Below the pieces are notes generated by a model, which ran no database searches, was not told the origin of the DNA, and worked only from the letters and a program-made list of their open reading frames with translations. The translations under genes and the position numbers were made by a program. Shown piece by piece: positions 1 through 64,000 of a stretch of 64,000 nt of DNA. Within the stretch, counting starts at the first letter, position 1. Each line of letters begins with the position of its first letter. Source of the stretch: Brevibacterium yomogidense (GTDB lineage Bacteria; Actinomycetota; Actinomycetes; Actinomycetales; Brevibacteriaceae); the NCBI RefSeq assembly GCF_900163715.1, contig NZ_FWFF01000008.1, positions 1 to 64,000 on the forward strand, written 5' to 3'.

Positions 1-1
1 G

Positions 2-304
2 ATGGAGAACCTGCATGCGATGTGTAAGCACCATCATGAGTTGAAGACTCAGGGCATCATCTGGCTGCAGCGTCTGGGCAGGAATGAGGTGGCGTGGGTG
101 CTGCCGATGGGACAGACCGCATCGACGAGCCCGCCGCCGTTGGCAGCGGGGCTCGATCCTCCTGATCCGGAGGTGTTGGTGGCGCGGGCGGAGATATTGG
201 ATCGGGCACCGGTAGGGGAGGACTACGAGGGCCCGGACCTGTTCACCACAGTCGAGGTACCTGACGAACCTGGCGCCCCCGGCGAGGTGCCACCCCCGTT
301 CTGA
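2..304 (+). CDS. HNH endonuclease-type protein (DUF222/13E12 family), C-terminal part
   Basis: The frame enters from before the window, so only about the last 100 residues are visible and the true start is unknown. They open with an HNH-like block (N-L-x-A-M-C-K-H-H-H with K-T four residues later) typical of the C-terminal nuclease half of DUF222/13E12 proteins, which occur in many copies in actinobacterial genomes. A roughly 60-residue Pro/Asp/Glu-rich tail follows. Nuclease activity is inferred from the family only, and the DUF222 half cannot be seen. The gene converges on the coiled-coil gene at 444-2036, with a shared hairpin between them. Confidence 0.7.
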   Translation: MENLHAMCKHHHELKTQGIIWLQRLGRNEVAWVLPMGQTASTSPPPLAAGLDPPDPEVLVARAEILDRAPVGEDYEGPDLFTTVEVPDEPGAPGEVPPPF

Positions 305-380
305 CGTCCAGGGCAGGAGTGAGCCTGGCCCCGAACAAGCTCGCACAGTCGTACGGTGCTGTGGCGCACGGGCAGAAACA

Positions 381-414
381 GCTGTGGCCGAGCGGATCAC
401 CGCTCGGCCACAGC
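381..414. terminator. Bidirectional hairpin terminator
   Basis: A perfect 14-bp inverted repeat (381-394 with 401-414) closes a 6-nt loop. It lies between two converging genes and can serve both. There is no long T tract, which is common for terminators in high-GC actinobacteria. Confidence 0.7.
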
Positions 415-443
415 CGATGTCACGTCGTCACGTCACCGATGAC

Positions 444-2036
444 TCAGCGCAGGCGGTTGTTCGCCTGCGGGCGTCCATGCAGGGTGGGAGCTCCCGGCTT
501 GCCGGTGGAGCCATCCTTTGCACTGTCGGCGGACTCATCTGCGTCGTCTTCGGCAGCCTCGTCCTCGCTGCCCTGATCGGCGGCGTCGTCAGCGGCCTCG
601 GGCGCGGGGTCATCTGTCTCTGCATCGACGACCACGGCCTCGGCGTCCTCCGCGTCCGCAGCGTGCCCGGACGCAGTTTCAGAGACTGACATCTCGTCCG
701 TGTCCTGATCGCCGTCCGAATCGGCCTCTGCGTCGATACCCGCTTCCGCGCGAAGAGCATTGAGCTCGTCCTCGTCTGCGATCTTCTCCGTGGGCACAGC
801 GCCCGCAGCCACCCGTTCCGGGCTGGGCTCCTTCGACTCATCGGTCGTGGGCAGGAGGCCCGGGTTCGCGAACATGGAGCGGAGCTGGTCGAGCTGCGCT
901 GCAATCGTCTTCCGCTGCTTCGTGAGCAGATCGACCTGCGACTGTGCGGACTGCACGTTCCGGCGGGATTCAGCCTGCGATTCCTCGATGGTGGCTTCCG
1001 CCGTCGCACGCGCTTCGCTGATCAGCGTCTGCGCGCGCTTCTTGCCGTCCGCAATGATCGTGTCGGCCTGCTCGACCGCGTCATTCCGAGTGCTCTCCGC
1101 ACGCTCCGTCGCCGCCTTCGCGTCGGCCTCGGCCTTCTCCGCACGCTCCTGTGCTTCCTTGAAGAGACGGTCGTTCTCCGCCTTCGACGTCTCGAAGCGC
1201 TCCTTCTCGGCCTTCTCGAAGTCGCTCTTCTTGGTGGCGAGCTCGAGCTCGAGGGCTTCGGACGTCTTCCGCGTCTCATCCTCACGGGACTTCGCATCCG
1301 CCAGGAGAGCATCCGCCTTCTCCTGCGCGTCCTTGCGAAGTTCGTCAGCCTCCGTCTGCGCTGCGGCACGCAGTTCGTCGGCCTCCGTCTTCGCTTCGCT
1401 GCGGACTCGCGCGGCTGCCTCCTCCGCGTCGGCGCTCATCGTGGCGAGCTCCCGCGTGAGGGACTCGCGAGAATCGGATGCTTCGGCCGTCGCCACCGAA
1501 CGGAGGCGCTCCGCCTCGCGCTCTGCCGAGGCGATCGTCTCCTTCGCCTTCTTGTCGGCCGCGGTGATCGTTTCGGATGCGCGCAGCTCTGCGGACGAGG
1601 TGATCGCCTCGGCCTCGGAACGCGCACCGCTCAGTGTGTCGTCGGACTCCGTGCGCATCCGCGCGCGCTGGCCAGCGGCATCCGCACGCGCCTTGTTGCG
1701 GATCGTCTCGGCATCCGCGGTCGCCTGGGCGAGGGTCTCCCGAGCCTGGGACTCCGCGATCTTGAGGAGATGGTCGATCCGGGTGCCCGGTGCTCCGTCA
1801 GTCTCAGGCTGCGCGTTGGCGGCCTTCTTGAGCTGCTGCTTGGCCTCGGAGAGCTCTCCAGCGACCTGCAGCTTCGCACGGTCGGCGCTGATCACCTGGC
1901 TGCGCGCGTCCTTGAGCGCCTTGCGCAGGGAGTCGATCTCCTTCTTGAGCTGCCCGATGCGCGTATCGACTTCACTCTTCTCGTAACCGCGCATCGCGGT
2001 GCGGAACTCTTCTGGAGGCGTCACTGAGGCTCCCAT
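444..2036 (-). CDS. DivIVA-like coiled-coil filament protein
   Basis: A 530-residue soluble protein. Residues 9-45 resemble the DivIVA N-terminal segment (F-R-T-A-M-R-G-Y-E-K-S-E-V-D followed by a heptad-rich helix). Residues about 20-390 are an almost unbroken Ala/Glu/Lys/Arg coiled coil with repeated A-x-x-E-A-D-E-L-R patterns. The last ~130 residues are an acidic Asp/Glu/Ala tail ending in a short basic stretch. Such proteins in Actinobacteria act as polar or septal scaffolds related to DivIVA/Wag31, Scy or FilP; a role in polar growth or division is inferred. The ATG start has its purine run almost touching it. A GTG four codons later (position 2024) has a better spaced GGGAG and is a credible alternative. 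Confidence 0.8.
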   Translation of the reverse strand: MGASVTPPEEFRTAMRGYEKSEVDTRIGQLKKEIDSLRKALKDARSQVISADRAKLQVAGELSEAKQQLKKAANAQPETDGAPGTRIDHLLKIAESQARETLAQATADAETIRNKARADAAGQRARMRTESDDTLSGARSEAEAITSSAELRASETITAADKKAKETIASAEREAERLRSVATAEASDSRESLTRELATMSADAEEAAARVRSEAKTEADELRAAAQTEADELRKDAQEKADALLADAKSREDETRKTSEALELELATKKSDFEKAEKERFETSKAENDRLFKEAQERAEKAEADAKAATERAESTRNDAVEQADTIIADGKKRAQTLISEARATAEATIEESQAESRRNVQSAQSQVDLLTKQRKTIAAQLDQLRSMFANPGLLPTTDESKEPSPERVAAGAVPTEKIADEDELNALRAEAGIDAEADSDGDQDTDEMSVSETASGHAADAEDAEAVVVDAETDDPAPEAADDAADQGSEDEAAEDDADESADSAKDGSTGKPGAPTLHGRPQANNRLR

Positions 2037-2399
2037 CCTCTTCAGATCATGCTCGATCGCTGTATGGCGGCTGGTCGGAGTCTCTCCTCACCGGACAGTG
2101 ACTCTGCTGGACGTATGCCCGCATGGCCGCGGTCCCGCCGCGCTTCGGAACCCACTCTAATGCGTGGGGGCCCTCCAGCGGCACCCGTATCGGCCAATGG
2201 GCGGACTGTCCCAGGTACCTATGAGGTCGGGCGGATCGTTCGTCTGCCATCCCTCAGGGTGCCCCGAGAGTTCAGGGGAGTCCGTGGCCTTCGATAGGCT
2301 GTAGGGGACGTGCGATGCAGAACACAGTCGTCTGGTGCTGAGCACTCCGATCCGAGCACATCGATCGGTGGTGCAGGAGCACTCTCATGAGGAGGAACA
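2037..2399. other. Divergent intergenic region (363 bp)
   Basis: This gap separates the coiled-coil gene and the thiolase, which point away from each other. I see no coding region in it. On the minus strand TAGAGT (2159-2154) could be a -10 box for the coiled-coil gene. On the plus strand TAGGCT (2295-2300), with TTCAGG 18 nt upstream, could serve the thiolase. Both are weak matches. Confidence 0.35.
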
Positions 2400-3596
2400 A
2401 TGACCGAAGCCGTCATCGTCGCGGGGTCGCGCACCCCATTCGGGAAGATGTCTGGAGCGCTGGGCTCGCTCAGTGCCGTCGACCTAGGAGCTGAAGCGAT
2501 CAGCGGGGCACTCACCCGTGCGGGTGTGAGCCCGGACCAGGTCCAGCACGTGATCATGGGGCAGGTGCTCCAGGCCGGACTCGGGCAGGGCCCTGCACGC
2601 CAGTCCGCAGTGAAGGCGGGCATCCCGATGACCGTCAACGCGATCACGATCAACAAGCTCTGCCTGTCCGGGATCAACGCGATCACACAGGCGGCGATGC
2701 TCGTGCGCGCCGGTGAGTACGACGTCGTGGTCGCGGGCGGCCAGGAGTCGATGACCAACGCGCCCCACATGCTCGAGAAGTCCCGCGCCGGATACAAGTA
2801 CGGCACTGTCCAGGTCCGCGACCACATGGACTACGACGGCCTCTGGGACGCCTTCACCGATCAGGCGATGGGCGGACTCACGGAGACCGCGAACGACGAG
2901 GACGATCCGAAGCGTTCCTTCACACGGGAGCAGCAGGACGAGTTCGCAGCCACGTCGCACCAGCGCGCTGCAGCAGCACAGGAAGCGGGCCACCTGGCCG
3001 AGGAGATCACCCCGGTGACGCTGAAGACCCGCAAGGGCGAGGTCACCGTCGAGCACGATGAGGGCATCCGCGCTGACTCGACCACTGAGTCGATGGGCAA
3101 GTTGCGTCCCGCCTTCCGCAAGGACGGAACGATCACGGCGGCCAACGCGTCGCAGATCTCCGACGGTGCCGTCGCAGTCGTCGTCATGTCCAAGGCGAAG
3201 GCGGAGGAGCTCGGCCTGCCGATCCTCGCGGAGATCGGCGCCCACGCGTGGACGGCCGGCCCCGATTCGTCGCTGCAGCACCAGCCGTCGCAGTCCATCC
3301 GGGCAGCGGCGGAGCGTGCCGGAGTCGCGGCCGATTCGTTCGACCTCTACGAGATCAACGAGGCGTTCGCCGCTGTCGGCCTCGCCTCGACCGCAGACCT
3401 GGGCGTCGACCCTGAGAAGGTCAACGTCAACGGTGGGGCGATCGCACTGGGTCACCCGATCGGTGCCTCCGGCGCTCGTATCGTCCTGGACCTGGCACTC
3501 GAGCTCAAGCGTCGCGGCGGCGGCACCGGTGTCGCGGCACTCTGCGGCGGCGGCGGTCAGGGCGACGCTCTCATCATCACTGTTCCGAAGGGCTGA
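2400..3596 (+). CDS. Acetyl-CoA C-acyltransferase (thiolase)
   Basis: A 398-residue type II thiolase of normal length. It joins two acetyl-CoA to acetoacetyl-CoA, or cleaves 3-ketoacyl-CoA in the reverse direction, in the cytosol. The nucleophile is Cys88 in K-L-C-L-S-G. The catalytic His352 lies in G-H-P-I-G-A-S-G and the second Cys382 in [15 protein letters not shown] sits five bases before the ATG. The next gene, a thiamine-binding protein, follows after 6 bp, so the two are probably cotranscribed. Sequence alone does not separate biosynthetic acetyltransferase from degradative ketothiolase; no beta-oxidation partner lies nearby. Confidence 0.92.
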
Positions 3597-3602
3597 TCCA
3601 GC

Positions 3603-3920
3603 ATGCTGCTCGCGTTCTCTGTCGCACCGTCCGGCGGTGCCGATCCGGACGGTGACGGCGGCGTCCATGACGCCGTCGCCGCCGCGGTGAAGGTGGTCCG
3701 GGATTCCGGACTCCCGCACCGCACGGACTCGATGTTCACCACTCTCGAAGGAGAGTGGGACGAGGTGTTCGCCGTCGTGAAGGCCGCGACCGAGGCTGTG
3801 GCCGCCTTCGGCCCCCGCGTCTCGCTGGTCGTGAAGGCCGACATCCGTTCGGGTCGCACCGGTGAGCTGGAAGGCAAGCTGGAGCGACTGGAGCAGGCGA
3901 TCGACCGCGCCTCCGAGTAA
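3603..3920 (+). CDS. MTH1187-family thiamine-binding protein
   Basis: A 105-residue cytosolic protein matching the MTH1187/YkoF-type thiamine-binding family (formerly DUF77) in length and pattern. It opens with a beta strand (L-L-A-F-S-V-A-P), then shows an S-G-L-P-H-R-T-D-S-M-F-T-T-L-E-G-E-W core and a V-S-L-V-V-K-A-D-I-R strand. Family members bind thiamine or related pyrimidines, but their cellular role is unsettled. It starts 6 bp after the thiolase stop and looks like the second gene of that operon. Its last 9 bp, including the stop codon, are copied once more just downstream (see the repeat at 3912-3951). Confidence 0.8.
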   Translation: MLLAFSVAPSGGADPDGDGGVHDAVAAAVKVVRDSGLPHRTDSMFTTLEGEWDEVFAVVKAATEAVAAFGPRVSLVVKADIRSGRTGELEGKLERLEQAIDRASE

Positions 3921-3951
3921 CGAGCGGACCCGCGTCCGAGTAACGAGTGGA
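3912..3951 (+). repeat. Direct repeat spanning a stop codon
   Basis: A 17-nt sequence at 3912-3928 recurs at 3935-3951 with one mismatch, a period of 23 nt. The first copy contains the last codons and TAA stop of the thiamine-binding gene, so the downstream copy is a duplicated gene end. It is one of a series of such arrays in this window. Confidence 0.75.
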
Positions 3952-4079
3952 TCGGGCACTACCGACCCGCATGACTGCTGCGCCGGGGGAGTCGGAGCAC
4001 ACGTCCAGTGGAGTCCTGCTGGAGTGTGCCCGGCGCCTCGGCGGCGGTAGGATACTGCGTGGTCGTCACAAGGCGACAC

Positions 4080-4152
4080 GCCCCCATAGCTCAATGGATA
4101 GAGCAACGGCCTTCTAATCCGTAGGTTGCAGGTTCGAATCCTGCTGGGGGCA
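4080..4152 (+). tRNA. tRNA-Arg (anticodon TCT)
   Basis: A 73-nt cloverleaf with a 7-bp acceptor stem (GCCCCCA with TGGGGGC), discriminator A, and T-arm GCAGG-TTCGAAT-CCTGC. Anticodon TCT lies at 4113-4115 in the loop CTTCTAA and reads AGA. CCA is not encoded. A possible -10 box TAGGAT lies at 4048-4053. Confidence 0.96.
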
Positions 4153-4307
4153 CTTCCTCTTACCAGTGACGGTGAGATCGACAGCTATGAGGCTGTCGGC
4201 TGCAGGGTCGCTGAAGCCGGAAGTGTCCGGGATCTACTCCAGTTGCAGATACCTGAAGAGCACCAACTCTCAGTGAAACCGCGGGTTCCCGGCGTGGTGA
4301 GTGGAGG

Positions 4308-4326
4308 TCGTCGCGAATCGCGACGA
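4308..4326. promoter_or_regulatory. Perfect 9-1-9 dyad before the GTPase pair
   Basis: TCGTCGCGA and its exact reverse complement are separated by a single A (4317), ending 10 bp before the GTG start of the first GTPase gene. The compact, odd-centred symmetry looks like a protein-binding operator. A hairpin is also formally possible but would have almost no loop. No adjacent regulator gene is present to assign it to. Confidence 0.5.
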
Positions 4327-4336
4327 TGATTGACGC

Positions 4337-6061
4337 GTGGATGCCCGCTCAATGACCCAGTCCGTCGGCGCAGACGCCGCTTCCGCGCTCGCGGACCTGC
4401 TGCGACGCGTGCAGGAAGCCCGACTCCCGTTGGAGACCGCCTCAGCCCCCGACGCCCGGGCTCTCCAGCACTCGCTTCGCAATCAGCTCGAGGATTACCT
4501 GCTGCCCCGCGTGCAGAATCCGGATGCGCCGCTGCTCGTGGTGATCGGCGGTTCCACGGGAGCCGGCAAGTCGACCCTTGTGAACTCGATCCTTCGCAGG
4601 TCCGTGACGGAATCCGGTGTGATCCGCCCGACGACGCGGTCTCCCGTCCTCGTCCACCACCCCGATGACGCGGAGCACTTCCAGTCCGACCGCGTGCTCG
4701 CCGGCTTCGCACGCGTGACGCGTGAGGAGACGGAGCTGGACAAGCCGCAGCTGCGACTCGTCGCCGATGCCTCCGTCCCTCCCGGCCTCGCACTCCTCGA
4801 CTCGCCGGACATCGACTCCGTCATGGAGTCGAACCGGCGCATCGCCCGCCAGCTGCTCGCAGCCGCAGATCTCTGGCTCTTCGTCACGACCGCGGCCCGG
4901 TACGCGGACGCCGTCCCGTGGGCACTGCTCACCGAGGCGCAGGCCCGCGGCACGACCGTCGCGCTCGTGCTGGATCGTGTCCCGACCGAGGCCAATCGCG
5001 AGGTCCGCCGCCACCTCACGGATCTGCTGAGCGACGCCGGGCTGGGGTCCTCGCCGGTCTTCACCGTGCCGGAGGTCCCGCTCGAGGACGGGCTGCTCCC
5101 GGAAGCCGCCGTCTTCACCCTCACCTCGTGGATCCTCAACCTGGGTCGCAGCGACGCCGCCCGATCGCGCGTCGTCGAGAAGACCCTCATTGGTGCTCTG
5201 GCCACAGTCCCTCCGCGCGCCGAGGAGCTGGCCGCACACATCGTCGAGCAGGAGGATGCGCACGCCCGCCTGAGCTCAGCGGTCGACGACAGCTTCGGCT
5301 CCGCCACGGACGAACTGGCGTCATCGCTCGCCGATGGCCGCGTACTGCGCGGCGAGGTCCTGGCCCGCTGGCAGGACTTCGTGGGTGCGGGTCAGTTCTT
5401 CCGCGGCCTCGAGCCCACCGTCGCGCGGCTGCGTGACCGGATCACCGCCGCAGTCACCGGCAAGAGGGACACCGCCGAACCGCTCGAGCTCGCGATCGAG
5501 CAGAGCGTGAGCCTGCTGATCCGCGAGCAGGCCGTCCAAGCTGTCACGGGCGCGCGCATGAGCTGGGAGGACTCCCCGGCAGGTGCGGCGCTCATCGCAG
5601 CACACGGCGACGACGGCTTCGCCCGCTTCCGTGTCCCCGCGGACTTCGACGCGCGTGTGAACAGGGCGATCACGGAATGGTCCGCGAGCGTCAACGAGCT
5701 CGTCCGCGACGTCGGACAGTCGAAGCGTGCAAAGGCCCGCATCCTGTCGTTCGGCGTCAACGGCGTCGGTGCGGTCGTCATGCTCGCCGCGTTCGCGGGC
5801 ACCGGCGGGCTGACGGGTGCAGAGGTCGGCATCGCGGGCGGCACCGCTGTCGTGGCGGGGAAGTTGCTTGACACGATCTTCGGCGACCAGGTGACGCGCG
5901 ACCTGGCCGACACGGTCCGCACTCGCCTGCTCGACTCCGCACAGGAGCTCCTGGCGTCGTGCCGCGCACCGTTCGACGACGCCCTCGCCGCGGCCGAGGT
6001 CCCGCCCCGGCAGGCGGGCACGCTCCGCGGAAGCGGCACGAGACTCGAGGAGGCATTGTGA
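4337..6061 (+). CDS. Dynamin-like GTPase, first of a coupled pair
   Basis: A 574-residue protein with a GTPase domain. The P loop G-S-T-G-A-G-K-S is at residues 72-79, a D-S-P-D switch block at about 157 and an L-D-R-V G4-like block at about 219. A long helical middle follows. A C-terminal Gly/Ala/Val hydrophobic stretch (about residues 473-520) could insert into membrane. This pattern matches bacterial dynamin-like/YfjP-type GTPases that remodel or fuse membrane. GTG at 4337 is used here; ATG at 4352 is an alternative, and neither has a strong ribosome binding site. The stop overlaps the start of the next GTPase, so the two are probably made in equal amounts and act as a heteromeric pair, as in the DynA/DynB arrangement of Streptomyces. 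That comparison is inference. Confidence 0.82.
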   Translation: MDARSMTQSVGADAASALADLLRRVQEARLPLETASAPDARALQHSLRNQLEDYLLPRVQNPDAPLLVVIGGSTGAGKSTLVNSILRRSVTESGVIRPTTRSPVLVHHPDDAEHFQSDRVLAGFARVTREETELDKPQLRLVADASVPPGLALLDSPDIDSVMESNRRIARQLLAAADLWLFVTTAARYADAVPWALLTEAQARGTTVALVLDRVPTEANREVRRHLTDLLSDAGLGSSPVFTVPEVPLEDGLLPEAAVFTLTSWILNLGRSDAARSRVVEKTLIGALATVPPRAEELAAHIVEQEDAHARLSSAVDDSFGSATDELASSLADGRVLRGEVLARWQDFVGAGQFFRGLEPTVARLRDRITAAVTGKRDTAEPLELAIEQSVSLLIREQAVQAVTGARMSWEDSPAGAALIAAHGDDGFARFRVPADFDARVNRAITEWSASVNELVRDVGQSKRAKARILSFGVNGVGAVVMLAAFAGTGGLTGAEVGIAGGTAVVAGKLLDTIFGDQVTRDLADTVRTRLLDSAQELLASCRAPFDDALAAAEVPPRQAGTLRGSGTRLEEAL

Positions 6062-7767
6062 TGACCGAGCAGTCGACACGTCCCGGCGCGTCGTCGGGCC
6101 CCGGTATGTCGTCGAGCCCCGGCACACTGTCGGGCGCTGGCACATCGCCAAGCACAGCCATGTCGACGGGTTCAGACGCAGGGGCGGGGGCCGACCCGTC
6201 GCGCGATGAGCTGGGCCGTCTCACGGAGGGCCTGCGGTACGCGCTCGACCGCGGGGAGGACACACTGCGCCCCGCGATCGTCACCGACGCGAGGGACCTC
6301 CTGGCCCGTGTCGACGAGCGCATGCGACTGGGCGAGGAGCATACGGTCGTCGCGTTCGCAGGATCGACCGGTTCAGGGAAGTCGTCCCTGTTCAACGCCG
6401 TTGCGGGGCTGGAGATCGCCCAGGTCGGCGTCCGGCGCCCCACCACCTCGAAGCCCACCGCCTGCGTGTGGGGATCCGGGGGAGAGGAGCTCCTCGACTG
6501 GCTCGAGGTGCCGGTGGAGAACCGCACATGGCGCGAATCCGCACTGGACGGTGACGACGAGTCCGCGCTGCACGGGCTGATCCTCATCGACCTGCCCGAC
6601 CATGACTCGACCGCCAGCGAACACCGCCTGGAGTCCGACCGCATGGTGGGCCTGGTCGATGTGGTCTTCTGGGTCGTCGATCCCCAGAAGTACGCCGACT
6701 ACTCCCTGCACACGGGGTACCTCGCCGCGTTCGCGGAGCACAGCACGGCGATGGTGTTCGTGCTCAACCAGATCGACAGGATCGCACCGGCGGAGCGCCA
6801 AGACGCCTCCACCCACTTCGCGTCGCTCCTGCAGGCGGATGGCCTGGTGGACGCGCGTGTCCGCACAGCATCGGCCGTCACCCGACACGGCGTGGACGGT
6901 CTGCGTCGGATCCTGTCAGAGACGGTCGCGCAGAAGCGTGCCGTCACGGAACGGCTGCTGGCCGACGTGCGCACCGTCAACGGTCGCGTCCTCGCAGAGA
7001 TCGGTGAGCCACCCGACGGAATCGCGGACATCCGCGGGGCGCAGGAGCTCGTGGACGCGATGACCGATGCCGCCGGAGTCGATGCGATCGCGCAGACGGT
7101 GCACGACGACTACCTCCGTCGCGCATACAAGCGGACCGCGTATCCGGTGTTCGCGTGGATGCAGCGCTCACAGGCGGATCCGCTGGGAGCGAAGCACGGA
7201 GCAGACCGTGACGACCTCATCCGCGCCGGATCGCCCGAGGTGACACGTGCCCAGCGTGCGCGCGTGAGCCTGGCCGCGCACGACTTGGTCGACGCGGCGG
7301 TGTCCGGGATGCCGTCGGTCTGGCGCAACCGGGTCGCGAAGGAGGAGCGCGCCAGTTCGGAAGCGCTCTCGGAGAACCTCGACCAGGCGATCACCGCGGT
7401 CGAGGTCCCGCGCCGACAGCCCGGCTGGTGGACGCTGGCCGGGATCCTCCAGGTGCTCTTCTTCGCCGCGACCCTCGTCGGTCTGGGGTGGCTGGTCATC
7501 CAGATCATCGCGATCGTCGGAGTCGGGTTCGAACCGGGCCCGCTCCTGTGGATCGTGCCGGTCGTCCTGTTCGTGGGAGGGGTGGTCGGGTCCTTCGTCG
7601 TGTCCTCCTGGGCGTCAGGCGCTCGGAAGAAGGGTGCAGTCGACGCTGCGGATTCCATCACCGTCAGGCTTCAGGACGCCGTCCGTTCCACTGCCGAGAG
7701 CGCGTTCCTCGAGCCGATCACCGCTGTCGTCGACGACCACCGCCGGATCCACGACGGGCTGCGCTGA
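6061..7767 (+). CDS. Dynamin-like/YfjP-type GTPase, second of a coupled pair
   Basis: A 568-residue GTPase whose ATG overlaps the preceding stop (TGATG). Residues 1-45 are low-complexity Gly/Ser/Pro encoded by an 18-nt tandem repeat and are probably disordered. The P loop G-S-T-G-S-G-K-S-S is at 101-109, D-L-P-D-H-D at about 179, and N-Q-I-D (the G4 guanine-specificity motif) at about 237. Two strong transmembrane helices lie near residues 461-482 and 490-515, followed by a short amphipathic tail. It is therefore membrane-anchored, while its partner is only weakly hydrophobic. A perfect hairpin terminator follows. The pair is of unknown process; membrane repair, division or vesiculation are options I cannot choose between. 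Confidence 0.82.
   Translation: MTEQSTRPGASSGPGMSSSPGTLSGAGTSPSTAMSTGSDAGAGADPSRDELGRLTEGLRYALDRGEDTLRPAIVTDARDLLARVDERMRLGEEHTVVAFAGSTGSGKSSLFNAVAGLEIAQVGVRRPTTSKPTACVWGSGGEELLDWLEVPVENRTWRESALDGDDESALHGLILIDLPDHDSTASEHRLESDRMVGLVDVVFWVVDPQKYADYSLHTGYLAAFAEHSTAMVFVLNQIDRIAPAERQDASTHFASLLQADGLVDARVRTASAVTRHGVDGLRRILSETVAQKRAVTERLLADVRTVNGRVLAEIGEPPDGIADIRGAQELVDAMTDAAGVDAIAQTVHDDYLRRAYKRTAYPVFAWMQRSQADPLGAKHGADRDDLIRAGSPEVTRAQRARVSLAAHDLVDAAVSGMPSVWRNRVAKEERASSEALSENLDQAITAVEVPRRQPGWWTLAGILQVLFFAATLVGLGWLVIQIIAIVGVGFEPGPLLWIVPVVLFVGGVVGSFVVSSWASGARKKGAVDAADSITVRLQDAVRSTAESAFLEPITAVVDDHRRIHDGLR
6091..6144 (+). repeat. In-frame 18-nt tandem repeat in the second GTPase gene
   Basis: Three 18-nt units at 6091, 6109 and 6127, plus two decayed units to 6180, encode the six-residue repeats S-S-G-P-G-M, S-S-S-P-G-T and L-S-G-A-G-T. 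The unit length keeps frame, so the disordered N-terminus can grow or shrink by slippage without breaking the gene. Confidence 0.7.
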
Positions 7768-7798
7768 CTCCGCGTCACAGGTCGAATCCCGCGTCGCA

Positions 7799-7833
7799 CG
7801 ATGGTGCGCACACAGCATGTGTGCGCACCATCG
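7799..7833 (+). terminator. Hairpin terminator of the GTPase pair
   Basis: A perfect 15-bp stem (7799-7813 with 7819-7833) closes AGCAT and is followed by CTGTTTCC. It lies 31 bp after the second GTPase stop and well before ssb, separating the two transcription units. Confidence 0.8.
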
Positions 7834-7941
7834 CTGTTTCCACAGCTGTGGCGGGCTCGTTGAACGTCCGGCGCCGGCACGATGTGGTCGTTCCACTGAC
7901 GGGCAGGGAGACGCCCTCCCGCTGGGTGGAAGGGGAGTCAC

Positions 7942-8454
7942 ATGAAGTTCACGAATGTCTTCGTCGGAACGGTGGGCCAGGAACCGCGTTCCGGCGCCTT
8001 CGACGACGGCCGTCCCTGGGCGAACGTCCGGATCGCCGTCAACCACGACTACTTCAACGGCGCGACCGGTGAGGTCGTGAGCCGCGGGGTGAGCTGGTTC
8101 GACGTGAACGCCTATGGTGCGCTGGCGAAGAACATGGCGTACTGCGTGCACAAGGGCGACAGCATCATCGTCGCGGGCGAACTGCGACTGCGTGACTGGG
8201 AGAAGGACGGGCGCACCGGCACCAGCGGCACGATCGTGGCCGATGTCGTGGGTCCCAACCTGCTGTTCGGCGTCGCGAAGTTCGTCAGCTCCAGCACCCT
8301 GAACGCTGAGCCTCTCCCGGACGGAGGCGAGGGTGAGGGAGACGGGCCCGTCCCACCGCCCGTCGGAGCCGGTGACGAGCCCCCGACCGCAGCACTGGCC
8401 GACGCGGCCCCGCAGGACAAGGAGGAGCGCGAACCGGCGGGCGCACCGTTCTGA
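7942..8454 (+). CDS. ssb: Single-stranded DNA-binding protein
   Basis: A 170-residue protein with an N-terminal OB fold (residues about 1-108). It opens V-F-V-G-T-V-G-Q-E-P and includes W-F-D-V-N-A-Y-G-A-L-A-K-N and G-D-S-I-I-V-A-G-E-L-R-L-R-D-W. A disordered Gly/Pro/Glu-rich linker follows, and the protein ends in P-F after an acidic stretch, the usual protein-interaction tip of SSB. GGGGAG stands a proper distance before the ATG. SSB normally works as a tetramer in replication and repair. This one is shorter and more divergent than the replication-operon copy beside rpsF/rplI in most actinobacteria, so it may be the second, recombination-linked SSB of the genome. No SOS box was found in its promoter. 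Confidence 0.85.
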   Translation: MKFTNVFVGTVGQEPRSGAFDDGRPWANVRIAVNHDYFNGATGEVVSRGVSWFDVNAYGALAKNMAYCVHKGDSIIVAGELRLRDWEKDGRTGTSGTIVADVVGPNLLFGVAKFVSSSTLNAEPLPDGGEGEGDGPVPPPVGAGDEPPTAALADAAPQDKEEREPAGAPF

Positions 8455-8604
8455 GCGGCCTCGCGTCTGAGCAGTCCGAGCCTGTGCAGGGGCCGGTCGG
8501 TGCTGAGGCATGGTGCTTCAGGCCCGCTCGGGAGCGGCGAGTCGTCGAGGAGGCCGTGCGGCGCTAGAGTGGGATCCGCGCAATCGCACTCCGGAAGGAC
8601 TCGA

Positions 8605-9369
8605 ATGGTCACGACTCGCCGACTCGCCGCCCTCACGGGCACCGTCGCGCTTCTGCTGACCGGCTGCTCCGTGTTCGAACGTGAACCGTCCGAGCCGAAG
8701 GTCGTGGAATCCGAAGAGCCTGCGATCGTCGATGACGTCACGGCGGTGCTCGCGCCGCTCGTCGAGGAGGAGGGGGAGCTGCCGACCTCCGAATCCCTCT
8801 TCGACACCCTCATGGACGCCGGCTACGACGCCGGCCAGCTCGAAGCCACACAGGACAAGACGCCCTTGGACACCGGCGTCTCCTCGAAGATGTTCGCGGT
8901 GCTGCTCGAGGAGGGCTGCATCGTCGGTGAGATCAGGGAAGGCGACATCTTCGCGAGCCTCATGCCGCCGTCGGAGTCGACGGGGACGTGCCTGTACGGC
9001 GCTGTCGATCGTCCCGAGGACGCGCCCGAGCCCAGCGGTGAGCCGCGGGAGGACGGCGCCGGGGACAACGGTGCCGGACATATCCCGGGAGAGGACTTCT
9101 CCGGAGAGTCGGCAGATGACGGCGAAGAATCCGGCGGCGCGGAAGACAGCTCCGACAGTGGTTCGAGCGGTTCGGAGGACGGCAGCGACGGAGGCTCCGG
9201 CGGGGACTCGAGCGGGGACTCGAGTGACGAAGGCTCCAGCAGCGACTCCAGTGGCGAAGACTCCAGCGATGGCGGCTCCAGCGACGGGGGAGCCGAAGAG
9301 GGCTCCGACAGCGGCGCTGAGGGCGGTTCCGGTGACGATTCCGGCGGAGCGGGACTCGGGGGCAACTGA
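8605..9369 (+). CDS. Secreted lipoprotein with long Ser/Gly/Asp/Glu tail (DUF6993-like)
   Basis: A 254-residue protein. A basic N-terminus and hydrophobic segment end in the lipobox L-L-T-G-C, so it is exported and lipid-anchored. Residues about 35-130 form a compact domain (S-L-F-D-T-L-M-D-A-G-Y-D, then a D-K-T-P segment and two Cys near E-E-G-C and T-G-T-C) that fits the DUF6993 pattern of actinobacterial lipoproteins; this family call is from memory and moderate. The remaining ~120 residues are Ser/Gly/Asp/Glu repeats that probably act as a flexible spacer. GGAAGGA lies six bases before the ATG. No function is known. Confidence 0.75.
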   Translation: MVTTRRLAALTGTVALLLTGCSVFEREPSEPKVVESEEPAIVDDVTAVLAPLVEEEGELPTSESLFDTLMDAGYDAGQLEATQDKTPLDTGVSSKMFAVLLEEGCIVGEIREGDIFASLMPPSESTGTCLYGAVDRPEDAPEPSGEPREDGAGDNGAGHIPGEDFSGESADDGEESGGAEDSSDSGSSGSEDGSDGGSGGDSSGDSSDEGSSSDSSGEDSSDGGSSDGGAEEGSDSGAEGGSGDDSGGAGLGGN

Positions 9370-9481
9370 CCCGTCCGCGCACGGCGCCAGACCGTCAGCC
9401 GCACCAGTCCACACATGGTGATGCGTGACGCCCGCGTCGGAATAGTCGTAGGCGTGCTCGAGCTATAGGCTGGAAGGCACT

Positions 9482-11164
9482 ATGGCAGAATTCATTTACA
9501 CCATGCACAAGGCGCGCAAGGCGCACGGTGACAAGGTCATCCTCGACGATGTCTCGATGTCGTTCTATCCCGGAGCGAAGATCGGCATGGTCGGCCCCAA
9601 CGGCGCCGGCAAGTCGACGATCCTCAAGATCATGGCGGGGCTGGAGCAGCCCTCCAATGGCGAAGCCCACTTGAGCCCCGGATACACAGTCGGCATCCTC
9701 CTGCAGGAGCCTCCTCTCAATGAGGAGAAGACCGTGCGGGGCAACGTCGAAGAGGCAGTCGGCGAGATCAAGGGCAAGGTCGACAGGTTCAACGCGATCT
9801 CCGAGGAGATGGCGAACCCGGACGCAGACTTCGATTCCCTGATGGAAGAGATGGGCAAGCTCCAGGAAGCCATCGACAACGCGGATGCGTGGGACCTGGA
9901 CTCGCAGCTCGAGCAGGCGATGGACGCCCTGCGCTGCCCGCCCGGCGACATGGCGGTCACCCACCTGTCCGGCGGTGAGCGCCGTCGCGTGGCACTGTGC
10001 AAGCTCCTCCTGGAGAAGCCCGACCTGCTGCTCCTCGACGAGCCCACCAACCACCTGGACGCCGAATCCGTGCTGTGGCTCGAGCAGCACCTCTCCAGCT
10101 ACCACGGCGCCGTCATCGCGATCACTCACGACAGGTACTTCCTGGACCACGTCGCGCAGTGGATCGCAGAGGTCGACCGCGGACACCTGTACCCGTACGA
10201 GGGCAACTACTCGACGTACCTCGAGAAGAAGCAGGAACGCCTCTCGGTGCAGGGCAAGAAGGACCAGAAGCTGCAGAAGCGCCTCAAGGACGAGCTCGAA
10301 TGGGTGAGGTCCAACGCGAAGGCCCGGCAGACGAAGTCCAAGGCACGCCTCGCTCGCTACGAAGAGATGGCGGCAGAGGCGGAGAAGACCAGGAAGTTGG
10401 ACTTCGAGGAGATCCAGATCCCGCCCGGCCCGCGCCTGGGCAGCCTCGTCATCGAAGCGGACAACCTGCAGAAGGGCTTCGACGGGCGCACGCTCATCGA
10501 CGGTCTGTCGTTCTCGCTGCCGCCCAACGGCATCGTCGGCGTCATCGGTCCGAACGGCGTGGGCAAGTCCACGCTGTTCAAGACGATCGTCGGCATGGAG
10601 GAGCTGGACGGCGGAGAGCTGAAGATCGGCGAATCCGTGAAGATCTCCTATGTCGACCAGTCCCGTGGCGGCATCGACCCGGACAAGAACCTGTGGGAGG
10701 TCGTGTCCGACGGACTCGACTTCATCCAGGTCGGCAACGTCGAGATGCCGTCACGCGCCTACGTGTCCGCTTTCGGCTTCAAGGGCCCGGATCAGCAGAA
10801 GAAGGCCGGCGTCCTCTCCGGCGGTGAGCGCAACCGGCTGAACCTCGCGCTCACGCTGAAGCAGGGCGGCAACCTGCTCCTGCTCGATGAGCCGACCAAT
10901 GACCTGGACGTCGAGACCCTGGGTTCGCTCGAGAACGCTCTGCTCGAGTTCCCCGGCTGCGCCGTGGTCGTGTCCCACGACCGCTGGTTCCTGGACCGCG
11001 TCGCCACGCACATCCTCGCGTGGGAGGGCACGGATGAGAACCCGGCCAAGTGGCACTGGTTCGAGGGCAACTTCGAAGCATACGAGAAGAACAAGGTGGA
11101 TCGTCTGGGCGAGGATGCGGCACGTCCGCACCGCGTCACGCACCGCCGTCTGACGCGCGACTGA
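9482..11164 (+). CDS. ettA: Energy-dependent translational throttle protein EttA (ABC-F)
   Basis: A 560-residue ABC-F protein with two ATPase domains and no membrane segments. Walker A motifs are G-P-N-G-A-G-K-S-T and G-P-N-G-V-G-K-S-T; signatures are L-S-G-G-E-R-R-R-V and L-S-G-G-E-R-N-R-L; both Walker B motifs are L-L-L-L-D-E-P-T-N. The arm insertion after the first Walker A and the basic linker with E-L-E-W-V-R mark it as EttA. EttA binds the ribosomal E site and gates elongation according to the ATP/ADP ratio. TATAGG at 9464-9469 is a possible -10 box and GGAAGG sits before the ATG. The only oddity is a short extra C-terminal basic tail. Confidence 0.95.
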   Translation: MAEFIYTMHKARKAHGDKVILDDVSMSFYPGAKIGMVGPNGAGKSTILKIMAGLEQPSNGEAHLSPGYTVGILLQEPPLNEEKTVRGNVEEAVGEIKGKVDRFNAISEEMANPDADFDSLMEEMGKLQEAIDNADAWDLDSQLEQAMDALRCPPGDMAVTHLSGGERRRVALCKLLLEKPDLLLLDEPTNHLDAESVLWLEQHLSSYHGAVIAITHDRYFLDHVAQWIAEVDRGHLYPYEGNYSTYLEKKQERLSVQGKKDQKLQKRLKDELEWVRSNAKARQTKSKARLARYEEMAAEAEKTRKLDFEEIQIPPGPRLGSLVIEADNLQKGFDGRTLIDGLSFSLPPNGIVGVIGPNGVGKSTLFKTIVGMEELDGGELKIGESVKISYVDQSRGGIDPDKNLWEVVSDGLDFIQVGNVEMPSRAYVSAFGFKGPDQQKKAGVLSGGERNRLNLALTLKQGGNLLLLDEPTNDLDVETLGSLENALLEFPGCAVVVSHDRWFLDRVATHILAWEGTDENPAKWHWFEGNFEAYEKNKVDRLGEDAARPHRVTHRRLTRD

Positions 11165-11178
11165 GCCGCACGCGCGCC

Positions 11179-11230
11179 AGGTGAATGTCTGGAGGGCCCC
11201 CTTTCGAGGGGGCCCTCCAGACATTCACCT
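11179..11230. terminator. Long bidirectional terminator between ettA and tesB
   Basis: A perfect 23-bp stem (11179-11201 with 11208-11230) closes TTTCGA. It lies between the converging ettA and tesB genes. The stem is much longer than usual for an intrinsic terminator. Confidence 0.85.
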
Positions 11231-11286
11231 GAACTCGTCGAAGAACTCGTCGAGCTCGTCGGGTGCGTGTAGCTCGACGAACTCGC

Positions 11287-12174
11287 TCAGCTCTTCGGCT
11301 TGAGTCGCAGCATCCCCTGCTGCGAGACGTTGGCGATGAGGCGACCGTCGCGGGAGAACACGCGGCCGGTGCCGAGCGCTCGACCGTTGTTCGACCTCGG
11401 GCCGGTGAGGTCGAACAGCAGCCAGTCATCGAAGTCGACGGGGGAGTGCCACCACATCGCGTGGTCGAGGCTCGCCATCCGCAGCTGCGGCGTGTACCAG
11501 GGGATCCCGTGGACCCGCAGCGTCGGCTCGAGCAGGTTGTAATCGCTCACGTATGCCAGAGCCGCCGCGTTCAGCACACGGTCATGGCCGAACGGCGCGA
11601 CGGTCTTGACCCAGAACATCTCCGACGCCTTCTGCTCGCCCTGGAACCGGGCCTGGATGGCGGGCTCCACTCCCCGGATCTCGAATGGGCGCTTGAAGAC
11701 CCAGCCCTCGAGCAGAGGATGATCGATGTGCGCGAGCTGCTCCGTGAGCGAGGGGAGCTCTTCCGGCGCCGGCACGTCGGCCGGCATCGTGTCCTGGTAG
11801 TCCAGGCCCTCCTCATCGCGCTGGAACGAGGCCATGCCGGTGAAGATCGGCTGACCATCCTGGTAGGCCTGCACGCGCCGGGCGGAGAACGATCCTCCGT
11901 CCCGGAGCACGTCGACGCCGAACGTCAGATCGGAGAAGACCGACCCGGCCCTCAGGAAGTACCCGTGGAATGAATGGATCGGGCGGTCGTCGGCCACTGT
12001 GGCGGAGGTGGCGACCACGCACTGCGAGAGGACCTGCCCGCCGAACAGGACGTCACCCGGCTTGGGCTGGTTCCACCCCTGGAAGTTGTGCTCCTCGCCG
12101 CCGATCCCCGGTGTGTCGAGCCGGCGCAGGTCGAGCACCCGCTGCAGTTCGTCGATGTCCGCTGTCGCGTCCAT
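11287..12174 (-). CDS. tesB: Acyl-CoA thioesterase II
   Basis: A 295-residue double-hotdog thioesterase of the TesB family that hydrolyses acyl-CoA to free acid and CoA in the cytosol. Visible blocks are F-G-G-Q-V-L-S-Q-C in the first hotdog, H-S-F-H-G-Y-F-L-R-A-G, and S-L-D-H-A-M-W-W-H in the second, carrying the catalytic Asp of the family; the Gln of N-V-S-Q-Q-G completes the site. The start at 12174 has GGAGGAG six bases upstream and gives the standard length, although the frame stays open further upstream. A hotdog thioesterase gene lies divergently on the other side of a 190-bp gap. Confidence 0.92.
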   Translation of the reverse strand: MDATADIDELQRVLDLRRLDTPGIGGEEHNFQGWNQPKPGDVLFGGQVLSQCVVATSATVADDRPIHSFHGYFLRAGSVFSDLTFGVDVLRDGGSFSARRVQAYQDGQPIFTGMASFQRDEEGLDYQDTMPADVPAPEELPSLTEQLAHIDHPLLEGWVFKRPFEIRGVEPAIQARFQGEQKASEMFWVKTVAPFGHDRVLNAAALAYVSDYNLLEPTLRVHGIPWYTPQLRMASLDHAMWWHSPVDFDDWLLFDLTGPRSNNGRALGTGRVFSRDGRLIANVSQQGMLRLKPKS

Positions 12175-12364
12175 GGTCTCCTCCTCGCGGCTGTACCGCT
12201 GGGTCGTCGTCAGTCGTTGGCGCGCGCCGTCGCATCCGGTTCCACCCGGGTTCCGCGCGCGTGATGCACTGATCCTACCGCTCCGTCTGATCGATCGTTC
12301 AGGGACGTGCGGGGATCTCGTCCGGTGGATCCTGATGCAGGCCGCACGCGTGGTGGATGGCAGG

Positions 12365-12919
12365 ATGGAGGACATGCACCAGTCGTCCTCGGTTCTCACG
12401 AACCCGCTCATCCCCGGCTCCTTCACCCGCGTGCTCATCGAGCTGCGCTGGGGCGATATGGACGCGTACGGCCACGTCAACAACGTGACCCAGCTGCGGG
12501 TGCTGGAAGAGGCACGTGTGCGGGCCTTCGGATCGCCGACCGCTGCGCGCGACGCCGCGAACACGGAGGTGCCGGGCGCCGGCCGGGTCGTCCTGGGCTC
12601 GGGCCTGCCGGACGTCCTGGGCCGCGCGAGTGCTGACACCGACCTCCTCGTGCTCTCCCACAAGATCGAGTACCGAGAACCCATCCCGTACCGTGAGGGC
12701 CCGGTCGCCGTGGACTGCGTGATCTCCGCCGTGTCCGCTGTGTCGATGACGGTCGGATACGTCATCGCAGAGCCTGACGGGGCGAGGGCCTACACTGTCG
12801 CAGAGACGGAGGTCGTCTTCGTCGACACGGCCAGCGGCCGCGCTCGTCGCATCCGCGATCATGAACGGGAAGAGCTCGAAGCCGCAGTGACGGCACCTGT
12901 GCGGCTCCGCCATGTCTGA
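12365..12919 (+). CDS. Single-hotdog acyl-CoA thioesterase (4HBT family)
   Basis: A 184-residue hotdog protein. The family signature W-G-D-M-D-A-Y-G-H-V-N-N-V carries the catalytic Asp, followed by L-E-E-A-R-V-R and H-K-I-E-Y-R-E-P. It probably hydrolyses aromatic or short/medium acyl-CoA; the substrate cannot be read from sequence. The start is uncertain: ATG at 12365 is chosen because it leaves a short leader, ATG at 12335 has a better spaced GGTGGA, and ATG at 12374 follows GGAGG by only two bases. Its stop overlaps the next gene by 8 bp, so the two are translationally coupled. Confidence 0.85.
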   Translation: MEDMHQSSSVLTNPLIPGSFTRVLIELRWGDMDAYGHVNNVTQLRVLEEARVRAFGSPTAARDAANTEVPGAGRVVLGSGLPDVLGRASADTDLLVLSHKIEYREPIPYREGPVAVDCVISAVSAVSMTVGYVIAEPDGARAYTVAETEVVFVDTASGRARRIRDHEREELEAAVTAPVRLRHV

Positions 12920-13604
12920 CGATCTGCTGATCCCGGTCGACCCGACGGCCCTGCAGGACTGGAAGACGCTCGTCTCGCGAGCCGCCCACGCTGATGACGA
13001 CGCTGCCGTGCGCATGGCCGTCGCCAACGACGTCCTCGTCCTCACCGTCGCCCCGCTCCACCCCCACGGCCTGGGCGACCGCATGCCGCTGGTGCTGGGC
13101 ATGCGCATGCTGCGGATCACGACCCCGGCGATGGACGGACTCGACGTCGTGGTCGACGCTCGAGCTCTGCTCGATCGCTTCGCGCGGCTCGAGGCGGATG
13201 GCGAGTCAGTGCGCGGAATCTCGATCCCCCCGGCCGAGGTCCGGGCCTCGTGGGCAGGCATCTCGCCTCCCCGCGGACCGTGGGAACCGCTGGGCACTGT
13301 GAGCGTCGGGTCGCTCAGGGGCGTGGCCGAAGACGGGATCGGAGAAGTCGCCAGAGGAACGCCGGAGCGGGCGGGTTCGCACGCTGTCGATTCGCTGCGG
13401 AAGCAGGTCTGGTCGCGCACCGCCCTGGAAGTGGGCTACACGCCGGAATCGTCGGACACGGAGCATTCGCAGCCGATCCCCGCCGGCGCGGCGTTCGGTG
13501 CCTACGTGCTGGGGTTCCTCCCCGGCGACGGCGCCGCCCACGTCCTGCGGTCAGGGGTGTGGACACGACTGAGCATGCCCGGGGGACACGTGCTGGTCCG
13601 ATGA
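12912..13604 (+). CDS. Conserved actinobacterial protein of unknown function
   Basis: A 230-residue soluble protein with no signal peptide, membrane helix or motif I recognise. The first half is rich in short hydrophobic strands (V-L-V-L-T-V-A-P-L, L-D-V-V-V-D-A-R). The middle has S-W-A-G-I-S-P-P-R-G-P-W and the C-terminus ends G-G-H-V-L-V-R. It overlaps the thioesterase by 8 bp, which suggests a linked function, but I can give none. Codon use matches the neighbours. A run of nine C bases follows the stop after a short gap. Confidence 0.75.
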   Translation: MSDDLLIPVDPTALQDWKTLVSRAAHADDDAAVRMAVANDVLVLTVAPLHPHGLGDRMPLVLGMRMLRITTPAMDGLDVVVDARALLDRFARLEADGESVRGISIPPAEVRASWAGISPPRGPWEPLGTVSVGSLRGVAEDGIGEVARGTPERAGSHAVDSLRKQVWSRTALEVGYTPESSDTEHSQPIPAGAAFGAYVLGFLPGDGAAHVLRSGVWTRLSMPGGHVLVR

Positions 13605-13652
13605 GGTGTCTGGTCCGACCCCCCCCCGGTCACCGAGGTCGGCGGGCCTCTC

Positions 13653-14096
13653 TCAGATCAGCGGGCCCGGAGGCTGCCGGTCGCCGTCCCCGGTGTTGAC
13701 CATCGCAGTGGCGGCGCGCTGGAAGTAGTCCCACATGAGCTCGTCGTACAGGGGTGGCAGCGCGATCGCATCGAGAGCGCCCCGCATGTGATGCAGCCAC
13801 CTGTCGCGGGCATCGAACGTGACGGGGAACGGCATGTGCCGCATCCGCAGACGCGGGTGGCCCCTCTGCTCGGAGTATGTCGTCGGGCCGCCGAAGTACT
13901 GCTCGAGGAACGCCTGCAACCGCCACTTCGCCCCCTCGAGCTCCAGACCGTCCGGGTACATCGCGATGAGTTCCTCGTCTTCGGCCACCCCCGCGTAGAA
14001 CGCGTCCACCAGAGCGGTGAAGGTCTCATGTCCGCCGACGGACTCGAAGACGCTCGACGGTCGTCCGACGGGGATCGTCGTGCGGGGCGTGGTCAT
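13653..14096 (-). CDS. glbO: Group II truncated haemoglobin
   Basis: A 147-residue truncated globin. The N-terminal S-V-F-E-S-V-G-G-H-E-T-F is typical of the family. F-Y-A-G-V carries Tyr B10, R-H-M-P-F-P-V carries the proximal His F8, and R-W-L-H-H-M carries Trp G8, the mark of group II (GlbO-like) proteins. The haem protein binds O2 and may detoxify NO or peroxide. The start at 14096 has GAGGAG upstream. It lies 163 bp downstream of the MscS gene on the same strand, and pepN is further upstream in the same orientation; pepN and glbO are near each other in other actinobacteria too. Confidence 0.92.
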   Translation of the reverse strand: MTTPRTTIPVGRPSSVFESVGGHETFTALVDAFYAGVAEDEELIAMYPDGLELEGAKWRLQAFLEQYFGGPTTYSEQRGHPRLRMRHMPFPVTFDARDRWLHHMRGALDAIALPPLYDELMWDYFQRAATAMVNTGDGDRQPPGPLI

Positions 14097-14259
14097 GGAT
14101 GGGGCTCCTCGTCTGCAGGCATCGGATGGTCCGCTGTCCTGCTCGCCACGGTACCGGAGAGTCTCGGCCCGGTCCCGGGCGGCCGCATCCCGGTGCTGGA
14201 ATGCCTCGCCCCGTGACCGACAGGCGGCTGCTCGTCGGCCAGTGCTGCGCGGCCGGCAC

Positions 14260-15432
14260 TCACTCCTTCGGCGGCGCAGCGGCCTCCGAGCTGCTCCCGC
14301 CGGACTCGCCGTCGGACTTCTCCGCCGCGTGGTCGGCTGCCCTGCGCGTCGCGGAGGCCGCGGTCGGATTCGGCATCGTGCGGATGACGGCCTGGCTCCA
14401 TGGCACTGTCAGATCGTGCGCCGCCATCTGCTGCTTGAACTCGCCGCGGAACGCACGACCGACCGCGAACTGCTCGCCCGGCTTCGTCTTGATGGTGACG
14501 CGGATGGTGACCGCCTCGCCGCTGATCTCCTGCACGCCCATGATCTCCGGAGCCTCCAGCATGACGGCGTCGTACTGCTCGAGCTCGCGCAGAGCGGATG
14601 CCGCATCGTTGATGATCGTCGTGACGGTCTGCTCGTCCGCGTCGTACGGGAAGGGCAGGTCGAGCAGCGCGTTGCCGAAGCCCTGGGAGAAGTTGCCGAC
14701 GCGCAGGATCTCGCCGTTGCGCACATGCCACAGCGTGCCGTCGAGCGCGCGGATCTTCGACGTCCGCAGACCCACTTCCTCCACGGTGCCGATCGCTTCG
14801 CCCACATCGATGACGTCGCCGATCCCGTACTGGTCCTCGATGACGATGAAGAAGCCCGCGAGGTAGTCCTTCACGAGTGTCTGGGCGCCGAAGCCCAGCG
14901 CGATGCCGGCGATGCCGGCGGATGCAAGGATGGGCGCGAGGTCGAAGCCGAGTTCGGTGAGCACCATCAGCACGGCCAGGAGCCAGATGATGATCGCGGC
15001 GATCGACTTCAGGAGGGACCCCACCGTGGTGGATCTCTGCGCGCGTCGCGTCCGCGCTGCAGCATCCGCAGCGCCCGACTGCGGCCGGTCGCCCTTGGAG
15101 ATGATCCCCCGCTTGGTGTGGCCCTCCGCGATCGACTGGGCGAAACGGTGGATGAGGCGCCTGGAGACGAACGTCAGGACGATCGCGACGAGGATGATGA
15201 CGGCGACGCGCAGGCCGGTGCCGGTGATGAATTCGAGCCCGGAGGAGGCTGACTCCTCGACGCTGCGCTGCACGTCCTCCACCGACGGAGGTGACGGTGT
15301 CGGGGTGGGAGTCGAATCTGCAGAGGTCGACGGCTCAGGTGAGGCGTCCGCCGTCTGCGGTGCTGCGAGCACGCTGGAGGCGGTGCTCGTCAGCAGCGAC
15401 GGGACTGCGTGGAGGAGAGGGAGGATTGCCAT
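14260..15432 (-). CDS. MscS-family mechanosensitive channel
   Basis: A 390-residue inner-membrane channel. After a Pro/Ser/Thr-rich N-terminal stretch come helices near residues 75-95 and 140-160, then the pore helix (S-A-G-I-A-G-I-A-L-G-F-G-A-Q-T-L-V-K-D) that defines MscS. The cytosolic beta domain begins with E-D-Q-Y-G-I-G-D-V-I. The C-terminus is a charged, low-complexity tail. It opens on membrane tension to release solutes during hypo-osmotic shock. The whole gene lies between pepN and glbO on the minus strand with gaps of 217 and 163 bp, so it may have its own promoter. Confidence 0.93.
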   Translation of the reverse strand: MAILPLLHAVPSLLTSTASSVLAAPQTADASPEPSTSADSTPTPTPSPPSVEDVQRSVEESASSGLEFITGTGLRVAVIILVAIVLTFVSRRLIHRFAQSIAEGHTKRGIISKGDRPQSGAADAAARTRRAQRSTTVGSLLKSIAAIIIWLLAVLMVLTELGFDLAPILASAGIAGIALGFGAQTLVKDYLAGFFIVIEDQYGIGDVIDVGEAIGTVEEVGLRTSKIRALDGTLWHVRNGEILRVGNFSQGFGNALLDLPFPYDADEQTVTTIINDAASALRELEQYDAVMLEAPEIMGVQEISGEAVTIRVTIKTKPGEQFAVGRAFRGEFKQQMAAHDLTVPWSQAVIRTMPNPTAASATRRAADHAAEKSDGESGGSSSEAAAPPKE

Positions 15433-15649
15433 ACTGCCCCGACACTAACGTCGGATCCTGGACAGCACACTCATGTTTCGCGCGCTGTCTGAGAGGACAC
15501 TCCACGGTGCGGTCACGGAGGGCTGTCGGCAGTCCCCGCCGAGGTGCCCCCGCAGTCCCGCAGTCGGCCGCCGGCGGCCACCGGTACGGAGCATCCGCCG
15601 CCGAGGCCGTGCTTCGGCTGACCTGCACGTCCGCACTCTGCGCGGTCGG

Positions 15650-18274
15650 TCAGTCCTCCAGGCCGACGGCCTGCGCGCGGAGCGCGCGGAGTGTCGTGTC
15701 GAGGTTCTCCCGCATCAGCCGCAGCAGCCCCTTCGGCGCCTTCGGATGTGACTCGATCCACGCCTCGGTGGCCTTCGCCGTGCGCTCCGATGCCGGTGGG
15801 AAGAGACTCAGGGTGAGCGTCTGGGCGATCTCCAGGGTCCGCGACTCCCACCAGCCCGTCACGCGATCGAAGTACTCCCGGCTGAAATCAGTCAGCGGCG
15901 CATTCGCGGCAACGAGCGTCCCGTCGTCGTGCTCGAGCCCGCGGGCGTACCCCTGCGCGATCGCGCCGATCATCGCGTTCGGCAGGGAGCGGTCGTCGAC
16001 CAGCCCCAGGAATGCCTGCGTCTTGGCCGACGAGGATGGCCGGGAGGCCCTCGCGGTGGCCGCAGCGCGCTGCCCTGCGGCGGTGTCGTCGGTGCGGAGG
16101 TGCTGGGCGATGCGGACGTCGGTCCAGCGCCCACCGGCGGCCAGCGCCGTGACGATCGTCCAGGCGAGGTCGGTGTCGACGACGAGTCCCGGTACGGTCC
16201 CCGCGTCGACCAGGACGGATTCGAGCGCATCCATGTGGGCATCCGTGGATGCTTGGCGGCAGAACGCCTGGAAGAGCTGCAGCTGCTGGTCCGATCCGGC
16301 GGGGATCCCGTCGGCACCGCCGGTGAGCTCCCAGAGGCGGTCGGCCATCCGCGCGCGCAGGTCGGACCTGCGCGCATGCGGAACGTAGGCGTCCAGAGCG
16401 GTCGCGAGCTGGCGCAGCTGGACGAGCAGCCCGGAGGAATGCGTGATCGCGGGCAGATGCCGGTGGAGCAGCTCGACGTAGTGGGCTGCCGGCAGCTCGC
16501 CGTCGCGCACAGCGTCCCAGACAGAGGAGAGGACGATCAGCTGCGTGAGCGAGTCGTCGAAGCCGTTCAGGTGCTCCGATGCCAGGGCCAGGGATTCCTC
16601 GTCCAGCCGGACCTTCGCATAGGTGAGGTCACCGTCGTTGGCGACGACGACCTCGGCGGCGGATGCGCCGTCCGGCAGCTCCACGTCGACGGAATCCCCG
16701 TCCAGGTCCGTGTGGACCGTCGCGAGGCGGGCGAAGCGACCGTCCTCGTCCAGGCGGTAGAAGCCCACACCGAGTCGGTGGGGGCGCAGGCTGGGGACCG
16801 GCTGGCCCGGAATGATGTGCGGCTCCTGGGTCAGCGTCAGTGCGGTGAGCGCGCCGGCGTCGTCCCGGGAGGGGAGCGCCCGGATCACGTTGACGCCGGA
16901 CTCCTCGAGCCACAAGCGCGACCACGCGCGGAGGTCGCGGCCGGATGCCTTCTCCAGCGGGCGGAGCAGATCGTCCAGCACGGAGTTCGACCAGGCGTGC
17001 GCGGAGAAGTACTCCTGCACGCCGGTGAAGAACTCCTCGCGGCCCACGTAGGCCACGAGCGCGCCGAGCACGGCGGCGCCCTTCGCGTACGTGATGCCGT
17101 CGAAGTTGACCTCGACGTCCTCCAGGTCGGAGATTTCCGCGACGATCGGGTGCGTCGACGGCAACTGATCCTGGCGGTACGCCCACGACTTCTCCAGAGT
17201 CGCGAACGTGGTCCAGGCGTCGGTGAACTCCGTCGCCTCTGCGGCGGCGAGCGTCGACATGTACTCCGCGAAGGATTCGTTGAGCCACAGGTCGTTCCAC
17301 CACCGCATGGTCACGAGGTTCCCGAACCACATGTGGGCGAGCTCGTGGAGGATGGTGACCGCGCGTCGCTCGACCATCGCCCGGGTGGGACGCGAGCGGA
17401 AGACGTAGTTCTCCAGGAACGTGACGGCGCCCGCGTTCTCCATCGCGCCCGCGTTGAACTCCGGGACGAACAGCTGGTCGTACTTCTCGAACGGGTACGG
17501 GACACCGAACAGGCGCTCGAAGAACGCGAAGCCCGCGCGGGTCAGTTCGAAGAGGTCGTCCGCGTCGAGGTGGTCGGCCAGCGACGCCCTGCAGAAGACG
17601 CCCAGCGGCACCTCGGAGCCGTCCGCACTGGTGAGGGACGAATGCACGGAGGAGTAGGGCCCGGCGATGATCGCGGTGATGTAGCTGGAGATCCGCGGTG
17701 TCGGGGCGAACTGCCACACGGACAGCCCGGTCCCGTCGATGCCGAGCCCGGCGGCGGCCTGCGCCGCCGCGTCGGGCTGCGGGGTGGGGGAGTTGCTGAC
17801 GACGGTCCAGTGCGACGGGGCCAGCACGGTGAACGTGAAGGAGGCCTTGAGGTCCGGCTGCTCGAACACCGCGAAGACACGACGCGCGTCCGGCACCTCG
17901 AACTGCGTGTAGAGATACGTCTCGCCGTCGACCGGGTCGACGAAGCGGTGCATGCCCTCGCCCGTGTTCATGTAGGAGAAGCGCCCGTCGACGGTGAGGA
18001 CGTTCTTCTCCGCCAGATGGGGGAGTGCGATGCGGCCGTCCTCGACGAAGCGCTCGGGCTCCAGCTCCTCGCCGTTGAGGATCAGCCGGTCGATCCTCTC
18101 GCTGATCGCGTCGATGAAGGTGCCCGACCCGCTCACGGAGGAGAACGCGACGGTCGTCACCGAACGGAAGCCGCTGCCCGTGCCGTCGAGGACGAGCGTG
18201 ACGTCGTATGAGTGCACATCCAGAGCCCCGGCGCGGTCCTGCGCCTCTGCGCGGGTGAGATTGTGCTGCGGCAT
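15650..18274 (-). CDS. pepN: Aminopeptidase N (M1 metallopeptidase)
   Basis: An 874-residue zinc aminopeptidase of typical actinobacterial length. The zinc and catalytic site is H-E-L-A-H-M-W-F-G-N with the third ligand Glu in W-L-N-E-S-F-A-E-Y. The exopeptidase motif G-A-M-E-N-A-G is just upstream, and the ERAP1-like helical C-terminal domain follows. It removes N-terminal residues from peptides in the cytosol. The start at 18274 is set by GGAGG five bases upstream and by the family N-terminus (P-Q-H-N-L-T-R-A-E-A). A 10-nt direct repeat lies in its leader region, and the gene is divergent from the DsbA-like gene. Confidence 0.95.
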   Translation of the reverse strand: MPQHNLTRAEAQDRAGALDVHSYDVTLVLDGTGSGFRSVTTVAFSSVSGSGTFIDAISERIDRLILNGEELEPERFVEDGRIALPHLAEKNVLTVDGRFSYMNTGEGMHRFVDPVDGETYLYTQFEVPDARRVFAVFEQPDLKASFTFTVLAPSHWTVVSNSPTPQPDAAAQAAAGLGIDGTGLSVWQFAPTPRISSYITAIIAGPYSSVHSSLTSADGSEVPLGVFCRASLADHLDADDLFELTRAGFAFFERLFGVPYPFEKYDQLFVPEFNAGAMENAGAVTFLENYVFRSRPTRAMVERRAVTILHELAHMWFGNLVTMRWWNDLWLNESFAEYMSTLAAAEATEFTDAWTTFATLEKSWAYRQDQLPSTHPIVAEISDLEDVEVNFDGITYAKGAAVLGALVAYVGREEFFTGVQEYFSAHAWSNSVLDDLLRPLEKASGRDLRAWSRLWLEESGVNVIRALPSRDDAGALTALTLTQEPHIIPGQPVPSLRPHRLGVGFYRLDEDGRFARLATVHTDLDGDSVDVELPDGASAAEVVVANDGDLTYAKVRLDEESLALASEHLNGFDDSLTQLIVLSSVWDAVRDGELPAAHYVELLHRHLPAITHSSGLLVQLRQLATALDAYVPHARRSDLRARMADRLWELTGGADGIPAGSDQQLQLFQAFCRQASTDAHMDALESVLVDAGTVPGLVVDTDLAWTIVTALAAGGRWTDVRIAQHLRTDDTAAGQRAAATARASRPSSSAKTQAFLGLVDDRSLPNAMIGAIAQGYARGLEHDDGTLVAANAPLTDFSREYFDRVTGWWESRTLEIAQTLTLSLFPPASERTAKATEAWIESHPKAPKGLLRLMRENLDTTLRALRAQAVGLED

Positions 18275-18290
18275 ACGGTCCTCCGGTGGG

Positions 18291-18320
18291 GGTCTGCATC
18301 GGTCTGCATCAGTGTGCATC
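18291..18320 (-). repeat. Three 10-nt direct repeats before pepN
   Basis: The decamer GGTCTGCATC occurs at 18291 and 18301, and AGTGTGCATC at 18311; GGTGTCGTTC follows as a decayed unit. The array lies in the pepN leader and promoter region, where each helical turn carries one copy, so a regulator-binding array is possible. Confidence 0.65.
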
Positions 18321-18444
18321 GGTGTCGTTCCTGTCCTCATTCTGACATGCGGGACGCTGCCCGAGTCGGGCGACCGGGCCGGCTGTGCACCCGGCGGCGT
18401 AGGCTGGTGCCGCATATGCCCACTCGATCCCTTGGGAGGGGACT

Positions 18445-19050
18445 TTGGCTGCTTCGACTCTGGATCTCTGGTTCGACCCGATCTGCCCCTGGGCGTGGAT
18501 GACGTCCCGCTGGGCACTCGAGGTGGAGAAGGTGCGAGACGTGGACGTCGTCTTCCACCAGATGAGCCTCTCCGTCCTCAATGAGGGCCGCGAACTCCCG
18601 GATGAATACCGGGAGTCGATGGACCGGGCGATCGAGCCCGCACGCGTCGTCACAGCCGCCCGCGTCGAGCACGGCGAAGGCGTGATCCGCGACCTCTACA
18701 CCGCGATCGGCACGCGGATCCACCCCGGTGAGGAGAAGGACTGGATGAAGGCGTGCGCCGAGGCGCTCGACGAGGTCGGCCTTCCCGCCTCGCTGCTCGA
18801 CGCCGCAGGATCGGACGCGTACGACGAGCAGCTGCGCGCCTCGCACCAGGAGGGCATCTCCAAGGTAGGTGAGGACGTCGGCACTCCCGTCGTCGCGGTC
18901 GGTGACGTGGCCTTCTTCGGTCCGGTCGTCTCGCCCGCGCCGAAGGGCGAGGACGCCGGAAAGCTCTTCGACGGTGTGTTCGCCGCTGCGAGCATCCCCG
19001 GCTTCTACGAGCTCAAGCGCACCCGGACCACCGGACCCATCTTCGACTGA
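18445..19050 (+). CDS. DsbA-family oxidoreductase (mycothiol-dependent nitroreductase type)
   Basis: A 201-residue thioredoxin-fold protein with D-P-I-C-P-W-A-W at the active site: one Cys with Pro-Trp after it and no second Cys. This resembles the actinobacterial DsbA-like group annotated as mycothiol-dependent nitroreductases rather than secreted disulfide oxidases; it has no signal peptide, so it is cytosolic. G-T-P-V-V-A-V-G carries the cis-Pro. The start is TTG, supported by GGGAGGG four bases upstream and by the family N-terminus. TAGGCT at 18400-18405 is a possible -10 box. rpiB follows 89 bp downstream. Confidence 0.85.
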   Translation: MAASTLDLWFDPICPWAWMTSRWALEVEKVRDVDVVFHQMSLSVLNEGRELPDEYRESMDRAIEPARVVTAARVEHGEGVIRDLYTAIGTRIHPGEEKDWMKACAEALDEVGLPASLLDAAGSDAYDEQLRASHQEGISKVGEDVGTPVVAVGDVAFFGPVVSPAPKGEDAGKLFDGVFAAASIPGFYELKRTRTTGPIFD

Positions 19051-19139
19051 GCGGCGGACTCCGCCTGTACTGACCGCCGTATCCCAGCGGACCGACCCGT
19101 CCGCTGCCCACTTCTCCGTCTCAGACTGAAAGGCTCACC

Positions 19140-19598
19140 ATGCAGATCCACCTGGGCACCGACCACGCAGGCTTCGAATTCAAGGAGACTCTGAAGGCGC
19201 ACCTCACCGATTCCGGGCACGAGGTCATCGACCACGGCGCGCTCGAGTTCGACGCCCTGGACGACTACCCGTCGTTCTGCATCGCCGCCGCCGAGGCCGT
19301 GGTCGCCGCTCGTGCTGACGGCACCGACGCGCTGGGCGTCGTCATCGGCGGATCCGGGAACGGCGAGCAGATGGCTGCGAACAAGGTCGCCGGCGCCCGC
19401 TGTGCGCTCGCCTGGAACACGGAGATCGCGCAGCTGGCCCGTGAGCACAACGACGCGTGGCTCGTGTCCGTCGGTGCGCGTCAGCATGAGGAGGCCGATT
19501 CGATCGCGATCGTCGATGCGTTCATCGCGACTCCGTACAGCGACGATGAGCGTCACAATCGTCGGATCGGGCAGATCGCCGCGTACGAGTCGCGCTGA
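19140..19598 (+). CDS. rpiB: Ribose-5-phosphate isomerase B
   Basis: A 152-residue RpiB/LacAB-type isomerase that interconverts ribose 5-phosphate and ribulose 5-phosphate in the pentose phosphate pathway. Family blocks are G-T-D-H-A-G-F-E-F-K at the N-terminus, G-G-S-G-N-G-E-Q-M-A-A-N-K phosphate-binding loop, and A-R-C-A-L-A-W-N with N-D-A-W-L-V-S-V-G-A-R. Actinobacterial RpiB uses Glu of G-N-G-E rather than Cys as base, as seen here. Its last 77 bp overlap the end of the converging DUF418 gene, and its terminator hairpin lies inside that gene. Confidence 0.95.
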   Translation: MQIHLGTDHAGFEFKETLKAHLTDSGHEVIDHGALEFDALDDYPSFCIAAAEAVVAARADGTDALGVVIGGSGNGEQMAANKVAGARCALAWNTEIAQLAREHNDAWLVSVGARQHEEADSIAIVDAFIATPYSDDERHNRRIGQIAAYESR

Positions 19599-20880
19599 GT
19601 GCGTGACTGATCGCCTCGAGCGGCCCGCGGCGCATGACGCCGCGGGCCGCTGTCGTCTGCCAGGCGAGCGCGAAGGCGATCATGGCGGTGACGACCACCA
19701 CGACGGCGATGAGGGTCATCGCGATCCGGTGATCGGGGAAGCGGCCCGCGAGTCCCAGGCCCCACCCGTAGAAGAGCGCACCGGCGAGAAGATTCTGCGC
19801 CACGTAGACGCTCAGGGACATGCGACCCACTGCGGCGGCCCACCGTCCCGCGAGGGTGTGCGCGGCACGGGTGCGGGCGATGTGCGCGATGAGGCCGAGC
19901 AGCCCCAGGGCGACGAATGGTGCAGTGAGATAGCGCTGCAGGAGGATCCCGGACGCGAACCCGGTGAAGCCCAGGACGATATCGATCGGAAGAGCGCACG
20001 CACCGATGATCATGAGGCGCCTGCGCAGCGGACCGCCGTGCGAGGTGAAGACTCCCCGGTCATAGAGGCGAGCACCGACGAGGAAGAGGCAGACTCCCAT
20101 CGCCAGAGTGAGGACCGGCTCCGCGCGGAAGATGAGTGAGTGATCGAGGCGGAAGAGCGCGAGGTCGAGGAATGATCCGTCCTGGTGCACCGCTGCTGCC
20201 TCTCCGGTGGGGTCTGTGGCGGCAGTCGGAGGGGCGACCGGTGTGAGGACCAGTGCGGCCAGGAGCAGCAGCCCACCCGCATGGATGAGGCCCGCGCACC
20301 ACGTCCAGACGCGTGCGGTGCGAGGTGAGCCCGCGATCAGCGCCGCGACGATGAAGCCGGTGAAGGCATAGCCCATGAGGATGTCGAATTCCGCGACGAG
20401 GACGAAGTTCACCGCGCCGTCCAGCAGCAGAATGAGTGCGCGCGGAGCGTAGGAGCGCAACCAGTCTCTGCGGCGCTCGCCGGATGCCTGTCTGTCGCCG
20501 CCCGCCTGTCTGCGATTCCACGCGGCGTGCTGGATGGTCAGTCCCATGCCGAACACCATCATGAGCAGGGCGAGGAACTTCCCATTGGGGAGTCCCGCCG
20601 CGAGTCCGTAGAGGAAGAGCTCGGCGTCAGTGTCGATCCCTGCGAGCGGGTCGACGAGTGAGCCGAACATCCCGGCCGGATGCGTGAAGAGCCAGACGTT
20701 CGTGCCGAAGGTTCCCAGCACTGCGAGGCCTCGAACGATGTCGAGGCCTGCTTCTCGACGAGGTCCGGTGGGAGGAGACGCGTTCAGCGGACCACTGTCG
20801 GTGGCGGTTGTCGCGTCTGCCGGAACTATTGGGGTTGTCGCGTCTGCTGGTGTGCTCGCCAGGCGACGGGAGGAACTCAT
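19522..20880 (-). CDS. DUF418 polytopic membrane protein
   Basis: A 452-residue membrane protein with about ten hydrophobic helices. It starts I-V-R-G-L-A-V-L-G-T-F-G-T-N after a disordered leader of ~45 residues and ends with the family block R-G-P-L-E near residue 428. This matches DUF418 proteins, which are related to membrane acyltransferases; no substrate is known. It is divergent from a TetR gene with two operators between them, so it is very likely the target of that regulator and may export or modify a toxic compound. The -10 box lies 7 nt before the ATG, suggesting a leaderless transcript. About 24 extra residues after the family end overlap rpiB, as though the original stop had been lost. 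Confidence 0.85.
   Translation of the reverse strand: MSSSRRLASTPADATTPIVPADATTATDSGPLNASPPTGPRREAGLDIVRGLAVLGTFGTNVWLFTHPAGMFGSLVDPLAGIDTDAELFLYGLAAGLPNGKFLALLMMVFGMGLTIQHAAWNRRQAGGDRQASGERRRDWLRSYAPRALILLLDGAVNFVLVAEFDILMGYAFTGFIVAALIAGSPRTARVWTWCAGLIHAGGLLLLAALVLTPVAPPTAATDPTGEAAAVHQDGSFLDLALFRLDHSLIFRAEPVLTLAMGVCLFLVGARLYDRGVFTSHGGPLRRRLMIIGACALPIDIVLGFTGFASGILLQRYLTAPFVALGLLGLIAHIARTRAAHTLAGRWAAAVGRMSLSVYVAQNLLAGALFYGWGLGLAGRFPDHRIAMTLIAVVVVVTAMIAFALAWQTTAARGVMRRGPLEAISHALSATRTRRSARSDDCDAHRRCTESR
19619..19651. terminator. Terminator hairpin inside the DUF418 coding region
   Basis: A perfect 14-bp stem (19619-19632 with 19638-19651) closes CATGA, 21 bp after the rpiB stop. On the other strand the same bases encode the conserved R-R-G-P-L-E block of DUF418, so rpiB termination and protein coding share this DNA. 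Confidence 0.75.
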
Positions 20881-20887
20881 GACTCAG

Positions 20888-20916
20888 ACAATACGGACGT
20901 ATTGCCTGCAGTGCAA
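20888..20916 (-). promoter_or_regulatory. DUF418 gene promoter
   Basis: On the minus strand TTGCAC (20916-20911), a 17-bp spacer and TATTGT (20893-20888). Seven bases separate the -10 box from the ATG at 20880, which predicts a leaderless message. Operator 1 overlaps the -10 box and operator 2 overlaps the -35 box. Confidence 0.65.
20889..20904. promoter_or_regulatory. TetR operator 1
   Basis: CAATACG and CGTATTG flank a 2-bp centre (GA): a perfect 7-2-7 palindrome. It is repeated 25 bp to the right with a different centre. Location between a TetR gene and its divergent neighbour is typical for TetR-family operators. Confidence 0.75.
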
Positions 20917-20930
20917 TACGCCCGTATTGG
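20902..20930 (+). promoter_or_regulatory. tetR gene promoter
   Basis: On the plus strand TTGCCT (20902-20907), a 17-bp spacer and TATTGG (20925-20930), predicted start near 20937. The -35 box touches operator 1 and the -10 box lies in operator 2, so the regulator should repress itself. Confidence 0.55.
20914..20929. promoter_or_regulatory. TetR operator 2
   Basis: CAATACG and CGTATTG flank CC: the same 7-2-7 palindrome as operator 1, 25 bp away start to start. A further lone half site GTATTG lies at 20933-20938. Confidence 0.75.
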
Positions 20931-20981
20931 TTGTATTGCGGGCCGCACGGCCCGCTGCTCGAGGACGCTATCGTGAGGGCC

Positions 20982-21644
20982 ATGACGGACGACGGCTCAG
21001 GCATCACAGGCGGACGCTCCCGGATCCTCGAGGCTGTGGTCGACGTCATAGCGGATGAGGGGATCGACAGGGCGAGTGTTCGGGCGGTCGCACAGCGTGC
21101 CGGCGTGTCGATCGGTGCGGTCCAGCATCACTTCAGGACGAAGGCTCAGATGCTCGAGGGCGCCATGGCTCAGCTCACGGCGCTGTTCGAGGCTCAGGCT
21201 CGTGACGATGCCGCCGCTGGTGCGGAAGCTCCTGACAGCCCCGGCGGCTCTGCGCGACAGGACAGTCCCGGCGACCCTCTCCTGGTGCTGCGCACGATGT
21301 GCATCGGCTTGGCGCTCGTCGATGAGGAGTCCCGCCGGCTGGGTGGGGTGTGGCTGGACTTCGTGGCGACGTCACGTGTGAACGAGGGGCTCGCTGGGAT
21401 CCACCGGAGTGCATGGGCACGGCTGCGAGGTCTCTTCGCGTACCTCATCTCGGAGATCGAACCGGGACACACGGGCCCGGAATCTGCAGCGGATCTCCTC
21501 CTCGCCTCGCTCGACGGGATCGCGGTCTCACGGATGACGGAGCCGCAGTACATGACAGCGGAACGGGCCCAGCGCCTCGTCGAGGCGGCGCTGGTCGCAG
21601 TCCGTGCGGTGGAGGGCCGCCGCTCGAGCGGTGCGCAGTCGTGA
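20982..21644 (+). CDS. TetR-family transcriptional regulator
   Basis: A 220-residue repressor. The N-terminal helix-turn-helix (I-L-E-A-V-V-D-V-I-A-D-E-G, then S-V-R-A-V-A-Q-R-A-G-V-S-I-G-A-V-Q-H-H-F) is a clear TetR DNA-binding domain, with the recognition helix ending V-Q-H-H-F. The C-terminal helical domain matches the BetI-like group in general shape, with a ~25-residue Gly/Pro/Ser insertion near residues 75-100. ATG at 20982 gives the normal start; a GTG nine bases upstream is possible. It is transcribed away from DUF418 across two identical operators. Confidence 0.9.
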   Translation: MTDDGSGITGGRSRILEAVVDVIADEGIDRASVRAVAQRAGVSIGAVQHHFRTKAQMLEGAMAQLTALFEAQARDDAAAGAEAPDSPGGSARQDSPGDPLLVLRTMCIGLALVDEESRRLGGVWLDFVATSRVNEGLAGIHRSAWARLRGLFAYLISEIEPGHTGPESAADLLLASLDGIAVSRMTEPQYMTAERAQRLVEAALVAVRAVEGRRSSGAQS

Positions 21645-21659
21645 GGGCTGCGGCCCACC

Positions 21660-22205
21660 TCACGTGTGAGAAGCTGCGTCCTTCTCCCGCTCCAGCAGAC
21701 TGCGCTTGATCGTGAGGCCGTAGCGGAATCCTCCGAGCGATCCGTCCGTGCGCACGACGCGGTGGCACGGTACGAAGAGCGCGGCGGCGTTGAGCGCGCA
21801 CGCTCCGGCGACTGCACGCACTGCAGCCGGCCGTCCGGCGGCCTCCGCGTACTCGGTGTACGTGACGGGAGCACCTGCGGGGACCTCGCGGAGGACCTCC
21901 CACGCATGCGTGCGGAACTCGCCCGACTGTTGGACCACAGGGACGTGGGCAGGCGCAGTGAAGTCGCCCGCGTAGTAGGCGCGGACGGCCTCGGCGGCGG
22001 TGTTGGCGAGATCCCGGACGGCGGCGCCGGTCGCGGTGGGATCGGTGGCGACGGAGTCGGGACGCAGTGCGGGGTGGATGAGGGCGACGAGTGCGTCCGG
22101 GTCAGTCGTCCAGCCGGACGCGAGGACGGCGTGCGCATCGACGATGGCGGTGAAGGGACCGTCGGGGGTGTCGAGTGTCGTGGCGAGAGCGGGGAGCTGG
22201 GTCAT
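21660..22205 (-). CDS. ogt: Methylated-DNA-[protein]-cysteine S-methyltransferase
   Basis: A 181-residue suicide enzyme that takes the alkyl group from O6-methylguanine onto its own Cys. The active site V-P-C-H-R-V-V-R is present, preceded by the DNA-binding helix block V-T-Y-T-E-Y-A-E-A-A-G-R-P-A-A-V-R and A-C-A-L-N (Asn hinge). The C-terminus G-G-F-R-Y-G-L-T-I-K-R-S-L-L-E-R-E closes the fold. It lies 87 bp downstream of the Ada-AlkA fusion on the same strand; together they cover O6-alkylguanine, phosphotriesters and N3-alkyladenine. A 15-nt tandem repeat fills the gap between them. Confidence 0.95.
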   Translation of the reverse strand: MTQLPALATTLDTPDGPFTAIVDAHAVLASGWTTDPDALVALIHPALRPDSVATDPTATGAAVRDLANTAAEAVRAYYAGDFTAPAHVPVVQQSGEFRTHAWEVLREVPAGAPVTYTEYAEAAGRPAAVRAVAGACALNAAALFVPCHRVVRTDGSLGGFRYGLTIKRSLLEREKDAASHT

Positions 22206-22240
22206 GGAACGTCCTTGCGGGTCTGAGACTGAGGGGGCCG

Positions 22241-22285
22241 GTGCTGTGGGGGCTGGAGCTGAGGGGATTGGAGCTGAGGGGACTT
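22241..22285 (-). repeat. 15-nt tandem repeat after the ada stop codon
   Basis: Three 15-nt units start at 22241, 22256 and 22271 (the last two differ in two bases). On the coding strand of ada the array begins 7 bp after its stop. Confidence 0.7.
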
Positions 22286-22292
22286 TCGGGTG

Positions 22293-24050
22293 TCACGTGG
22301 ACTTCGCCGGAGGCCCGTCTGCGTTCGCGCGCCAGAGCCGGATGACGGCGTAGGAGCGCCATGGCGCCCACGCCGCTGAACGCGTGTCGAGGTCGTCGTC
22401 GCACCCCAGTGCGCGGGCGGCGGTGAGCAGGGCGGCATCTCCCGGCAGCCAGACGTCGGGATCGCCCAGCACACGCATGGTGATGTAGGCAGCCGTCCAC
22501 GGGCCGATGCCCCGTCTGCGCAGGAGCGCGGCTCGCATGTCCGAGGGGTCCATGCCGAGGTGGAGGTCGAGGCTCCCGTCCGCGCGGTCCGCGGCGAGAT
22601 CATGGATCGCTGCGAGCGAGCGACGGGGGAGACGCAACGGTCTGCCCGGGTCCAGAGGCGTCCCCGCGGGGACGGGTACGACCGCTGCTGCGATGCGCTC
22701 GGCAGTGGGGAAGAGGGCGGTGAGGCCGGGGACATGGGTCGACAGGGGCGTGCCGGCATGAGAGACGAGCCGTCCCAGGTGGGTACCGGCGGCGGCGACG
22801 GAGATCTGCTGGCCGATGACCGCCCGCACCGCGAGTTCGTGGGCGTCGACGGCGCCGGGAAGTCGAGCGCCGGGTGCGGCGGCGACGAGCGGTGCGAGGA
22901 GCGGGTCGCTGGACAGCACCGCGTCTGCTGCATGGGGGTCCGCATCCAGGTCGAGCATGCGCCGCAGCCGGGCGATGGCGGTGGGCGCGTCCGCGAGCGA
23001 GGTGAGCGTGAGGTGCGCGCGGATCGACCAGTCGACGCACGGGCGGCGTGCGGTTCCGGACTGGGCTTCGTGAGCGTGTGCAGATGCGGGCCCGGGTGAA
23101 GGCGCGGGTTCGGGTGCAGGTGCCGGGGGCTGGGCGGTGGCGACGACCTCGGCGACGGCGGGTCCGTGGGGCAGTGCCAGGGTGCGGGCATAGCGCAGGC
23201 GAGCAGGGTCGGTGAGGTCGGCGGTCTCGACGCCGGTGATCGCGCGGGCGGAGAGGAACGCGAACATCCCTGTGGCGTCGAAGGGGGAGCGCACGGGGAG
23301 GTCGACCGCGAGGCGGATGTCCGACGCGGGTGCTGCTGGGGACTCGGCGTGTGAGTCCGAGAGGTTTGACACCGTGGCGTTTGAGTCCGAGGAGGCTGTG
23401 GCTGGGCAGGAGCGTGTGGTGGGTGTGCCGCGCGTGGGTGGTGTTCGGGGGCGACGGCGAGCTCGCAGTTCACTCGGTGTGGCTGCGAAGACATCGCGGA
23501 CGGTCTCGTTGAACTGGCGGACGGAGCTGAAGCCGGCGGCGAAGGCGACGTCTGCGAAGGAGAGGTCCGTCTCCGTCGCCAGAGTGCGGGCGGTCTGCGC
23601 GCGGTGGGCGCGGGCGAGCGACAGGGGACCGGCACCCAGCTCGGCGCTGAGCAGGCGTGTGAGGTGGCGCGGGGTGAAGCCCAGCGTCCTCGCGAGGCCC
23701 GTGACGCCGGAGCGGTCGACGGCGCCGTCCTCGATGAGCCGCATCGCACGGGCTGCGACGTCCCTGCGGAGGTTCCAGGCCGGGGTGCCGGGGACCGCGT
23801 CGGGCAGACAGCGACGGCATGCCCGGAACCCCGCCTCGTGCGCGGCAGCTGCGGTCACGAGGAAGACGACGTTCTGCGGCTTGGGCGTGAGCGCGGGGCA
23901 CGAGGGGCGGCAGTAGATGCCGGTGGTCTTCACCCCGGTGAGGAACTGGCCGTCGAAGCGGGCATCGCGCGCACTGATCGCGCGGTAGTGCTCCGGGAAG
24001 CCCGGGTCCCCTTCTGCGCACACCGCGGTGTGCGTCCTCAGCGTCTGCAT
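22293..24050 (-). CDS. Ada-AlkA fusion: alkylation-response regulator and 3-methyladenine glycosylase
   Basis: A 585-residue, three-part protein. The N-terminal Ada zinc domain has C-R-P-S-C and C-R-R-C, whose first Cys takes methyl groups from phosphotriesters. An AraC-type helix-turn-helix follows (G-L-A-R-T-L-G-F-T-P-R-H-L-T-R-L, then F-N-E-T-V-R-D-V-F). The C-terminal AlkA domain has the HhH motif G-I-G-P-W-T-A-A-Y and the catalytic Asp in W-L-P-G-D. This combination is widespread in Actinobacteria: it senses alkylation, activates repair genes and excises the base. Two Pro/Ser/Thr-rich linkers (about 205-240 and 305-335) separate and interrupt the parts. ATG at 24050 has GGAGG only one base away; TTG at 24062 is an alternative. 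Confidence 0.92.
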   Translation of the reverse strand: MQTLRTHTAVCAEGDPGFPEHYRAISARDARFDGQFLTGVKTTGIYCRPSCPALTPKPQNVVFLVTAAAAHEAGFRACRRCLPDAVPGTPAWNLRRDVAARAMRLIEDGAVDRSGVTGLARTLGFTPRHLTRLLSAELGAGPLSLARAHRAQTARTLATETDLSFADVAFAAGFSSVRQFNETVRDVFAATPSELRARRRPRTPPTRGTPTTRSCPATASSDSNATVSNLSDSHAESPAAPASDIRLAVDLPVRSPFDATGMFAFLSARAITGVETADLTDPARLRYARTLALPHGPAVAEVVATAQPPAPAPEPAPSPGPASAHAHEAQSGTARRPCVDWSIRAHLTLTSLADAPTAIARLRRMLDLDADPHAADAVLSSDPLLAPLVAAAPGARLPGAVDAHELAVRAVIGQQISVAAAGTHLGRLVSHAGTPLSTHVPGLTALFPTAERIAAAVVPVPAGTPLDPGRPLRLPRRSLAAIHDLAADRADGSLDLHLGMDPSDMRAALLRRRGIGPWTAAYITMRVLGDPDVWLPGDAALLTAARALGCDDDLDTRSAAWAPWRSYAVIRLWRANADGPPAKST

Positions 24051-24105
24051 GCCTCCAGTCAACCAGGTTCGCAGGAGCGCCGCTGGCGGTTTTCGGACAT
24101 GGGCG

Positions 24106-24163
24106 TCGGGAGCGCGGGGGTGGGAGCGCGGGGATGGGAGTGAGAAGGTCGGAGCGCGGGGCG
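24106..24163 (-). repeat. 15-nt degenerate tandem repeat after the CPBP stop codon
   Basis: Units based on GGGAGCGCGGGG start near 24106, 24121, 24136 (decayed) and 24149. On the coding strand the array begins 4 bp after the stop of the CPBP-family gene at 24168. Confidence 0.6.
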
Positions 24164-24167
24164 GGGC

Positions 24168-25043
24168 TCAGTACCAGAAGATGGGAAGCCACTCGGGGTG
24201 ATGCGCATGGACGATCGAGCAGAAGACGATGAAGTCGAAGAGCAGGTGGACCGTGATCGTGTACGGCAGAGAGCGCGACTTCGTGAAGATGACTGCCTGG
24301 ACGAGGGCAAACGGGATCGTGAGCAGGGGGCCCCAGGAGCGGTATCCCAGCTCCCACAGGAAGCTCACGAAGATGATCGAGGTGAGGACGTTCGCCGTCC
24401 AGAACGGGAAGTGTCGGGCCAACAGGGTGAAGATCATGCAGATGAAGAAGAGCTCGTCCCAGATGCCCACGGCGTTGACACCGACGAAGAGGCGGCCGAT
24501 CTCGCTCGGGGACTCCACTGCGGGCCAATTCTGGTACGTGCCGGAATGGATGAAGTAGCGCGGCAGGATGAACCAGCCGGCAAGCAGGACGAAGGCGAGC
24601 CAGCCCCACTCGAGCTTCGACCACGGCTCGCCGCGGCGGCGCGGGTAGCGGATCGCGTCGTCGCGCAGCAGTCTGCGGTGGACGATGTAGGGGACGACGA
24701 CGGCGGCGGTGAGGACCGCGCCCATGAGGAAGAAGTTCGGCCACTCGATATCGGCTTCGACGGAGATCGTGCTGACGATGCCCAGGCCCAGCGCGATGAG
24801 GCCGAGGTCCCGTCCCAGCGGGCGCGACGCTGCGAAGCCCACCGCGACGCCTGCGACGAGCGGCAGGTAGCCCCACGGCGTGAGGAAGCCGAAGATCAGC
24901 ACTGCCGCGATCGCGATGAGCGCTGCGCCGAGCCCTCCGAGGCTCAGGGTGGACAGGGGAGTGGCGTGACCGAGGCGGGGAGTGGACCTCGGCGGTTCGG
25001 CGGCGGGTCTGGGCGTCTTCGCGCTCGGGCCGTCGTCGTGCAT
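24168..25043 (-). CDS. CPBP-family intramembrane protease-like protein, degenerate motifs
   Basis: A 291-residue membrane protein with about eight helices after a ~25-residue polar leader. The CPBP (Abi/Rce1) core is recognisable from W-D-E-L-F-F in place of motif E-E-x-x-x-R, an F-x-x-x-W-E segment in place of F-x-x-x-H, and H-L-L-F-D-F for the H-x-x-x-N/D motif. The first Glu is Asp and the Arg is Ile, so protease activity is doubtful, though one acidic residue and the last His remain. CPBP proteins process prenylated peptides or protect against bacteriocins. It stands alone between ada and a tRNA, and no target is suggested by context. Confidence 0.72.
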   Translation of the reverse strand: MHDDGPSAKTPRPAAEPPRSTPRLGHATPLSTLSLGGLGAALIAIAAVLIFGFLTPWGYLPLVAGVAVGFAASRPLGRDLGLIALGLGIVSTISVEADIEWPNFFLMGAVLTAAVVVPYIVHRRLLRDDAIRYPRRRGEPWSKLEWGWLAFVLLAGWFILPRYFIHSGTYQNWPAVESPSEIGRLFVGVNAVGIWDELFFICMIFTLLARHFPFWTANVLTSIIFVSFLWELGYRSWGPLLTIPFALVQAVIFTKSRSLPYTITVHLLFDFIVFCSIVHAHHPEWLPIFWY

Positions 25044-25121
25044 GCACCCAGTCTACGAGGGGGTTGCCGGCGGGCGAGGGCGGTCCCGCGAGGAGGTGTC
25101 CGGACTCGGGGAGGCAACAGT

Positions 25122-25164
25122 GCGCGAGAGGCGTCAAGGCGCGAGAGGCGTCAAGGCGCGAGAG
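25122..25164 (-). repeat. 17-nt tandem repeat beyond the tRNA-Gly terminator
   Basis: A 17-nt unit occurs exactly twice (25122-25138, 25139-25155), followed by a 9-nt start of a third. It lies between the tRNA-Gly terminator and the start of the CPBP gene. Confidence 0.75.
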
Positions 25165-25194
25165 AAGGCAATGCACGGGAGGCGTCGGTGAATG

Positions 25195-25224
25195 ACGAAA
25201 GCCGCTGTCACCAGCGGCTTTCGT
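25195..25224 (-). terminator. tRNA-Gly terminator
   Basis: A 13-bp stem (25195-25207 with 25212-25224) with loop TCAC and an AAA/TTT pair at its base lies 5 bp beyond the tRNA-Gly 3' end on the minus strand. Confidence 0.75.
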
Positions 25225-25229
25225 ATCGG

Positions 25230-25300
25230 AGGGGATGACGGGAATCGAACCCGCACCATCAGTTTGGAAGACTGAGGCTCTACCATTGAGCTACATCCCC
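25230..25300 (-). tRNA. tRNA-Gly (anticodon TCC)
   Basis: A 71-nt cloverleaf on the minus strand: acceptor GGGGATG with CATCCCC, discriminator T, anticodon TCC in the loop CTTCCAA, and T-arm GCGGG-TTCGATT-CCCGT. It reads GGA. CCA is not encoded. Confidence 0.96.
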
Positions 25301-25312
25301 GAACAACGTCTG

Positions 25313-25341
25313 ACTCTAGAGCAATCGGGAGTGCTGCGCAA
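25313..25341 (-). promoter_or_regulatory. tRNA-Gly promoter
   Basis: On the minus strand TTGCGC (25341-25336), a 17-bp spacer and TAGAGT (25318-25313), 12 bp before the mature tRNA 5' end. Spacing and location fit a vegetative sigma-70-type promoter. Confidence 0.65.
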
Positions 25342-25416
25342 AATCGGGGGCGGGTCGTGCGACGGCTCAGGGCGTTTAGCAGGAGACTCCCCGGCTGGGC
25401 TAGTATGACGAGGTCG

Positions 25417-25490
25417 CGGGATGTGGCGCAGCTTGGTAGCGCATCTGCTTTGGGAGCAGAGGGTCGCAGGTTCAAATCCTGTCATCCCGA
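25417..25490 (+). tRNA. tRNA-Pro (anticodon TGG)
   Basis: A 74-nt cloverleaf: acceptor CGGGATG with CATCCCG, discriminator A, D-arm GCGC/GCGC, anticodon TGG in loop TTTGGGA, T-arm GCAGG-TTCAAAT-CCTGT. It reads CCA. TAGTAT at 25401-25406 is a good -10 box. It is divergent from tRNA-Gly with 116 bp between. Confidence 0.96.
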
Positions 25491-25496
25491 CCGACG

Positions 25497-25536
25497 GAAG
25501 AGGTGGGAGATCGCTCAGGCGATGTCCCACCTCTTC
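25497..25536 (+). terminator. tRNA-Pro terminator
   Basis: A 12-bp outer stem (25497-25508 with 25525-25536) encloses a 5-bp inner stem and is followed by TTCTGTTTCTCC, a T-rich tail that is unusual in this GC-rich sequence. Confidence 0.8.
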
Positions 25537-25687
25537 TTCTGTTTCTCCTACGCGGACGGACGATTCGGCGGCCCCGTACCCCCGGATCTCAGAGCCCCCG
25601 GATCTCAGGCTGAACGGCCTCTAGCGCTCCTCGAGTGAGTGCTATGTGGTCCCGACCGGGCTGTTCGTGGACCGGTTTGCACTCACT

Positions 25688-25787
25688 CGGCGAAGTGGTG
25701 GCCCCGGCGAGGTGGTGGCCCCGGCGAGGTCGTGCCTCGGCGAAGTGGTGGCCCCGGCAAGGTGGTGCCTCGGCGAGATGGTGGCCC
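25688..25787 (-). repeat. Minisatellite of 17/16-nt units
   Basis: Six units of 17, 17, 16, 17, 16 and 17 nt start at 25688, 25705, 25722, 25738, 25755 and 25771, each reading CGGCGAGGTGGTGGCCC with 0-4 changes; a seventh decayed unit follows. The length alternates and breaks every reading frame, so it is non-coding. The array starts 36 bp beyond the stop of the 49-residue gene at 25824. Apart from this array and the tRNA terminator I see nothing else in 25537-25823. Confidence 0.8.
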
Positions 25788-25823
25788 CGTCGGAGTGCTG
25801 GAGAGGCGAGCTCGCCGGTCGGC

Positions 25824-25973
25824 TCACATCGCTTCGAGGTGCTCGAGGATGAGTGTGAGGCCGATCGGGTTCTCGGGGTGCTCCTCGGCGAGCGTCCGGA
25901 CCTCGCTCAGGTGCGCTGCGCGCTGTGTCGGGCTGCAGGCGAGGTAGGAGCTGAACGGGGTGGCGTCTGGCAT
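25824..25973 (-). CDS. Small protein of 49 residues, unknown function
   Basis: An ATG at 25973 opens a 49-codon frame ending in TGA at 25824-25826. It starts M-P-D-A-T-P-F-S-S-Y-L-A-C-S and ends in a helix with E-H-P-E-N-P-I-G and L-I-L-E-H-L-E-A-M. AAAGGGA stands four bases before the ATG, and third codon positions are strongly G/C, as in real genes here. The sequence has one Cys, no signal peptide and no membrane helix; it looks like a short helical hairpin. It is the only coding sequence I can support between tRNA-Pro and the membrane protein at 26127. I do not recognise the family. Confidence 0.6.
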   Translation of the reverse strand: MPDATPFSSYLACSPTQRAAHLSEVRTLAEEHPENPIGLTLILEHLEAM

Positions 25974-26126
25974 CGTGTCCCTTTCGAGCTGTCATGTCCG
26001 CGTCAACCTCACGTCGTCGGCGCAGATCGTTCTCAGAACATGGAAACGCGATACACAGCCGCAGTTCAAATCACCGTCCCGATGCTGGGACGGGCCACGG
26101 GTGCAGAGGCTCGTAGAATTACGTGC

Positions 26127-27458
26127 ATGGGACTGTCTTCAGGGCCGGGGCCAGCGCCGGGGTCAGGGCCGAGGCCGAGGCCGGAGTCAGCGCCAGGGTC
26201 GGGGCGCCGGCCGCAGGTGGGACGCCCCCGCCGCGGTGGTGTCTCGCCGCTGCGCGACCTCCCGGTCGTCCTCTGGCTGCTCCTCGCCGCGGTCGCCGCC
26301 GTCATCCAGCCGTATCTGCGGGAAGCCGTGTGGGTGATGGTCCACCTGGCCCTGCTCGGTGCGATGACCCATGCGGTCCTCGTCTGGAGCACCTTCTTCG
26401 CCCAGGCCCTGCTCAAGACCCCGGAGTCCGTCGACCCCGCCGCGCATCAGTCGCTCCGCCAAGCGGGCATGGTCGTCGGGGTCCTCTGCGTGATCACCGG
26501 CGTGCCCATATCGCTGTGGCCGCTCGTGGTCGTCGGTGCATCCGTGGTCGCCGCCGTGGTCGTCTGGCACGGGATCGCCATGGCCCGGAGACTGCGCGCT
26601 GCATTGCCGAGCCGATTCGGCGTCACCGTCCGGTACTACCTCGCCGCGTCCGTGTGCCTGCCGGTGGGAGCGGTGTTCGGAGTGCTGCTGGCGCGCTGGC
26701 CCGCGAGCGAGCTCTTCGGCAGACTCCTCACCGCGCACACGCTGACGATGCTGCTCGGCTGGCTGGGGCTCACGATCATTGGCACGCTCGTGACGTTCTG
26801 GCCCACGATGCTCAGGACGCGCGTCGACCCGCGGGCCGCGGTGCTCGCGCAGCAGGCGCTCCCGATCGTGCTCGCGGGCATCGTTCTCATCGACATCGGT
26901 GCGCTCGCGGCCCTGCAAGGGCTCGTCGTGGCAGGTCTGCTCGTTCACCTGTTGGGCGTGATCTGGTGGGGACGGGCGCTGGTGGGTCCCGTCCGGACGG
27001 CGCCACCGCGCCGTGCGCCGGGGGTGTTCGCGGCCGCGGCCCTCGTCTGGGGCCTCGTCCTGCTCGTGTCCCTCATCGTGCACGTCGCGACGGCCGGCTC
27101 GTGGGGCGCGATCGCCGGCGGCTACCTGCCGATCACACTGATCGCGGTGCTGGGCTTCACCCTGCAGCTCCTCACCGGCGCCCTGTCGCAGCTCATCCCG
27201 ACCGTCCTGGGCGGCGGGCCGCGTGTCCGCGCTGCCGTGGACGCGGAGTTCGGACGGCTGCTGTGGTTCCGATTGGCCGTGCTCAACTCGGGCCTCATCG
27301 TCGCGCTCAGCCCGGTCCCCGTCGAGGCGCAGCGCGTGGCGCTCGCCGCCGTGATGCTCGCGGTCGGCCTCCTCGTGCCACTCCTCCTGCGCGGGATCAT
27401 CGTCGGTGTCCGCGGGCGGCGGGCCGGGCCGCAGAACTTTATCGCAGAAGCGCGATAA
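26127..27458 (+). CDS. Polytopic membrane protein resembling the membrane part of actinobacterial copper-oxidase fusions
   Basis: A 443-residue protein with about twelve hydrophobic helices after a ~45-residue Pro/Gly/Arg-rich leader encoded by near-repeats. Helix-embedded His residues occur in V-H-L-A-L-L-G-A-M-T-H, T-A-H-T-L-T-M-L-L-G-W-L-G-L and I-V-H-V. The block G-T-L-V-T-F-W-P-T-M-L-R-T-R is characteristic of a membrane domain that in other Actinobacteria is fused to a multicopper oxidase or nitrite reductase; no such catalytic domain is present here. A haem or copper role is therefore only a guess. The frame is open upstream, but ATG at 26127 is chosen because earlier sequence holds the minisatellite. 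The next gene is an NCS1 transporter. Confidence 0.6.
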   Translation: MGLSSGPGPAPGSGPRPRPESAPGSGRRPQVGRPRRGGVSPLRDLPVVLWLLLAAVAAVIQPYLREAVWVMVHLALLGAMTHAVLVWSTFFAQALLKTPESVDPAAHQSLRQAGMVVGVLCVITGVPISLWPLVVVGASVVAAVVVWHGIAMARRLRAALPSRFGVTVRYYLAASVCLPVGAVFGVLLARWPASELFGRLLTAHTLTMLLGWLGLTIIGTLVTFWPTMLRTRVDPRAAVLAQQALPIVLAGIVLIDIGALAALQGLVVAGLLVHLLGVIWWGRALVGPVRTAPPRRAPGVFAAAALVWGLVLLVSLIVHVATAGSWGAIAGGYLPITLIAVLGFTLQLLTGALSQLIPTVLGGGPRVRAAVDAEFGRLLWFRLAVLNSGLIVALSPVPVEAQRVALAAVMLAVGLLVPLLLRGIIVGVRGRRAGPQNFIAEAR

Positions 27459-27460
27459 AG
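27437..27460. promoter_or_regulatory. Inverted repeat at the NCS1 transporter promoter
   Basis: CTTTATCGC (27437-27445) and its exact complement (27452-27460) flank 6 nt and contain the stop codon of the membrane-protein gene. A -10 box TAGTAT lies at 27475-27480, so the repeat covers the -35 region, as an operator would. The AT-rich arms stand out from the local base composition. A weak terminator is the alternative. Confidence 0.5.
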
Positions 27461-27605
27461 GGCGCTTCGTCAGCTAGTATCGAGCCCGAACCGCACGTCC
27501 GCGGCGCGTCAGGCACTGCCCGACCAGCGGACCGCATCCGCGGAACGACGACGATCCGGACCCTCGGCGCGACGAAGCGTTCCACCCGACCGAGAGGAGA
27601 CGCCC

Positions 27606-29162
27606 GTGCCTGATCCAGTCTCGTCCCCACACCCAGCCCCACACCCACACGCGACACCTCCACCCCCACACGCGACACCCGCACCCACCGCCGCCACCGC
27701 CGTTCGCGCATCACCGGCAGCCGCCGCACCGGCACTCATCGAGCGCGCGGGGATCGAGGTCATCGCGGAGTCCGAGCGCACCGCGAAGCCCCACCACCTG
27801 TTCTGGCCGTGGTTCGCCGCGAACGTGTCCGTCTTCGGCATGAGCTACGGCTCCTGGATCCTGGACTTCGGCATCTCGTTCGTCCAGGCCACGGTCGTCG
27901 CGCTCATCGGCATTGTCGTGTCCTTCGGGCTCTGCGGCCTTATCGCGATCGCGGGGAAGCGGGGCAGCGCACCGACGATGGTGCTCTCACGTGCGGCGTT
28001 CGGCGTCCACGGACAGAAGCTGCCCGGCATCGCCTCGTGGCTCACCTCCATCGGGTGGGAGACGATGCTCGCGATCTCCGCCGTGCTCGCCACGGCCACC
28101 GTCTTCTCCGCCCTGGGCCTCCCGTCGGGGACCGGCGTCCTCATCGCCGCCACGCTCGTCATCGCAGCACTCATCGTGCTGGCGTCCGTCCTGGGCTATC
28201 ACACGATCATCCGGCTGCAGTCGGTGCTCACGTGGCTCACCGGCGCGATGACGATCGGCTTCATGACCCTCACGGTCCCTCACATCGACCTGGGCGCCGT
28301 GCTCGCGCACCCGTCCGGTTCCACCCAGCAGGTGATCGGCGCGCTGGTCATGGTGATGACCGGGTTCGGGCTGGGCTGGATCAACATCGCCGCGGACTGG
28401 TCGCGCTACCAGCGTCGGGACACCTCGGACGGGAAGATCGTCGTGTGGAACACGATCGGCGGATCCGCGGCACCCGCGATCCTCGTCGTCTTCGGCCTCC
28501 TGCTCGCGGGCTCGGACGACGGCCTCCGCGCCGCAGTGGGGGACGACCCCGTCGGTGCGCTCGCCTCGATCCTCCCGCTGTGGGCGCTCGTGCCGTTCCT
28601 CCTCACCGCCGTCCTCTCGCTGGTGTCCGGCGCGGTGCTCGGCATCTACTCGTCCGGACTGACCCTGCTGAGCCTCGGGATCAACATCCCCCGTCCGCTC
28701 GCCGCCGCGATCGACGGAGTGATCCTCACCGTCGCCACGATCTGGGTCGTGTTCTTCGCACAGTCCTTCATCGGACCGTTCCAGTCGTTCCTCATCACGC
28801 TGGGCGTCCCGCTCGCGGCGTGGGCGGGCATCCTCATCGCCGATGTCCTCTCCCGTCGCCGCGAGTACGACGAGGCCGCGCTCTTCGACCCCGCCGGCCG
28901 CTACGGCTCCGTGGACTGGGTGTCCGTCACGACGATGGTCGCAGCCTCGCTCATCGGGTGGGGCCTGGTCGTCAACGGCTTCGCCGACGACGCCGCCTGG
29001 AACAACTGGCAGGGCTACCTGCTCGGACCCCTGGGCGGTCGTGACGGCGACTGGGCGTACGCGAACCTGGGCGTGCTCGTTGCGCTGGTCCTCGCCTTCG
29101 GCGTCACGTGGTTCGCCCGGAAGCGGACCATCCGTCGCCAGGAGGAGGTGGCCGTCCCGTGA
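27606..29162 (+). CDS. NCS1-family nucleobase/allantoin-type transporter
   Basis: A 518-residue proton- or sodium-coupled permease with twelve helices. After a disordered Pro/His/Ala leader, the family block F-W-P-W-F-A-A-N-V-S-V-F-G-M-S-Y-G-S-W appears, then G-K-R-G-S-A-P-T-M-V-L-S-R-A-A-F-G and a conserved D-W-S-R-Y-Q-R-R in the middle. NCS1 proteins import purines, cytosine, uracil, allantoin or hydantoins; the cysteine hydrolase overlapping its end suggests that the substrate is an amide-containing nucleobase breakdown product. The GTG start has GAGAGGAG upstream, and the leader mRNA would be about 120 nt from the -10 box at 27475. Confidence 0.9.
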   Translation: MPDPVSSPHPAPHPHATPPPPHATPAPTAATAVRASPAAAAPALIERAGIEVIAESERTAKPHHLFWPWFAANVSVFGMSYGSWILDFGISFVQATVVALIGIVVSFGLCGLIAIAGKRGSAPTMVLSRAAFGVHGQKLPGIASWLTSIGWETMLAISAVLATATVFSALGLPSGTGVLIAATLVIAALIVLASVLGYHTIIRLQSVLTWLTGAMTIGFMTLTVPHIDLGAVLAHPSGSTQQVIGALVMVMTGFGLGWINIAADWSRYQRRDTSDGKIVVWNTIGGSAAPAILVVFGLLLAGSDDGLRAAVGDDPVGALASILPLWALVPFLLTAVLSLVSGAVLGIYSSGLTLLSLGINIPRPLAAAIDGVILTVATIWVVFFAQSFIGPFQSFLITLGVPLAAWAGILIADVLSRRREYDEAALFDPAGRYGSVDWVSVTTMVAASLIGWGLVVNGFADDAAWNNWQGYLLGPLGGRDGDWAYANLGVLVALVLAFGVTWFARKRTIRRQEEVAVP

Positions 29163-29821
29163 CGGACCCGCACTCCAGCACGGAGAACCCGGACCCCACC
29201 GCCGAGGCGCCGGTTCCGCTTGTGCCGACCACCGCCTCGGCGTCGGCCCACGGCACCACCGCGCCCGAGGCCCCCTGGCTGGTCGTGATCGACCCTCAGG
29301 TGATCTTCGCGGACCCGTCGTCGGACTGGGCGTCTGCGGAGTTCGAATCTGCCTGGTCGGTCATCGAGCGGATCGCTCCGCAGTTCGGCGACCGCGTCAT
29401 CGTGACCCGGTGGCTGCCGACCGCCCCGCGGAGCACCGCCGCGGGACGGGCGACCTCGTGGGGACCCTACTTCGCGGCCTGGCCGTTCGCGGATCGGCCC
29501 GCCGATGATCGGATCTTTGACCTCGTGCAGAGTGCCGCCGGACTCAGCGGGCGTCCCACGGTCGACGAGCCGACGTTCGGGAAGTGGGGCGCGCAGCTCC
29601 GCGCTCTCACAGGCGATGCCCCGCACCTCGTCCTCGCCGGGGTCTCGACCGACTGCTGCGTGATCGCGACCGCGCTCGCCGCAGCGGACGCCGGCGCCCA
29701 CGTGACGGTATTCTCCGACGCCTGCGCGGGATCGACACGCGCGGACGGAGCCGCCGCTCTGCGCGTCATGGATCTCTTCGACCCGCAGATCCGGGTCACG
29801 GCGTCCCCAGCCATCACGTGA
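29159..29821 (+). CDS. Cysteine hydrolase (isochorismatase-like family)
   Basis: A 220-residue alpha/beta hydrolase of the isochorismatase superfamily. The catalytic triad is visible: Asp in V-I-D-P-Q, Lys in F-G-K-W-G, and Cys in V-S-T-D-C-C-V-I-A-T. The first ~40 residues are a polar leader. The GTG start overlaps the transporter stop (GTGA), so transport and hydrolysis are coupled. Relatives cleave nicotinamide, N-carbamoyl compounds, ureidoacrylate or isochorismate; with an NCS1 transporter, an N-carbamoyl or ureido substrate from pyrimidine, purine or hydantoin breakdown is most likely, but this is inference. Confidence 0.87.
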   Translation: MTDPHSSTENPDPTAEAPVPLVPTTASASAHGTTAPEAPWLVVIDPQVIFADPSSDWASAEFESAWSVIERIAPQFGDRVIVTRWLPTAPRSTAAGRATSWGPYFAAWPFADRPADDRIFDLVQSAAGLSGRPTVDEPTFGKWGAQLRALTGDAPHLVLAGVSTDCCVIATALAAADAGAHVTVFSDACAGSTRADGAAALRVMDLFDPQIRVTASPAIT

Positions 29822-29892
29822 CTCGGTGGACTCACGTGCCCTGCGTCACTGCTGACGTCGTCCGTTGTACGCTCAGAGGGCAGGCCAGGACT

Positions 29893-29945
29893 GAGCGCCG
29901 ACCAGGTCAGAGCACCGACCAGGACAGACGGCACTCACCAGGACA
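29893..29945 (+). repeat. 17-nt tandem repeat before the osmoprotectant operon
   Basis: Three copies of a GAGCACCGACCAGGACA-like unit start at 29893, 29910 and about 29927 (the third is two bases longer). The array lies between the hydrolase stop and the binding-protein gene. Related GACCAGGA words recur at 32732 and 32756 in the same operon. Confidence 0.7.
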
Positions 29946-30013
29946 GACGTGTCGGAGCACCGGGATCACGACGGACCGGAGTGCCGAGGCACCGGAGACG
30001 AGGCGGACCCGCT

Positions 30014-30937
30014 GTGAGACCAAGACCCCTAGTCACGACGGCCATGACCGCAGCAGTGCTCATGGCACTGGGAGGCTGCGTGTCGGACCCGCTCGCCGGC
30101 GGCGACGAGGACGCGGGTGAGGGGCCGATCGTCGTCTCCAGTGCGAACTTCACGGAGTCGGAGATCATCGGCAACCTCTACGCCCAGGCGCTCGAGGGTG
30201 CGGGGACAGAGGTGGAGACGCAGTTCAACATCGGTTCTCGCGAGGCCTACATCCCCGCGCTCTCCGACGGATCCATCGATGTGATCCCCGAATACACCGG
30301 CAACCTCCTGCTCTTCCTCGACCCGGAGGCAGACGTATCGAGTCCCGAATCGATCGCGGAGGCGCTGCCCGCGGCACTCGAGGCGAAGGGACTCGACGGA
30401 CTCGAGCCCGCGGAAGCGGAGAACAAGGACTCGGTGGTCGTCACCGCGGAGACTGCCGAGGACTGGGACCTCGAGGCGATCGGGGACCTCGCCGAGCACG
30501 GCGACGACCTGACGATGGCGGGCCCTCCGGAGTTCGCGGAGCGCGCGGTCGGCCTGCCCGGGCTCGAGGAGACGTACGACGTGACGGTGGACGGCTTCGA
30601 GCCGATCGCCGACGGCGGCGGCCCGGCCACGGTCGACGCGCTGGTGGGCGGCGACGTGCAGGCGGCGAACATCTTCTCGACGAATCCGGCGATCGAGGCG
30701 GAGGGCCTCGTCGTGCTCGAGGACCCCGAGGGCCACTTCGCCGCGCAGAACGTCGTTCCCGTGGTGCGACAGGACCGCCTCACCGCAGACGCACAGGCCG
30801 CACTCGATGCCGTCTCTGCAGAGCTGACGACGGACGACCTCGTCGCCCTCAACCTCCGGGTGTCGGGGGAGGAGAAGGCCGAACCCGCCACAGCCGCCGC
30901 AGACTGGCTGGAGGAGCGAGGACTGCTGGACTCATGA
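30014..30937 (+). CDS. Osmoprotectant-type ABC transporter, substrate-binding lipoprotein
   Basis: A 307-residue OpuAC/ProX-class binding protein. The signal ends in the lipobox L-G-G-C, so it is tethered outside the cell. The mature part begins V-V-S-S-A-N-F-T-E-S-E-I-I-G-N-L-Y-A and has D-V-I-P-E-Y-T-G-N-L-L and I-F-S-T-N-P-A-I, all typical of OpuBC/OpuCC-type proteins for choline, glycine betaine or carnitine; EgtU-type ergothioneine import is a close alternative. The GTG at 30014 has GAGGCGG upstream. It overlaps the ATPase gene by 4 bp and heads a four-gene operon. Confidence 0.9.
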   Translation: MRPRPLVTTAMTAAVLMALGGCVSDPLAGGDEDAGEGPIVVSSANFTESEIIGNLYAQALEGAGTEVETQFNIGSREAYIPALSDGSIDVIPEYTGNLLLFLDPEADVSSPESIAEALPAALEAKGLDGLEPAEAENKDSVVVTAETAEDWDLEAIGDLAEHGDDLTMAGPPEFAERAVGLPGLEETYDVTVDGFEPIADGGGPATVDALVGGDVQAANIFSTNPAIEAEGLVVLEDPEGHFAAQNVVPVVRQDRLTADAQAALDAVSAELTTDDLVALNLRVSGEEKAEPATAAADWLEERGLLDS

Positions 30938-32019
30938 TCGAGTTCGAGGGGGTCTCGAAGACGTATCCGGACGGGACGACGGCGATCGAGCATCTCGACC
31001 TGGTCGTCCCCTCCGGTTCCCTCACGGTGTTCGTCGGCCCCAGCGGATGCGGGAAGACCACGTCGATGCGGATGATCAACCGCATGGTCGAGCCGACGAC
31101 CGGTCGGATCCTCGTCGACGGGGAGGACATCGCAGCTGTCCCGACCGTGTCGCTGCGCCAGTCGATGGGCTATGTCATCCAGGGCGCGGGCCTGTTCCCC
31201 CACCGCACCGCACTGGACAACGCCGCGACCACACTGCGGCTGACGGGCATGTCCAAGGCCGAGGCGCGGGAGAGAGCGCGCGCTGCGCTGCGCCTGGTCC
31301 GCCTGCGACCGGAGCTGGACGACCGGTTCCCGAGCCAGCTCTCCGGCGGGCAGCAGCAGCGCGTGGGTGTGGCACGGGCCCTGGCCGCGGACCCGCCGAT
31401 CCTGCTCATGGACGAGCCCTTCTCCGCCGTCGACCCCGTCGTCCGCGCCGAGCTCCAGGCCGAACTCCTGCGTCTGCGGACGACGCTGTCCCAGACGATC
31501 GTCTTCGTCACCCACGACATCGACGAGGCACTGCTGCTCGGGGATCGCATCGCGGTGTTCGGTCCGGGAGGGACGCTCCACCAGTACGCGGAGCCGCAGA
31601 CCATCCTCGAACGTCCAGCCGACTCCTTCGTCGCCCAGATGGTCGGCCGCGATCGGGGATTCCGGTCTCTGGGATTCCACGCCGACGACCTGCCCGTCCA
31701 CCCGCTGGGGGAGAGGGACGCGCAGGGGTCCGTGACCGCGCCGTCGCCTGGGGGAATGGTTCCCGAGTCACACACGACCGACGAGCCATGGCGCCTCCAG
31801 CTCGATGACGAGGGCGGGCCCGTCGCGTGGCTGCGCGGGGAGTCGCGGATCCCCGCCGGTGACGGGCACATCCCGGGCGCCGGGCTCAGATCCGCGCTCG
31901 ATGCGGTCCTCGCGTCACCAGCGGACGCCGCCGTGGTCGTCGAGGAAGGCCGCGCAGTGGGGTGGCTGGACCGGAACACCGTCCTCCGTGCGCTCGCAGC
32001 CCCCGCGGACCGATCATGA
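30934..32019 (+). CDS. Osmoprotectant-type ABC transporter, ATP-binding subunit
   Basis: A 361-residue ATPase of the OpuA/ProV/OpuCA class. Walker A is G-P-S-G-C-G-K-T-T, the signature L-S-G-G-Q-Q-Q-R-V-G, Walker B I-L-L-M-D-E-P-F and the switch His in V-T-H-D-I-D-E-A. After residue ~240 a C-terminal extension replaces the usual two CBS domains with one partial CBS-like segment (P-A-D-A-A-V-V-V-E-E-G-R-A-V-G-W-L-D). CBS domains in relatives sense ionic strength, so osmotic gating may be altered. ATGA overlap with the binding-protein gene. Confidence 0.93.
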   Translation: MIEFEGVSKTYPDGTTAIEHLDLVVPSGSLTVFVGPSGCGKTTSMRMINRMVEPTTGRILVDGEDIAAVPTVSLRQSMGYVIQGAGLFPHRTALDNAATTLRLTGMSKAEARERARAALRLVRLRPELDDRFPSQLSGGQQQRVGVARALAADPPILLMDEPFSAVDPVVRAELQAELLRLRTTLSQTIVFVTHDIDEALLLGDRIAVFGPGGTLHQYAEPQTILERPADSFVAQMVGRDRGFRSLGFHADDLPVHPLGERDAQGSVTAPSPGGMVPESHTTDEPWRLQLDDEGGPVAWLRGESRIPAGDGHIPGAGLRSALDAVLASPADAAVVVEEGRAVGWLDRNTVLRALAAPADRS

Positions 32020-32029
32020 CGAGCCGGCC

Positions 32030-32677
32030 ATGACCTGGATGCTCGCGAACGGCGAGATGTTCGCCGCGCTGCTCGCGGAGCACACGGTGCTCGCGCTCCT
32101 GCCGACCGTCATCGGACTGCTCGTCGCGGTCCCGCTCGGGGCGATGCTGCGCGGTCTTCCGCGGGCACGATCGATCGCCGTCGTCGTCGCGGCGATCGTC
32201 TTCACGATCCCGTCACTGGCCCTCTTCGTCGTCATCCCCGGACTCATCGGCACCCGCATCCTCGATCCCATCAACGTCGTGCTGGCGCTGAGCCTGTACT
32301 CCCTCGCTCTGCTCGTCCGCTCCGTCCTCGACGCGCTCGATGCGGTGCCGGGGGATGTGCGCGATGCGGCGCGTGCGATGGGCTACGCGCCGCTGCGCCG
32401 CATCGTCGCCGTCGATCTGCCGGTCACCGTCCCCGTGCTGACGCCTGCTCTGCGCGTCGTGGCGGTCACCAACGTGTCGCTCGTATCCGTCGGCGCGGTG
32501 ATCGGGATCGGTGGCCTCGGCAGTCTCTTCACCGCCGGCTATCAGCGCAGCTACCCCGATCAGATCCTCGCGGGCATCATCGGCACCGTGGCGCTCGCGC
32601 TCCTCCTGGATCGCCTCATCGCGCTCGCCGGGTGGTCGCTGACGCGCTGGCGCCGGACTGCAGGGGCCGCCTCATGA
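32030..32677 (+). CDS. Osmoprotectant-type ABC transporter, permease 1
   Basis: A 215-residue inner-membrane permease with five or six helices. It carries the permease EAA-type loop R-D-A-A-R-A-M-G-Y-A-P-L-R-R-I-V-A-V-D-L-P and G-A-V-I-G-I-G-G-L-G-S-L-F, both typical of OpuCB/OpuCD-type subunits. ATG at 32030 begins 10 bp after the ATPase stop. It pairs with the second permease 102 bp downstream to form the channel. Confidence 0.92.
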   Translation: MTWMLANGEMFAALLAEHTVLALLPTVIGLLVAVPLGAMLRGLPRARSIAVVVAAIVFTIPSLALFVVIPGLIGTRILDPINVVLALSLYSLALLVRSVLDALDAVPGDVRDAARAMGYAPLRRIVAVDLPVTVPVLTPALRVVAVTNVSLVSVGAVIGIGGLGSLFTAGYQRSYPDQILAGIIGTVALALLLDRLIALAGWSLTRWRRTAGAAS

Positions 32678-32718
32678 CGAAGCGAGCAGAGGGCGACGCG
32701 ACGACGCGCCCACGCAAC

Positions 32719-32766
32719 GACGTGAGGTACCGACCAGGACCTGACGCGAGGTACCGACCAGGAGCT
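32719..32766 (+). repeat. 24-nt tandem duplication between the two permease genes
   Basis: A 24-nt unit at 32719-32742 is repeated at 32743-32766 with two mismatches; a 16-nt core is identical. It lies after the permease 1 stop and just before the ribosome binding site of permease 2. Confidence 0.75.
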
Positions 32767-32779
32767 GAAAGGGGTGCGG

Positions 32780-33406
32780 ATGACTGACATCGGCACGATC
32801 CTCCTCCGTGTGCTCGAGCACCTCGGATACACCGGACTGGCCGTGGGCGCCGCGGCGCTCGTCGCGCTGCCGCTGGGCCTGCTGATCGGCCACACCGGCC
32901 GGGGGACCTGGACCATCGGTGCCGCGAACGCGCTGCGTGCACTGCCGAGCCTGGGACTCATGACGCTGCTCGTCCTGCTCATCGGCGCGGGCATCGTGCC
33001 GCCGACCATCGCACTGATCCTCCTCGCGATCCCGCCCATCCTCGCGAACACCGCCGCAGGCATCGCCCATGCGGATCCGGTGACGGTGGACGCGGCGCGG
33101 GCGATGGGGATGGACGAGCGGCAGGTGCTCGCCCAGGTCGAGCTGCCGATCGCGCTGCCGCTCATCGTCGGCGGCTTCCGTGCCGCGATCCTGCAGGTCG
33201 TTGCGACGGCGACGATCGCGGCCTTCGTGAACTTGGGCGGCCTCGGGCGCTTCATCTTCGACGGTCTCGCGCTGTATGACTACGGGCGGGTCCTCCTGGG
33301 CGCGGCGCTCGTCGCGGGAGTCGCCCTCGTGCTCGATGGTGCGCTCGCTCTGGTGTCACGGGCCGTGGCCCCCGGGCGGCCCTCGCGGCGCCGCGCGACC
33401 GCCTGA
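32780..33406 (+). CDS. Osmoprotectant-type ABC transporter, permease 2
   Basis: A 208-residue permease homologous to the first, with R-A-L-P-S-L-G-L-M-T-L, the coupling loop D-A-A-R-A-M-G-M-D-E-R-Q-V-L-A-Q-V-E-L-P, and V-N-L-G-G-L-G-R-F-I-F-D-G. ATG at 32780 has GAAAGGGG at six bases; an upstream GTG at 32774 overlaps that site and is less likely. Last gene of the operon. Its stop codon lies inside the first copy of a 20-nt duplication. Confidence 0.92.
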   Translation: MTDIGTILLRVLEHLGYTGLAVGAAALVALPLGLLIGHTGRGTWTIGAANALRALPSLGLMTLLVLLIGAGIVPPTIALILLAIPPILANTAAGIAHADPVTVDAARAMGMDERQVLAQVELPIALPLIVGGFRAAILQVVATATIAAFVNLGGLGRFIFDGLALYDYGRVLLGAALVAGVALVLDGALALVSRAVAPGRPSRRRATA

Positions 33407-33441
33407 TACTGCAAATGCAGGCCTGATTCTGCAAATGCAGG
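33402..33441. repeat. 20-nt tandem duplication with CTGCA-AA-TGCAG dyads, over a stop codon
   Basis: Two 20-nt units (33402-33421 and 33422-33441) differ at one base. Each holds the palindrome CTGCAAATGCAG (33409-33420, 33429-33440), so the dyads sit 20 bp apart, about two helical turns. The first unit contains the permease stop. It lies upstream of tig and could be an operator pair or only a slippage product. Confidence 0.75.
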
Positions 33442-33583
33442 GGACGGTGCGTAATATTGCAGACTATGTGCGGACGCCCGTGTGCGCCCGCAGACATCAG
33501 CACGTGACCGTCCGCTCCGCATCATGCCGTGTACGGCCCGGCCGTGCACACGCTACAGCGCAGCAGACAACGAGAGGGAAACT

Positions 33584-35005
33584 GTGAAGAGCTCCGTCGA
33601 GACCATCGACCCCACCCGGGTCAAGCTCAGCATCGACGCGCCGTTCGCCGAGCTCAAGCCGAGCGTCGACGAGGCCTACCGGGAACTCGCCAAGCAGGTG
33701 AACATCCCCGGGTTCCGCCGTGGAAAGGCCCCCGCGCGCATCATCGATCAGCGCGTCGGCCGCCCGGCCGTCATCCAGGAAGCCGTCAACAACAGCCTGG
33801 ACGGCTTCTACCAGGAGGCGCTCGCAGAGAACGACCTCACTCCGCTGGGTCAGCCCGAGGTCGAGGTCACCGACATCCCCGGACTGGACGGCAAGGACGA
33901 GGGTGACCTGAAGGTCACGATCGAGGTCGACGTGGCCCCGACGATCGAACTGCCCGCCTTCGACTCGATCGAGGTCGAGGTCGACGACATCGAGGTGACC
34001 GACGAAGACGTCGCCGCGCAGCTCGACGAGCTGCGCGAGCGCTTCGGCACGCTCGTCACGGTCGATCGTCCGGCGGCGAAGGATGACTTCGTCACGCTCG
34101 ATCTCGTCGCGAAGATCGACGACGAGGAGATCGACCAGGCAGCGGACATCTCCTACCAGGTGGGCTCAGGCACCATGCTGGAAGGCATGGACGAGGCGCT
34201 CGACGGACTGTCGGAGGGCGAGGAGACCACCTTCGAGACGACGATGGCCGGCGGTGAGCGCGCCGGCGAGACCGGTGTCGTCACGCTGAGCGTCAAGAAC
34301 GTCAAGGTCCGCGAGCTGCCCGAGGTCGACGACGAGTTCGCACAGCTGGCCTCCGAGTTCGACACGGTCGAGGAGCTCCGCGAGGACCTCAAGAAGCAGG
34401 CCGCGGAGAAGAAGGAGTTCGACCAGGGCGTCGAGGCGCGCGACAAGGTCCTCGAGGCCCTCCTCGAGCGCATCGACCCGCCGGTCCCGTCGAACGTCGT
34501 CGAGGCCGAGGTGCACCGCCACCTCGAGGGCGAGAGCCGCCTCGAGGACGACGTCCACCGCGCCGAGGTCACGGAGGAGACGACTCGCAACCTGCGCGTC
34601 CAGTTCGTGCTCGACGCCGTGGTCCGGGCCGAGGAGATCGAGGTCTCCCAGCCGGAGCTCATCGAGTACATCATCAACGCCTCGCAGCAGTACGGCATGG
34701 ACCCGAACCAGTTCGCGCAGATGCTCGATCAGCAGGGCCAGGTCCAGGCGCTCATGGGCGACGTCGCACGTCGCAAGGGCCTCGCCGAAGCGCTGGCGAA
34801 GGCCGTCGTGAAGGATTCCGAGGGCAACGTCCTCGACATGACAGCCTTCACGACCCCCGGCGGCGCAGCTGCCGAGGCCGCGGCGGAGGAAGAGGCCGCA
34901 GCGGAAGAAGCCGCAGGCACCGAGGAGACCGTCGAGTCGGAGGCGACCGACGCCTCTGCCGCGGATTCCGCAGAGACTGCAGAGGAGTCCGCCGACAAGG
35001 AGTGA
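33584..35005 (+). CDS. tig: Trigger factor
   Basis: A 473-residue ribosome-associated chaperone and peptidyl-prolyl isomerase. The ribosome-binding signature G-F-R-R-G-K-A-P is near residue 45, the FKBP-type domain spans about 155-240 (F-V-T-L-D-L-V, Y-Q-V-G-S-G-T-M-L-E-G-M), and the helical arms follow. The last ~60 residues are an Ala/Glu/Ser-rich acidic tail seen in actinobacterial trigger factors. The start is GTG with GAGAGGGA upstream. It precedes clpP1-clpP2-clpX, the usual order in Actinobacteria, but a hairpin terminator separates them here. Confidence 0.97.
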   Translation: MKSSVETIDPTRVKLSIDAPFAELKPSVDEAYRELAKQVNIPGFRRGKAPARIIDQRVGRPAVIQEAVNNSLDGFYQEALAENDLTPLGQPEVEVTDIPGLDGKDEGDLKVTIEVDVAPTIELPAFDSIEVEVDDIEVTDEDVAAQLDELRERFGTLVTVDRPAAKDDFVTLDLVAKIDDEEIDQAADISYQVGSGTMLEGMDEALDGLSEGEETTFETTMAGGERAGETGVVTLSVKNVKVRELPEVDDEFAQLASEFDTVEELREDLKKQAAEKKEFDQGVEARDKVLEALLERIDPPVPSNVVEAEVHRHLEGESRLEDDVHRAEVTEETTRNLRVQFVLDAVVRAEEIEVSQPELIEYIINASQQYGMDPNQFAQMLDQQGQVQALMGDVARRKGLAEALAKAVVKDSEGNVLDMTAFTTPGGAAAEAAAEEEAAAEEAAGTEETVESEATDASAADSAETAEESADKE

Positions 35006-35060
35006 CGCGCACGCTCCCCAGCGGAGCGCTCGTCACCGGTCCCTGACCGCGCAGACGCCC

Positions 35061-35089
35061 AGAGCCCCCGGACTGTGTCCGGGGGCTCT
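35061..35089 (+). terminator. tig terminator
   Basis: A perfect 12-bp stem (35061-35072 with 35078-35089) closes CTGTG, 56 bp after the tig stop. It cuts tig off from the clp genes. Confidence 0.8.
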
Positions 35090-35141
35090 ACCCATTCACC
35101 GGGCCCATCCATCGACGAAGCGGCGCCGCGATCCGGAGGTG

Positions 35142-35159
35142 TTCACGCTGAGGGCGAAC
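35142..35159. promoter_or_regulatory. ClgR-type activator box before clpP1
   Basis: TTCACGCTGAGGGCGAAC fits every position of the published ClgR consensus of Corynebacterium (WNNWCGCYNANRGCGWWS). It lies ~100 bp before clpP1. A -10-like TACGCT at 35199-35204 would put its centre near -60, a normal activator position. ClgR is known to activate clpP1P2 in Actinobacteria; its own gene is not in the window. Confidence 0.7.
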
Positions 35160-35239
35160 ACAGGGTGTCCGGAGGACTAATCGGGGGGAGGCGCGGGTTA
35201 CGCTTCGAGACATACCGACACCGACGACAGGAGTGAGAC

Positions 35240-35866
35240 GTGAGCACTGGAGGCAACTCCTCGGCGAGCCCCGTCATGGCCGACACACAGGGCGGTCTGG
35301 GCCTCGACGACCACATCTACAACCGGTTGCTGCGCGAGCGGATCATCTGGCTGGGATCCGACGTCCGCGATGACAACGCGAACGTCATCTGCGCCCAGCT
35401 GATGCTGCTGGCGGCGGAGGACCCGGAGAAGGACATCTTCCTCTACATCAACTCGCCGGGCGGCTCCGTCACGGCGGGGATGGCGATCTACGACACCATG
35501 CAGTACGTGCAGCCCGACGTGGGCACCGTCGCGATGGGCATGGCCGCGTCGATGGGGCAGTTCCTGCTGTCCTCCGGCGCGAAGGGCAAGCGCTTCGCGA
35601 CCCCGCACACGCGCATCCTCATGCACCAGCCCCTGGGCGGGATCGGCGGCACCGCCACGGACATCAAGATCCAGGCGGAGCTCATCCTCCACATGAAGCG
35701 CCAGATGGCGGAGCTGACGGCTGAGCAGACCGGCCAGTCCCTCGAGAAGATCCTCGAGGACAACGACCGCGACAACTGGTTCACGGCGAGCGAGGCCCTG
35801 GACTACGGCTTCATCGACGGAGTCGTCCAGAGCGCCAAGGACGTCACGAATCCTGCGAGCAAATGA
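35240..35866 (+). CDS. clpP1: ATP-dependent Clp protease proteolytic subunit 1
   Basis: A 208-residue serine protease subunit. The catalytic Ser is in G-M-A-A-S-M-G-Q-F, His in R-I-L-M-H-Q-P-L, and Asp in N-D-R-D-N-W-F. The N-terminal ~20 residues are a disordered leader probably removed on maturation. GTG start with GGAG six bases upstream. In Actinobacteria ClpP1 and ClpP2 form a mixed double ring that is active only as a pair. Its stop touches the region where ClpP2 translation starts. Confidence 0.96.
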
Positions 35867-35898
35867 CTCACGGCAGCGAAGGGAACACTGAAGGACAC

Positions 35899-36552
35899 AT
35901 GATGAACCAGACACCGTGGAGCTCTGCCGGACAGATGCCCTCGTCCCGCTACGTCATGCCGCAGTTCGAAGAGCGGACGCCGTACGGCTTCAAGCGCCAG
36001 GATCCCTACACGAAGCTGTTCGACGACCGCGTGATCTTCCTGGGCGTCCAGGTCGATGACACGAGCGCCGACGACGTGATGGCCCAGCTGCTCGTCCTCG
36101 AATCGCAGGATCCGGATCGGGACATCACGCTCTACATCAACTCGCCCGGCGGCTCGTTCACCGCGCTCACGGCGATCTACGACACGATGCAGTACGTGAA
36201 GCCGGAGATCCAGACGGTCTGCCTGGGCCAGGCGGCGTCCGCCGCCGCGGTGCTGCTGGCCGCCGGTGCACCGGGCAAGCGTCTGGCCCTGCCGAACGCG
36301 CGGGTGCTCATCCACCAGCCGGCGATGCAGGGGCAGGGCCAGGGCCAGGCCTCCGACATCGAGATCCAGGCGAACGAGGTGCTGCGCATGCGCCAGTGGC
36401 TCGAGCAGACGCTGTCGGATCACTCGAACAAGACGCCGGAGCAGGTCTCGACCGACATCGAGCGCGACCTGTTCCTCACGGCGGAGCAGGCGAAGGACTA
36501 CGGTCTCGTCGACCAGGTCCTCACGTCGCGCAAGGTGGCGCGCCCCGCGTGA
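35899..36552 (+). CDS. clpP2: ATP-dependent Clp protease proteolytic subunit 2
   Basis: A 217-residue subunit with [13 protein letters not shown] at the N-terminus, as in other actinobacterial ClpP2. Ser is in G-Q-A-A-S-A-A-A-V, His in R-V-L-I-H-Q-P-A, and Asp in I-E-R-D-L-F-L. GAAGGA stands before the ATG at 35899 (and a second ATG at 35902). An earlier in-frame ATG at 35863 overlaps the clpP1 stop but has no ribosome binding site and adds 12 residues. A Gly/Gln repeat (M-Q-G-Q-G-Q-G-Q-A) marks the handle region. Confidence 0.95.
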
Positions 36553-36714
36553 CATCGCGCATACCGCGCTCCGGACGGCGGTCCAGGACAGGGTCGGGCG
36601 TGACACGCCTGACCGGTCTTGGGCCGCCGTGTCCGTGCGGTATGGGATGCTGTGGGGAGACACATGACCGGGGGCTCCGCTTGCACGCGGCGCACCCCGT
36701 GGAAGGCGGTGACA

Positions 36715-37998
36715 GTGGCGCGCAGTGCAGAGGGAGCTGATCTCCTCAAATGCAATTTCTGCGGGAAGTCGCAGAAGCAGGTCCGGAAGCTCATTGCGGG
36801 TCCGGGCGTCTACATCTGCGACGAATGCATCGGTCTGTGCAACGAGATCATCGAGGAGGAGCTGAGCTCCGCCGCAGAGGAAGTCGAGGAGACGACACTT
36901 CCGAAGCCGCGGGAGATCTACGACTTCCTGGGTGAGTACGTCGTCGGACAGGATCCTGCGAAGCGCGCCCTCGCGGTCGCCGTCTACAACCACTACAAGC
37001 GCCTGCGGACGCAGACGGAGGCGCAGCGGGACGACGATGTGGAGATCGCGAAGTCGAACATCCTCATGGTCGGGCCCACCGGCTCCGGCAAGACGTACCT
37101 CGCGCAGACGCTCGCTCGGAAGCTCGACGTCCCGTTCGCGGTGGCCGACGCCACGGCGCTGACGGAGGCGGGCTATGTGGGCGAGGACGTGGAGAACATC
37201 CTGCTGAAGCTCATCCAGGCGGCGGACTTCGACATCGAGCGCGCGCAGCGCGGCATCATCTACATCGATGAGATCGACAAGGTCGCGCGGAAGTCGGAGA
37301 ACCCCTCCATCACGCGCGACGTGTCCGGTGAAGGCGTCCAGCAGGCGCTGCTGAAGATCCTCGAGGGCACAGAGGCCGCGGTGCCGCCGCAGGGCGGACG
37401 GAAGCACCCGCACCAGGAGTTCCTCACGATCGACACGACCAACGTGCTCTTCATCGTGGCGGGTGCGTTCGCAGGCCTCGACGAGATCATCTCGTCGCGC
37501 AGGGGCAAGCACGGCATCGGCTTCGGCGCGCTGCTGCAGTCGGCCGATGATGACGATGCGGACATCTACCAGGAACTGCTCCCGGAGGACCTCCACAAGT
37601 TCGGACTCATCCCGGAGTTCATCGGTCGCCTCCCCGTCATCGCCGCGGTCGGCAACCTGGATCGTGCGGCCCTCATGGAGATCCTCACGGAGCCCAAGAA
37701 CGCCCTCATGAAGCAGTACCAGCGCATGTTCGAGTTCGACGGCGTCGAACTCGAGTTCGAGCAGGAGGCGCTCGAAGCGATCGCCGACCTCGCGCTGCTG
37801 CGGGGGACTGGTGCCCGTGGCCTGCGCTCGATCATGGAGGAAGTCCTCCAGCCGGTGATGTTCGACATCCCGTCCCGCGACGATGTGGATCGCGTCCTCG
37901 TGACGAAGGACGTGGTCGAGGACAACGTCGCTCCGACGCTCATCCCGAAGGACGCGTCGAAGCCGGGGCGCGGACAGGCCCGGCGCAAGAGCGCCTGA
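36715..37998 (+). CDS. clpX: ATP-dependent Clp protease ATP-binding subunit ClpX
   Basis: A 427-residue AAA+ unfoldase that feeds ClpP. The N-terminal zinc domain has C-N-F-C and C-D-E-C (four-Cys site). Walker A is G-P-T-G-S-G-K-T, Walker B Y-I-D-E-I-D-K, and the ClpP-contact I/L-G-F loop reads I-G-F-G-A. The GTG at 36715 gives the family N-terminus ([11 protein letters not shown]). An upstream in-frame ATG at 36664 has a strong GGGGAG and would add 17 residues, so both starts are possible. The 162-bp gap after clpP2 may hold a separate promoter. Confidence 0.95.
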
Positions 37999-38050
37999 TC
38001 CGCGGAGCACGGTTTCCGTGCGCGAGCCTCGACTCTGAAGGCTCACTCTT

Positions 38051-38080
38051 GAAGGTCCACCGCTGCGGCGGTGGACCTTC
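38051..38080 (+). terminator. clpX terminator
   Basis: A perfect 13-bp stem (38051-38063 with 38068-38080) closes TGCG and is followed by CTGCGTTTCC, 52 bp after the clpX stop. The rest of the 261-bp gap to the next gene holds nothing I recognise. Confidence 0.8.
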
Positions 38081-38259
38081 CTGCGTTTCCGGAGTCTGTG
38101 TCCATCCGGGTTCTCGTGTGCCGGAGCTGTCACACGGGCGGTCATTCAGGAACCGTACGGGTGAATAGGCTCGACGGTATCCGAAGGGCATCGCTCAGGG
38201 AGATTCTCCTCCGTCAGCGCGACACCGCCCGCTCATACCTGAAGCTCTGTGAGGACACC

Positions 38260-38985
38260 ATGAAGACGATCACCCGCAGGAAGTCCATCCGACCAGCACT
38301 CGCCGCAGCCGCCGCATTCGGCATTACCCTGACCGCCAGTGGGTGCGGTGGGGGTGGAGCTGCGGCTGACGACGCAGCCGTGGACGAGCGGGCCGCTGCG
38401 CCGGTCGAGAGCGAGGGATCGGACGACGAACCCGGTGCGGAGGACAGCGCGGAAGGCGACGCCGGCGAGGGCGCCGATGATTCTTCCGACGGGGCCGACT
38501 CCGGCGAGTCTGGGGGAGCGGCCGGGGAGGAGACCCAGGTGGAGATCGGAGAGACGCTCGAGGATCCGGACATGGGCGACTCGATCGAGGTGCTCTCGGC
38601 GGTGCGGGACTTCCCGTCCGAGGAGCAGGCGGATCTGATCGCGGACGGCGGAGAGGTCGTCCTGCTCGAGGTGTCGGTGAGTCCTGGTGAGGAGTACGGC
38701 GGTCTCGTCTCGATGGGCGACTTCGAGATCTCATGGGACGACGGCGCGGACTTCTGGAACAACAAGACGCGGATGGTCGAGGATGAGCTCGAGGCAGCCG
38801 ACTATCCGGTCTTCGAAGACGTGTCCCGGCGGGACGGGGGAGAGCACACCGGCTGGATCGCGTTCCTGGCCGACGAACGCGCCGACTCCTACCAGATGAG
38901 CTACACCCGTGCAGGTGCTGAGGTGATCGGCTCTGACGAGCTGATCGATCCGTTCGAGGCGGACTTCGAGATCCCCGCTTCCTGA
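38260..38985 (+). CDS. Secreted lipoprotein, DUF4352-like domain
   Basis: A 241-residue exported lipoprotein. The signal ends L-T-A-S-G-C followed by a Gly run. Residues about 33-90 are an acidic Asp/Glu/Ser/Gly spacer. The C-terminal ~140 residues form a beta-rich domain with G-E-V-V-L-L-E-V-S-V-S-P-G and H-T-G-W-I-A-F-L, resembling DUF4352 immunoglobulin-like domains of actinobacterial lipoproteins; the match is moderate. GAGGA lies five bases before the ATG. It stands alone between two terminators. Function unknown; cell-surface binding is likely. Confidence 0.72.
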   Translation: MKTITRRKSIRPALAAAAAFGITLTASGCGGGGAAADDAAVDERAAAPVESEGSDDEPGAEDSAEGDAGEGADDSSDGADSGESGGAAGEETQVEIGETLEDPDMGDSIEVLSAVRDFPSEEQADLIADGGEVVLLEVSVSPGEEYGGLVSMGDFEISWDDGADFWNNKTRMVEDELEAADYPVFEDVSRRDGGEHTGWIAFLADERADSYQMSYTRAGAEVIGSDELIDPFEADFEIPAS

Positions 38986-39041
38986 CACCTGCCACTCCGC
39001 ATCCGCCAGCTGCTGCTCACGATCTGCCAGTTGTGACCTCC

Positions 39042-39087
39042 CATGACTGAGGGGCTCTCCTCGAGTGAGGAGAGCCCCTCAGCCATG
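39042..39087. terminator. Bidirectional terminator between lipoprotein and AIM24 genes
   Basis: A 16-bp perfect stem (39047-39062 with 39067-39082) closes GAGT; after a single mismatch another 4 bp pair on the outside. It lies between converging genes. Confidence 0.85.
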
Positions 39088-39117
39088 AGAAGGCATGGAG
39101 ATCGAGCAGGGGCAGCC

Positions 39118-39783
39118 TCACATCTCCGACGGCTGCACGACGACGAAGCCGGGACCGTGGAACTTCATCTGGACGGACTCTCCCGAGCCACGGCCCACGA
39201 ACGATCCGATCGACACATCGGTGTGGATGTCCGGCGACAGGTTGGCGGACCAGCACACAGCCGCCTGCGGATCGACATAGGTGGGCTGCTGCGAGCAGTC
39301 GAGGACGAGCGGGTCTCCCTGGCAGGCGAGGGCGGCCATGCCCTGGCCGGACAGGACGACGTTGAAGAGTCCGGCACCGGAGGCCAGTGAGCCGAGTCCC
39401 TTGACCCGGCGGATGTCTTCGGTGAGCGTCGGGTCATACGCGAGCAGGGACGCGGAGTTCACGCTCAGGGCATCGTCGGGTCCCTCGAGCTGCATCATGA
39501 AGATGTTCGCGGCGTTGCGGGCGAAGAAGACCTCTCCGGCACCTTCAGCACGCATCATCGGGGTGTCTTCGCCGGTCACCTGCTTCTTGAGGAAGTTCCC
39601 CACGGAGCCGGATCCCTGGTGCTTGAACTGGACGTTGCCCTGATAGGCGACCATCGCCCCCTTGGTAGCGATGATGGGCGACTGCGGTGTGACGATCGTG
39701 CGCAGCATCTTCTGCGACTGCATCGTCCACCGCTCCGTCGACTGGATCTCCGCATTGCGCTTGTTGAAGAGCTCTGACCTCAT
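39118..39783 (-). CDS. AIM24-family protein
   Basis: A 221-residue protein of the AIM24 family (formerly DUF124), a beta-rich fold related to the mitochondrial AIM24. Family blocks are K-G-A-M-V-A-Y-Q-G-N-V, G-A-G-E-V-F-F-A-R, and L-S-G-Q-G-M-A-A-L-A with D-P-Q-A-A-V-C-W-S. No signal peptide or membrane helix. The molecular role is unknown in bacteria; relatives of the TerD/AIM24 kind occur near stress genes. It lies 183 bp downstream of valS on the same strand, beyond a terminator hairpin, so it is probably a separate unit. Confidence 0.9.
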   Translation of the reverse strand: MRSELFNKRNAEIQSTERWTMQSQKMLRTIVTPQSPIIATKGAMVAYQGNVQFKHQGSGSVGNFLKKQVTGEDTPMMRAEGAGEVFFARNAANIFMMQLEGPDDALSVNSASLLAYDPTLTEDIRRVKGLGSLASGAGLFNVVLSGQGMAALACQGDPLVLDCSQQPTYVDPQAAVCWSANLSPDIHTDVSIGSFVGRGSGESVQMKFHGPGFVVVQPSEM

Positions 39784-39824
39784 GACTCACCTGTTCTTCC
39801 TGCGTCCGCGCGTGCGGACGAACG

Positions 39825-39867
39825 ACTGTGGGGCGGGGCACCCGCGTGGGGCTCCCCGCCCCACAGT
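39825..39867 (-). terminator. valS terminator
   Basis: A 14-bp perfect stem (39825-39838 with 39854-39867) encloses a 15-nt loop that can itself pair. A second 7-bp hairpin (39803-39820) follows on the minus strand before the AIM24 start. Confidence 0.75.
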
Positions 39868-39966
39868 AGTGCGCTCGCGTCGTGGGGACGCGGCGAGGAA
39901 TGGTGCAGATCAGCACCAACCCGCGCGGTTCGAGCTCCGCGAGGCCCGGGCCCGTCACGGCTGAGC

Positions 39967-42645
39967 TCAGGCAGGTGACTCCGCGAAGACGACGTCCGAG
40001 ACGGTGACGGACGCCTCGACGTCGGCACCTTCGGCGCCGGCCGGGACCTCAGCCGCGGTGACGGAGCTCGTCCGCACGTCCAGGTCGTCGACGCGGCTGG
40101 CAGCCAGCAGGTCGCCGCGTGCCGCTGCGACGGCGGTGAGGACGTCGGTGGGGGCATGGAGGACCGCGCTGGTGATGCGGGTCTTCTGCGACACCTTCGC
40201 CTCCGTCTTCGTCTGGCGGAGCTTGGACAGCGCGGAGGCCACCTTGCCGAGCATGTCTGTGGGGACCTGCGCGGGCTCGGCGGTCGGCCACGGCGCGCGG
40301 TGGATGGACCCCTCGCGCCACCACGACCAGACCTCCTCCGTCACGAACGGGAGGAACGGTGCGAAGAGCCGCAGGAGCGTGTCGAGCGAGGTCGCGAGCG
40401 TCGCGTGCGCAGAGAGCTGCGCTTCCTCGCCCTGCGCCCCGTAGGAGCGGTCCTTCACGAGCTCGACGTAGTCATCCGTGAAGTCCCAGAAGAAGGACTC
40501 GACGATGCGCAGAGCCTGCGCGTTGTCGTACGCCTCCATGTGACGGCCCGCGTCGGCGACGACAGTGCGCAGCGCCGCGGACACGGACCGGTCGAGCTCG
40601 TGGGTGATGAGGTCCTCGCGGCCGATGAGGTCCGCGTGCACGCCCTGCGCGAGTGCGAACTTCGACGCATTCAGCAGCTTCATCGACAGGCGGCGGCCGA
40701 TCTGCATCTGCTGGGTGTCATAGGCGGTGTCCGCGCCGAACTTGGCGCTGGCCGCCCAGTAGCGGACCGCGTCGGGGCCGAAGCCGGGCTTCTGCTCCGC
40801 GAGGATGTCGCTGGGGACGACGACATTGCCCTTCGACTTCGACATCTTCTTCCGGTCCGGATCGAGGATCCATCCGGAGAGTGCGGTGCGGCGCCACGGC
40901 ACGGAGTCGTTGATGGAGTTCGCGCGGACGACCGTCGAGAAGAGCCAGGTGCGGATGATGTCGTGGCCCTGCGGTCGCAGGTCCATCGGGAACACGTTCG
41001 CGAACAGCTCCTCGTCGCGCGACCATCCGCTCACCAGCTGCGGGGTGAGCGACGAGGTCGCCCAGGTGTCGAGGACGTCCGGGTCGGCGGTGAAGCCGCC
41101 CGCCACATCGCGCTGGTCCTCGCTGAACCCGTTCGGTGCGGACGCGAGCGGATCGACCGGCAGCTGTGCGTCGTCTGGAACGATCGGGGCGTCGTAGTCG
41201 GGTGTGCCGTCGGCATCGAGCCGGTACCACAGCGGGATGGCCACGCCGAAGTGGCGCTGACGGGAGACCAGCCAGTCGCCGTTCAGCCCGTCGACCCAGT
41301 TCTCGTAGCGCGATCGCATGTAGCTCGGATACCACTCGAGCTCGCGGCCGCGGGCGATGAGGTCGTCCCGCAGCTCAGCGGACCGGCCGCCGTTGCGGAT
41401 GTACCACTGGCGGGAGGCGACGACCTCGAGCGGCTTGTCGCCCTTCTCGTAGAAGGGCACCGGGTGCGTGATGGCCTCCGGGTCCTCGAGGAGGTCGCCG
41501 GATTCGGCGAGCAGCTGCGCGATCTCCTTGCGGGCTGTGAAGGTGGTCGTGCCCGCGAGCCTCTGGTAGGCCTCGGCCGCGTCCGCCTTCGCGGATTCCG
41601 CGATCCACTCGGGCGTCTCGCGCTGCAGGCGCCCGTCGCGCGTGACGACCGCGCGGGTCGGAAGGTCGAGTTCGCGCCACCACGTGACGTCGGTGAGGTC
41701 GCCGAACGTGCAGACCATCGCGATGCCCGTGCCCTTGTCGGCCTTCGCCAGATGGTGCGAGCGGACCTCGACCTCGACGCCGAACAGCGGCGACACGACT
41801 GTCTTTCCGAAGAGGGGCTGGTAGCGCTCATCGTCCGGATGCGCGACGAGCGCCACCACGGCGGGGATGAGCTCGGGACGCGACGTGACGATGACGACCG
41901 GGTCCTGCGCGGTGTCGGCGGTGCCGTCTGCGGCACTCGGGTAGAAGGCCACCTTGTGATAGGCGCCGTCCTTCTCACGATCCTCCAGCTCAGCCTGCGC
42001 GACCGCCGTGCCGAACGTCACGTCCCACATCGTGGGCGCGTCCTGCGAGTAGGCGTTGCCGGTGGCGAGGTCCGCGAGGAACGCGCGCTGCGACACGGCG
42101 CGGGCGGTGTCCTCGATCGTCCTGTACGTGTACTTCCAGTCGACCGACAGGCCCACGGAGCGGAACAGATGCTCGAAGACCGCTTCGTCCTCAGCGGACA
42201 GTGTGAGGCACAGCTCGATGAAGTTCTGACGCGAGACCTTCACGTAGTCCCGGGCGCTGCGCGGCGCCTTCGCGGGCGGCTCGAAGTCCGCGTCGTAGGG
42301 GAGCGTGGGGTCGCACGTGACGCCGTAGTAGTTCTGCACGCGGCGCTCGGTGGGCAGGCCGTTGTCGTCCCATCCCAGGGGGTAGAAGACGTTCTTCCCC
42401 AGCATCCGCTGGTAGCGGGCGATCACGTCGGTCTGCGTGTAGGAGAAAACGTGTCCCACGTGGAGCGAGCCCGAGGCGGTGGGCGGGGGCGTGTCGATCG
42501 AGTAGACGTCCTCGCGGGTGGTGTCCGGGTCGAACGCGTAGACGCCGCTCTCACCCCATGCCGCGTCCCACTTGTCCCTGAGGCCCTCGAGGGCCGGCTT
42601 GTCCGGAAGGTGCACCGAGTCATGTGTGCTGTCGGAAGTCGTCAT
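39967..42645 (-). CDS. valS: Valyl-tRNA synthetase
   Basis: An 892-residue class I synthetase that charges tRNA-Val. The HIGH motif reads H-V-G-H in A-S-G-S-L-H-V-G-H-V-F-S-Y, W-D-D-N-G-L-P follows as in the actinobacterial ValS type, and K-M-S-K-S-K-G-N is complete. The editing domain (CP1) is present between them, with T-S-R-P-E-L-I. The C-terminal anticodon-binding domain is followed by a short coiled-coil-like end. Length is normal for this type. It stands alone between an acyltransferase gene (divergent) and AIM24. No T-box was seen before it. Confidence 0.97.
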   Translation of the reverse strand: MTTSDSTHDSVHLPDKPALEGLRDKWDAAWGESGVYAFDPDTTREDVYSIDTPPPTASGSLHVGHVFSYTQTDVIARYQRMLGKNVFYPLGWDDNGLPTERRVQNYYGVTCDPTLPYDADFEPPAKAPRSARDYVKVSRQNFIELCLTLSAEDEAVFEHLFRSVGLSVDWKYTYRTIEDTARAVSQRAFLADLATGNAYSQDAPTMWDVTFGTAVAQAELEDREKDGAYHKVAFYPSAADGTADTAQDPVVIVTSRPELIPAVVALVAHPDDERYQPLFGKTVVSPLFGVEVEVRSHHLAKADKGTGIAMVCTFGDLTDVTWWRELDLPTRAVVTRDGRLQRETPEWIAESAKADAAEAYQRLAGTTTFTARKEIAQLLAESGDLLEDPEAITHPVPFYEKGDKPLEVVASRQWYIRNGGRSAELRDDLIARGRELEWYPSYMRSRYENWVDGLNGDWLVSRQRHFGVAIPLWYRLDADGTPDYDAPIVPDDAQLPVDPLASAPNGFSEDQRDVAGGFTADPDVLDTWATSSLTPQLVSGWSRDEELFANVFPMDLRPQGHDIIRTWLFSTVVRANSINDSVPWRRTALSGWILDPDRKKMSKSKGNVVVPSDILAEQKPGFGPDAVRYWAASAKFGADTAYDTQQMQIGRRLSMKLLNASKFALAQGVHADLIGREDLITHELDRSVSAALRTVVADAGRHMEAYDNAQALRIVESFFWDFTDDYVELVKDRSYGAQGEEAQLSAHATLATSLDTLLRLFAPFLPFVTEEVWSWWREGSIHRAPWPTAEPAQVPTDMLGKVASALSKLRQTKTEAKVSQKTRITSAVLHAPTDVLTAVAAARGDLLAASRVDDLDVRTSSVTAAEVPAGAEGADVEASVTVSDVVFAESPA

Positions 42646-42716
42646 GCGTGCGATTGTTCCATATGGTGATCGGCCTCCTGGACGGGGCAGGATGAGTTCC
42701 GCCCCGCCTCCCTGCC

Positions 42717-43919
42717 ATGATTGTGCCCATGGCGCTGATCGACCGTGTGGATGAGACCGGACCGCCTCCGCGGTCCACCCAGTGGATGAACCCCACCCGG
42801 TCCTTGGCGATCCTCGCGGTCGTCGCCATCCACGCCATCGCGGACACCGTGGGACTGCGATTCACCGACCACGGCACCGCGCCGTGGTGGGTCGCGAACG
42901 TCATCGACTCCGCGAGCCGCTGGTCCGTCCCCGTCTTCCTCATGATCGCCGGGGCCCTCGCCCTGGATCCGACGAAGGGCGGCCGGCCGAGGGACTTCCT
43001 CTCCAAGCGCTTCTGGCGCATCGGAGTCCCGCTGGTCGTGTGGACCGCCGTCTACGTCCCCTACCGCCTGTTCGCGATGTCCGGTCGCGAGACGGGGTGG
43101 GACCCCCTGACCGCGATCCTCACCGGTTCGCCGTTCGTCCAGCTCTACTTCCTCTACGTGCTGGCCCTGCTCACGCTGCTGACCCCATTCATGCGGCAGC
43201 TGACGGTGCACGGGTCGAGGCGGGCCCAGTGGGGCACCGCGCTCGTCCTGCTGGGCATCGGCATGGTCGACCACTTCTCCGCGGTGCTCGCGGGGGTGGG
43301 GGAGCCGAACATCGCGACGAGGTTCCTCCCCCTCATGGGCTACTACCTGCTGGGCTGGATCATGCGCGACCATCTGGTCCGCGGCGCGAAGCTGGTGTGG
43401 GCGTGGGTGGGCTTCGTCGGCTCGATCGCCTTCACCGCGCTGTGGGCGGGCTTCGGTCCCGGGGACCAGCCGTGGGTGATCGTCTACGAGTACATGGCGC
43501 CGACCGTCGTGGTCATGAGCCTCACCGGCTACCTCATCCTCCACCGGTTCTTCTCGGATGACTCACGCAGCTACCTGGGCCTGCGCCGACTCTTCCCGTA
43601 CTCGTTCGGGGTGTTCCTCCTCCATCCGCTCCTCGTGTACTCGCTGCGCGATGTGATCGGGGTGGCGGACTCGGTCGGTGCGGTCCTTCTGCACGGCCTG
43701 CTCCTGCCCTTGGTCTACGCGCTCATCTGCGCGATCGTCACCAAGGTGGCGCTGCGGACGCCCGTCGTGCGGATCGCCTTCGGCGAGGTCCCGACCGGTG
43801 TCGCGGCCGTTCCGCGGCGGGAGACGGATACCGTGCCCGAGGTCCCCTCACCCGAAACGGCCGACGCAGGCGACACAGACGACCTCGACCGTCCGGGCTC
43901 TGAGCCAGCGCCTGCGTGA
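42717..43919 (+). CDS. Membrane acyltransferase, acyltransferase-3 family
   Basis: A 400-residue membrane protein with ten helices. The opening block R-S-L-A-I-L-A-V-V-A-I-H-A carries the family His, W-S-V-P-V-F-L-M-I-A-G follows, and the last ~50 residues are a cytosolic Pro/Glu/Asp tail. Acyltransferase-3 proteins add acetyl or succinyl groups to cell-surface sugars; the acceptor here is unknown. Neither ATG at 42717 nor ATG at 42729 has a clear ribosome binding site; 42729 gives the more typical N-terminus. Divergent from valS with a 71-bp gap. Confidence 0.88.
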   Translation: MIVPMALIDRVDETGPPPRSTQWMNPTRSLAILAVVAIHAIADTVGLRFTDHGTAPWWVANVIDSASRWSVPVFLMIAGALALDPTKGGRPRDFLSKRFWRIGVPLVVWTAVYVPYRLFAMSGRETGWDPLTAILTGSPFVQLYFLYVLALLTLLTPFMRQLTVHGSRRAQWGTALVLLGIGMVDHFSAVLAGVGEPNIATRFLPLMGYYLLGWIMRDHLVRGAKLVWAWVGFVGSIAFTALWAGFGPGDQPWVIVYEYMAPTVVVMSLTGYLILHRFFSDDSRSYLGLRRLFPYSFGVFLLHPLLVYSLRDVIGVADSVGAVLLHGLLLPLVYALICAIVTKVALRTPVVRIAFGEVPTGVAAVPRRETDTVPEVPSPETADAGDTDDLDRPGSEPAPA

Positions 43920-43956
43920 GCGGTGCGTGCTGAAGCACATGCGTGCGTGAGCGGGT
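43913..43956 (+). repeat. Direct repeat spanning the acyltransferase stop codon
   Basis: TGCGTGAGCGG at 43913-43923 (with the TGA stop) recurs at 43944-43954, 31 bp downstream, followed in both by similar bases. A -10-like TAGACT for the next gene lies just beyond at 43961-43966. Confidence 0.55.
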
Positions 43957-44035
43957 TCACTAGACTGGAGGAGGAGCCCGCTGCCGCGCCGTCGAGGTGC
44001 GTGCGGACAGACCTTTCTGCGAAGAGGAGACACAC

Positions 44036-44788
44036 ATGAGTGCACTGCGAGCCGTCGTCACGGGAGCGAGTTCGGGGATGGGCAGGGAGACCGTCCGTCA
44101 GCTGAGGGACCAGGGCTGGGATGTCGTCGCCGTCGCCCGCCGGGAGGATGCGCTCGCCCAGCTGGCACAGGAGACGGGCTGCGAGGTCATCGTCGCGGAC
44201 ATGACGAGTGACGAATCGGTCGCCCAGATGGCTGAGAAGGTGCTGGCGGGCGGTCCGGTGAACTCACTCGTCGCGAATGCCGGGGCCGCGTACGGGCAGG
44301 ACCAGGTGGAGGACGCATCCGTCGAGGGCTGGGCGGAGATGTTCGACCTCAACGTCCTGGGCGTCGTGCGCTGTGTGAAGGCACTGCTCCCCGCGTTGGA
44401 GGAATCGGGCCGCGGCGACATCGTCGTCATGTCGTCGACCGCGGGCCACATCGCCTATGAGGGCGGTGGCGGATACGTCGCCTCGAAGCACGGCGCGCAT
44501 TCCGTCGCGGCGACCCTGCGGCTCGAGCTCGCGGGGCGTCCCGTCCGCGTCATCGAGATCGCGCCGGGCATGGTCGCGACGGAGGAGTTCTCCCGCAAGC
44601 GCCTGGGGTCCCAGGACGCGGCGGACAAGGTGTACGCGGGCGTCGAGAAGCCGCTGACCGCCGAGGACTGCGCCGAGGCAGTGGTGTGGACGCTCACCCG
44701 GCCCCACCACTTCAACGTCGACCTCATGGTCATCCGCCCCATCGCACAGGCCGCCCAGCACAAGGTCGCACGCAACCAGGGGCTCTGA
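44036..44788 (+). CDS. Short-chain dehydrogenase/reductase
   Basis: A 250-residue classical SDR. NAD(P)-binding motif G-A-S-S-G-M-G is at residues ~9-15, N-A-G-A near 84, catalytic Ser in V-M-S-S-T-A-G, and Tyr-Lys in G-Y-V-A-S-K. The pattern V-I-E-I-A-P-G-M-V matches the YdfG-type 3-hydroxy-acid dehydrogenases, which act on serine, 3-hydroxyisobutyrate and similar acids; that substrate is inferred. GAAGAGGAGA lies well before the ATG, and TAGACT at 43961 is a possible -10 box. The flavin monooxygenase gene starts 5 bp after its stop. Confidence 0.9.
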   Translation: MSALRAVVTGASSGMGRETVRQLRDQGWDVVAVARREDALAQLAQETGCEVIVADMTSDESVAQMAEKVLAGGPVNSLVANAGAAYGQDQVEDASVEGWAEMFDLNVLGVVRCVKALLPALEESGRGDIVVMSSTAGHIAYEGGGGYVASKHGAHSVAATLRLELAGRPVRVIEIAPGMVATEEFSRKRLGSQDAADKVYAGVEKPLTAEDCAEAVVWTLTRPHHFNVDLMVIRPIAQAAQHKVARNQGL

Positions 44789-44792
44789 GCAG

Positions 44793-46037
44793 GTGACGGC
44801 ACCTCGCGGCCTCCGCATCGCGATCGTCGGCGCGGGGATCGCGGGGCTCGCCGCCGCGATCGGTTCGGCCCGGGCGGGCGCGACCGTCACGGTGTTCGAG
44901 GAGGCTCCCGCAGTGCGCTCCGGAGGTTCGGGGCTCACAGTGTTCTCCGGTGGGATGCGTGCGCTCGATTCTCTGGGTCTGGGTGCACCATTCCGCGACC
45001 TCACTGACGGCGACGTCCGGCTGCTGCGCGGAGGGCAGCGCGCCCCCGACGGCCGGTGGCTCGCACGCCTCCCCAGCGACGCCGTCACCGAGATGCGGGT
45101 GGTCGACCGCGGTGACTTCCACCGACTCCTCGTCGGAGCAGTGCCTGAGTCCGTCGTCATCCGCACCGGGGCGCGCGTCATCTCCGCCACGATGGACGGC
45201 CGCGTCCGCTGGTCGTGCACCGACTGCGACGTGCACGAAGAGGTGTTCGACCTCGTCGTCGGTGCGGACGGAATGCGGTCCGTGGTGCGCCAGGCCTTCC
45301 CCGACGACCCGGGCGGCAGATATGCGGGCTACGGCGCATGGCGCGGGATCACGTCGCACCCCGTGGATCTTCGCGGCGAGGCCGGGGAGACGTGGGGCGT
45401 GCGGACCCGATTCGGGATGGCGCCGCTCTCGGACGGCCGGGTGTACTGGTTCGCAGTCGCGACGATGCCGGAGGATGCGGTGTTCCACGACGAGGCGTCA
45501 GCGGTCGACGCACTGTTCGGCTCGTGGCACGCACCGATCCCCGAACTCATCGCAGCCACCGAACCCTCCTCCGTTCACCGCCTCCCCATCCTCGAACTCG
45601 CAGGTGAGCTCGCGTCGTTCGTGCGAGGACGCATCGCGCTGATCGGCGACGCGGCACACGCCATGACCCCGAATCTTGGCCAGGGCGGGGGCCAGGGGCT
45701 CGAAGACGCGGCAGAGCTCTGCGCGGTCCTGGGCCCTTCCGCACTGACTCCTTCGACACCGGCCCCTTCCGCCGGCGACCCGCAGTGGATCGCGGATGCG
45801 CTTGCCCTCTACGATGCGCGGCGCAGACCGCGGACCCAACGCATCGCGAGGACGTCCCGCCTCCTCGGAGACATCGCCCACCGGCCGGGCGCCGGCCTCA
45901 GCCGTGTACGCGATGCGCTCCTCGCGGCGGCACCGGAGTCAGCGCTTCGCGCGCAGGCGCGCGCCGTGCAGGAGTGGTCCGGACCGGGTGATCCGCCGCG
46001 GTTGCGCACCGTGCGCGGGAACGCCGCCGTGCGCTAG
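44793..46037 (+). CDS. FAD-dependent monooxygenase (PHBH family)
   Basis: A 414-residue flavoprotein of the p-hydroxybenzoate-hydroxylase type. The dinucleotide fold G-A-G-I-A-G-L is at the N-terminus, the D-G motif reads V-V-G-A-D-G-M-R-S, and the flavin ribityl motif is I-G-D-A-A-H-A-M-T-P. Members hydroxylate aromatic rings or epoxidise alkenes with NAD(P)H and O2; the substrate here is unknown. It lies 5 bp behind the SDR, so the two may act in one oxidation route. GTG start with only AGGGG at about nine bases. The ileS -10 box lies inside its last codons. Confidence 0.88.
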   Translation: MTAPRGLRIAIVGAGIAGLAAAIGSARAGATVTVFEEAPAVRSGGSGLTVFSGGMRALDSLGLGAPFRDLTDGDVRLLRGGQRAPDGRWLARLPSDAVTEMRVVDRGDFHRLLVGAVPESVVIRTGARVISATMDGRVRWSCTDCDVHEEVFDLVVGADGMRSVVRQAFPDDPGGRYAGYGAWRGITSHPVDLRGEAGETWGVRTRFGMAPLSDGRVYWFAVATMPEDAVFHDEASAVDALFGSWHAPIPELIAATEPSSVHRLPILELAGELASFVRGRIALIGDAAHAMTPNLGQGGGQGLEDAAELCAVLGPSALTPSTPAPSAGDPQWIADALALYDARRRPRTQRIARTSRLLGDIAHRPGAGLSRVRDALLAAAPESALRAQARAVQEWSGPGDPPRLRTVRGNAAVR

Positions 46038-46049
46038 ACTCTCCTGTGC

Positions 46050-46300
46050 ATCGATCCGGCCATCACCGGGGAGCATCCGGAAGAACGGCAGACGCCCAGG
46101 GCGCCGCCCAGTAGACCCGGACGGGACGGCCCGTCACAGCCGAATGAGCGATCCGCTCGCGCGTCCCCGCGGGGACGCGGATGCGGATAAGCGGGGTGGT
46201 ACCGCGGCAGCGCGTGCGCGTGCAGTCGTCCTCGCACGGGAAGAACCGTAAACAGGGGACGGGTGCCACCGGGTGCGCGGCCCCGCTCACCAAAGGACGC
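46050..46300 (+). promoter_or_regulatory. Isoleucine T-box riboswitch (translational type)
   Basis: The leader of ileS contains the T-box core GGGGTGGTACCGCGG (46193-46207), where TGGT (46197-46200) can pair with the uncharged tRNA 3' end. A short actinobacterial-type stem I (CCGGC with GCCGG-like partners around 46055-46080) shows specifier ATC at 46062-46064. GCGGGG (46191-46196) can pair with CCTCGC (46230-46235) to form the antisequestor. The overlapping CGTCCT (46227-46232) can instead pair with AGGACG (46294-46299), which includes the ileS ribosome binding site. No terminator with T tract is present, so control should be at translation. A -10 box TAGACT lies at 46035-46040. Confidence 0.9.
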
Positions 46301-46302
46301 TC

Positions 46303-49300
46303 ATGAGCGAAAACATCTATCCCAAGCCGGGATCAGCCTTCGGCCTGTCGGCCTCACCCTCATTCCCCTCGCTCGAACAGCGCATCCTGGACTTCTGGGA
46401 CACCGACGACACGTTCCGGGCGAGCGTCGAGTCGCGTGATGCGGGAACAGCCGGTGAGAATGAGTTCGTCTTCTACGATGGACCCCCGTTCGCGAACGGC
46501 CTGCCGCACTACGGCCACCTCCTCACCAGCTACGTGAAGGACGTCGTGCCCCGCTACCAGACGATGCGCGGCAAGAGGGTCGAGCGCCGCTTCGGCTGGG
46601 ACACCCACGGACTGCCCGCGGAGCTCGAGGCGATGAAGCAGCTGGGACTCAAGACGAAGGACGAGATCCTCGAGATGGGGGTCGGCACCTTCAACGAGGC
46701 CGCGCGCGCCTCGGTCCTCAAGTACACCGATGAGTGGCAGGACTACGTCAACCGGATGGGTCGCTGGGTCGACTTCGAGAACGACTACAAGACCCTCAAC
46801 CCCACATTCATGGAATCCGTCCTGTGGGTCTTCAAGACCCTCTTCGACAAGGGCCTCATCTACGAGGGCTACCGCGTCCTCCCGTACTGCTGGTCCGATG
46901 AGACCCCGCTGTCCAACCACGAGCTGCGCATGGACGACGACGTCTACAAGATGCGACAGGATCCGGCGGTCACGATCGGCTACAAGCTGAGCGAACCGGA
47001 CGCGGACGGCAATGACGAGTGGGTCCTCATCTGGACGACGACCCCGTGGACCGTGCCCAGCAACCAGGCGGTCGCCGTGCACCCGGGCACCGACTACGTC
47101 GCCGTGAAGGCCGGTGCGGATGCCCCGGAGGAGTTCGCCGGGAAGACGTTCGTGCTCGCCCGCGCCCTCCTCGCCGCGCACTCCCGCGAGCTGGGGGAGG
47201 AGCCGGAGATCGTCCGCGAGTACACGGGCGCCGACCTCGTGGGGCGCACCTACGAGCCGCCCTTCCCGTACTTCGAGGGCAAGCAGTCCGAGTACGGCGA
47301 GCGGATGCACACGATCCTGTCGGCCGACTTCGTCACGACGGACGACGGCACGGGCATCGTCCACCAGTCGCCGGCCTTCGGTGAGGAGGACAAGCTCCTC
47401 ACCGACGAGTACGGCATCACCGCTGTGCGCCCCGTGGACGACGCGGGACGCTTCGACCACCAGGTGCCGGACTACCGCGGTCAGCAGGTATTCGACGCGA
47501 ACCGCGACATCGTCCGCGACCTCAAGAACCACACGGGTCCGATGGAGGGCCGCTCCGCGCTGCTCCTGCGCCACGAGACGTACGACCACTCGTACCCCCA
47601 CTGCTGGCGCTGCCGGAATCCTCTGATCTACCGCGCGGTGTCCTCCTGGTTCGTGTCCGTCACCGCGATCAAGGAGACGATGCTCGCGACGAACGAGGAG
47701 ATCACCTGGGTCCCGGACAACGTCAAGCACGGGCAGTTCGGCAGGTGGCTGGAGAACGCCCGCGACTGGTCGATCACCCGCAACCGCTTCTGGGGATCCC
47801 CGGTCCCTGTGTGGCGGTCGGATGACCCGGAGTACCCGCGCCTCGACGTCTACGGCTCGTTCGCAGAGATCGAGCGCGACTTCGGCCGCCTGCCCGTGGA
47901 CGAGAACGGCGAGCCGAACCTCCACCGCCCCTATGTCGACGACCTCACCCGTCCGAACCCCGACGATCCGACGGGGAAGTCGACGATGCGCCGCGTCGAG
48001 GACGTCCTCGACGTGTGGTTCGATTCCGGCTCGATGCCGTACGGCCAGGTGCACTACCCGTTCGAGAACGCCGAGTGGTTCGAGAACCACTACCCGGCGG
48101 ACTTCATCGTCGAATACATCGGACAGACGCGCGGCTGGTTCTACACGCTGCACATCCTGGCGGCGGCGCTCTTCGAGAAGCCGGCGTTCCGCGATGTGAT
48201 CTGCCACGGGATCGTCCTGGGCTCCGACGGCCAGAAGATGTCGAAGAGCCTGCGCAACTACCCGGACGTCAGCGAGGTCTTCGACCGCGACGGCTCGGAC
48301 GCGATGCGCTGGTTCCTCATGTCCAGCTCCATCCTGCGCGGCGGCAACCTCGTCGTGACGGAGCAGGGCATCCGCGACGGAGTGCGTCAGGTGCTGCTGC
48401 CGCTGTGGAACACATGGCAGTTCTTCGCCACGTACGCGAACACGGCAGACGGTCCGGCCGGCCCCGCCTCCGGCTACGAGGCGCAGGACTCGCTGGAGTC
48501 GGACCAGGTGCTCGACCGCTACCTCGTCGCCAAGACGCGGGAGTTCCTGGATGAGTTCCAGTCCGCGATGGACTCGTACGACATCTGGGCGGCGTGCGGC
48601 CTGGCGAACAGCCACCTCGACATGCTGACGAACTGGTACGTCCGGCGCTCGCGTCGCCGCTTCTGGGACGGCTCGGAGGAGACCCATCCGACCTTCGACG
48701 TCTTCGCCACGAGCTTCGAGGCGCTGCTGCGCGCGATCGCCCCGCTCCTGCCGTTCGCGACGGAGGAGATCTGGAAGAGCCTCACCGGCGGCCGTTCGGT
48801 CCACCTCGCGGACTACCCGGACGCCCAGGCGTTCCCCGCGGACCGGGACCTCGTCGACGCGATGGACTTCACCCGCGCCGTGTGCTCGGCAGGCTCCGCG
48901 CTGCGCAAGGCGCGCAACCTCCGCGTGCGCCTGCCGCTGTCGGACCTGGTCCTCGTCACGGACCTCGAGATGGGCGAGGAGTTCACGTCGATCATCGCGG
49001 ACGAGCTCAACGTCAAGTCCGTGCGCGTGCTCGGCACCGCTGACGCGCGTGAGGCGGGCTTCTCGTTCGAGCGCAGCCTCACCGTGAACGCCCGTGCGGC
49101 GGGCCCGCGCCTGGGCAAGGACGTGCAGCAGGCGATCCGCGGTTCGAAGACGGGTGACTGGTCCGTCGAGGACGGGATCGTCACCGCGGGCGGCATCGCG
49201 CTCGTCGAGGGCGAGTACGCGCTCGACGAGCACGCGGAGTCCGCATCGGAGTCCCTGGCCCTCGCACCGGTGGACGGCGGCTTCATCGCGCTGGACACCG

Positions 49301-49581
49301 CACTGACCGACGAGCTCGAGGCCGAGGGCACGGCTCGCGATGCGATCCGTGCCATCCAGGGCGTGCGCAAGCAGCTTGCCCTGCACGTCTCGGATCGCAT
49401 CCGGGTCACCCTGTACGCGCCCGAGGCCGTCGCGACGGCACTGACGGCCCACCGCGACCTCGTCGCCGGCGAAGTGCTCGCCGAAGCGCTCGACGTCGCC
49501 GGAGCAGACGCTGCGGCGGACGACGCGACGGCCGTCCGCGAACTGGGAGAGGGAGTCTCCGTGCGGGTGGTGCGGGCATGA
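46303..49581 (+). CDS. ileS: Isoleucyl-tRNA synthetase
   Basis: A 1092-residue class I synthetase that charges tRNA-Ile. The HIGH motif reads H-Y-G-H in [14 protein letters not shown] is complete in [10 protein letters not shown]. The editing domain carries [10 protein letters not shown]. Length and the W-D-T-H-G-L-P block place it with the longer, eukaryote-like IleS of Actinobacteria, a type often less sensitive to mupirocin; that property is not tested here. The ATG at 46303 has AAAGGA five bases upstream, inside the T-box sequestor. It overlaps folC by 4 bp. Confidence 0.97.
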
Positions 49582-51140
49582 CCGGCCACGATGACGAGCT
49601 CGCGCCGATCCTTCCGGAGGACGACGGCTCTGCGTCCGGCTCCGCGTTCTGGGCCGATACTGAGGAGGACGTCGCGGACGGCTCCCGTGACGACCTCGCG
49701 GGCGGCTCCGATGCAGAGGAGGAGGCTCTCGACGCACCGGTGGAGACGGCGGAGGACACCGCGGCGCTCGCCCGCGTGTACGCGGCACTGCTGGCACGCG
49801 CGGGGGAGACCCAGGTCGAACTCCGCCTCGACGCCACCAGGCGGGCGTGCGAGCTGCTGGGCGACATCCACACCGCGGCACCGGCGATCATGGTGACCGG
49901 GACGAATGGGAAGACGTCGACGGTCCGCATGGTCGACACGCTGCTGAGTGCGCACAACCTGCGCGTGGGCCGTTTCACGAGCCCGCACCTCACCCGTGTG
50001 ACCGAGCGGATCGGCGTCGACGGACACGACGTCCACGCTGCGACCTTCGCCCGCGTCTACGACGAGATCGAACCGTTCCTGGAGATGATCGACGCGGCGC
50101 TCGCGGACGAGGGGCGACCGGGGCTGACGTTCTTCGAAGCGCTCACAGTGCTCGCGCTGGCCGTGTTCGCGGACGCTCCGGTCGACGTGATGGTGCTCGA
50201 GGTCGGCATGGGCGGCGAATGGGATTCGACGAACGTCGTCGACGCACGCGTCTGCGGCTTCACCGCAGTGGGCCTCGACCACCAGGCCTACCTCGGCGAC
50301 ACGGTGGAGGAGATCGCCCGCACGAAGGCAGGGATCCTCGACCGCACCGTCGATCCCACTCCGGAACCGGAACCGCTCGCCATCATCGCCGACCAGCCGG
50401 CCGACGGGGTGCTCGCGGTGCTCGCGGACGAAGTCTCCCGCAGGAGCATCAACGCGTGGACTGAGGGCCAGGGCTACGGCGTGGTCGACCGCACCCTGGC
50501 CGTGGACGGCCAGATGGTCTCGCTGCGCGGCATCGGCGGTGACTACCCGGACCTGTTCCTCCCGCTGCACGGCGCGCATCAGGCGCACAACGCCGCGACT
50601 GCGGTGGCGCTGACAGAGGCGTTCCTCACCGGCGGCGACCGTCCGCTGGCCGAGGACGCGGTGGGGGAGGCCTTCGCCGCGATGACCAGCCCCGGCCGGC
50701 TCGAGGTCCTCAAGGCGGAGCCGACCATCCTGGTCGACGGCGCGCACAACCCCGATGGTGCACGAGCGCTGGCCGAGGCGATGGATGAGGCGTTCGACCT
50801 CACCGACGTGACGGCCGTGCTCGGGATGTTCGCGGACAAGGACCCGCACGGAGTGCTCGAGCACGTGCATCGCTTCGCGGACCGCGTCATCGTCACGCAG
50901 ACGCTCAGCGACCGTGCGATGGACCCCGAGGACCTCGCGGCCGCCGCGGCGGAATGGTTCGACGAGGACGATGTGATCGTCCGTCCCACCGTCAAGGACG
51001 CGCTCATGACCGCGCTGGACCTGGCGGACACCGCCGAGGCCTCCGCCGGCGAACGCGCGCGCGCCGGCATCGCTGTGACGGGCTCACTGCTGACGGCGGC
51101 GGAGGCGCGGGTCCTGCTGGGACGCGGAGGGATCGCATGA
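49578..51140 (+). CDS. folC: Folylpolyglutamate/dihydrofolate synthase
   Basis: A 520-residue Mur-ligase-type enzyme that adds glutamate to folates. The ATP loop V-T-G-T-N-G-K-T-S is near residue 106, F-T-S-P-H-L follows, and [12 protein letters not shown] and V-D-G-A-H-N-P-D-G are intact. The first ~60 residues are an acidic Asp/Glu/Ser/Ala extension not seen in standard FolC, which begins near A-L-A-R-V-Y. It starts with ATGA overlap on ileS and ends with ATGA overlap on the DUF4233 gene, so the set is translationally coupled and falls under the ileS T-box. Confidence 0.95.
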
Positions 51141-51508
51141 GCGTCCAGGCGAAGTCGAAGCTGCCGCTGCTGTGCGGGACCGTGCTCGTGAGTGAAGTGC
51201 TGGTGCTCTACTTCGCGGGACTCACGGGGTACGGCCTGCGGCCGGACCTCGTCCCGTTCGGAGTGTTCGTCGGGCTGCTGTCGTTCACCGCGCTCGTCCT
51301 CATCGCAGCTGCAGCACTGCTGCCGCGCAGGAGGTTCGAGCAGCGTCCCGGCATTCTCCTGGGCTGGATCGGCCAGGGCCTGATCCTCGGACTGGGCATC
51401 ATCATGCCGGCACTGATCATCATCGCGGTGATCTTCGGCTCGATGTGGGCGCTCGGAGCGTACTGGGGCCGGCGCATCGACCGCGAATCGGCCGAACGGG
51501 AGGCATAG
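51137..51508 (+). CDS. DUF4233 membrane protein
   Basis: A 123-residue membrane protein with three to four helices, matching DUF4233 proteins that almost always sit between folC and ndk in Actinobacteria. The helices (L-C-G-T-V-L-V-S-E-V-L-V-L-Y, F-T-A-L-V-L-I-A-A-A-A-L-L, L-G-I-I-M-P-A-L-I-I-I-A-V) end with a charged C-terminus. GGAGGG lies before the ATG, which overlaps the folC stop. Function unknown; conserved context suggests a link to folate or nucleotide metabolism but is not proof. Confidence 0.88.
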   Translation: MSVQAKSKLPLLCGTVLVSEVLVLYFAGLTGYGLRPDLVPFGVFVGLLSFTALVLIAAAALLPRRRFEQRPGILLGWIGQGLILGLGIIMPALIIIAVIFGSMWALGAYWGRRIDRESAEREA

Positions 51509-51620
51509 TCCGGTCGCTGTGAGAGGGAAGGCCCGCCGCCGTTAGACTTGGCCACCGGAAAGACCGACTGACCACCACCTGCTCTACGCAGCATCTGCCC
51601 ACCTCAGAATTGGAGACTCC

Positions 51621-52043
51621 ATGTCAGAGCGCACGCTCATCCTTGTGAAGCCCGACGGCGTCGAACGCGGACTCGTGGGCGACGTGCTCGCCCGCATCGA
51701 GCGGAAGGGCTACCGCCTCGACCGACTCGAGCTCGTGCACCCGACGGATGCGCAGCTGGCTGCGCACTACGCAGAGCACGAGGGCAAGCCGTTCTACCAG
51801 CCCCTCGTCGACTTCATGAAGTCCGGTCCCGTCGTCGCGGTCATCGCGTCGGGCGAGGGCGTCATCCGCGGCTTCCGCGTGCTCGCGGGGACCACGGACC
51901 CCACCGAGGCTGCTCCCGGCACCGTGCGGGGCGACCTCGCCAGGGATTGGGGCGAGAAGGTCCAGAAGAACATCGTGCACGGCTCGGATTCCGTCGAATC
52001 CGCCGAGCGCGAGATCGGGATCTGGTTCCCTGCGAACGCCTGA
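51621..52043 (+). CDS. ndk: Nucleoside-diphosphate kinase
   Basis: A 140-residue kinase that balances NTP and dNTP pools. The active-site His is in N-I-V-H-G-S-D-S, preceded by the family blocks L-I-L-V-K-P-D-G-V-E-R and G-T-T-D-P. Standard length. GGAG lies eight bases before the ATG, and the 112-bp gap after the DUF4233 gene may hold a promoter. A 14-nt repeat array starts 7 bp after its stop, then a strong terminator. Confidence 0.97.
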   Translation: MSERTLILVKPDGVERGLVGDVLARIERKGYRLDRLELVHPTDAQLAAHYAEHEGKPFYQPLVDFMKSGPVVAVIASGEGVIRGFRVLAGTTDPTEAAPGTVRGDLARDWGEKVQKNIVHGSDSVESAEREIGIWFPANA

Positions 52044-52050
52044 GAGGAAT

Positions 52051-52120
52051 GCGCTGAGGCGACTGCGCTGAGACGACTGCGCTGAGGCGACTGCACTGAG
52101 GCAACTGCACTGAGACGACC
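52051..52120 (+). repeat. Five 14-nt tandem repeats after the ndk stop codon
   Basis: Five consecutive 14-nt units start at 52051, 52065, 52079, 52093 and 52107 (GCGCTGAGGCGACT with 0-3 changes). The array fills the space between the ndk stop and the terminator hairpin at 52122. Twelve bases of the first unit resemble no part of ndk. Confidence 0.85.
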
Positions 52121-52121
52121 G

Positions 52122-52158
52122 CGAGGGCGGGGCCGGTCTTCGACCGGTCCCGCCCTCG
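52122..52158. terminator. Bidirectional terminator between ndk and VKOR gene
   Basis: A 16-bp stem with one G-T pair (52122-52137 with 52143-52158) closes the stable CTTCG loop. It lies between converging genes. The remaining bases to 52236 are low-complexity GAGAGC-rich sequence. Confidence 0.85.
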
Positions 52159-52236
52159 GGCTGTGCGCACTCAGATGACGGTCGGATGAGGGAGATCGGG
52201 TGAGAGAGCCCGGATGAGAGAGCCCGAAGAGCAGGC

Positions 52237-52872
52237 TCAGATGAGTGAGCCGAAATATGTCCAGAACTGCGTGACCATCGCGGTCGCGATGACGAGCAGC
52301 CAGACACCGGCGATGAGCAGCGGCATCGAGGCGAGGACGCGGAGGAGCGTCGAGTCCTGAACGGATCGTCCGAACGCGCCGCGCAGCACGTTCGCTGCGA
52401 GCACCACGCAGAACTGCACGATCGTCACGACCCACACGACCATGCACCAGGGGCAGCCGACGCCGATCGTGTAGATCGATGTGTACTGCAGGAACGTGAC
52501 CAGCACGATCCCGCCCAGCAGGCCGATCGCGAGGCCGTTCATGATCCAGCGGGGGATGTCGACGCGGGACAGGAGCAGCACGCCCAGGACGATCGGGACG
52601 ACGAACGCGACGACGCCCAAGAGCTGGTTGGGGAATCCGAAGATCTCCGACTGCGGGTACTCCATGACGCTGCCGCAGGAGAAGAACGGGTTCAGATCGC
52701 AGCCGAGCACCGCGTCCGGGTTCGCAAGGAGGGTGATCTTGTCGACCGTGAGTGCGAACGACGACACGATCCCGATCACCCCGGTGAGGACGAGGAACGT
52801 GCCCATCCCGCGATGACCGGTGAACCACCGGCGGGACTGTGCGGGTGCGGGGGGCGCGTCGAGTGTGCTCAC
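52237..52872 (-). CDS. Vitamin K epoxide reductase family membrane protein
   Basis: A 211-residue membrane protein with five helices. The active C-P-W-C is in V-G-C-P-W-C-M-V and the loop pair is C-D-L-N-P-F-F-S-C. VKOR homologues in Actinobacteria re-oxidise DsbA-type enzymes using menaquinone; the fused thioredoxin domain of some relatives is absent. The start is GTG with no ribosome binding site. A promoter (TTGCGC, 17 bp, CATCCT) ends 6 nt before the GTG, so the mRNA may be leaderless. Divergent from a NUDIX gene. Confidence 0.92.
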   Translation of the reverse strand: MSTLDAPPAPAQSRRWFTGHRGMGTFLVLTGVIGIVSSFALTVDKITLLANPDAVLGCDLNPFFSCGSVMEYPQSEIFGFPNQLLGVVAFVVPIVLGVLLLSRVDIPRWIMNGLAIGLLGGIVLVTFLQYTSIYTIGVGCPWCMVVWVVTIVQFCVVLAANVLRGAFGRSVQDSTLLRVLASMPLLIAGVWLLVIATAMVTQFWTYFGSLI

Positions 52873-52878
52873 GGAGAA

Positions 52879-52907
52879 AGGATGACACCGGGCGGCCGGG
52901 TGCGCAA
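52879..52907 (-). promoter_or_regulatory. VKOR gene promoter
   Basis: On the minus strand TTGCGC (52907-52902), a 17-bp spacer and CATCCT (52884-52879). The -35 box is the same as that of the tRNA-Gly promoter. The predicted transcript start falls at the GTG start codon. Confidence 0.55.
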
Positions 52908-52979
52908 AGGCTGAGAGTCCCGATGGGCGGTGCGGCGCCGATCGGGGGCACTGAGTCGACCGAGCGGTACTGTGCTGGC

Positions 52980-53531
52980 ATGGAGTTCCGGGACTACGAC
53001 ACGAGGCTCGCCGCCTACTGCGTCATCGTGAGCCGGCAGGACGGGCGCGAATGCATCCTGCTGAGCATGCTCAGTGCGGACCGGACGCGGTGGGGGAGCA
53101 TGTGGACCCTGCCGGGTGGAGGCGTCGAGTATGACGAGGGCTTCGAAGAGGCGGCAGTGCGTGAGGTGAAGGAGGAGACCGGCTTCGACGCGGAGATCGT
53201 GGGCATGCTCGGCGCGCGGACGTTCACGCCGCAGCGGCGAGGGGACGGCGAACCCGGCGGCAGGCCGTTCAAGAGCGCCGCCGTCATCTTCGAGGCGGTG
53301 GTGACGGGCGGGACGCTCGGCACGCTGGAGGTCGGCGGCAGCACGGAGTACGCGGCCTGGGTGCCGATCGACGACGTCGCACCCGGCCCGCAGGCCGCAG
53401 GGCGCCTTCCCGACCACACGTCCGCCGGGCCGGACCGCGCGCGTGACGGTGTGCGCGTGGTGTCGACGGTCGGATACGCACTGGATCTGTGGCGACGTCT
53501 TCAGAGAACGCGCAGTCTGCCTGTGACATAA
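52980..53531 (+). CDS. NUDIX hydrolase
   Basis: A 183-residue phosphohydrolase. The NUDIX box is complete: G-G-G-V-E-Y-D-E-G-F-E-E at its start and R-E-V-K-E-E-T-G at its end, the metal-binding Glu residues being in R-E-V-K-E-E. The substrate cannot be read. The ATG at 52980 is preceded by TACTGT six bases away and no ribosome binding site, another candidate leaderless start, though no good -35 box is present. The last codons overlap the predicted promoter of the RNase E/G gene. Confidence 0.85.
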   Translation: MEFRDYDTRLAAYCVIVSRQDGRECILLSMLSADRTRWGSMWTLPGGGVEYDEGFEEAAVREVKEETGFDAEIVGMLGARTFTPQRRGDGEPGGRPFKSAAVIFEAVVTGGTLGTLEVGGSTEYAAWVPIDDVAPGPQAAGRLPDHTSAGPDRARDGVRVVSTVGYALDLWRRLQRTRSLPVT

Positions 53532-53532
53532 T
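53524..53532 (+). promoter_or_regulatory. Extended -10 promoter of the RNase E/G gene
   Basis: TGACATAAT (TG-N-CATAAT) overlaps the NUDIX stop codon. Without a good -35 box the extended TG may compensate. It predicts a leader of about 257 nt before the ATG at 53796. Long leaders that control their own decay are known for RNase E in proteobacteria. Confidence 0.5.
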
Positions 53533-53795
53533 GATCGGAGTGCAGGCCCGCACACACCCGGGCCAGGCCCGCTTCCACCGAGCCGAGCAGCGCATGACGG
53601 ACACTTCGCCGTGCGGCACCCTCGCGCCGGTATGCCAAGCAGAAGCGGCACGTGTCAGGCCGCCGCGCGCATTCGCGCGAGCCGGATACGACGCACCGCA
53701 GGTTTCCATGCCCGCCGCTGATCGCCGGGCGCTGACGACCGACCGCGGTCGGGACGCAGGTGTGGCGCCCCGATCGTGGGCAGGAGATCCGACCC

Positions 53796-56700
53796 ATGTC
53801 CAACACCCACGACGACGACCTGGACCCCACTGCGGGCATCCTGGCCGATCTCGCGTCGCTGCGCGCCTCGCACGATGCAGCCGACGATTCCTCTGACGCC
53901 GACCCGGACACCCTGTCTGCACTCGATGAGATCGCGGCGGCCGCAGCCCGCCTCCGTGAGCACGAGGGCGACGACGCCGATGACCTCGGCCCCGACGACG
54001 ATGAGGGCGCGGACGGCGGTCATGATGTCGCGGCCGCCACGACCGCAGAGCCGACGACGACCTCGGGCGGGGGGAGCCGATCGCGCACGGCGCGTTCGGA
54101 GCGCTCGGCCGAATCTCTGCGCGGCCTCGTCTTCGAGTCGTATGCATCCGATCGCGACTCCGACGAGGACGACGCCCACAGCGACAGCGGTTCCGGCACC
54201 CACCCCGGTGACGGTGCTCATGCGTCGGCCGGCTCACGTGCCGACGAGGAAGACGATGCGACCAGCGTGAGCTCGTCGCGCGCGGTGGATCCTCGCAATC
54301 CGTTCTCCCACTCGACCGATGCCACGACCGGCGCCTTCGCACCGGTCGCCGCGCCGGCCGGGGGCGGCCTGCTCTTCCAGCCGCCGCAGGAGGACTACGC
54401 GCAGCCGGCGGACCCCGACTGGTACGCGGACGATGACTCCGACGACGATTCGGACGACGACTACGACTCCGACGACCGCTACGACGATCAGGGGCAGACA
54501 GACGACGACGCGGACTCGTCGACGGACGACCGCAGCGGATCCGACCGCAGCGATTCCGACGACAGCGGGTCTGACGACGGGTCAGGGGACGGCCGCGGCC
54601 GCTCCCGTCGCCGCCGCGGAGGCCGTGGCCGTCGCTCGCGCGGTCGTGACCGGTCCTCGGAGGACGGGTCCGACGATGATGCGAACGGCAGTGACCAGGC
54701 CGGCGGGCACGGCGACGACGACGAGTCGACCTCAGACGCGGACGGCGGCCGTCGCGGCAGCCGACGCGGACGCCGCCGCAGGTCATCCGGCAGCGATGAC
54801 GCGCACGGCGATGGTGGTTCGGCCTCGGACGCGGACGGCGGGAGAGGCGCGGACGACGGCTCCTCCGACGACGAGTCCGCCTCCGACGGCTCCGGCAGCA
54901 GGGGGTCCAACAGGCGAGGCTCCGGCAGCCGGGGGTCCGATAGCGGGCGCTCCGACGGCGGACGCACCGACGGCGATCAGGCCGATGGCGATGCCTCCGG
55001 GCGCGGTTCGTCGGATGACGGCCACAGCGGATCCTCCGACGGATCGGGCGACGGGCAGGACGACTCCGACGACGACTCCGGTTCCTCGCGCCGTCGCCGT
55101 CGCCGTCGTGGGCGCTCATCCCGTCGCGACAGCGGTGGGGGAGACACCGGTTCGACGGGCGACGATCAGGTCACCGCGATCAAGGGCTCGACGCGCCTCG
55201 AGGCGAAGCGCCAGCGTCGTCGCGAGGGCAGGGAGGCCGGCAGGCGACGCCCGCTGCTGACCGAGGCGGAGTTCCTCGCACGTCGCGAATCCGTCACCCG
55301 GACGATGCTCGTCCGCGAGCAGTCGGATCGCACACAGCTCGCAGTGCTCGAGGACGGCGTGACCGTCGAGCACTACCTCAGCGAGCACAAGGCGCAGGCG
55401 TCCCTCATCGGGAACGTCTACATGGGCCGTGTCCAGAACGTGCTGCCCAGCATGGAGGCCGCGTTCATCGACATCGGGAAGGGCCGCAACGCGGTCCTCT
55501 ACGCCGGTGAGGTGAACTGGGACGCTCTGGGGATGAACGGCAAGCCGCAGCGCATCGAGCAGGCGCTCAGCTCCGGCGATTCGGTCCTCGTCCAGGTGAC
55601 GAAGGATCCGGTCGGCCACAAGGGCGCGCGGCTGACGAGCCAGATCTCGCTGCCCGGCCGCTTCCTGGTCTACATCCCCGGCAACTCCATGACGGGCATC
55701 AGCCGGAAGCTCCCGGACAACGAGCGCGCACGCCTCAAGAAGCTGCTCAAGGAGATCCTGCCGGAGCAGGCCGGAGTCATCGTGCGCACCGCGTCGGAAG
55801 GCGCGTCGGACGACGAGCTGCGTCGCGACGTGGACCGCCTCACGAAGCGCTGGGAGTCGATCGAGAAGAAGTCGAAGGCACCCAAGGCGTCCGCACCCAA
55901 GCTGCTCTACAGCGAGCCCGACATGATCGTGCGGATCATCCGTGACGTCTTCAATGAGGACTTCGATTCGCTCGTCGTGGACGGCGAAGGCGCGTGGGAC
56001 ACGATCCACGAGTACGTCGAAGCGGTCGCACCCGACCTCCTGGAGCGCGTGAGCCGCTACGGAGCGGAGGGGACCGACACCGCAGAGTCCGGTGCGTCAG
56101 GCACCGACATCTTCGATCACTTCCGCGTGAACGAGCAGATCGAGAAGGCGTTGAGCCGGAAGGTGAACCTGCCGTCGGGCGGTTCGCTGGTGATCGACCG
56201 GACCGAGGCGATGACCGTGGTCGACGTCAACACCGGAAAGTTCACCGGCTCCGGGGGCAACCTCGAGGAGACGGTCACGAAGAACAACCTCGAGGCGGCC
56301 GACGAGGTCATCCGACAGCTGCGTCTGCGGGACATCGGCGGGATCATCGTCGTCGACTTCATCGACATGGTGCTCGAGTCGAACCGCGACCTCGTGACAC
56401 GCAGGCTCGTCGAGTGCCTCGCGCGCGACAGGACCCGTCACCAGGTCGCAGAGGTCACGTCCCTGGGACTCGTGCAGATGACGCGCAAGCGGATCGGCAC
56501 CGGTCTCGCAGAATCGCTGTCCGAGGCCGGAGAGGATCTGTCGGGACGCGGACTCATGCTGCCGGGAACCGATGAGAAGGACTCGGGCGGATCACAGCGA
56601 GGCGGCCAGCGCGGCCGCGGGCAGCGGAAGGGCGGCGACGGCGGATCGTCGCGCGGCTCCGACTCTCACCGCGGGTCCGACTCGCGCCGCGCTGCGGACG

Positions 56701-57359
56701 GCGGACGCGGTTCGGACGGATCGTCGCGCGGGTCGAAGGCTCAGCATGCAGGGCAGGACGAGGAGCGGGACCTGGACGAGCTGAACAGCCAGTCGCGCTC
56801 TGCCGTCGCAGCCATCGCGAAGGCCACGCTCAAGAAGTCCGACGACGAATCCGCGGACGGAACGGGCACAGAGGCCGCATCGACCTCCGATGTGTCGGCG
56901 AGCACGTCGTCGGGGAGCACGTCGTCGGGGAGCAGCACAGATGAGTCGACGTCGGACGGACGCAGGTCACGCCGTCGGGGTGGTCGTTCTCGCTCGTCTG
57001 CGAAGACTGCTGAACCCGCAGCCGAGGCCGCACCTGCAACAGAGGCCGCACCCGCTGTCGACGCCGCACCTGCAGCCGAGGCAGCTCCCGCGGACTCCGA
57101 GCCGAAGGCGCCGGCACTGCCGGAGCCGACGGGACCGATGCCGCTCATGATCGGCGCCGACTCCACGACGACGGTGCAGACGAAGGTCGCGAAGAAGGCG
57201 GACCGGCCCGCGGCGAAGCCGTCGAGCGCCGAGCCGTCGGGTGCTGAGCCGTCGAGCACAGAATCCTCGAGTGCGGAGCCGTCGACGGAGAGCCCCGCCG
57301 CGACGTCGGAGCCGCCGGCGTCTGCCGGGCCCATCCTCATGCTGGGCATGGACGACTGA
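53796..57359 (+). CDS. rne: Ribonuclease E/G
   Basis: A 1187-residue RNase E/G. Residues 1-460 are a disordered acidic and Ser/Gly/Arg-rich arm. The S1 domain starts near 536 (S-L-I-G-N-V-Y-M-G-R-V), and the catalytic Asp residues are in V-D-V-N-T-G-K-F (about 809) and V-V-D-F-I-D-M (about 852). A disordered Ala/Ser/Pro/Glu tail follows. The enzyme cuts single-stranded A/U-rich RNA and starts mRNA decay and rRNA processing. The zinc-link CxxC expected just after T-R-K-R-x-G is replaced by G-E-D-L in S-E-A-G-E-D-L-S-G-R-G. GGAG lies about nine bases before the ATG. Confidence 0.93.
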   Translation: MSNTHDDDLDPTAGILADLASLRASHDAADDSSDADPDTLSALDEIAAAAARLREHEGDDADDLGPDDDEGADGGHDVAAATTAEPTTTSGGGSRSRTARSERSAESLRGLVFESYASDRDSDEDDAHSDSGSGTHPGDGAHASAGSRADEEDDATSVSSSRAVDPRNPFSHSTDATTGAFAPVAAPAGGGLLFQPPQEDYAQPADPDWYADDDSDDDSDDDYDSDDRYDDQGQTDDDADSSTDDRSGSDRSDSDDSGSDDGSGDGRGRSRRRRGGRGRRSRGRDRSSEDGSDDDANGSDQAGGHGDDDESTSDADGGRRGSRRGRRRRSSGSDDAHGDGGSASDADGGRGADDGSSDDESASDGSGSRGSNRRGSGSRGSDSGRSDGGRTDGDQADGDASGRGSSDDGHSGSSDGSGDGQDDSDDDSGSSRRRRRRRGRSSRRDSGGGDTGSTGDDQVTAIKGSTRLEAKRQRRREGREAGRRRPLLTEAEFLARRESVTRTMLVREQSDRTQLAVLEDGVTVEHYLSEHKAQASLIGNVYMGRVQNVLPSMEAAFIDIGKGRNAVLYAGEVNWDALGMNGKPQRIEQALSSGDSVLVQVTKDPVGHKGARLTSQISLPGRFLVYIPGNSMTGISRKLPDNERARLKKLLKEILPEQAGVIVRTASEGASDDELRRDVDRLTKRWESIEKKSKAPKASAPKLLYSEPDMIVRIIRDVFNEDFDSLVVDGEGAWDTIHEYVEAVAPDLLERVSRYGAEGTDTAESGASGTDIFDHFRVNEQIEKALSRKVNLPSGGSLVIDRTEAMTVVDVNTGKFTGSGGNLEETVTKNNLEAADEVIRQLRLRDIGGIIVVDFIDMVLESNRDLVTRRLVECLARDRTRHQVAEVTSLGLVQMTRKRIGTGLAESLSEAGEDLSGRGLMLPGTDEKDSGGSQRGGQRGRGQRKGGDGGSSRGSDSHRGSDSRRAADGGRGSDGSSRGSKAQHAGQDEERDLDELNSQSRSAVAAIAKATLKKSDDESADGTGTEAASTSDVSASTSSGSTSSGSSTDESTSDGRRSRRRGGRSRSSAKTAEPAAEAAPATEAAPAVDAAPAAEAAPADSEPKAPALPEPTGPMPLMIGADSTTTVQTKVAKKADRPAAKPSSAEPSGAEPSSTESSSAEPSTESPAATSEPPASAGPILMLGMDD

Positions 57360-57392
57360 CGCTCGTTCGACGGTGTTCCTCCGTCGGGTCGG

Positions 57393-57424
57393 GACCCGGT
57401 CATCGCTGCGGCGATGGCCGGGTC
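57393..57424 (+). terminator. rne terminator
   Basis: A 14-bp stem with one G-T pair (57393-57406 with 57411-57424) closes TGCG and is followed by TTTGCGTTTTC. It lies 33 bp after the rne stop. Confidence 0.85.
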
Positions 57425-57501
57425 TTTGCGTTTTCGGTGATCTGTTCATATCTGCACAGGTAACAATCAGATAAACAGTGGCGCGGCGATCGATCCTGAG
57501 T

Positions 57502-57530
57502 GTGACGTGAGTCATGCGCGCTTGTAGTCT
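57502..57530 (+). promoter_or_regulatory. Alanine symporter promoter
   Basis: GTGACG (57502-57507), a 17-bp spacer and TAGTCT (57525-57530). Eight bases separate the -10 box from the ATG at 57539, so transcription should start at the start codon. Confidence 0.55.
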
Positions 57531-57538
57531 CTGTGACC

Positions 57539-59113
57539 ATGAACACATACTTGAGCGCTGCCTTGAGCGCGCAACCCGCGGGTCAGGGCGTTGTATCCTC
57601 CATCGAGGAGACGGTCAACAGCGTCCTCGATCCCGTCGTCGGAGTCTTCTCCGGCATCGTCTTCTTCTCTGTGGGCCCGTTCCCGATCATCGTCATCTGG
57701 CTGATCGCCGCCGCCGTCATCTTCAGCTGCTACTTCGGCTTCATCCAGTTCCGCGGCTTCAAGGTCGCGCTCGAGGTCGTCTCCGGGAAGTTCTCCAGCT
57801 CCACGGACCCGGGTGAGGTCACGCACTTCCAGGCGCTCACGTCAGCGACAGCGGCCACGGTCGGCATGGGCAACATCGCGGGCGTCGGCGCCGCGATGGC
57901 CATGGGCGGTCCGGGTGCCGCCTTCTGGATGGTCGTCGCCGGTCTGCTCGCGATGTGCACGAAGTTCGTCGAGTGCACGCTCGGGGTGAAGTACCGCGAG
58001 ATCGACGCGGACGGCATCGTCAACGGCGGGCCGTTCAAGTACCTCCCCGTCGCCTTCAAGAAGTTCCCCCGTGCGGTCTCCAGCGCGCTGACCGGATTCT
58101 TCGCGATCGCGATCCTCCTCTTCGGCGTCGCCGGCGGCGGCATGTTCCAGGCCAACCAGACCGCAGTGCAGGTCCGCGAGGTCACCGGCGGCGACGAGGG
58201 CATCCTCGGCGGCCCGGTCGGCGGACTGATAATGGGCATCATCATCGCCGTGCTGGTCGGCCTCGTGCTCATCGGCGGGATCAAGTCCATCGGCAAGGTG
58301 ACGGAGAAGCTCGTCCCCGCGATGGCCATCTTCTACGTCATCTCCTGCCTCATCGTGATCTTCGGCAATGCGGACATGATCCTGCCCGCACTCGGGGAGA
58401 TCGTCACCGGCGCCTTCAGCCCTGAGGGTGTCTCGGGCGGCATGATCGGCGTCATGTTCGTCGGCTTCCAGCGCGCGGCGTTCTCCAATGAGGCGGGGAT
58501 CGGTTCGGCCCCGATCGCGCACGCGGCGGTCAAGACCCGTCGTCCCGTGTCGGAGGGCTTCGTGGCTCTCCTCGAGCCGTTCCTCGACACAGTCGTCGTC
58601 TGCCTCATGTCGGCACTCACCGTCGTCATCGGCGGCGGCATCGTCTTCCAGGACTCGATGGCGGAGTACCAGGAGACCGGCAGCTCGCCCGACGGCGTGC
58701 TCCTCATCTCCGAGGCGTTCGGCACGATCGCCGGCTGGTGGCCGATCCTGCTCGCCGTCGCCGTCATGCTGTTCGCGATCTCCACGCTCATCACCTGGGG
58801 CTACTACGGACTCAAGGCGTGGCAGTACCTGTTCGGCCGCAGCCAGGCGAAGGACAACGTCTTCCGCGTCATCCTGCTGTTCTTCATCATCATCGGCTGC
58901 ATGGCGACCTTCGGCACGATCGTCGACTTCGCGGACGCCGCACTGTTCTGCTGCGCATTCGTGAACATCCTCGGCCTCTACATGCTGATGCCCGTCGTCA
59001 AGGATGAGATGAAGAAGTACCTGGCGGACCGGAAGTCCGGCAAGCTGTACGAGCTGGGTGCCGAGGACGACGCTCACCTCGCGCAGATCAAGGAGGAGCA
59101 GGGCAACGCCTGA
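57539..59113 (+). CDS. Alanine/glycine:sodium symporter (AGCS family)
   Basis: A 524-residue membrane transporter with about ten helices. AGCS signatures are visible: T-A-T-V-G-M-G-N-I-A-G-V-G-A-A in helix 3 region, the substrate loop N-G-G-P-F-K-Y-L, and S-N-E-A-G-I-G-S-A-P-I-A-H-A-A. It imports alanine or glycine with Na+. ATG at 57539 is used; a GTG six bases earlier is also in frame. No ribosome binding site is seen and the promoter lies at the start codon, which points to leaderless translation. A strong terminator follows. Confidence 0.93.
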   Translation: MNTYLSAALSAQPAGQGVVSSIEETVNSVLDPVVGVFSGIVFFSVGPFPIIVIWLIAAAVIFSCYFGFIQFRGFKVALEVVSGKFSSSTDPGEVTHFQALTSATAATVGMGNIAGVGAAMAMGGPGAAFWMVVAGLLAMCTKFVECTLGVKYREIDADGIVNGGPFKYLPVAFKKFPRAVSSALTGFFAIAILLFGVAGGGMFQANQTAVQVREVTGGDEGILGGPVGGLIMGIIIAVLVGLVLIGGIKSIGKVTEKLVPAMAIFYVISCLIVIFGNADMILPALGEIVTGAFSPEGVSGGMIGVMFVGFQRAAFSNEAGIGSAPIAHAAVKTRRPVSEGFVALLEPFLDTVVVCLMSALTVVIGGGIVFQDSMAEYQETGSSPDGVLLISEAFGTIAGWWPILLAVAVMLFAISTLITWGYYGLKAWQYLFGRSQAKDNVFRVILLFFIIIGCMATFGTIVDFADAALFCCAFVNILGLYMLMPVVKDEMKKYLADRKSGKLYELGAEDDAHLAQIKEEQGNA

Positions 59114-59142
59114 CCCCGTCAGCGGTCGGCTTCTCCACGAAC

Positions 59143-59180
59143 GCGCTGCGCGCCCCGGCACTCGCCGGGGCGCGCAGCGC
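59143..59180 (+). terminator. Alanine symporter terminator
   Basis: A perfect 16-bp stem (59143-59158 with 59165-59180) closes CACTCG, 30 bp after the stop, followed by TGTATCGTTG. Confidence 0.85.
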
Positions 59181-59262
59181 TGTATCGTTGAGCAGCGACG
59201 GACCGGGGCATCGACCCGCCGAATCGCCGGAGACTCGTGACACCGTGGACACAGGAGACGCA

Positions 59263-59658
59263 ATGGCCGACATCCCCCTGGAGCTCGCATCGCTGCGCGG
59301 CAGCATCGACAATCTCGACGCGGTGCTCATCCATGTCCTTGCCGAGCGGTTCAAGCTGACGGAGCGCGTGGGTCGGCTCAAGGCCGAGCACGACCTGCCC
59401 GCCGCTGATCCCGGCCGGGAGGCCCGTCAGGTGGCGCGGCTGCGGACGCTCGCAGAGGAGGCGCACCTCGATCCGGAGTTCGCGGAGACGTTCCTCGCCT
59501 TCATCGTCGCGGAGGTCATCCGTCATCATGAGCGGATCGCCGACGAGGCCCGTGGCGCCCGCGGCGGAGGAGCCGCAGTTGACGCGTCAGAGGATGCCTC
59601 GGACGACGCTGCAGAGGACGTGTCGGAGGACGCGGTGGGGGGCGGTCCCTCGCGTTGA
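59263..59658 (+). CDS. Chorismate mutase (AroQ class)
   Basis: A 131-residue all-helical enzyme that turns chorismate into prephenate for Phe and Tyr synthesis. AroQ residues are in place: [11 protein letters not shown] in helix 1, [13 protein letters not shown], and D-P-G-R-E-A-R-Q-V. No signal peptide, so cytosolic. The last ~35 residues are an acidic Asp/Glu/Ala tail not needed for the fold. AGGAG lies before the ATG. The -35 box of the rplU promoter overlaps its stop codon. Confidence 0.9.
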
Positions 59659-59684
59659 CCGAGACTCCGCGGGTGCGCTAGGAT
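59655..59684 (+). promoter_or_regulatory. rplU-rpmA promoter
   Basis: TTGACC (59655-59660), an 18-bp spacer and TAGGAT (59679-59684): the best promoter match in the window. The -35 box contains the chorismate mutase TGA stop. Predicted start near 59691, giving a leader of ~158 nt. Confidence 0.75.
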
Positions 59685-59690
59685 TGATCG

Positions 59691-59848
59691 TCGGTGCTCT
59701 GAGCACCGAGAGCAGATCCCCCCTCGTAATGGGACGTTCGGATTCAGCCGGTCCTCACCGGCTGCGGACGCCAAGGAGGGGTCGCTCCGCACATGGAGAA
59801 GCCGCGCGGCGTACGGTCGCGCGCAGGAGTGAAGCGAGAGGTACGCAC
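59691..59848 (+). promoter_or_regulatory. Structured 5' leader of rplU
   Basis: The leader holds a 7-bp hairpin (59691-59697 with 59703-59709), an 8-bp hairpin (59745-59752 with 59757-59764, loop CCTC), and a C-run near 59718-59725 that can pair with GGAGGGG near 59775-59781, enclosing the second hairpin. L21 leaders that bind L21 are known in Firmicutes; whether this is an actinobacterial equivalent is inference. Confidence 0.5.
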
Positions 59849-60157
59849 ATGGTCTACGCCATCGTCCGCGTCGGCGGCCATCAGGAGAAGGTCAGCGTCG
59901 GCGACGTCATCACCGTCAATCGGATCAAGGCGGAGGCCGGCGATTCCGTCGAGCTCCCCGCAGTCCTCCACGTGGATGGCGATACCGTCACCACGGCTGC
60001 AGATGCGCTGTCGAAGATCTCGGTCTCCGCAGAGGTTCAGAATGAACTCCGCGGACCCAAGATCGTCATCCAGAAGTACAAGAACAAGACGGGTTACAAG
60101 AAGCGTCAGGGCCACCGCCAGGACCTCACCCGACTCAAGATCACCGGCATCGCCTGA
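59849..60157 (+). CDS. rplU: 50S ribosomal protein L21
   Basis: A 102-residue ribosomal protein. It begins [11 protein letters not shown] and ends with the rRNA-binding [15 protein letters not shown] block. Normal length. GAGAGG lies eight bases before the ATG. The gene leads rpmA by 30 bp, the standard pair, and obgE follows after a terminator. Confidence 0.97.
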
Positions 60158-60187
60158 GCGACAGCGACATCTGAAGGAGAATTACCC

Positions 60188-60439
60188 ATGGCAACAAAGA
60201 AGGGCGCAAGCTCCACGAAGAACGGCCGCGACTCGAACGCCCAGCGCCTCGGCGTGAAGCGCTTCGGCGGCCAGGTCGTCAACGCAGGCGAGATCCTCGT
60301 CCGCCAGCGCGGCACTGCCTTCCATCCCGGCGCCAACGTGGGCCGCGGCAAGGACGACACGCTGTTCGCACTGTCGGCCGGCACCGTCGAGTTCGGTGCG
60401 AAGGGCGGCCGCAAGGTCGTCAACATCCTCGCGGGCTGA
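60188..60439 (+). CDS. rpmA: 50S ribosomal protein L27
   Basis: An 83-residue ribosomal protein whose N-terminus ([15 protein letters not shown]) reaches the peptidyl-transferase centre. Family block G-V-K-R-F-G-G-Q is intact. There is no Firmicutes-type cleaved N-terminal extension. GAAGGAG lies before the ATG. A hairpin terminator follows 28 bp after the stop. Confidence 0.97.
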
Positions 60440-60466
60440 CACCAGCACCACTGCGAACCGCAGTCT

Positions 60467-60500
60467 GAGCGGGGCGAGTCGATCACGACTCGCCCCGCTC
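60467..60500 (+). terminator. rplU-rpmA terminator
   Basis: A perfect 15-bp stem (60467-60481 with 60486-60500) closes ATCA. It separates the ribosomal pair from obgE. Confidence 0.85.
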
Positions 60501-60510
60501 CTGCGTTCCT

Positions 60511-60549
60511 CGACCGCACAATGCGTGCGGTCGACCACCACCGTAGGAT
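60511..60549 (+). promoter_or_regulatory. obgE promoter with overlapping inverted repeat
   Basis: A 9-bp inverted repeat (60511-60519 with 60525-60533) lies just before TAGGAT (60544-60549), a -10 box, so it covers the -35 region. The start would be near 60556, giving a ~48-nt leader. The repeat may be an operator; its short 5-nt loop also permits a hairpin. Confidence 0.5.
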
Positions 60550-60603
60550 CGAGGGTGCGTCCCGCCTTCGTCATCCTGCCCCTTCCATCCCTGTGAGGCA
60601 CCC

Positions 60604-62193
60604 ATGGCCACTGAGTTCATCGACCGCGTCACCCTGCACATCGCAGGCGGGGACGGCGGAAACGGCTGCGTCTCGATCAGACGTGAGAAGTTCAAGCCCC
60701 TGGGCGGCCCGGATGGCGCCAACGGCGGTGACGGGGGAACCGTGGTGCTCGAGGTCGATGCGCAGACCACGACGCTGCTTCCGTACCACCGCTCCCCGCA
60801 CCGCCGCGCAGCGCACGGCGGGATCGGCAAGGGCGACCTGCGCCACGGCGCCGATGGCGGCGAGCTGGTCCTCCCCGTCCCGGAGGGCACCGTCGTGAAG
60901 ACGAAGTCCGGAGAGGTGCTGGCCGACCTGGTGGGCCACGGAACGCGCTTCATCGCCGCAGCGGGCGGACGAGGCGGCCTGGGCAATGCCGCTCTCGCGT
61001 CGACGAAGCGCAAGGCTCCCGGCTTCGCCCTGCTCGGGATCCCGGGGGAGGAGCGCTCCCTCGTGCTCGAGATCAAGTCGGTGGCGGACATCGCCCTCGT
61101 GGGCTTCCCCTCCGCGGGGAAGTCCAGCCTCATCGCTGCGATGTCGGCGGCACGGCCCAAGATCGCGGAGTATCCGTTCACGACGCTGGTGCCGAACCTC
61201 GGGGTCGTCGAGGCCGGGGGGACCCGCTTCACCGTCGCGGATGTCCCCGGCCTCATCCCCGGCGCCGCAGAGGGCAGGGGACTCGGACTTGAGTTCCTGC
61301 GCCACGTCGAGCGCTGTGCCGGCCTGGTCCACGTGATCGACCTCGCCACCTGGGAGACGGACAGGGACCCTGTGAACGATCTGCGGGCGATCGAGGCGGA
61401 GCTGGCGGACTACGCAGTCGACATCGCCCACGGCGGCGACCTGCTGCCACTCGATGAACGGCCCACCCTCGTCGCCCTCAACAAGATGGACGTGACCGAT
61501 GGTCGCGAGATGGCCGATATGGTGCGTCCGGAGCTGGAGGCCGCGGGCTACCGGGTCTTCGAGATCTCCGCCGTGTCGCACGAGGGCCTGCGCGAGCTGT
61601 CGTTCGCCATGGCCGGTCTTGTGGAGGCCGAGCGCGCCCGTCGCGAAGCGGAGCCCGATGTGCCGGAACGCGTCGTCCTGCGTCCCCGGGCCGTCGACGA
61701 CAAGGGCTTCCGCGTCGTCGTCGAGCACGCCGACGACGAGCCCGTCTACCGCATCCTGGGCGACAAGCCCGAGCGCTGGATCCTGCAGACGGACTTCTCC
61801 AACGACGAGGCCGTCGGCTACCTGAGCGATCGACTCGACCGTCTGGGCATCGAGGCGGAGCTGTTCCGCGCCGGTGCAGTGCCCGGTGCGACGGTCGTCG
61901 TGGGCGCGGGCGATGGCGTCATCTTCGACTGGGACCCCACGATGGTCGGCGGTGCCGAGCTGCTCGGAGGCCGTGGACACGACGCCCGCTTCGAAGATCG
62001 CACACGTGCCACGCGCCGTGAGCGGAAGGAAGCATTCCACGATCGCATGGATGCGAAGGCCGCGACCCGTGCGGAGTTCGAGGCTGAGCGCGTCGCGGAG
62101 AACGCGGCCAAGGAGCGCGAGGCTCGTGCCGAGCGCACCGCTCGCCCTGCACCCGAGAGCGTTGACGACGGCGGCGAGGACGGGCGGTCGTGA
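60604..62193 (+). CDS. obgE: GTPase Obg/CgtA
   Basis: A 529-residue GTPase that acts in 50S ribosome assembly and stress response. The N-terminal Gly-rich Obg fold (G-G-D-G-G-N-G-C, then G-G-D-G-G) spans ~1-160. GTPase motifs are [18 protein letters not shown] and N-K-M-D. The OCT domain follows, and the last ~60 residues are a charged tail as in other Actinobacteria. GTGA overlap with proB couples the two. Confidence 0.96.
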
Positions 62194-63344
62194 TCACTGA
62201 GGCCCTGACCAGGGCACAGGTGGGCGATGCCAAGAGGATCGTCGTGAAGATCGGCTCCTCGTCGCTCACGACGATGGCGGACGGACTCGACCACGATCGG
62301 CTGCGCCGGGTCGCGGACGTGCTGGGCGCGGAGCGCGCGGCCGGCAGGGAAGTCGTCCTCGTATCGTCCGGCGCGGTCGCCGCGGGACTGGACCCGATGG
62401 GCATCTCCCGACGTCCCAAGGACCAGGCGACCAAGCAGGCCGCCGCAGGTGTGGGCCAGAGCCTCCTGATGGCGGCCTACACCCAGGCGCTGGCCGCGCA
62501 TCGTCTGGTTCCCGCACAGGTGCTGCTCACCGCCGACGATCTCATCCACCGCGCGAAGTACCGCAACGCCCAGCGGGCTGTCGAACGCATGCTGGCGCTG
62601 GGGATCTTCCCCATCGTGAATGAGAATGACGCGGTGGTCTCGCACGGAGTCCGGTTCGGCGACAATGACCGCCTGTCGGCGCTGGTCGCCCACCTCATCC
62701 ACGCGGAGGCGCTCGTCCTCCTGTCCGATGTCGACGCCCTGTGCACTGCACCGCCGGGGACGCCGGGCAGCGAGCGCGTGCCGTTCATCTCGGGTCCCGG
62801 GCATCTGGACGAGCTGAGCATCGGCGGCACGGGTGCTGCCGGGACCGGCACCGGCGGGATGGTGACGAAGGTCCAGGCCGCGACGATGGCGGCCGATTCC
62901 GGGATCGCCACGATCCTCACGTCTGCGGACCGCGTGGCCGAGGCCGTGGCCGGGGACGACGTCGGAACCGCCTTCGGTGTGACGCACCGCCGGAGATCCA
63001 CCCGGCTCCTGTGGCTGGCGCACCTCGCGCAGAAGCACGGGACCGTGCACGTGGACGAGGGTGCGGCGCGCGCAGTGTCCGAACGGGGCAGATCGCTGCT
63101 CGCCGTCGGCGTGACCGGCGCGGACGGCGGATTCGACGCAGGAGACCCCGTGGACGTCCGCGGTCCAAACGGCGCACTCGTCGCTCGCGGCATCGCCAAC
63201 TTCGCCGAGGACGAGCTGCCGGCCATGATCGGCAAATCGTCGGAGGAGTTGGGCAACACTCTCGGGGCGGACTACCGTAGAGAGGTCATCCACCGGAACG
63301 ACATGGTCCTCACGGACGCGGTTTTCGAGCAAGGGGAGCAATGA
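62190..63344 (+). CDS. proB: Glutamate 5-kinase
   Basis: A 384-residue enzyme that phosphorylates glutamate in the first step of proline synthesis. The amino-acid kinase part has [18 protein letters not shown] and F-P-I-V-N-E-N-D-A, and G-T-G-G-M-V-T-K is the nucleotide loop. A C-terminal PUA domain is present ([11 protein letters not shown]). GTG start overlapping the obgE stop, ATGA overlap with proA. Proline feedback normally acts on this enzyme. Confidence 0.96.
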
Positions 63345-64000
63345 CGACTGACATCAGCCCACGCGTGGTCCGCGGGGTCACACGTGTCGTGGCGGCGGCG
63401 AAGGAGGCGTCCAGCGGGGTTGCCCAGGCATCGACGCGCCTCAAGGACGACGCGCTCGAAGCCATCGCGCAGAGACTGGAAGCGAATGTCGACGACATCC
63501 TGGCGGCGAACGCGGAGGACATCGAGACCGCGCGCATGCGCGGGGTCGACGAGCCCCTCGTCGATCGCCTGACCCTGACGGAAGCACGGATCCTCGACAT
63601 CGCCGGCGCTGTCCGCGAAGTCATCGGCCTGCCCGACCCCGTGGGAACGGTGGAGCACGGCAGGACGATGCCCAATGGGATGCGCGTCTCGCAGGAGCGC
63701 GTGCCCGTCGGAGTCGTCGGTGCGATCTACGAAGCACGCCCGAACGTCACAGTCGACATCGCAGCGCTCGCGCTCAAATCGGGGAACGCCGTGGTCCTGC
63801 GCGGCGGATCCGCGGCCCGCTCGTCCAACACACTGCTCATAGAGCTCCTCCGCACGGCCGTGGAGTCCGTCGGACTGCCGTCCGCGACCGTGACCGGGAT
63901 CGATGAGTTCGGTCGCGATGGCACGACCGTTCTCATGCAGGCGCGCGACTACGTCGACCTGCTGATCCCTCGCGGGGGAGCGGACCTGATCTCCAAGGTG
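63341..64000 (+). CDS. proA: Glutamate-5-semialdehyde dehydrogenase (gamma-glutamyl phosphate reductase), 5' part
   Basis: The first 220 codons of a gene cut by the window edge. Family blocks are visible: E-R-V-P-V-G-V-V-G-A-I-Y-E-A-R-P-N-V-T, L-K-S-G-N-A-V-V-L-R-G-G-S-A-A and D-L-L-I-P-R-G-G. The catalytic Cys lies beyond the window. It reduces glutamyl phosphate to glutamate semialdehyde in proline synthesis. AGGGGAGC precedes the ATG, which overlaps the proB stop. Confidence 0.96.
   Translation, partial: MTTDISPRVVRGVTRVVAAAKEASSGVAQASTRLKDDALEAIAQRLEANVDDILAANAEDIETARMRGVDEPLVDRLTLTEARILDIAGAVREVIGLPDPVGTVEHGRTMPNGMRVSQERVPVGVVGAIYEARPNVTVDIAALALKSGNAVVLRGGSAARSSNTLLIELLRTAVESVGLPSATVTGIDEFGRDGTTVLMQARDYVDLLIPRGGADLISKV

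Follow-up and report, generated by a model that had tools for sequence, protein, structure and literature searches.

The control region of the Tn10 tetR/tetA pair carries two operators, tetO1 and tetO2, that overlap the promoters of the gene pair (PMC3037858). The locus described here, which lies within a 64-kb stretch of Brevibacterium yomogidense DNA analysed over its whole length (the window), resembles that system in placing a TetR-family gene beside a membrane-protein gene, in possessing two operators and in the overlap of these operators with the promoter of the target gene, an overlap found in six species. It differs in its operator sequence and in its target, which is an efflux pump in Tn10 and here a DUF418 acyltransferase-like protein; furthermore, the DUF418 mRNA is probably leaderless and the candidate tetR promoter is not conserved. 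From comparative evidence we consider it highly likely that the locus acts as a local switch of the tet-operon type, in which TetR would repress DUF418, and probably itself, until released by a ligand. The principle of such a switch is ordinary; a widespread family of TetR and operator that guards membrane proteins of several kinds was found in no open paper. Literature searches yielded no paper on a DUF418-TetR pair, a DUF998-TetR pair or the letters of the operator motif, and for a possible parallel with Bacillus LmrA, QdoR and YxaH none of the open papers listed bore on DUF418. The value of the switch lies in its defined operator and in the tie that it provides between membrane proteins and a TetR subfamily not yet characterised. 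Proteins of the DUF418 type occur widely, most of them without an assigned substrate. The switch offers a direct handle on them, being compact and combining a defined operator with a regulon of one locus and a sensor dedicated to it, in that the ligand freeing TetR should indicate which substrate or stress the DUF418 protein handles.

The two operators are exact 7-2-7 palindromes kept in six Brevibacterium species: operator 1, proximal to DUF418, is CAATACGGACGTATTG (20889-20904) and operator 2, proximal to tetR, is CAATACGCCCGTATTG (20914-20929). A preliminary description of this DNA had reported CAATACG-2-CGTATTG twice, 25 bp apart, which is exact when the distance is taken from start to start; the intervening gap is 9 bp. 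A lone palindrome of this form is unremarkable, since perfect 7-2-7 palindromes number 16 in the window, where shuffles average about 10.6; two that share their arms and lie no more than 50 bp apart occurred in none of 60 shuffles of the window. The same description had advised searching the genome for the motif, and across the 3.29 Mb of the host genome (24 contigs) the two copies in the switch were the sole matches with two or fewer mismatches, every other match having three. A degenerate consensus allowing one mismatch returned the same two copies. Neither the exact-arm nor the degenerate scan yielded further sites that would point to a wider regulon in the host genome, and the regulon of this TetR is therefore, as far as the motif tells, a single locus.

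Two further sequence features lie close to operator 2. The half site TGTATTG (20932-20938), which had been counted as a third part of the switch, is present in the window and missing from the five other Brevibacterium species, and we reject it as a component. A perfect GC-rich inverted repeat, GCGGGCCGCACGGCCCGC, occupies window positions 20938-20955 on the 3' side of operator 2, in what is likely the tetR 5' leader; it is not kept in the other Brevibacterium species compared.

The geometry of the DUF418 promoter was established by comparison within the genus. B. senegalense (the closest of the relatives compared), B. luteolum, B. gallinarum and B. sp. CS2 each possess the same divergent DUF418/tetR pair, with two operators at exactly 25 bp. 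A sixth species, L127, was found afterwards by protein search with the DUF418 query and served as a held-out test of the pattern drawn from the window and the four named species; it agrees in every detail, with two perfect sites at 25 bp and the arrangement TTGCAC-17-TATTGT-7-ATG. On the minus strand of the window, the -35 box TTGCAC (20911-20916) and the -10 box TATTGT (20888-20893) are separated by 17 bp, and the -10 box stands 7 nt from the ATG, which starts at 20880. Across the six species the promoter reads TTGCAC-17-TAyTGT with 6-7 nt to the ATG. The invariant columns of the alignment on the DUF418 strand comprise the palindrome cores, the CAC that follows operator 2 and the T that follows operator 1, so that both hexamers are conserved beyond the palindromes, while the linker between the conserved elements is mostly variable. 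The -10 box shares five of its six bases with operator 1 and the -35 box shares its TTG with operator 2; the same operator end thus furnishes, in one copy, the TTG of the -35 and, in the other, the TATTG of the -10, and the 25-bp operator period is in effect the geometry of the promoter. A consensus scan demanding nine of 12 promoter matches found no promoter in the intergenic switch region, and the DUF418 promoter accordingly rests on conservation rather than on consensus strength. The earlier proposal of a promoter with a 17-bp spacer, overlapped by both operators, is confirmed in its geometry, and the overlap extends to all six species. Its companion proposal of a leaderless DUF418 message is probable, because 6-7 nt separate the -10 box from the ATG in every species. 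Leaderless messages are common in related actinobacteria (PMC4633059).

Conservation of the operator reaches well beyond the genus. The survey took in 80 TetR relatives encoded in named genomes, of which 28 are encoded divergently from a DUF418 gene (29 with the window), in Microbacteriaceae, Kineosporiaceae, Geodermatophilaceae, Mycobacteriaceae, Hoyosellaceae, Corynebacteriaceae and others. Within 230 bp around the tetR start, all 29 divergent pairs carry at least one CMATACRNNYGTATKG-like site with two or fewer mismatches to CAATAC-N4-GTATTG, a result that none of the Markov shuffles reached. When no more than one mismatch is allowed, the regions near tetR (18.6 kb) contain 45 sites, as against nine in 408 kb elsewhere. 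The consensus of 39 sites is CMATACRNNYGTATKG, from which targets in other actinobacteria can be predicted with nothing but their sequence. Among the TetRs that have the site, the recognition-helix region, GVSIGAVQHHF.TK, hardly varies.

Outside Brevibacterium most pairs possess a single operator of variable position. It lies just before or on the DUF418 -10 box in Geodermatophilus, Kineococcus and Mycobacterium, and directly past the start codon, in codons 2-7 of DUF418, in Microbacteriaceae; both positions are occupied, 34-35 bp apart, in a Corynebacterium bin and in Serinicoccus. A site constant in sequence and shifting in position behaves as would be expected of a repressor operator, and its movement around a probably leaderless promoter presents a clean case of binding-site turnover.

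The site was also found in all four held-out loci with an adjacent TetR and in neither of two DUF418 genes lacking an adjacent TetR of this kind, which dismisses the operator as a general feature of DUF418 genes. One of these two is L131 and the other is the second DUF418 gene of the host genome (locus L120, G000:C19:68520-69014). Since the site is conserved with this TetR and absent where the TetR is absent, the identification of the palindromes as operators of the adjacent TetR, made in the preliminary description from the window, is strongly supported by the co-occurrence seen across Actinobacteria. We regard it as extremely improbable that the palindromes instead bind another factor or form hairpins, with an incidental link to TetR: palindromes of similar size are fairly frequent in the window, as given above, but the site follows the TetR across DUF418, Ddn-like, DUF998 and small membrane-protein neighbours and does not occur at the two DUF418 genes that lack the TetR. 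The presence of the same site at such pairs in many other actinobacteria means that TetR very probably controls its neighbouring DUF418 gene.

The regulator itself is encoded by tetR (20982-21644, plus strand; 220 aa). It scores above the cut-offs of both TetR_N (46.6 bits; cut-off 24) and TetR_C_6, the BetI-type C-terminal domain (61.4 bits; cut-off 27), and its model has nine helices in a TetR fold that matches TetR structures. An N-terminal helix-turn-helix together with an all-helical ligand domain places it among the TetR/AcrR regulators. Among solved structures, RHA1_ro04179 (2np5) is nearest to it in both sequence and fold; with this protein, as with TetR_C_6 regulators, it has DNA-binding and ligand domains in common. 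It differs from BetI, the choline repressor, and we reject that identity because its equivalog score of 67.7 bits falls far short of the 201.3-bit cut-off.

How tetR is itself transcribed is less clear-cut. The preliminary description had placed a tetR promoter at 20902-20930 on the plus strand, and its hexamers, TTGCCT (20902-20907) and TATTGG (20925-20930), are present with a 17-bp spacer; the assignment is nevertheless doubtful. In the other Brevibacterium species the hexamers show no conservation beyond the palindrome bases, and the sixth base of the proposed -10 box across the six species is G, C, C, A, C and T, so that the final T is lacking in the window and in five of six species overall. 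The accompanying claim that one TetR silences both genes is supported by comparison on the DUF418 side and is weakened for tetR. Autoregulation through operator 2 remains probable, being made plausible by the position of that operator. A competing account, possible though somewhat doubtful, is that the palindromes serve DUF418 only and that tetR has a downstream promoter of its own, constitutive or weakly autoregulated, with a -10 box such as TATCGT (20969-20974, plus strand). The tetR ATG follows this sequence after 7 nt, and the account would agree both with the poor conservation of the hexamers near operator 2 and with the operator of Microbacteriaceae, which falls within the start of the DUF418 coding sequence and not beside tetR. 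On the other hand, only about 50 bp separate operator 2 from the tetR start, a comparable sequence (TAGTGT) precedes tetR in B. senegalense alone, and autoregulation is usual in divergent TetR pairs. A possible alternative tetR start is an in-frame GTG at 20973, with GAGGA upstream.

The target gene occupies 19522-20880 on the minus strand and encodes a 452-aa protein resembling transmembrane acyltransferases of the YeiB/HGSNAT type. It belongs to DUF418/YeiB by its PF04235 score (72.2 bits; cut-off 23.6). The preliminary description had called the role of DUF418 proteins unknown, which is in part outdated, as DUF418/YeiB has been placed in the transmembrane acyltransferase (TmAT) superfamily, characterised by a DxxR motif to which the HGSNAT branch adds an important Asn later in the first helix (PMC12423673). 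Residues D47, R50 and N61, in the DxxRx10N spacing of this motif, are invariant in all 29 DUF418 proteins. The structural model is confident (mean pLDDT 86), and HGSNAT structures are the only ones to match it well, taking the top eight PDB places with a probability of 1.00; the fold agreement is moderate rather than tight (TM about 0.46, E about 1e-3). The protein thus shares with the YeiB/HGSNAT branch the DUF418 domain, the motif and an HGSNAT-like model (PMC12423673) and departs from it in sharing no more than 13-15% identity with HGSNAT when the structures are matched. Given the DxxRx10N residues and the matching model, its activity is probably acyl-CoA-dependent acyl transfer across the membrane.

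Comparison thus establishes the sequence of the operator, its co-occurrence with this TetR and the geometry of the DUF418 promoter. From these features we infer binding, repression, autoregulation, a ligand and an enzyme activity that would combine as follows. One TetR dimer would occupy each 16-bp operator, and the bound repressor would obstruct RNA polymerase at both the -35 and -10 boxes of DUF418, because the operator ends supply the TTG of the one and the TATTG of the other. A ligand, probably small and lipophilic, would enter the TetR pocket and cause the repressor to leave, whereupon DUF418 would be transcribed as a leaderless mRNA and its membrane-protein product, the putative acyltransferase, would act on an envelope substrate; tetR would probably be autoregulated through operator 2. 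Repression is the usual role of TetR proteins. Some members of the family do activate, and the regulator might do so here, or might repress one gene and activate the other; this is very unlikely, as the operators, which span the two promoter hexamers in Brevibacterium and fall within the first codons in Microbacteriaceae, occupy positions suited to blocking polymerase.

The TetR subfamily also adjoins other membrane proteins, mostly with the same operator. These include membrane-anchored relatives of F420H2-dependent quinone reductases (Ddn-like; L058, L074, L080, L093 and L097) and, at L041, a DUF998 protein. At L046, L051, L054, L070 and L075 the neighbour is an unnamed membrane protein of about 200 aa that shares an operon with tetR. 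Gene contexts cluster on the TetR tree, with nine changes as against 24 in shuffles. It is tempting, if speculative, to picture a widespread TetR subfamily of actinobacteria, with the operator CMATACRNNYGTATKG as its defining mark, that might sense one shared envelope-related signal and induce a different membrane protein according to lineage: a DUF418 acyltransferase, a Ddn-like nitroreductase anchored in the membrane, a DUF998 protein or an unnamed small membrane protein.

Several observations were made on individual members of this subfamily. The unnamed protein of about 200 aa lies 5' of tetR in L051 (1798-2502), L054 (1801-2502), L075 (1888-2493) and L087 (1861-2493), with two operators 22-27 bp apart upstream; the L051 and L075 copies returned no Pfam match. 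In a Rhodococcus clade (L060, L062, L064, L066, L067, L077 and L079) the operator is degenerate or missing, and several members adjoin a tRNA-synthetase-like gene (FAPSPSGDLHLGNLRTA). Two Streptomyces relatives, L083 and L102, have the site CGATACG-CGTATCG at about 2427, and the recognition helix of L083 reads QRCF in place of QHHF, which in this single case may possibly reflect co-variation of protein and site. Finally, in pairs with membrane-anchored Ddn-like or DUF998-like proteins a candidate start codon, the ATG within GTATGG, lies inside the operator CCATACnnnnGTATGG or directly next to it, as in L074 (about 2456-2490), L057 (about 2468) and L093 (about 2424-2458).
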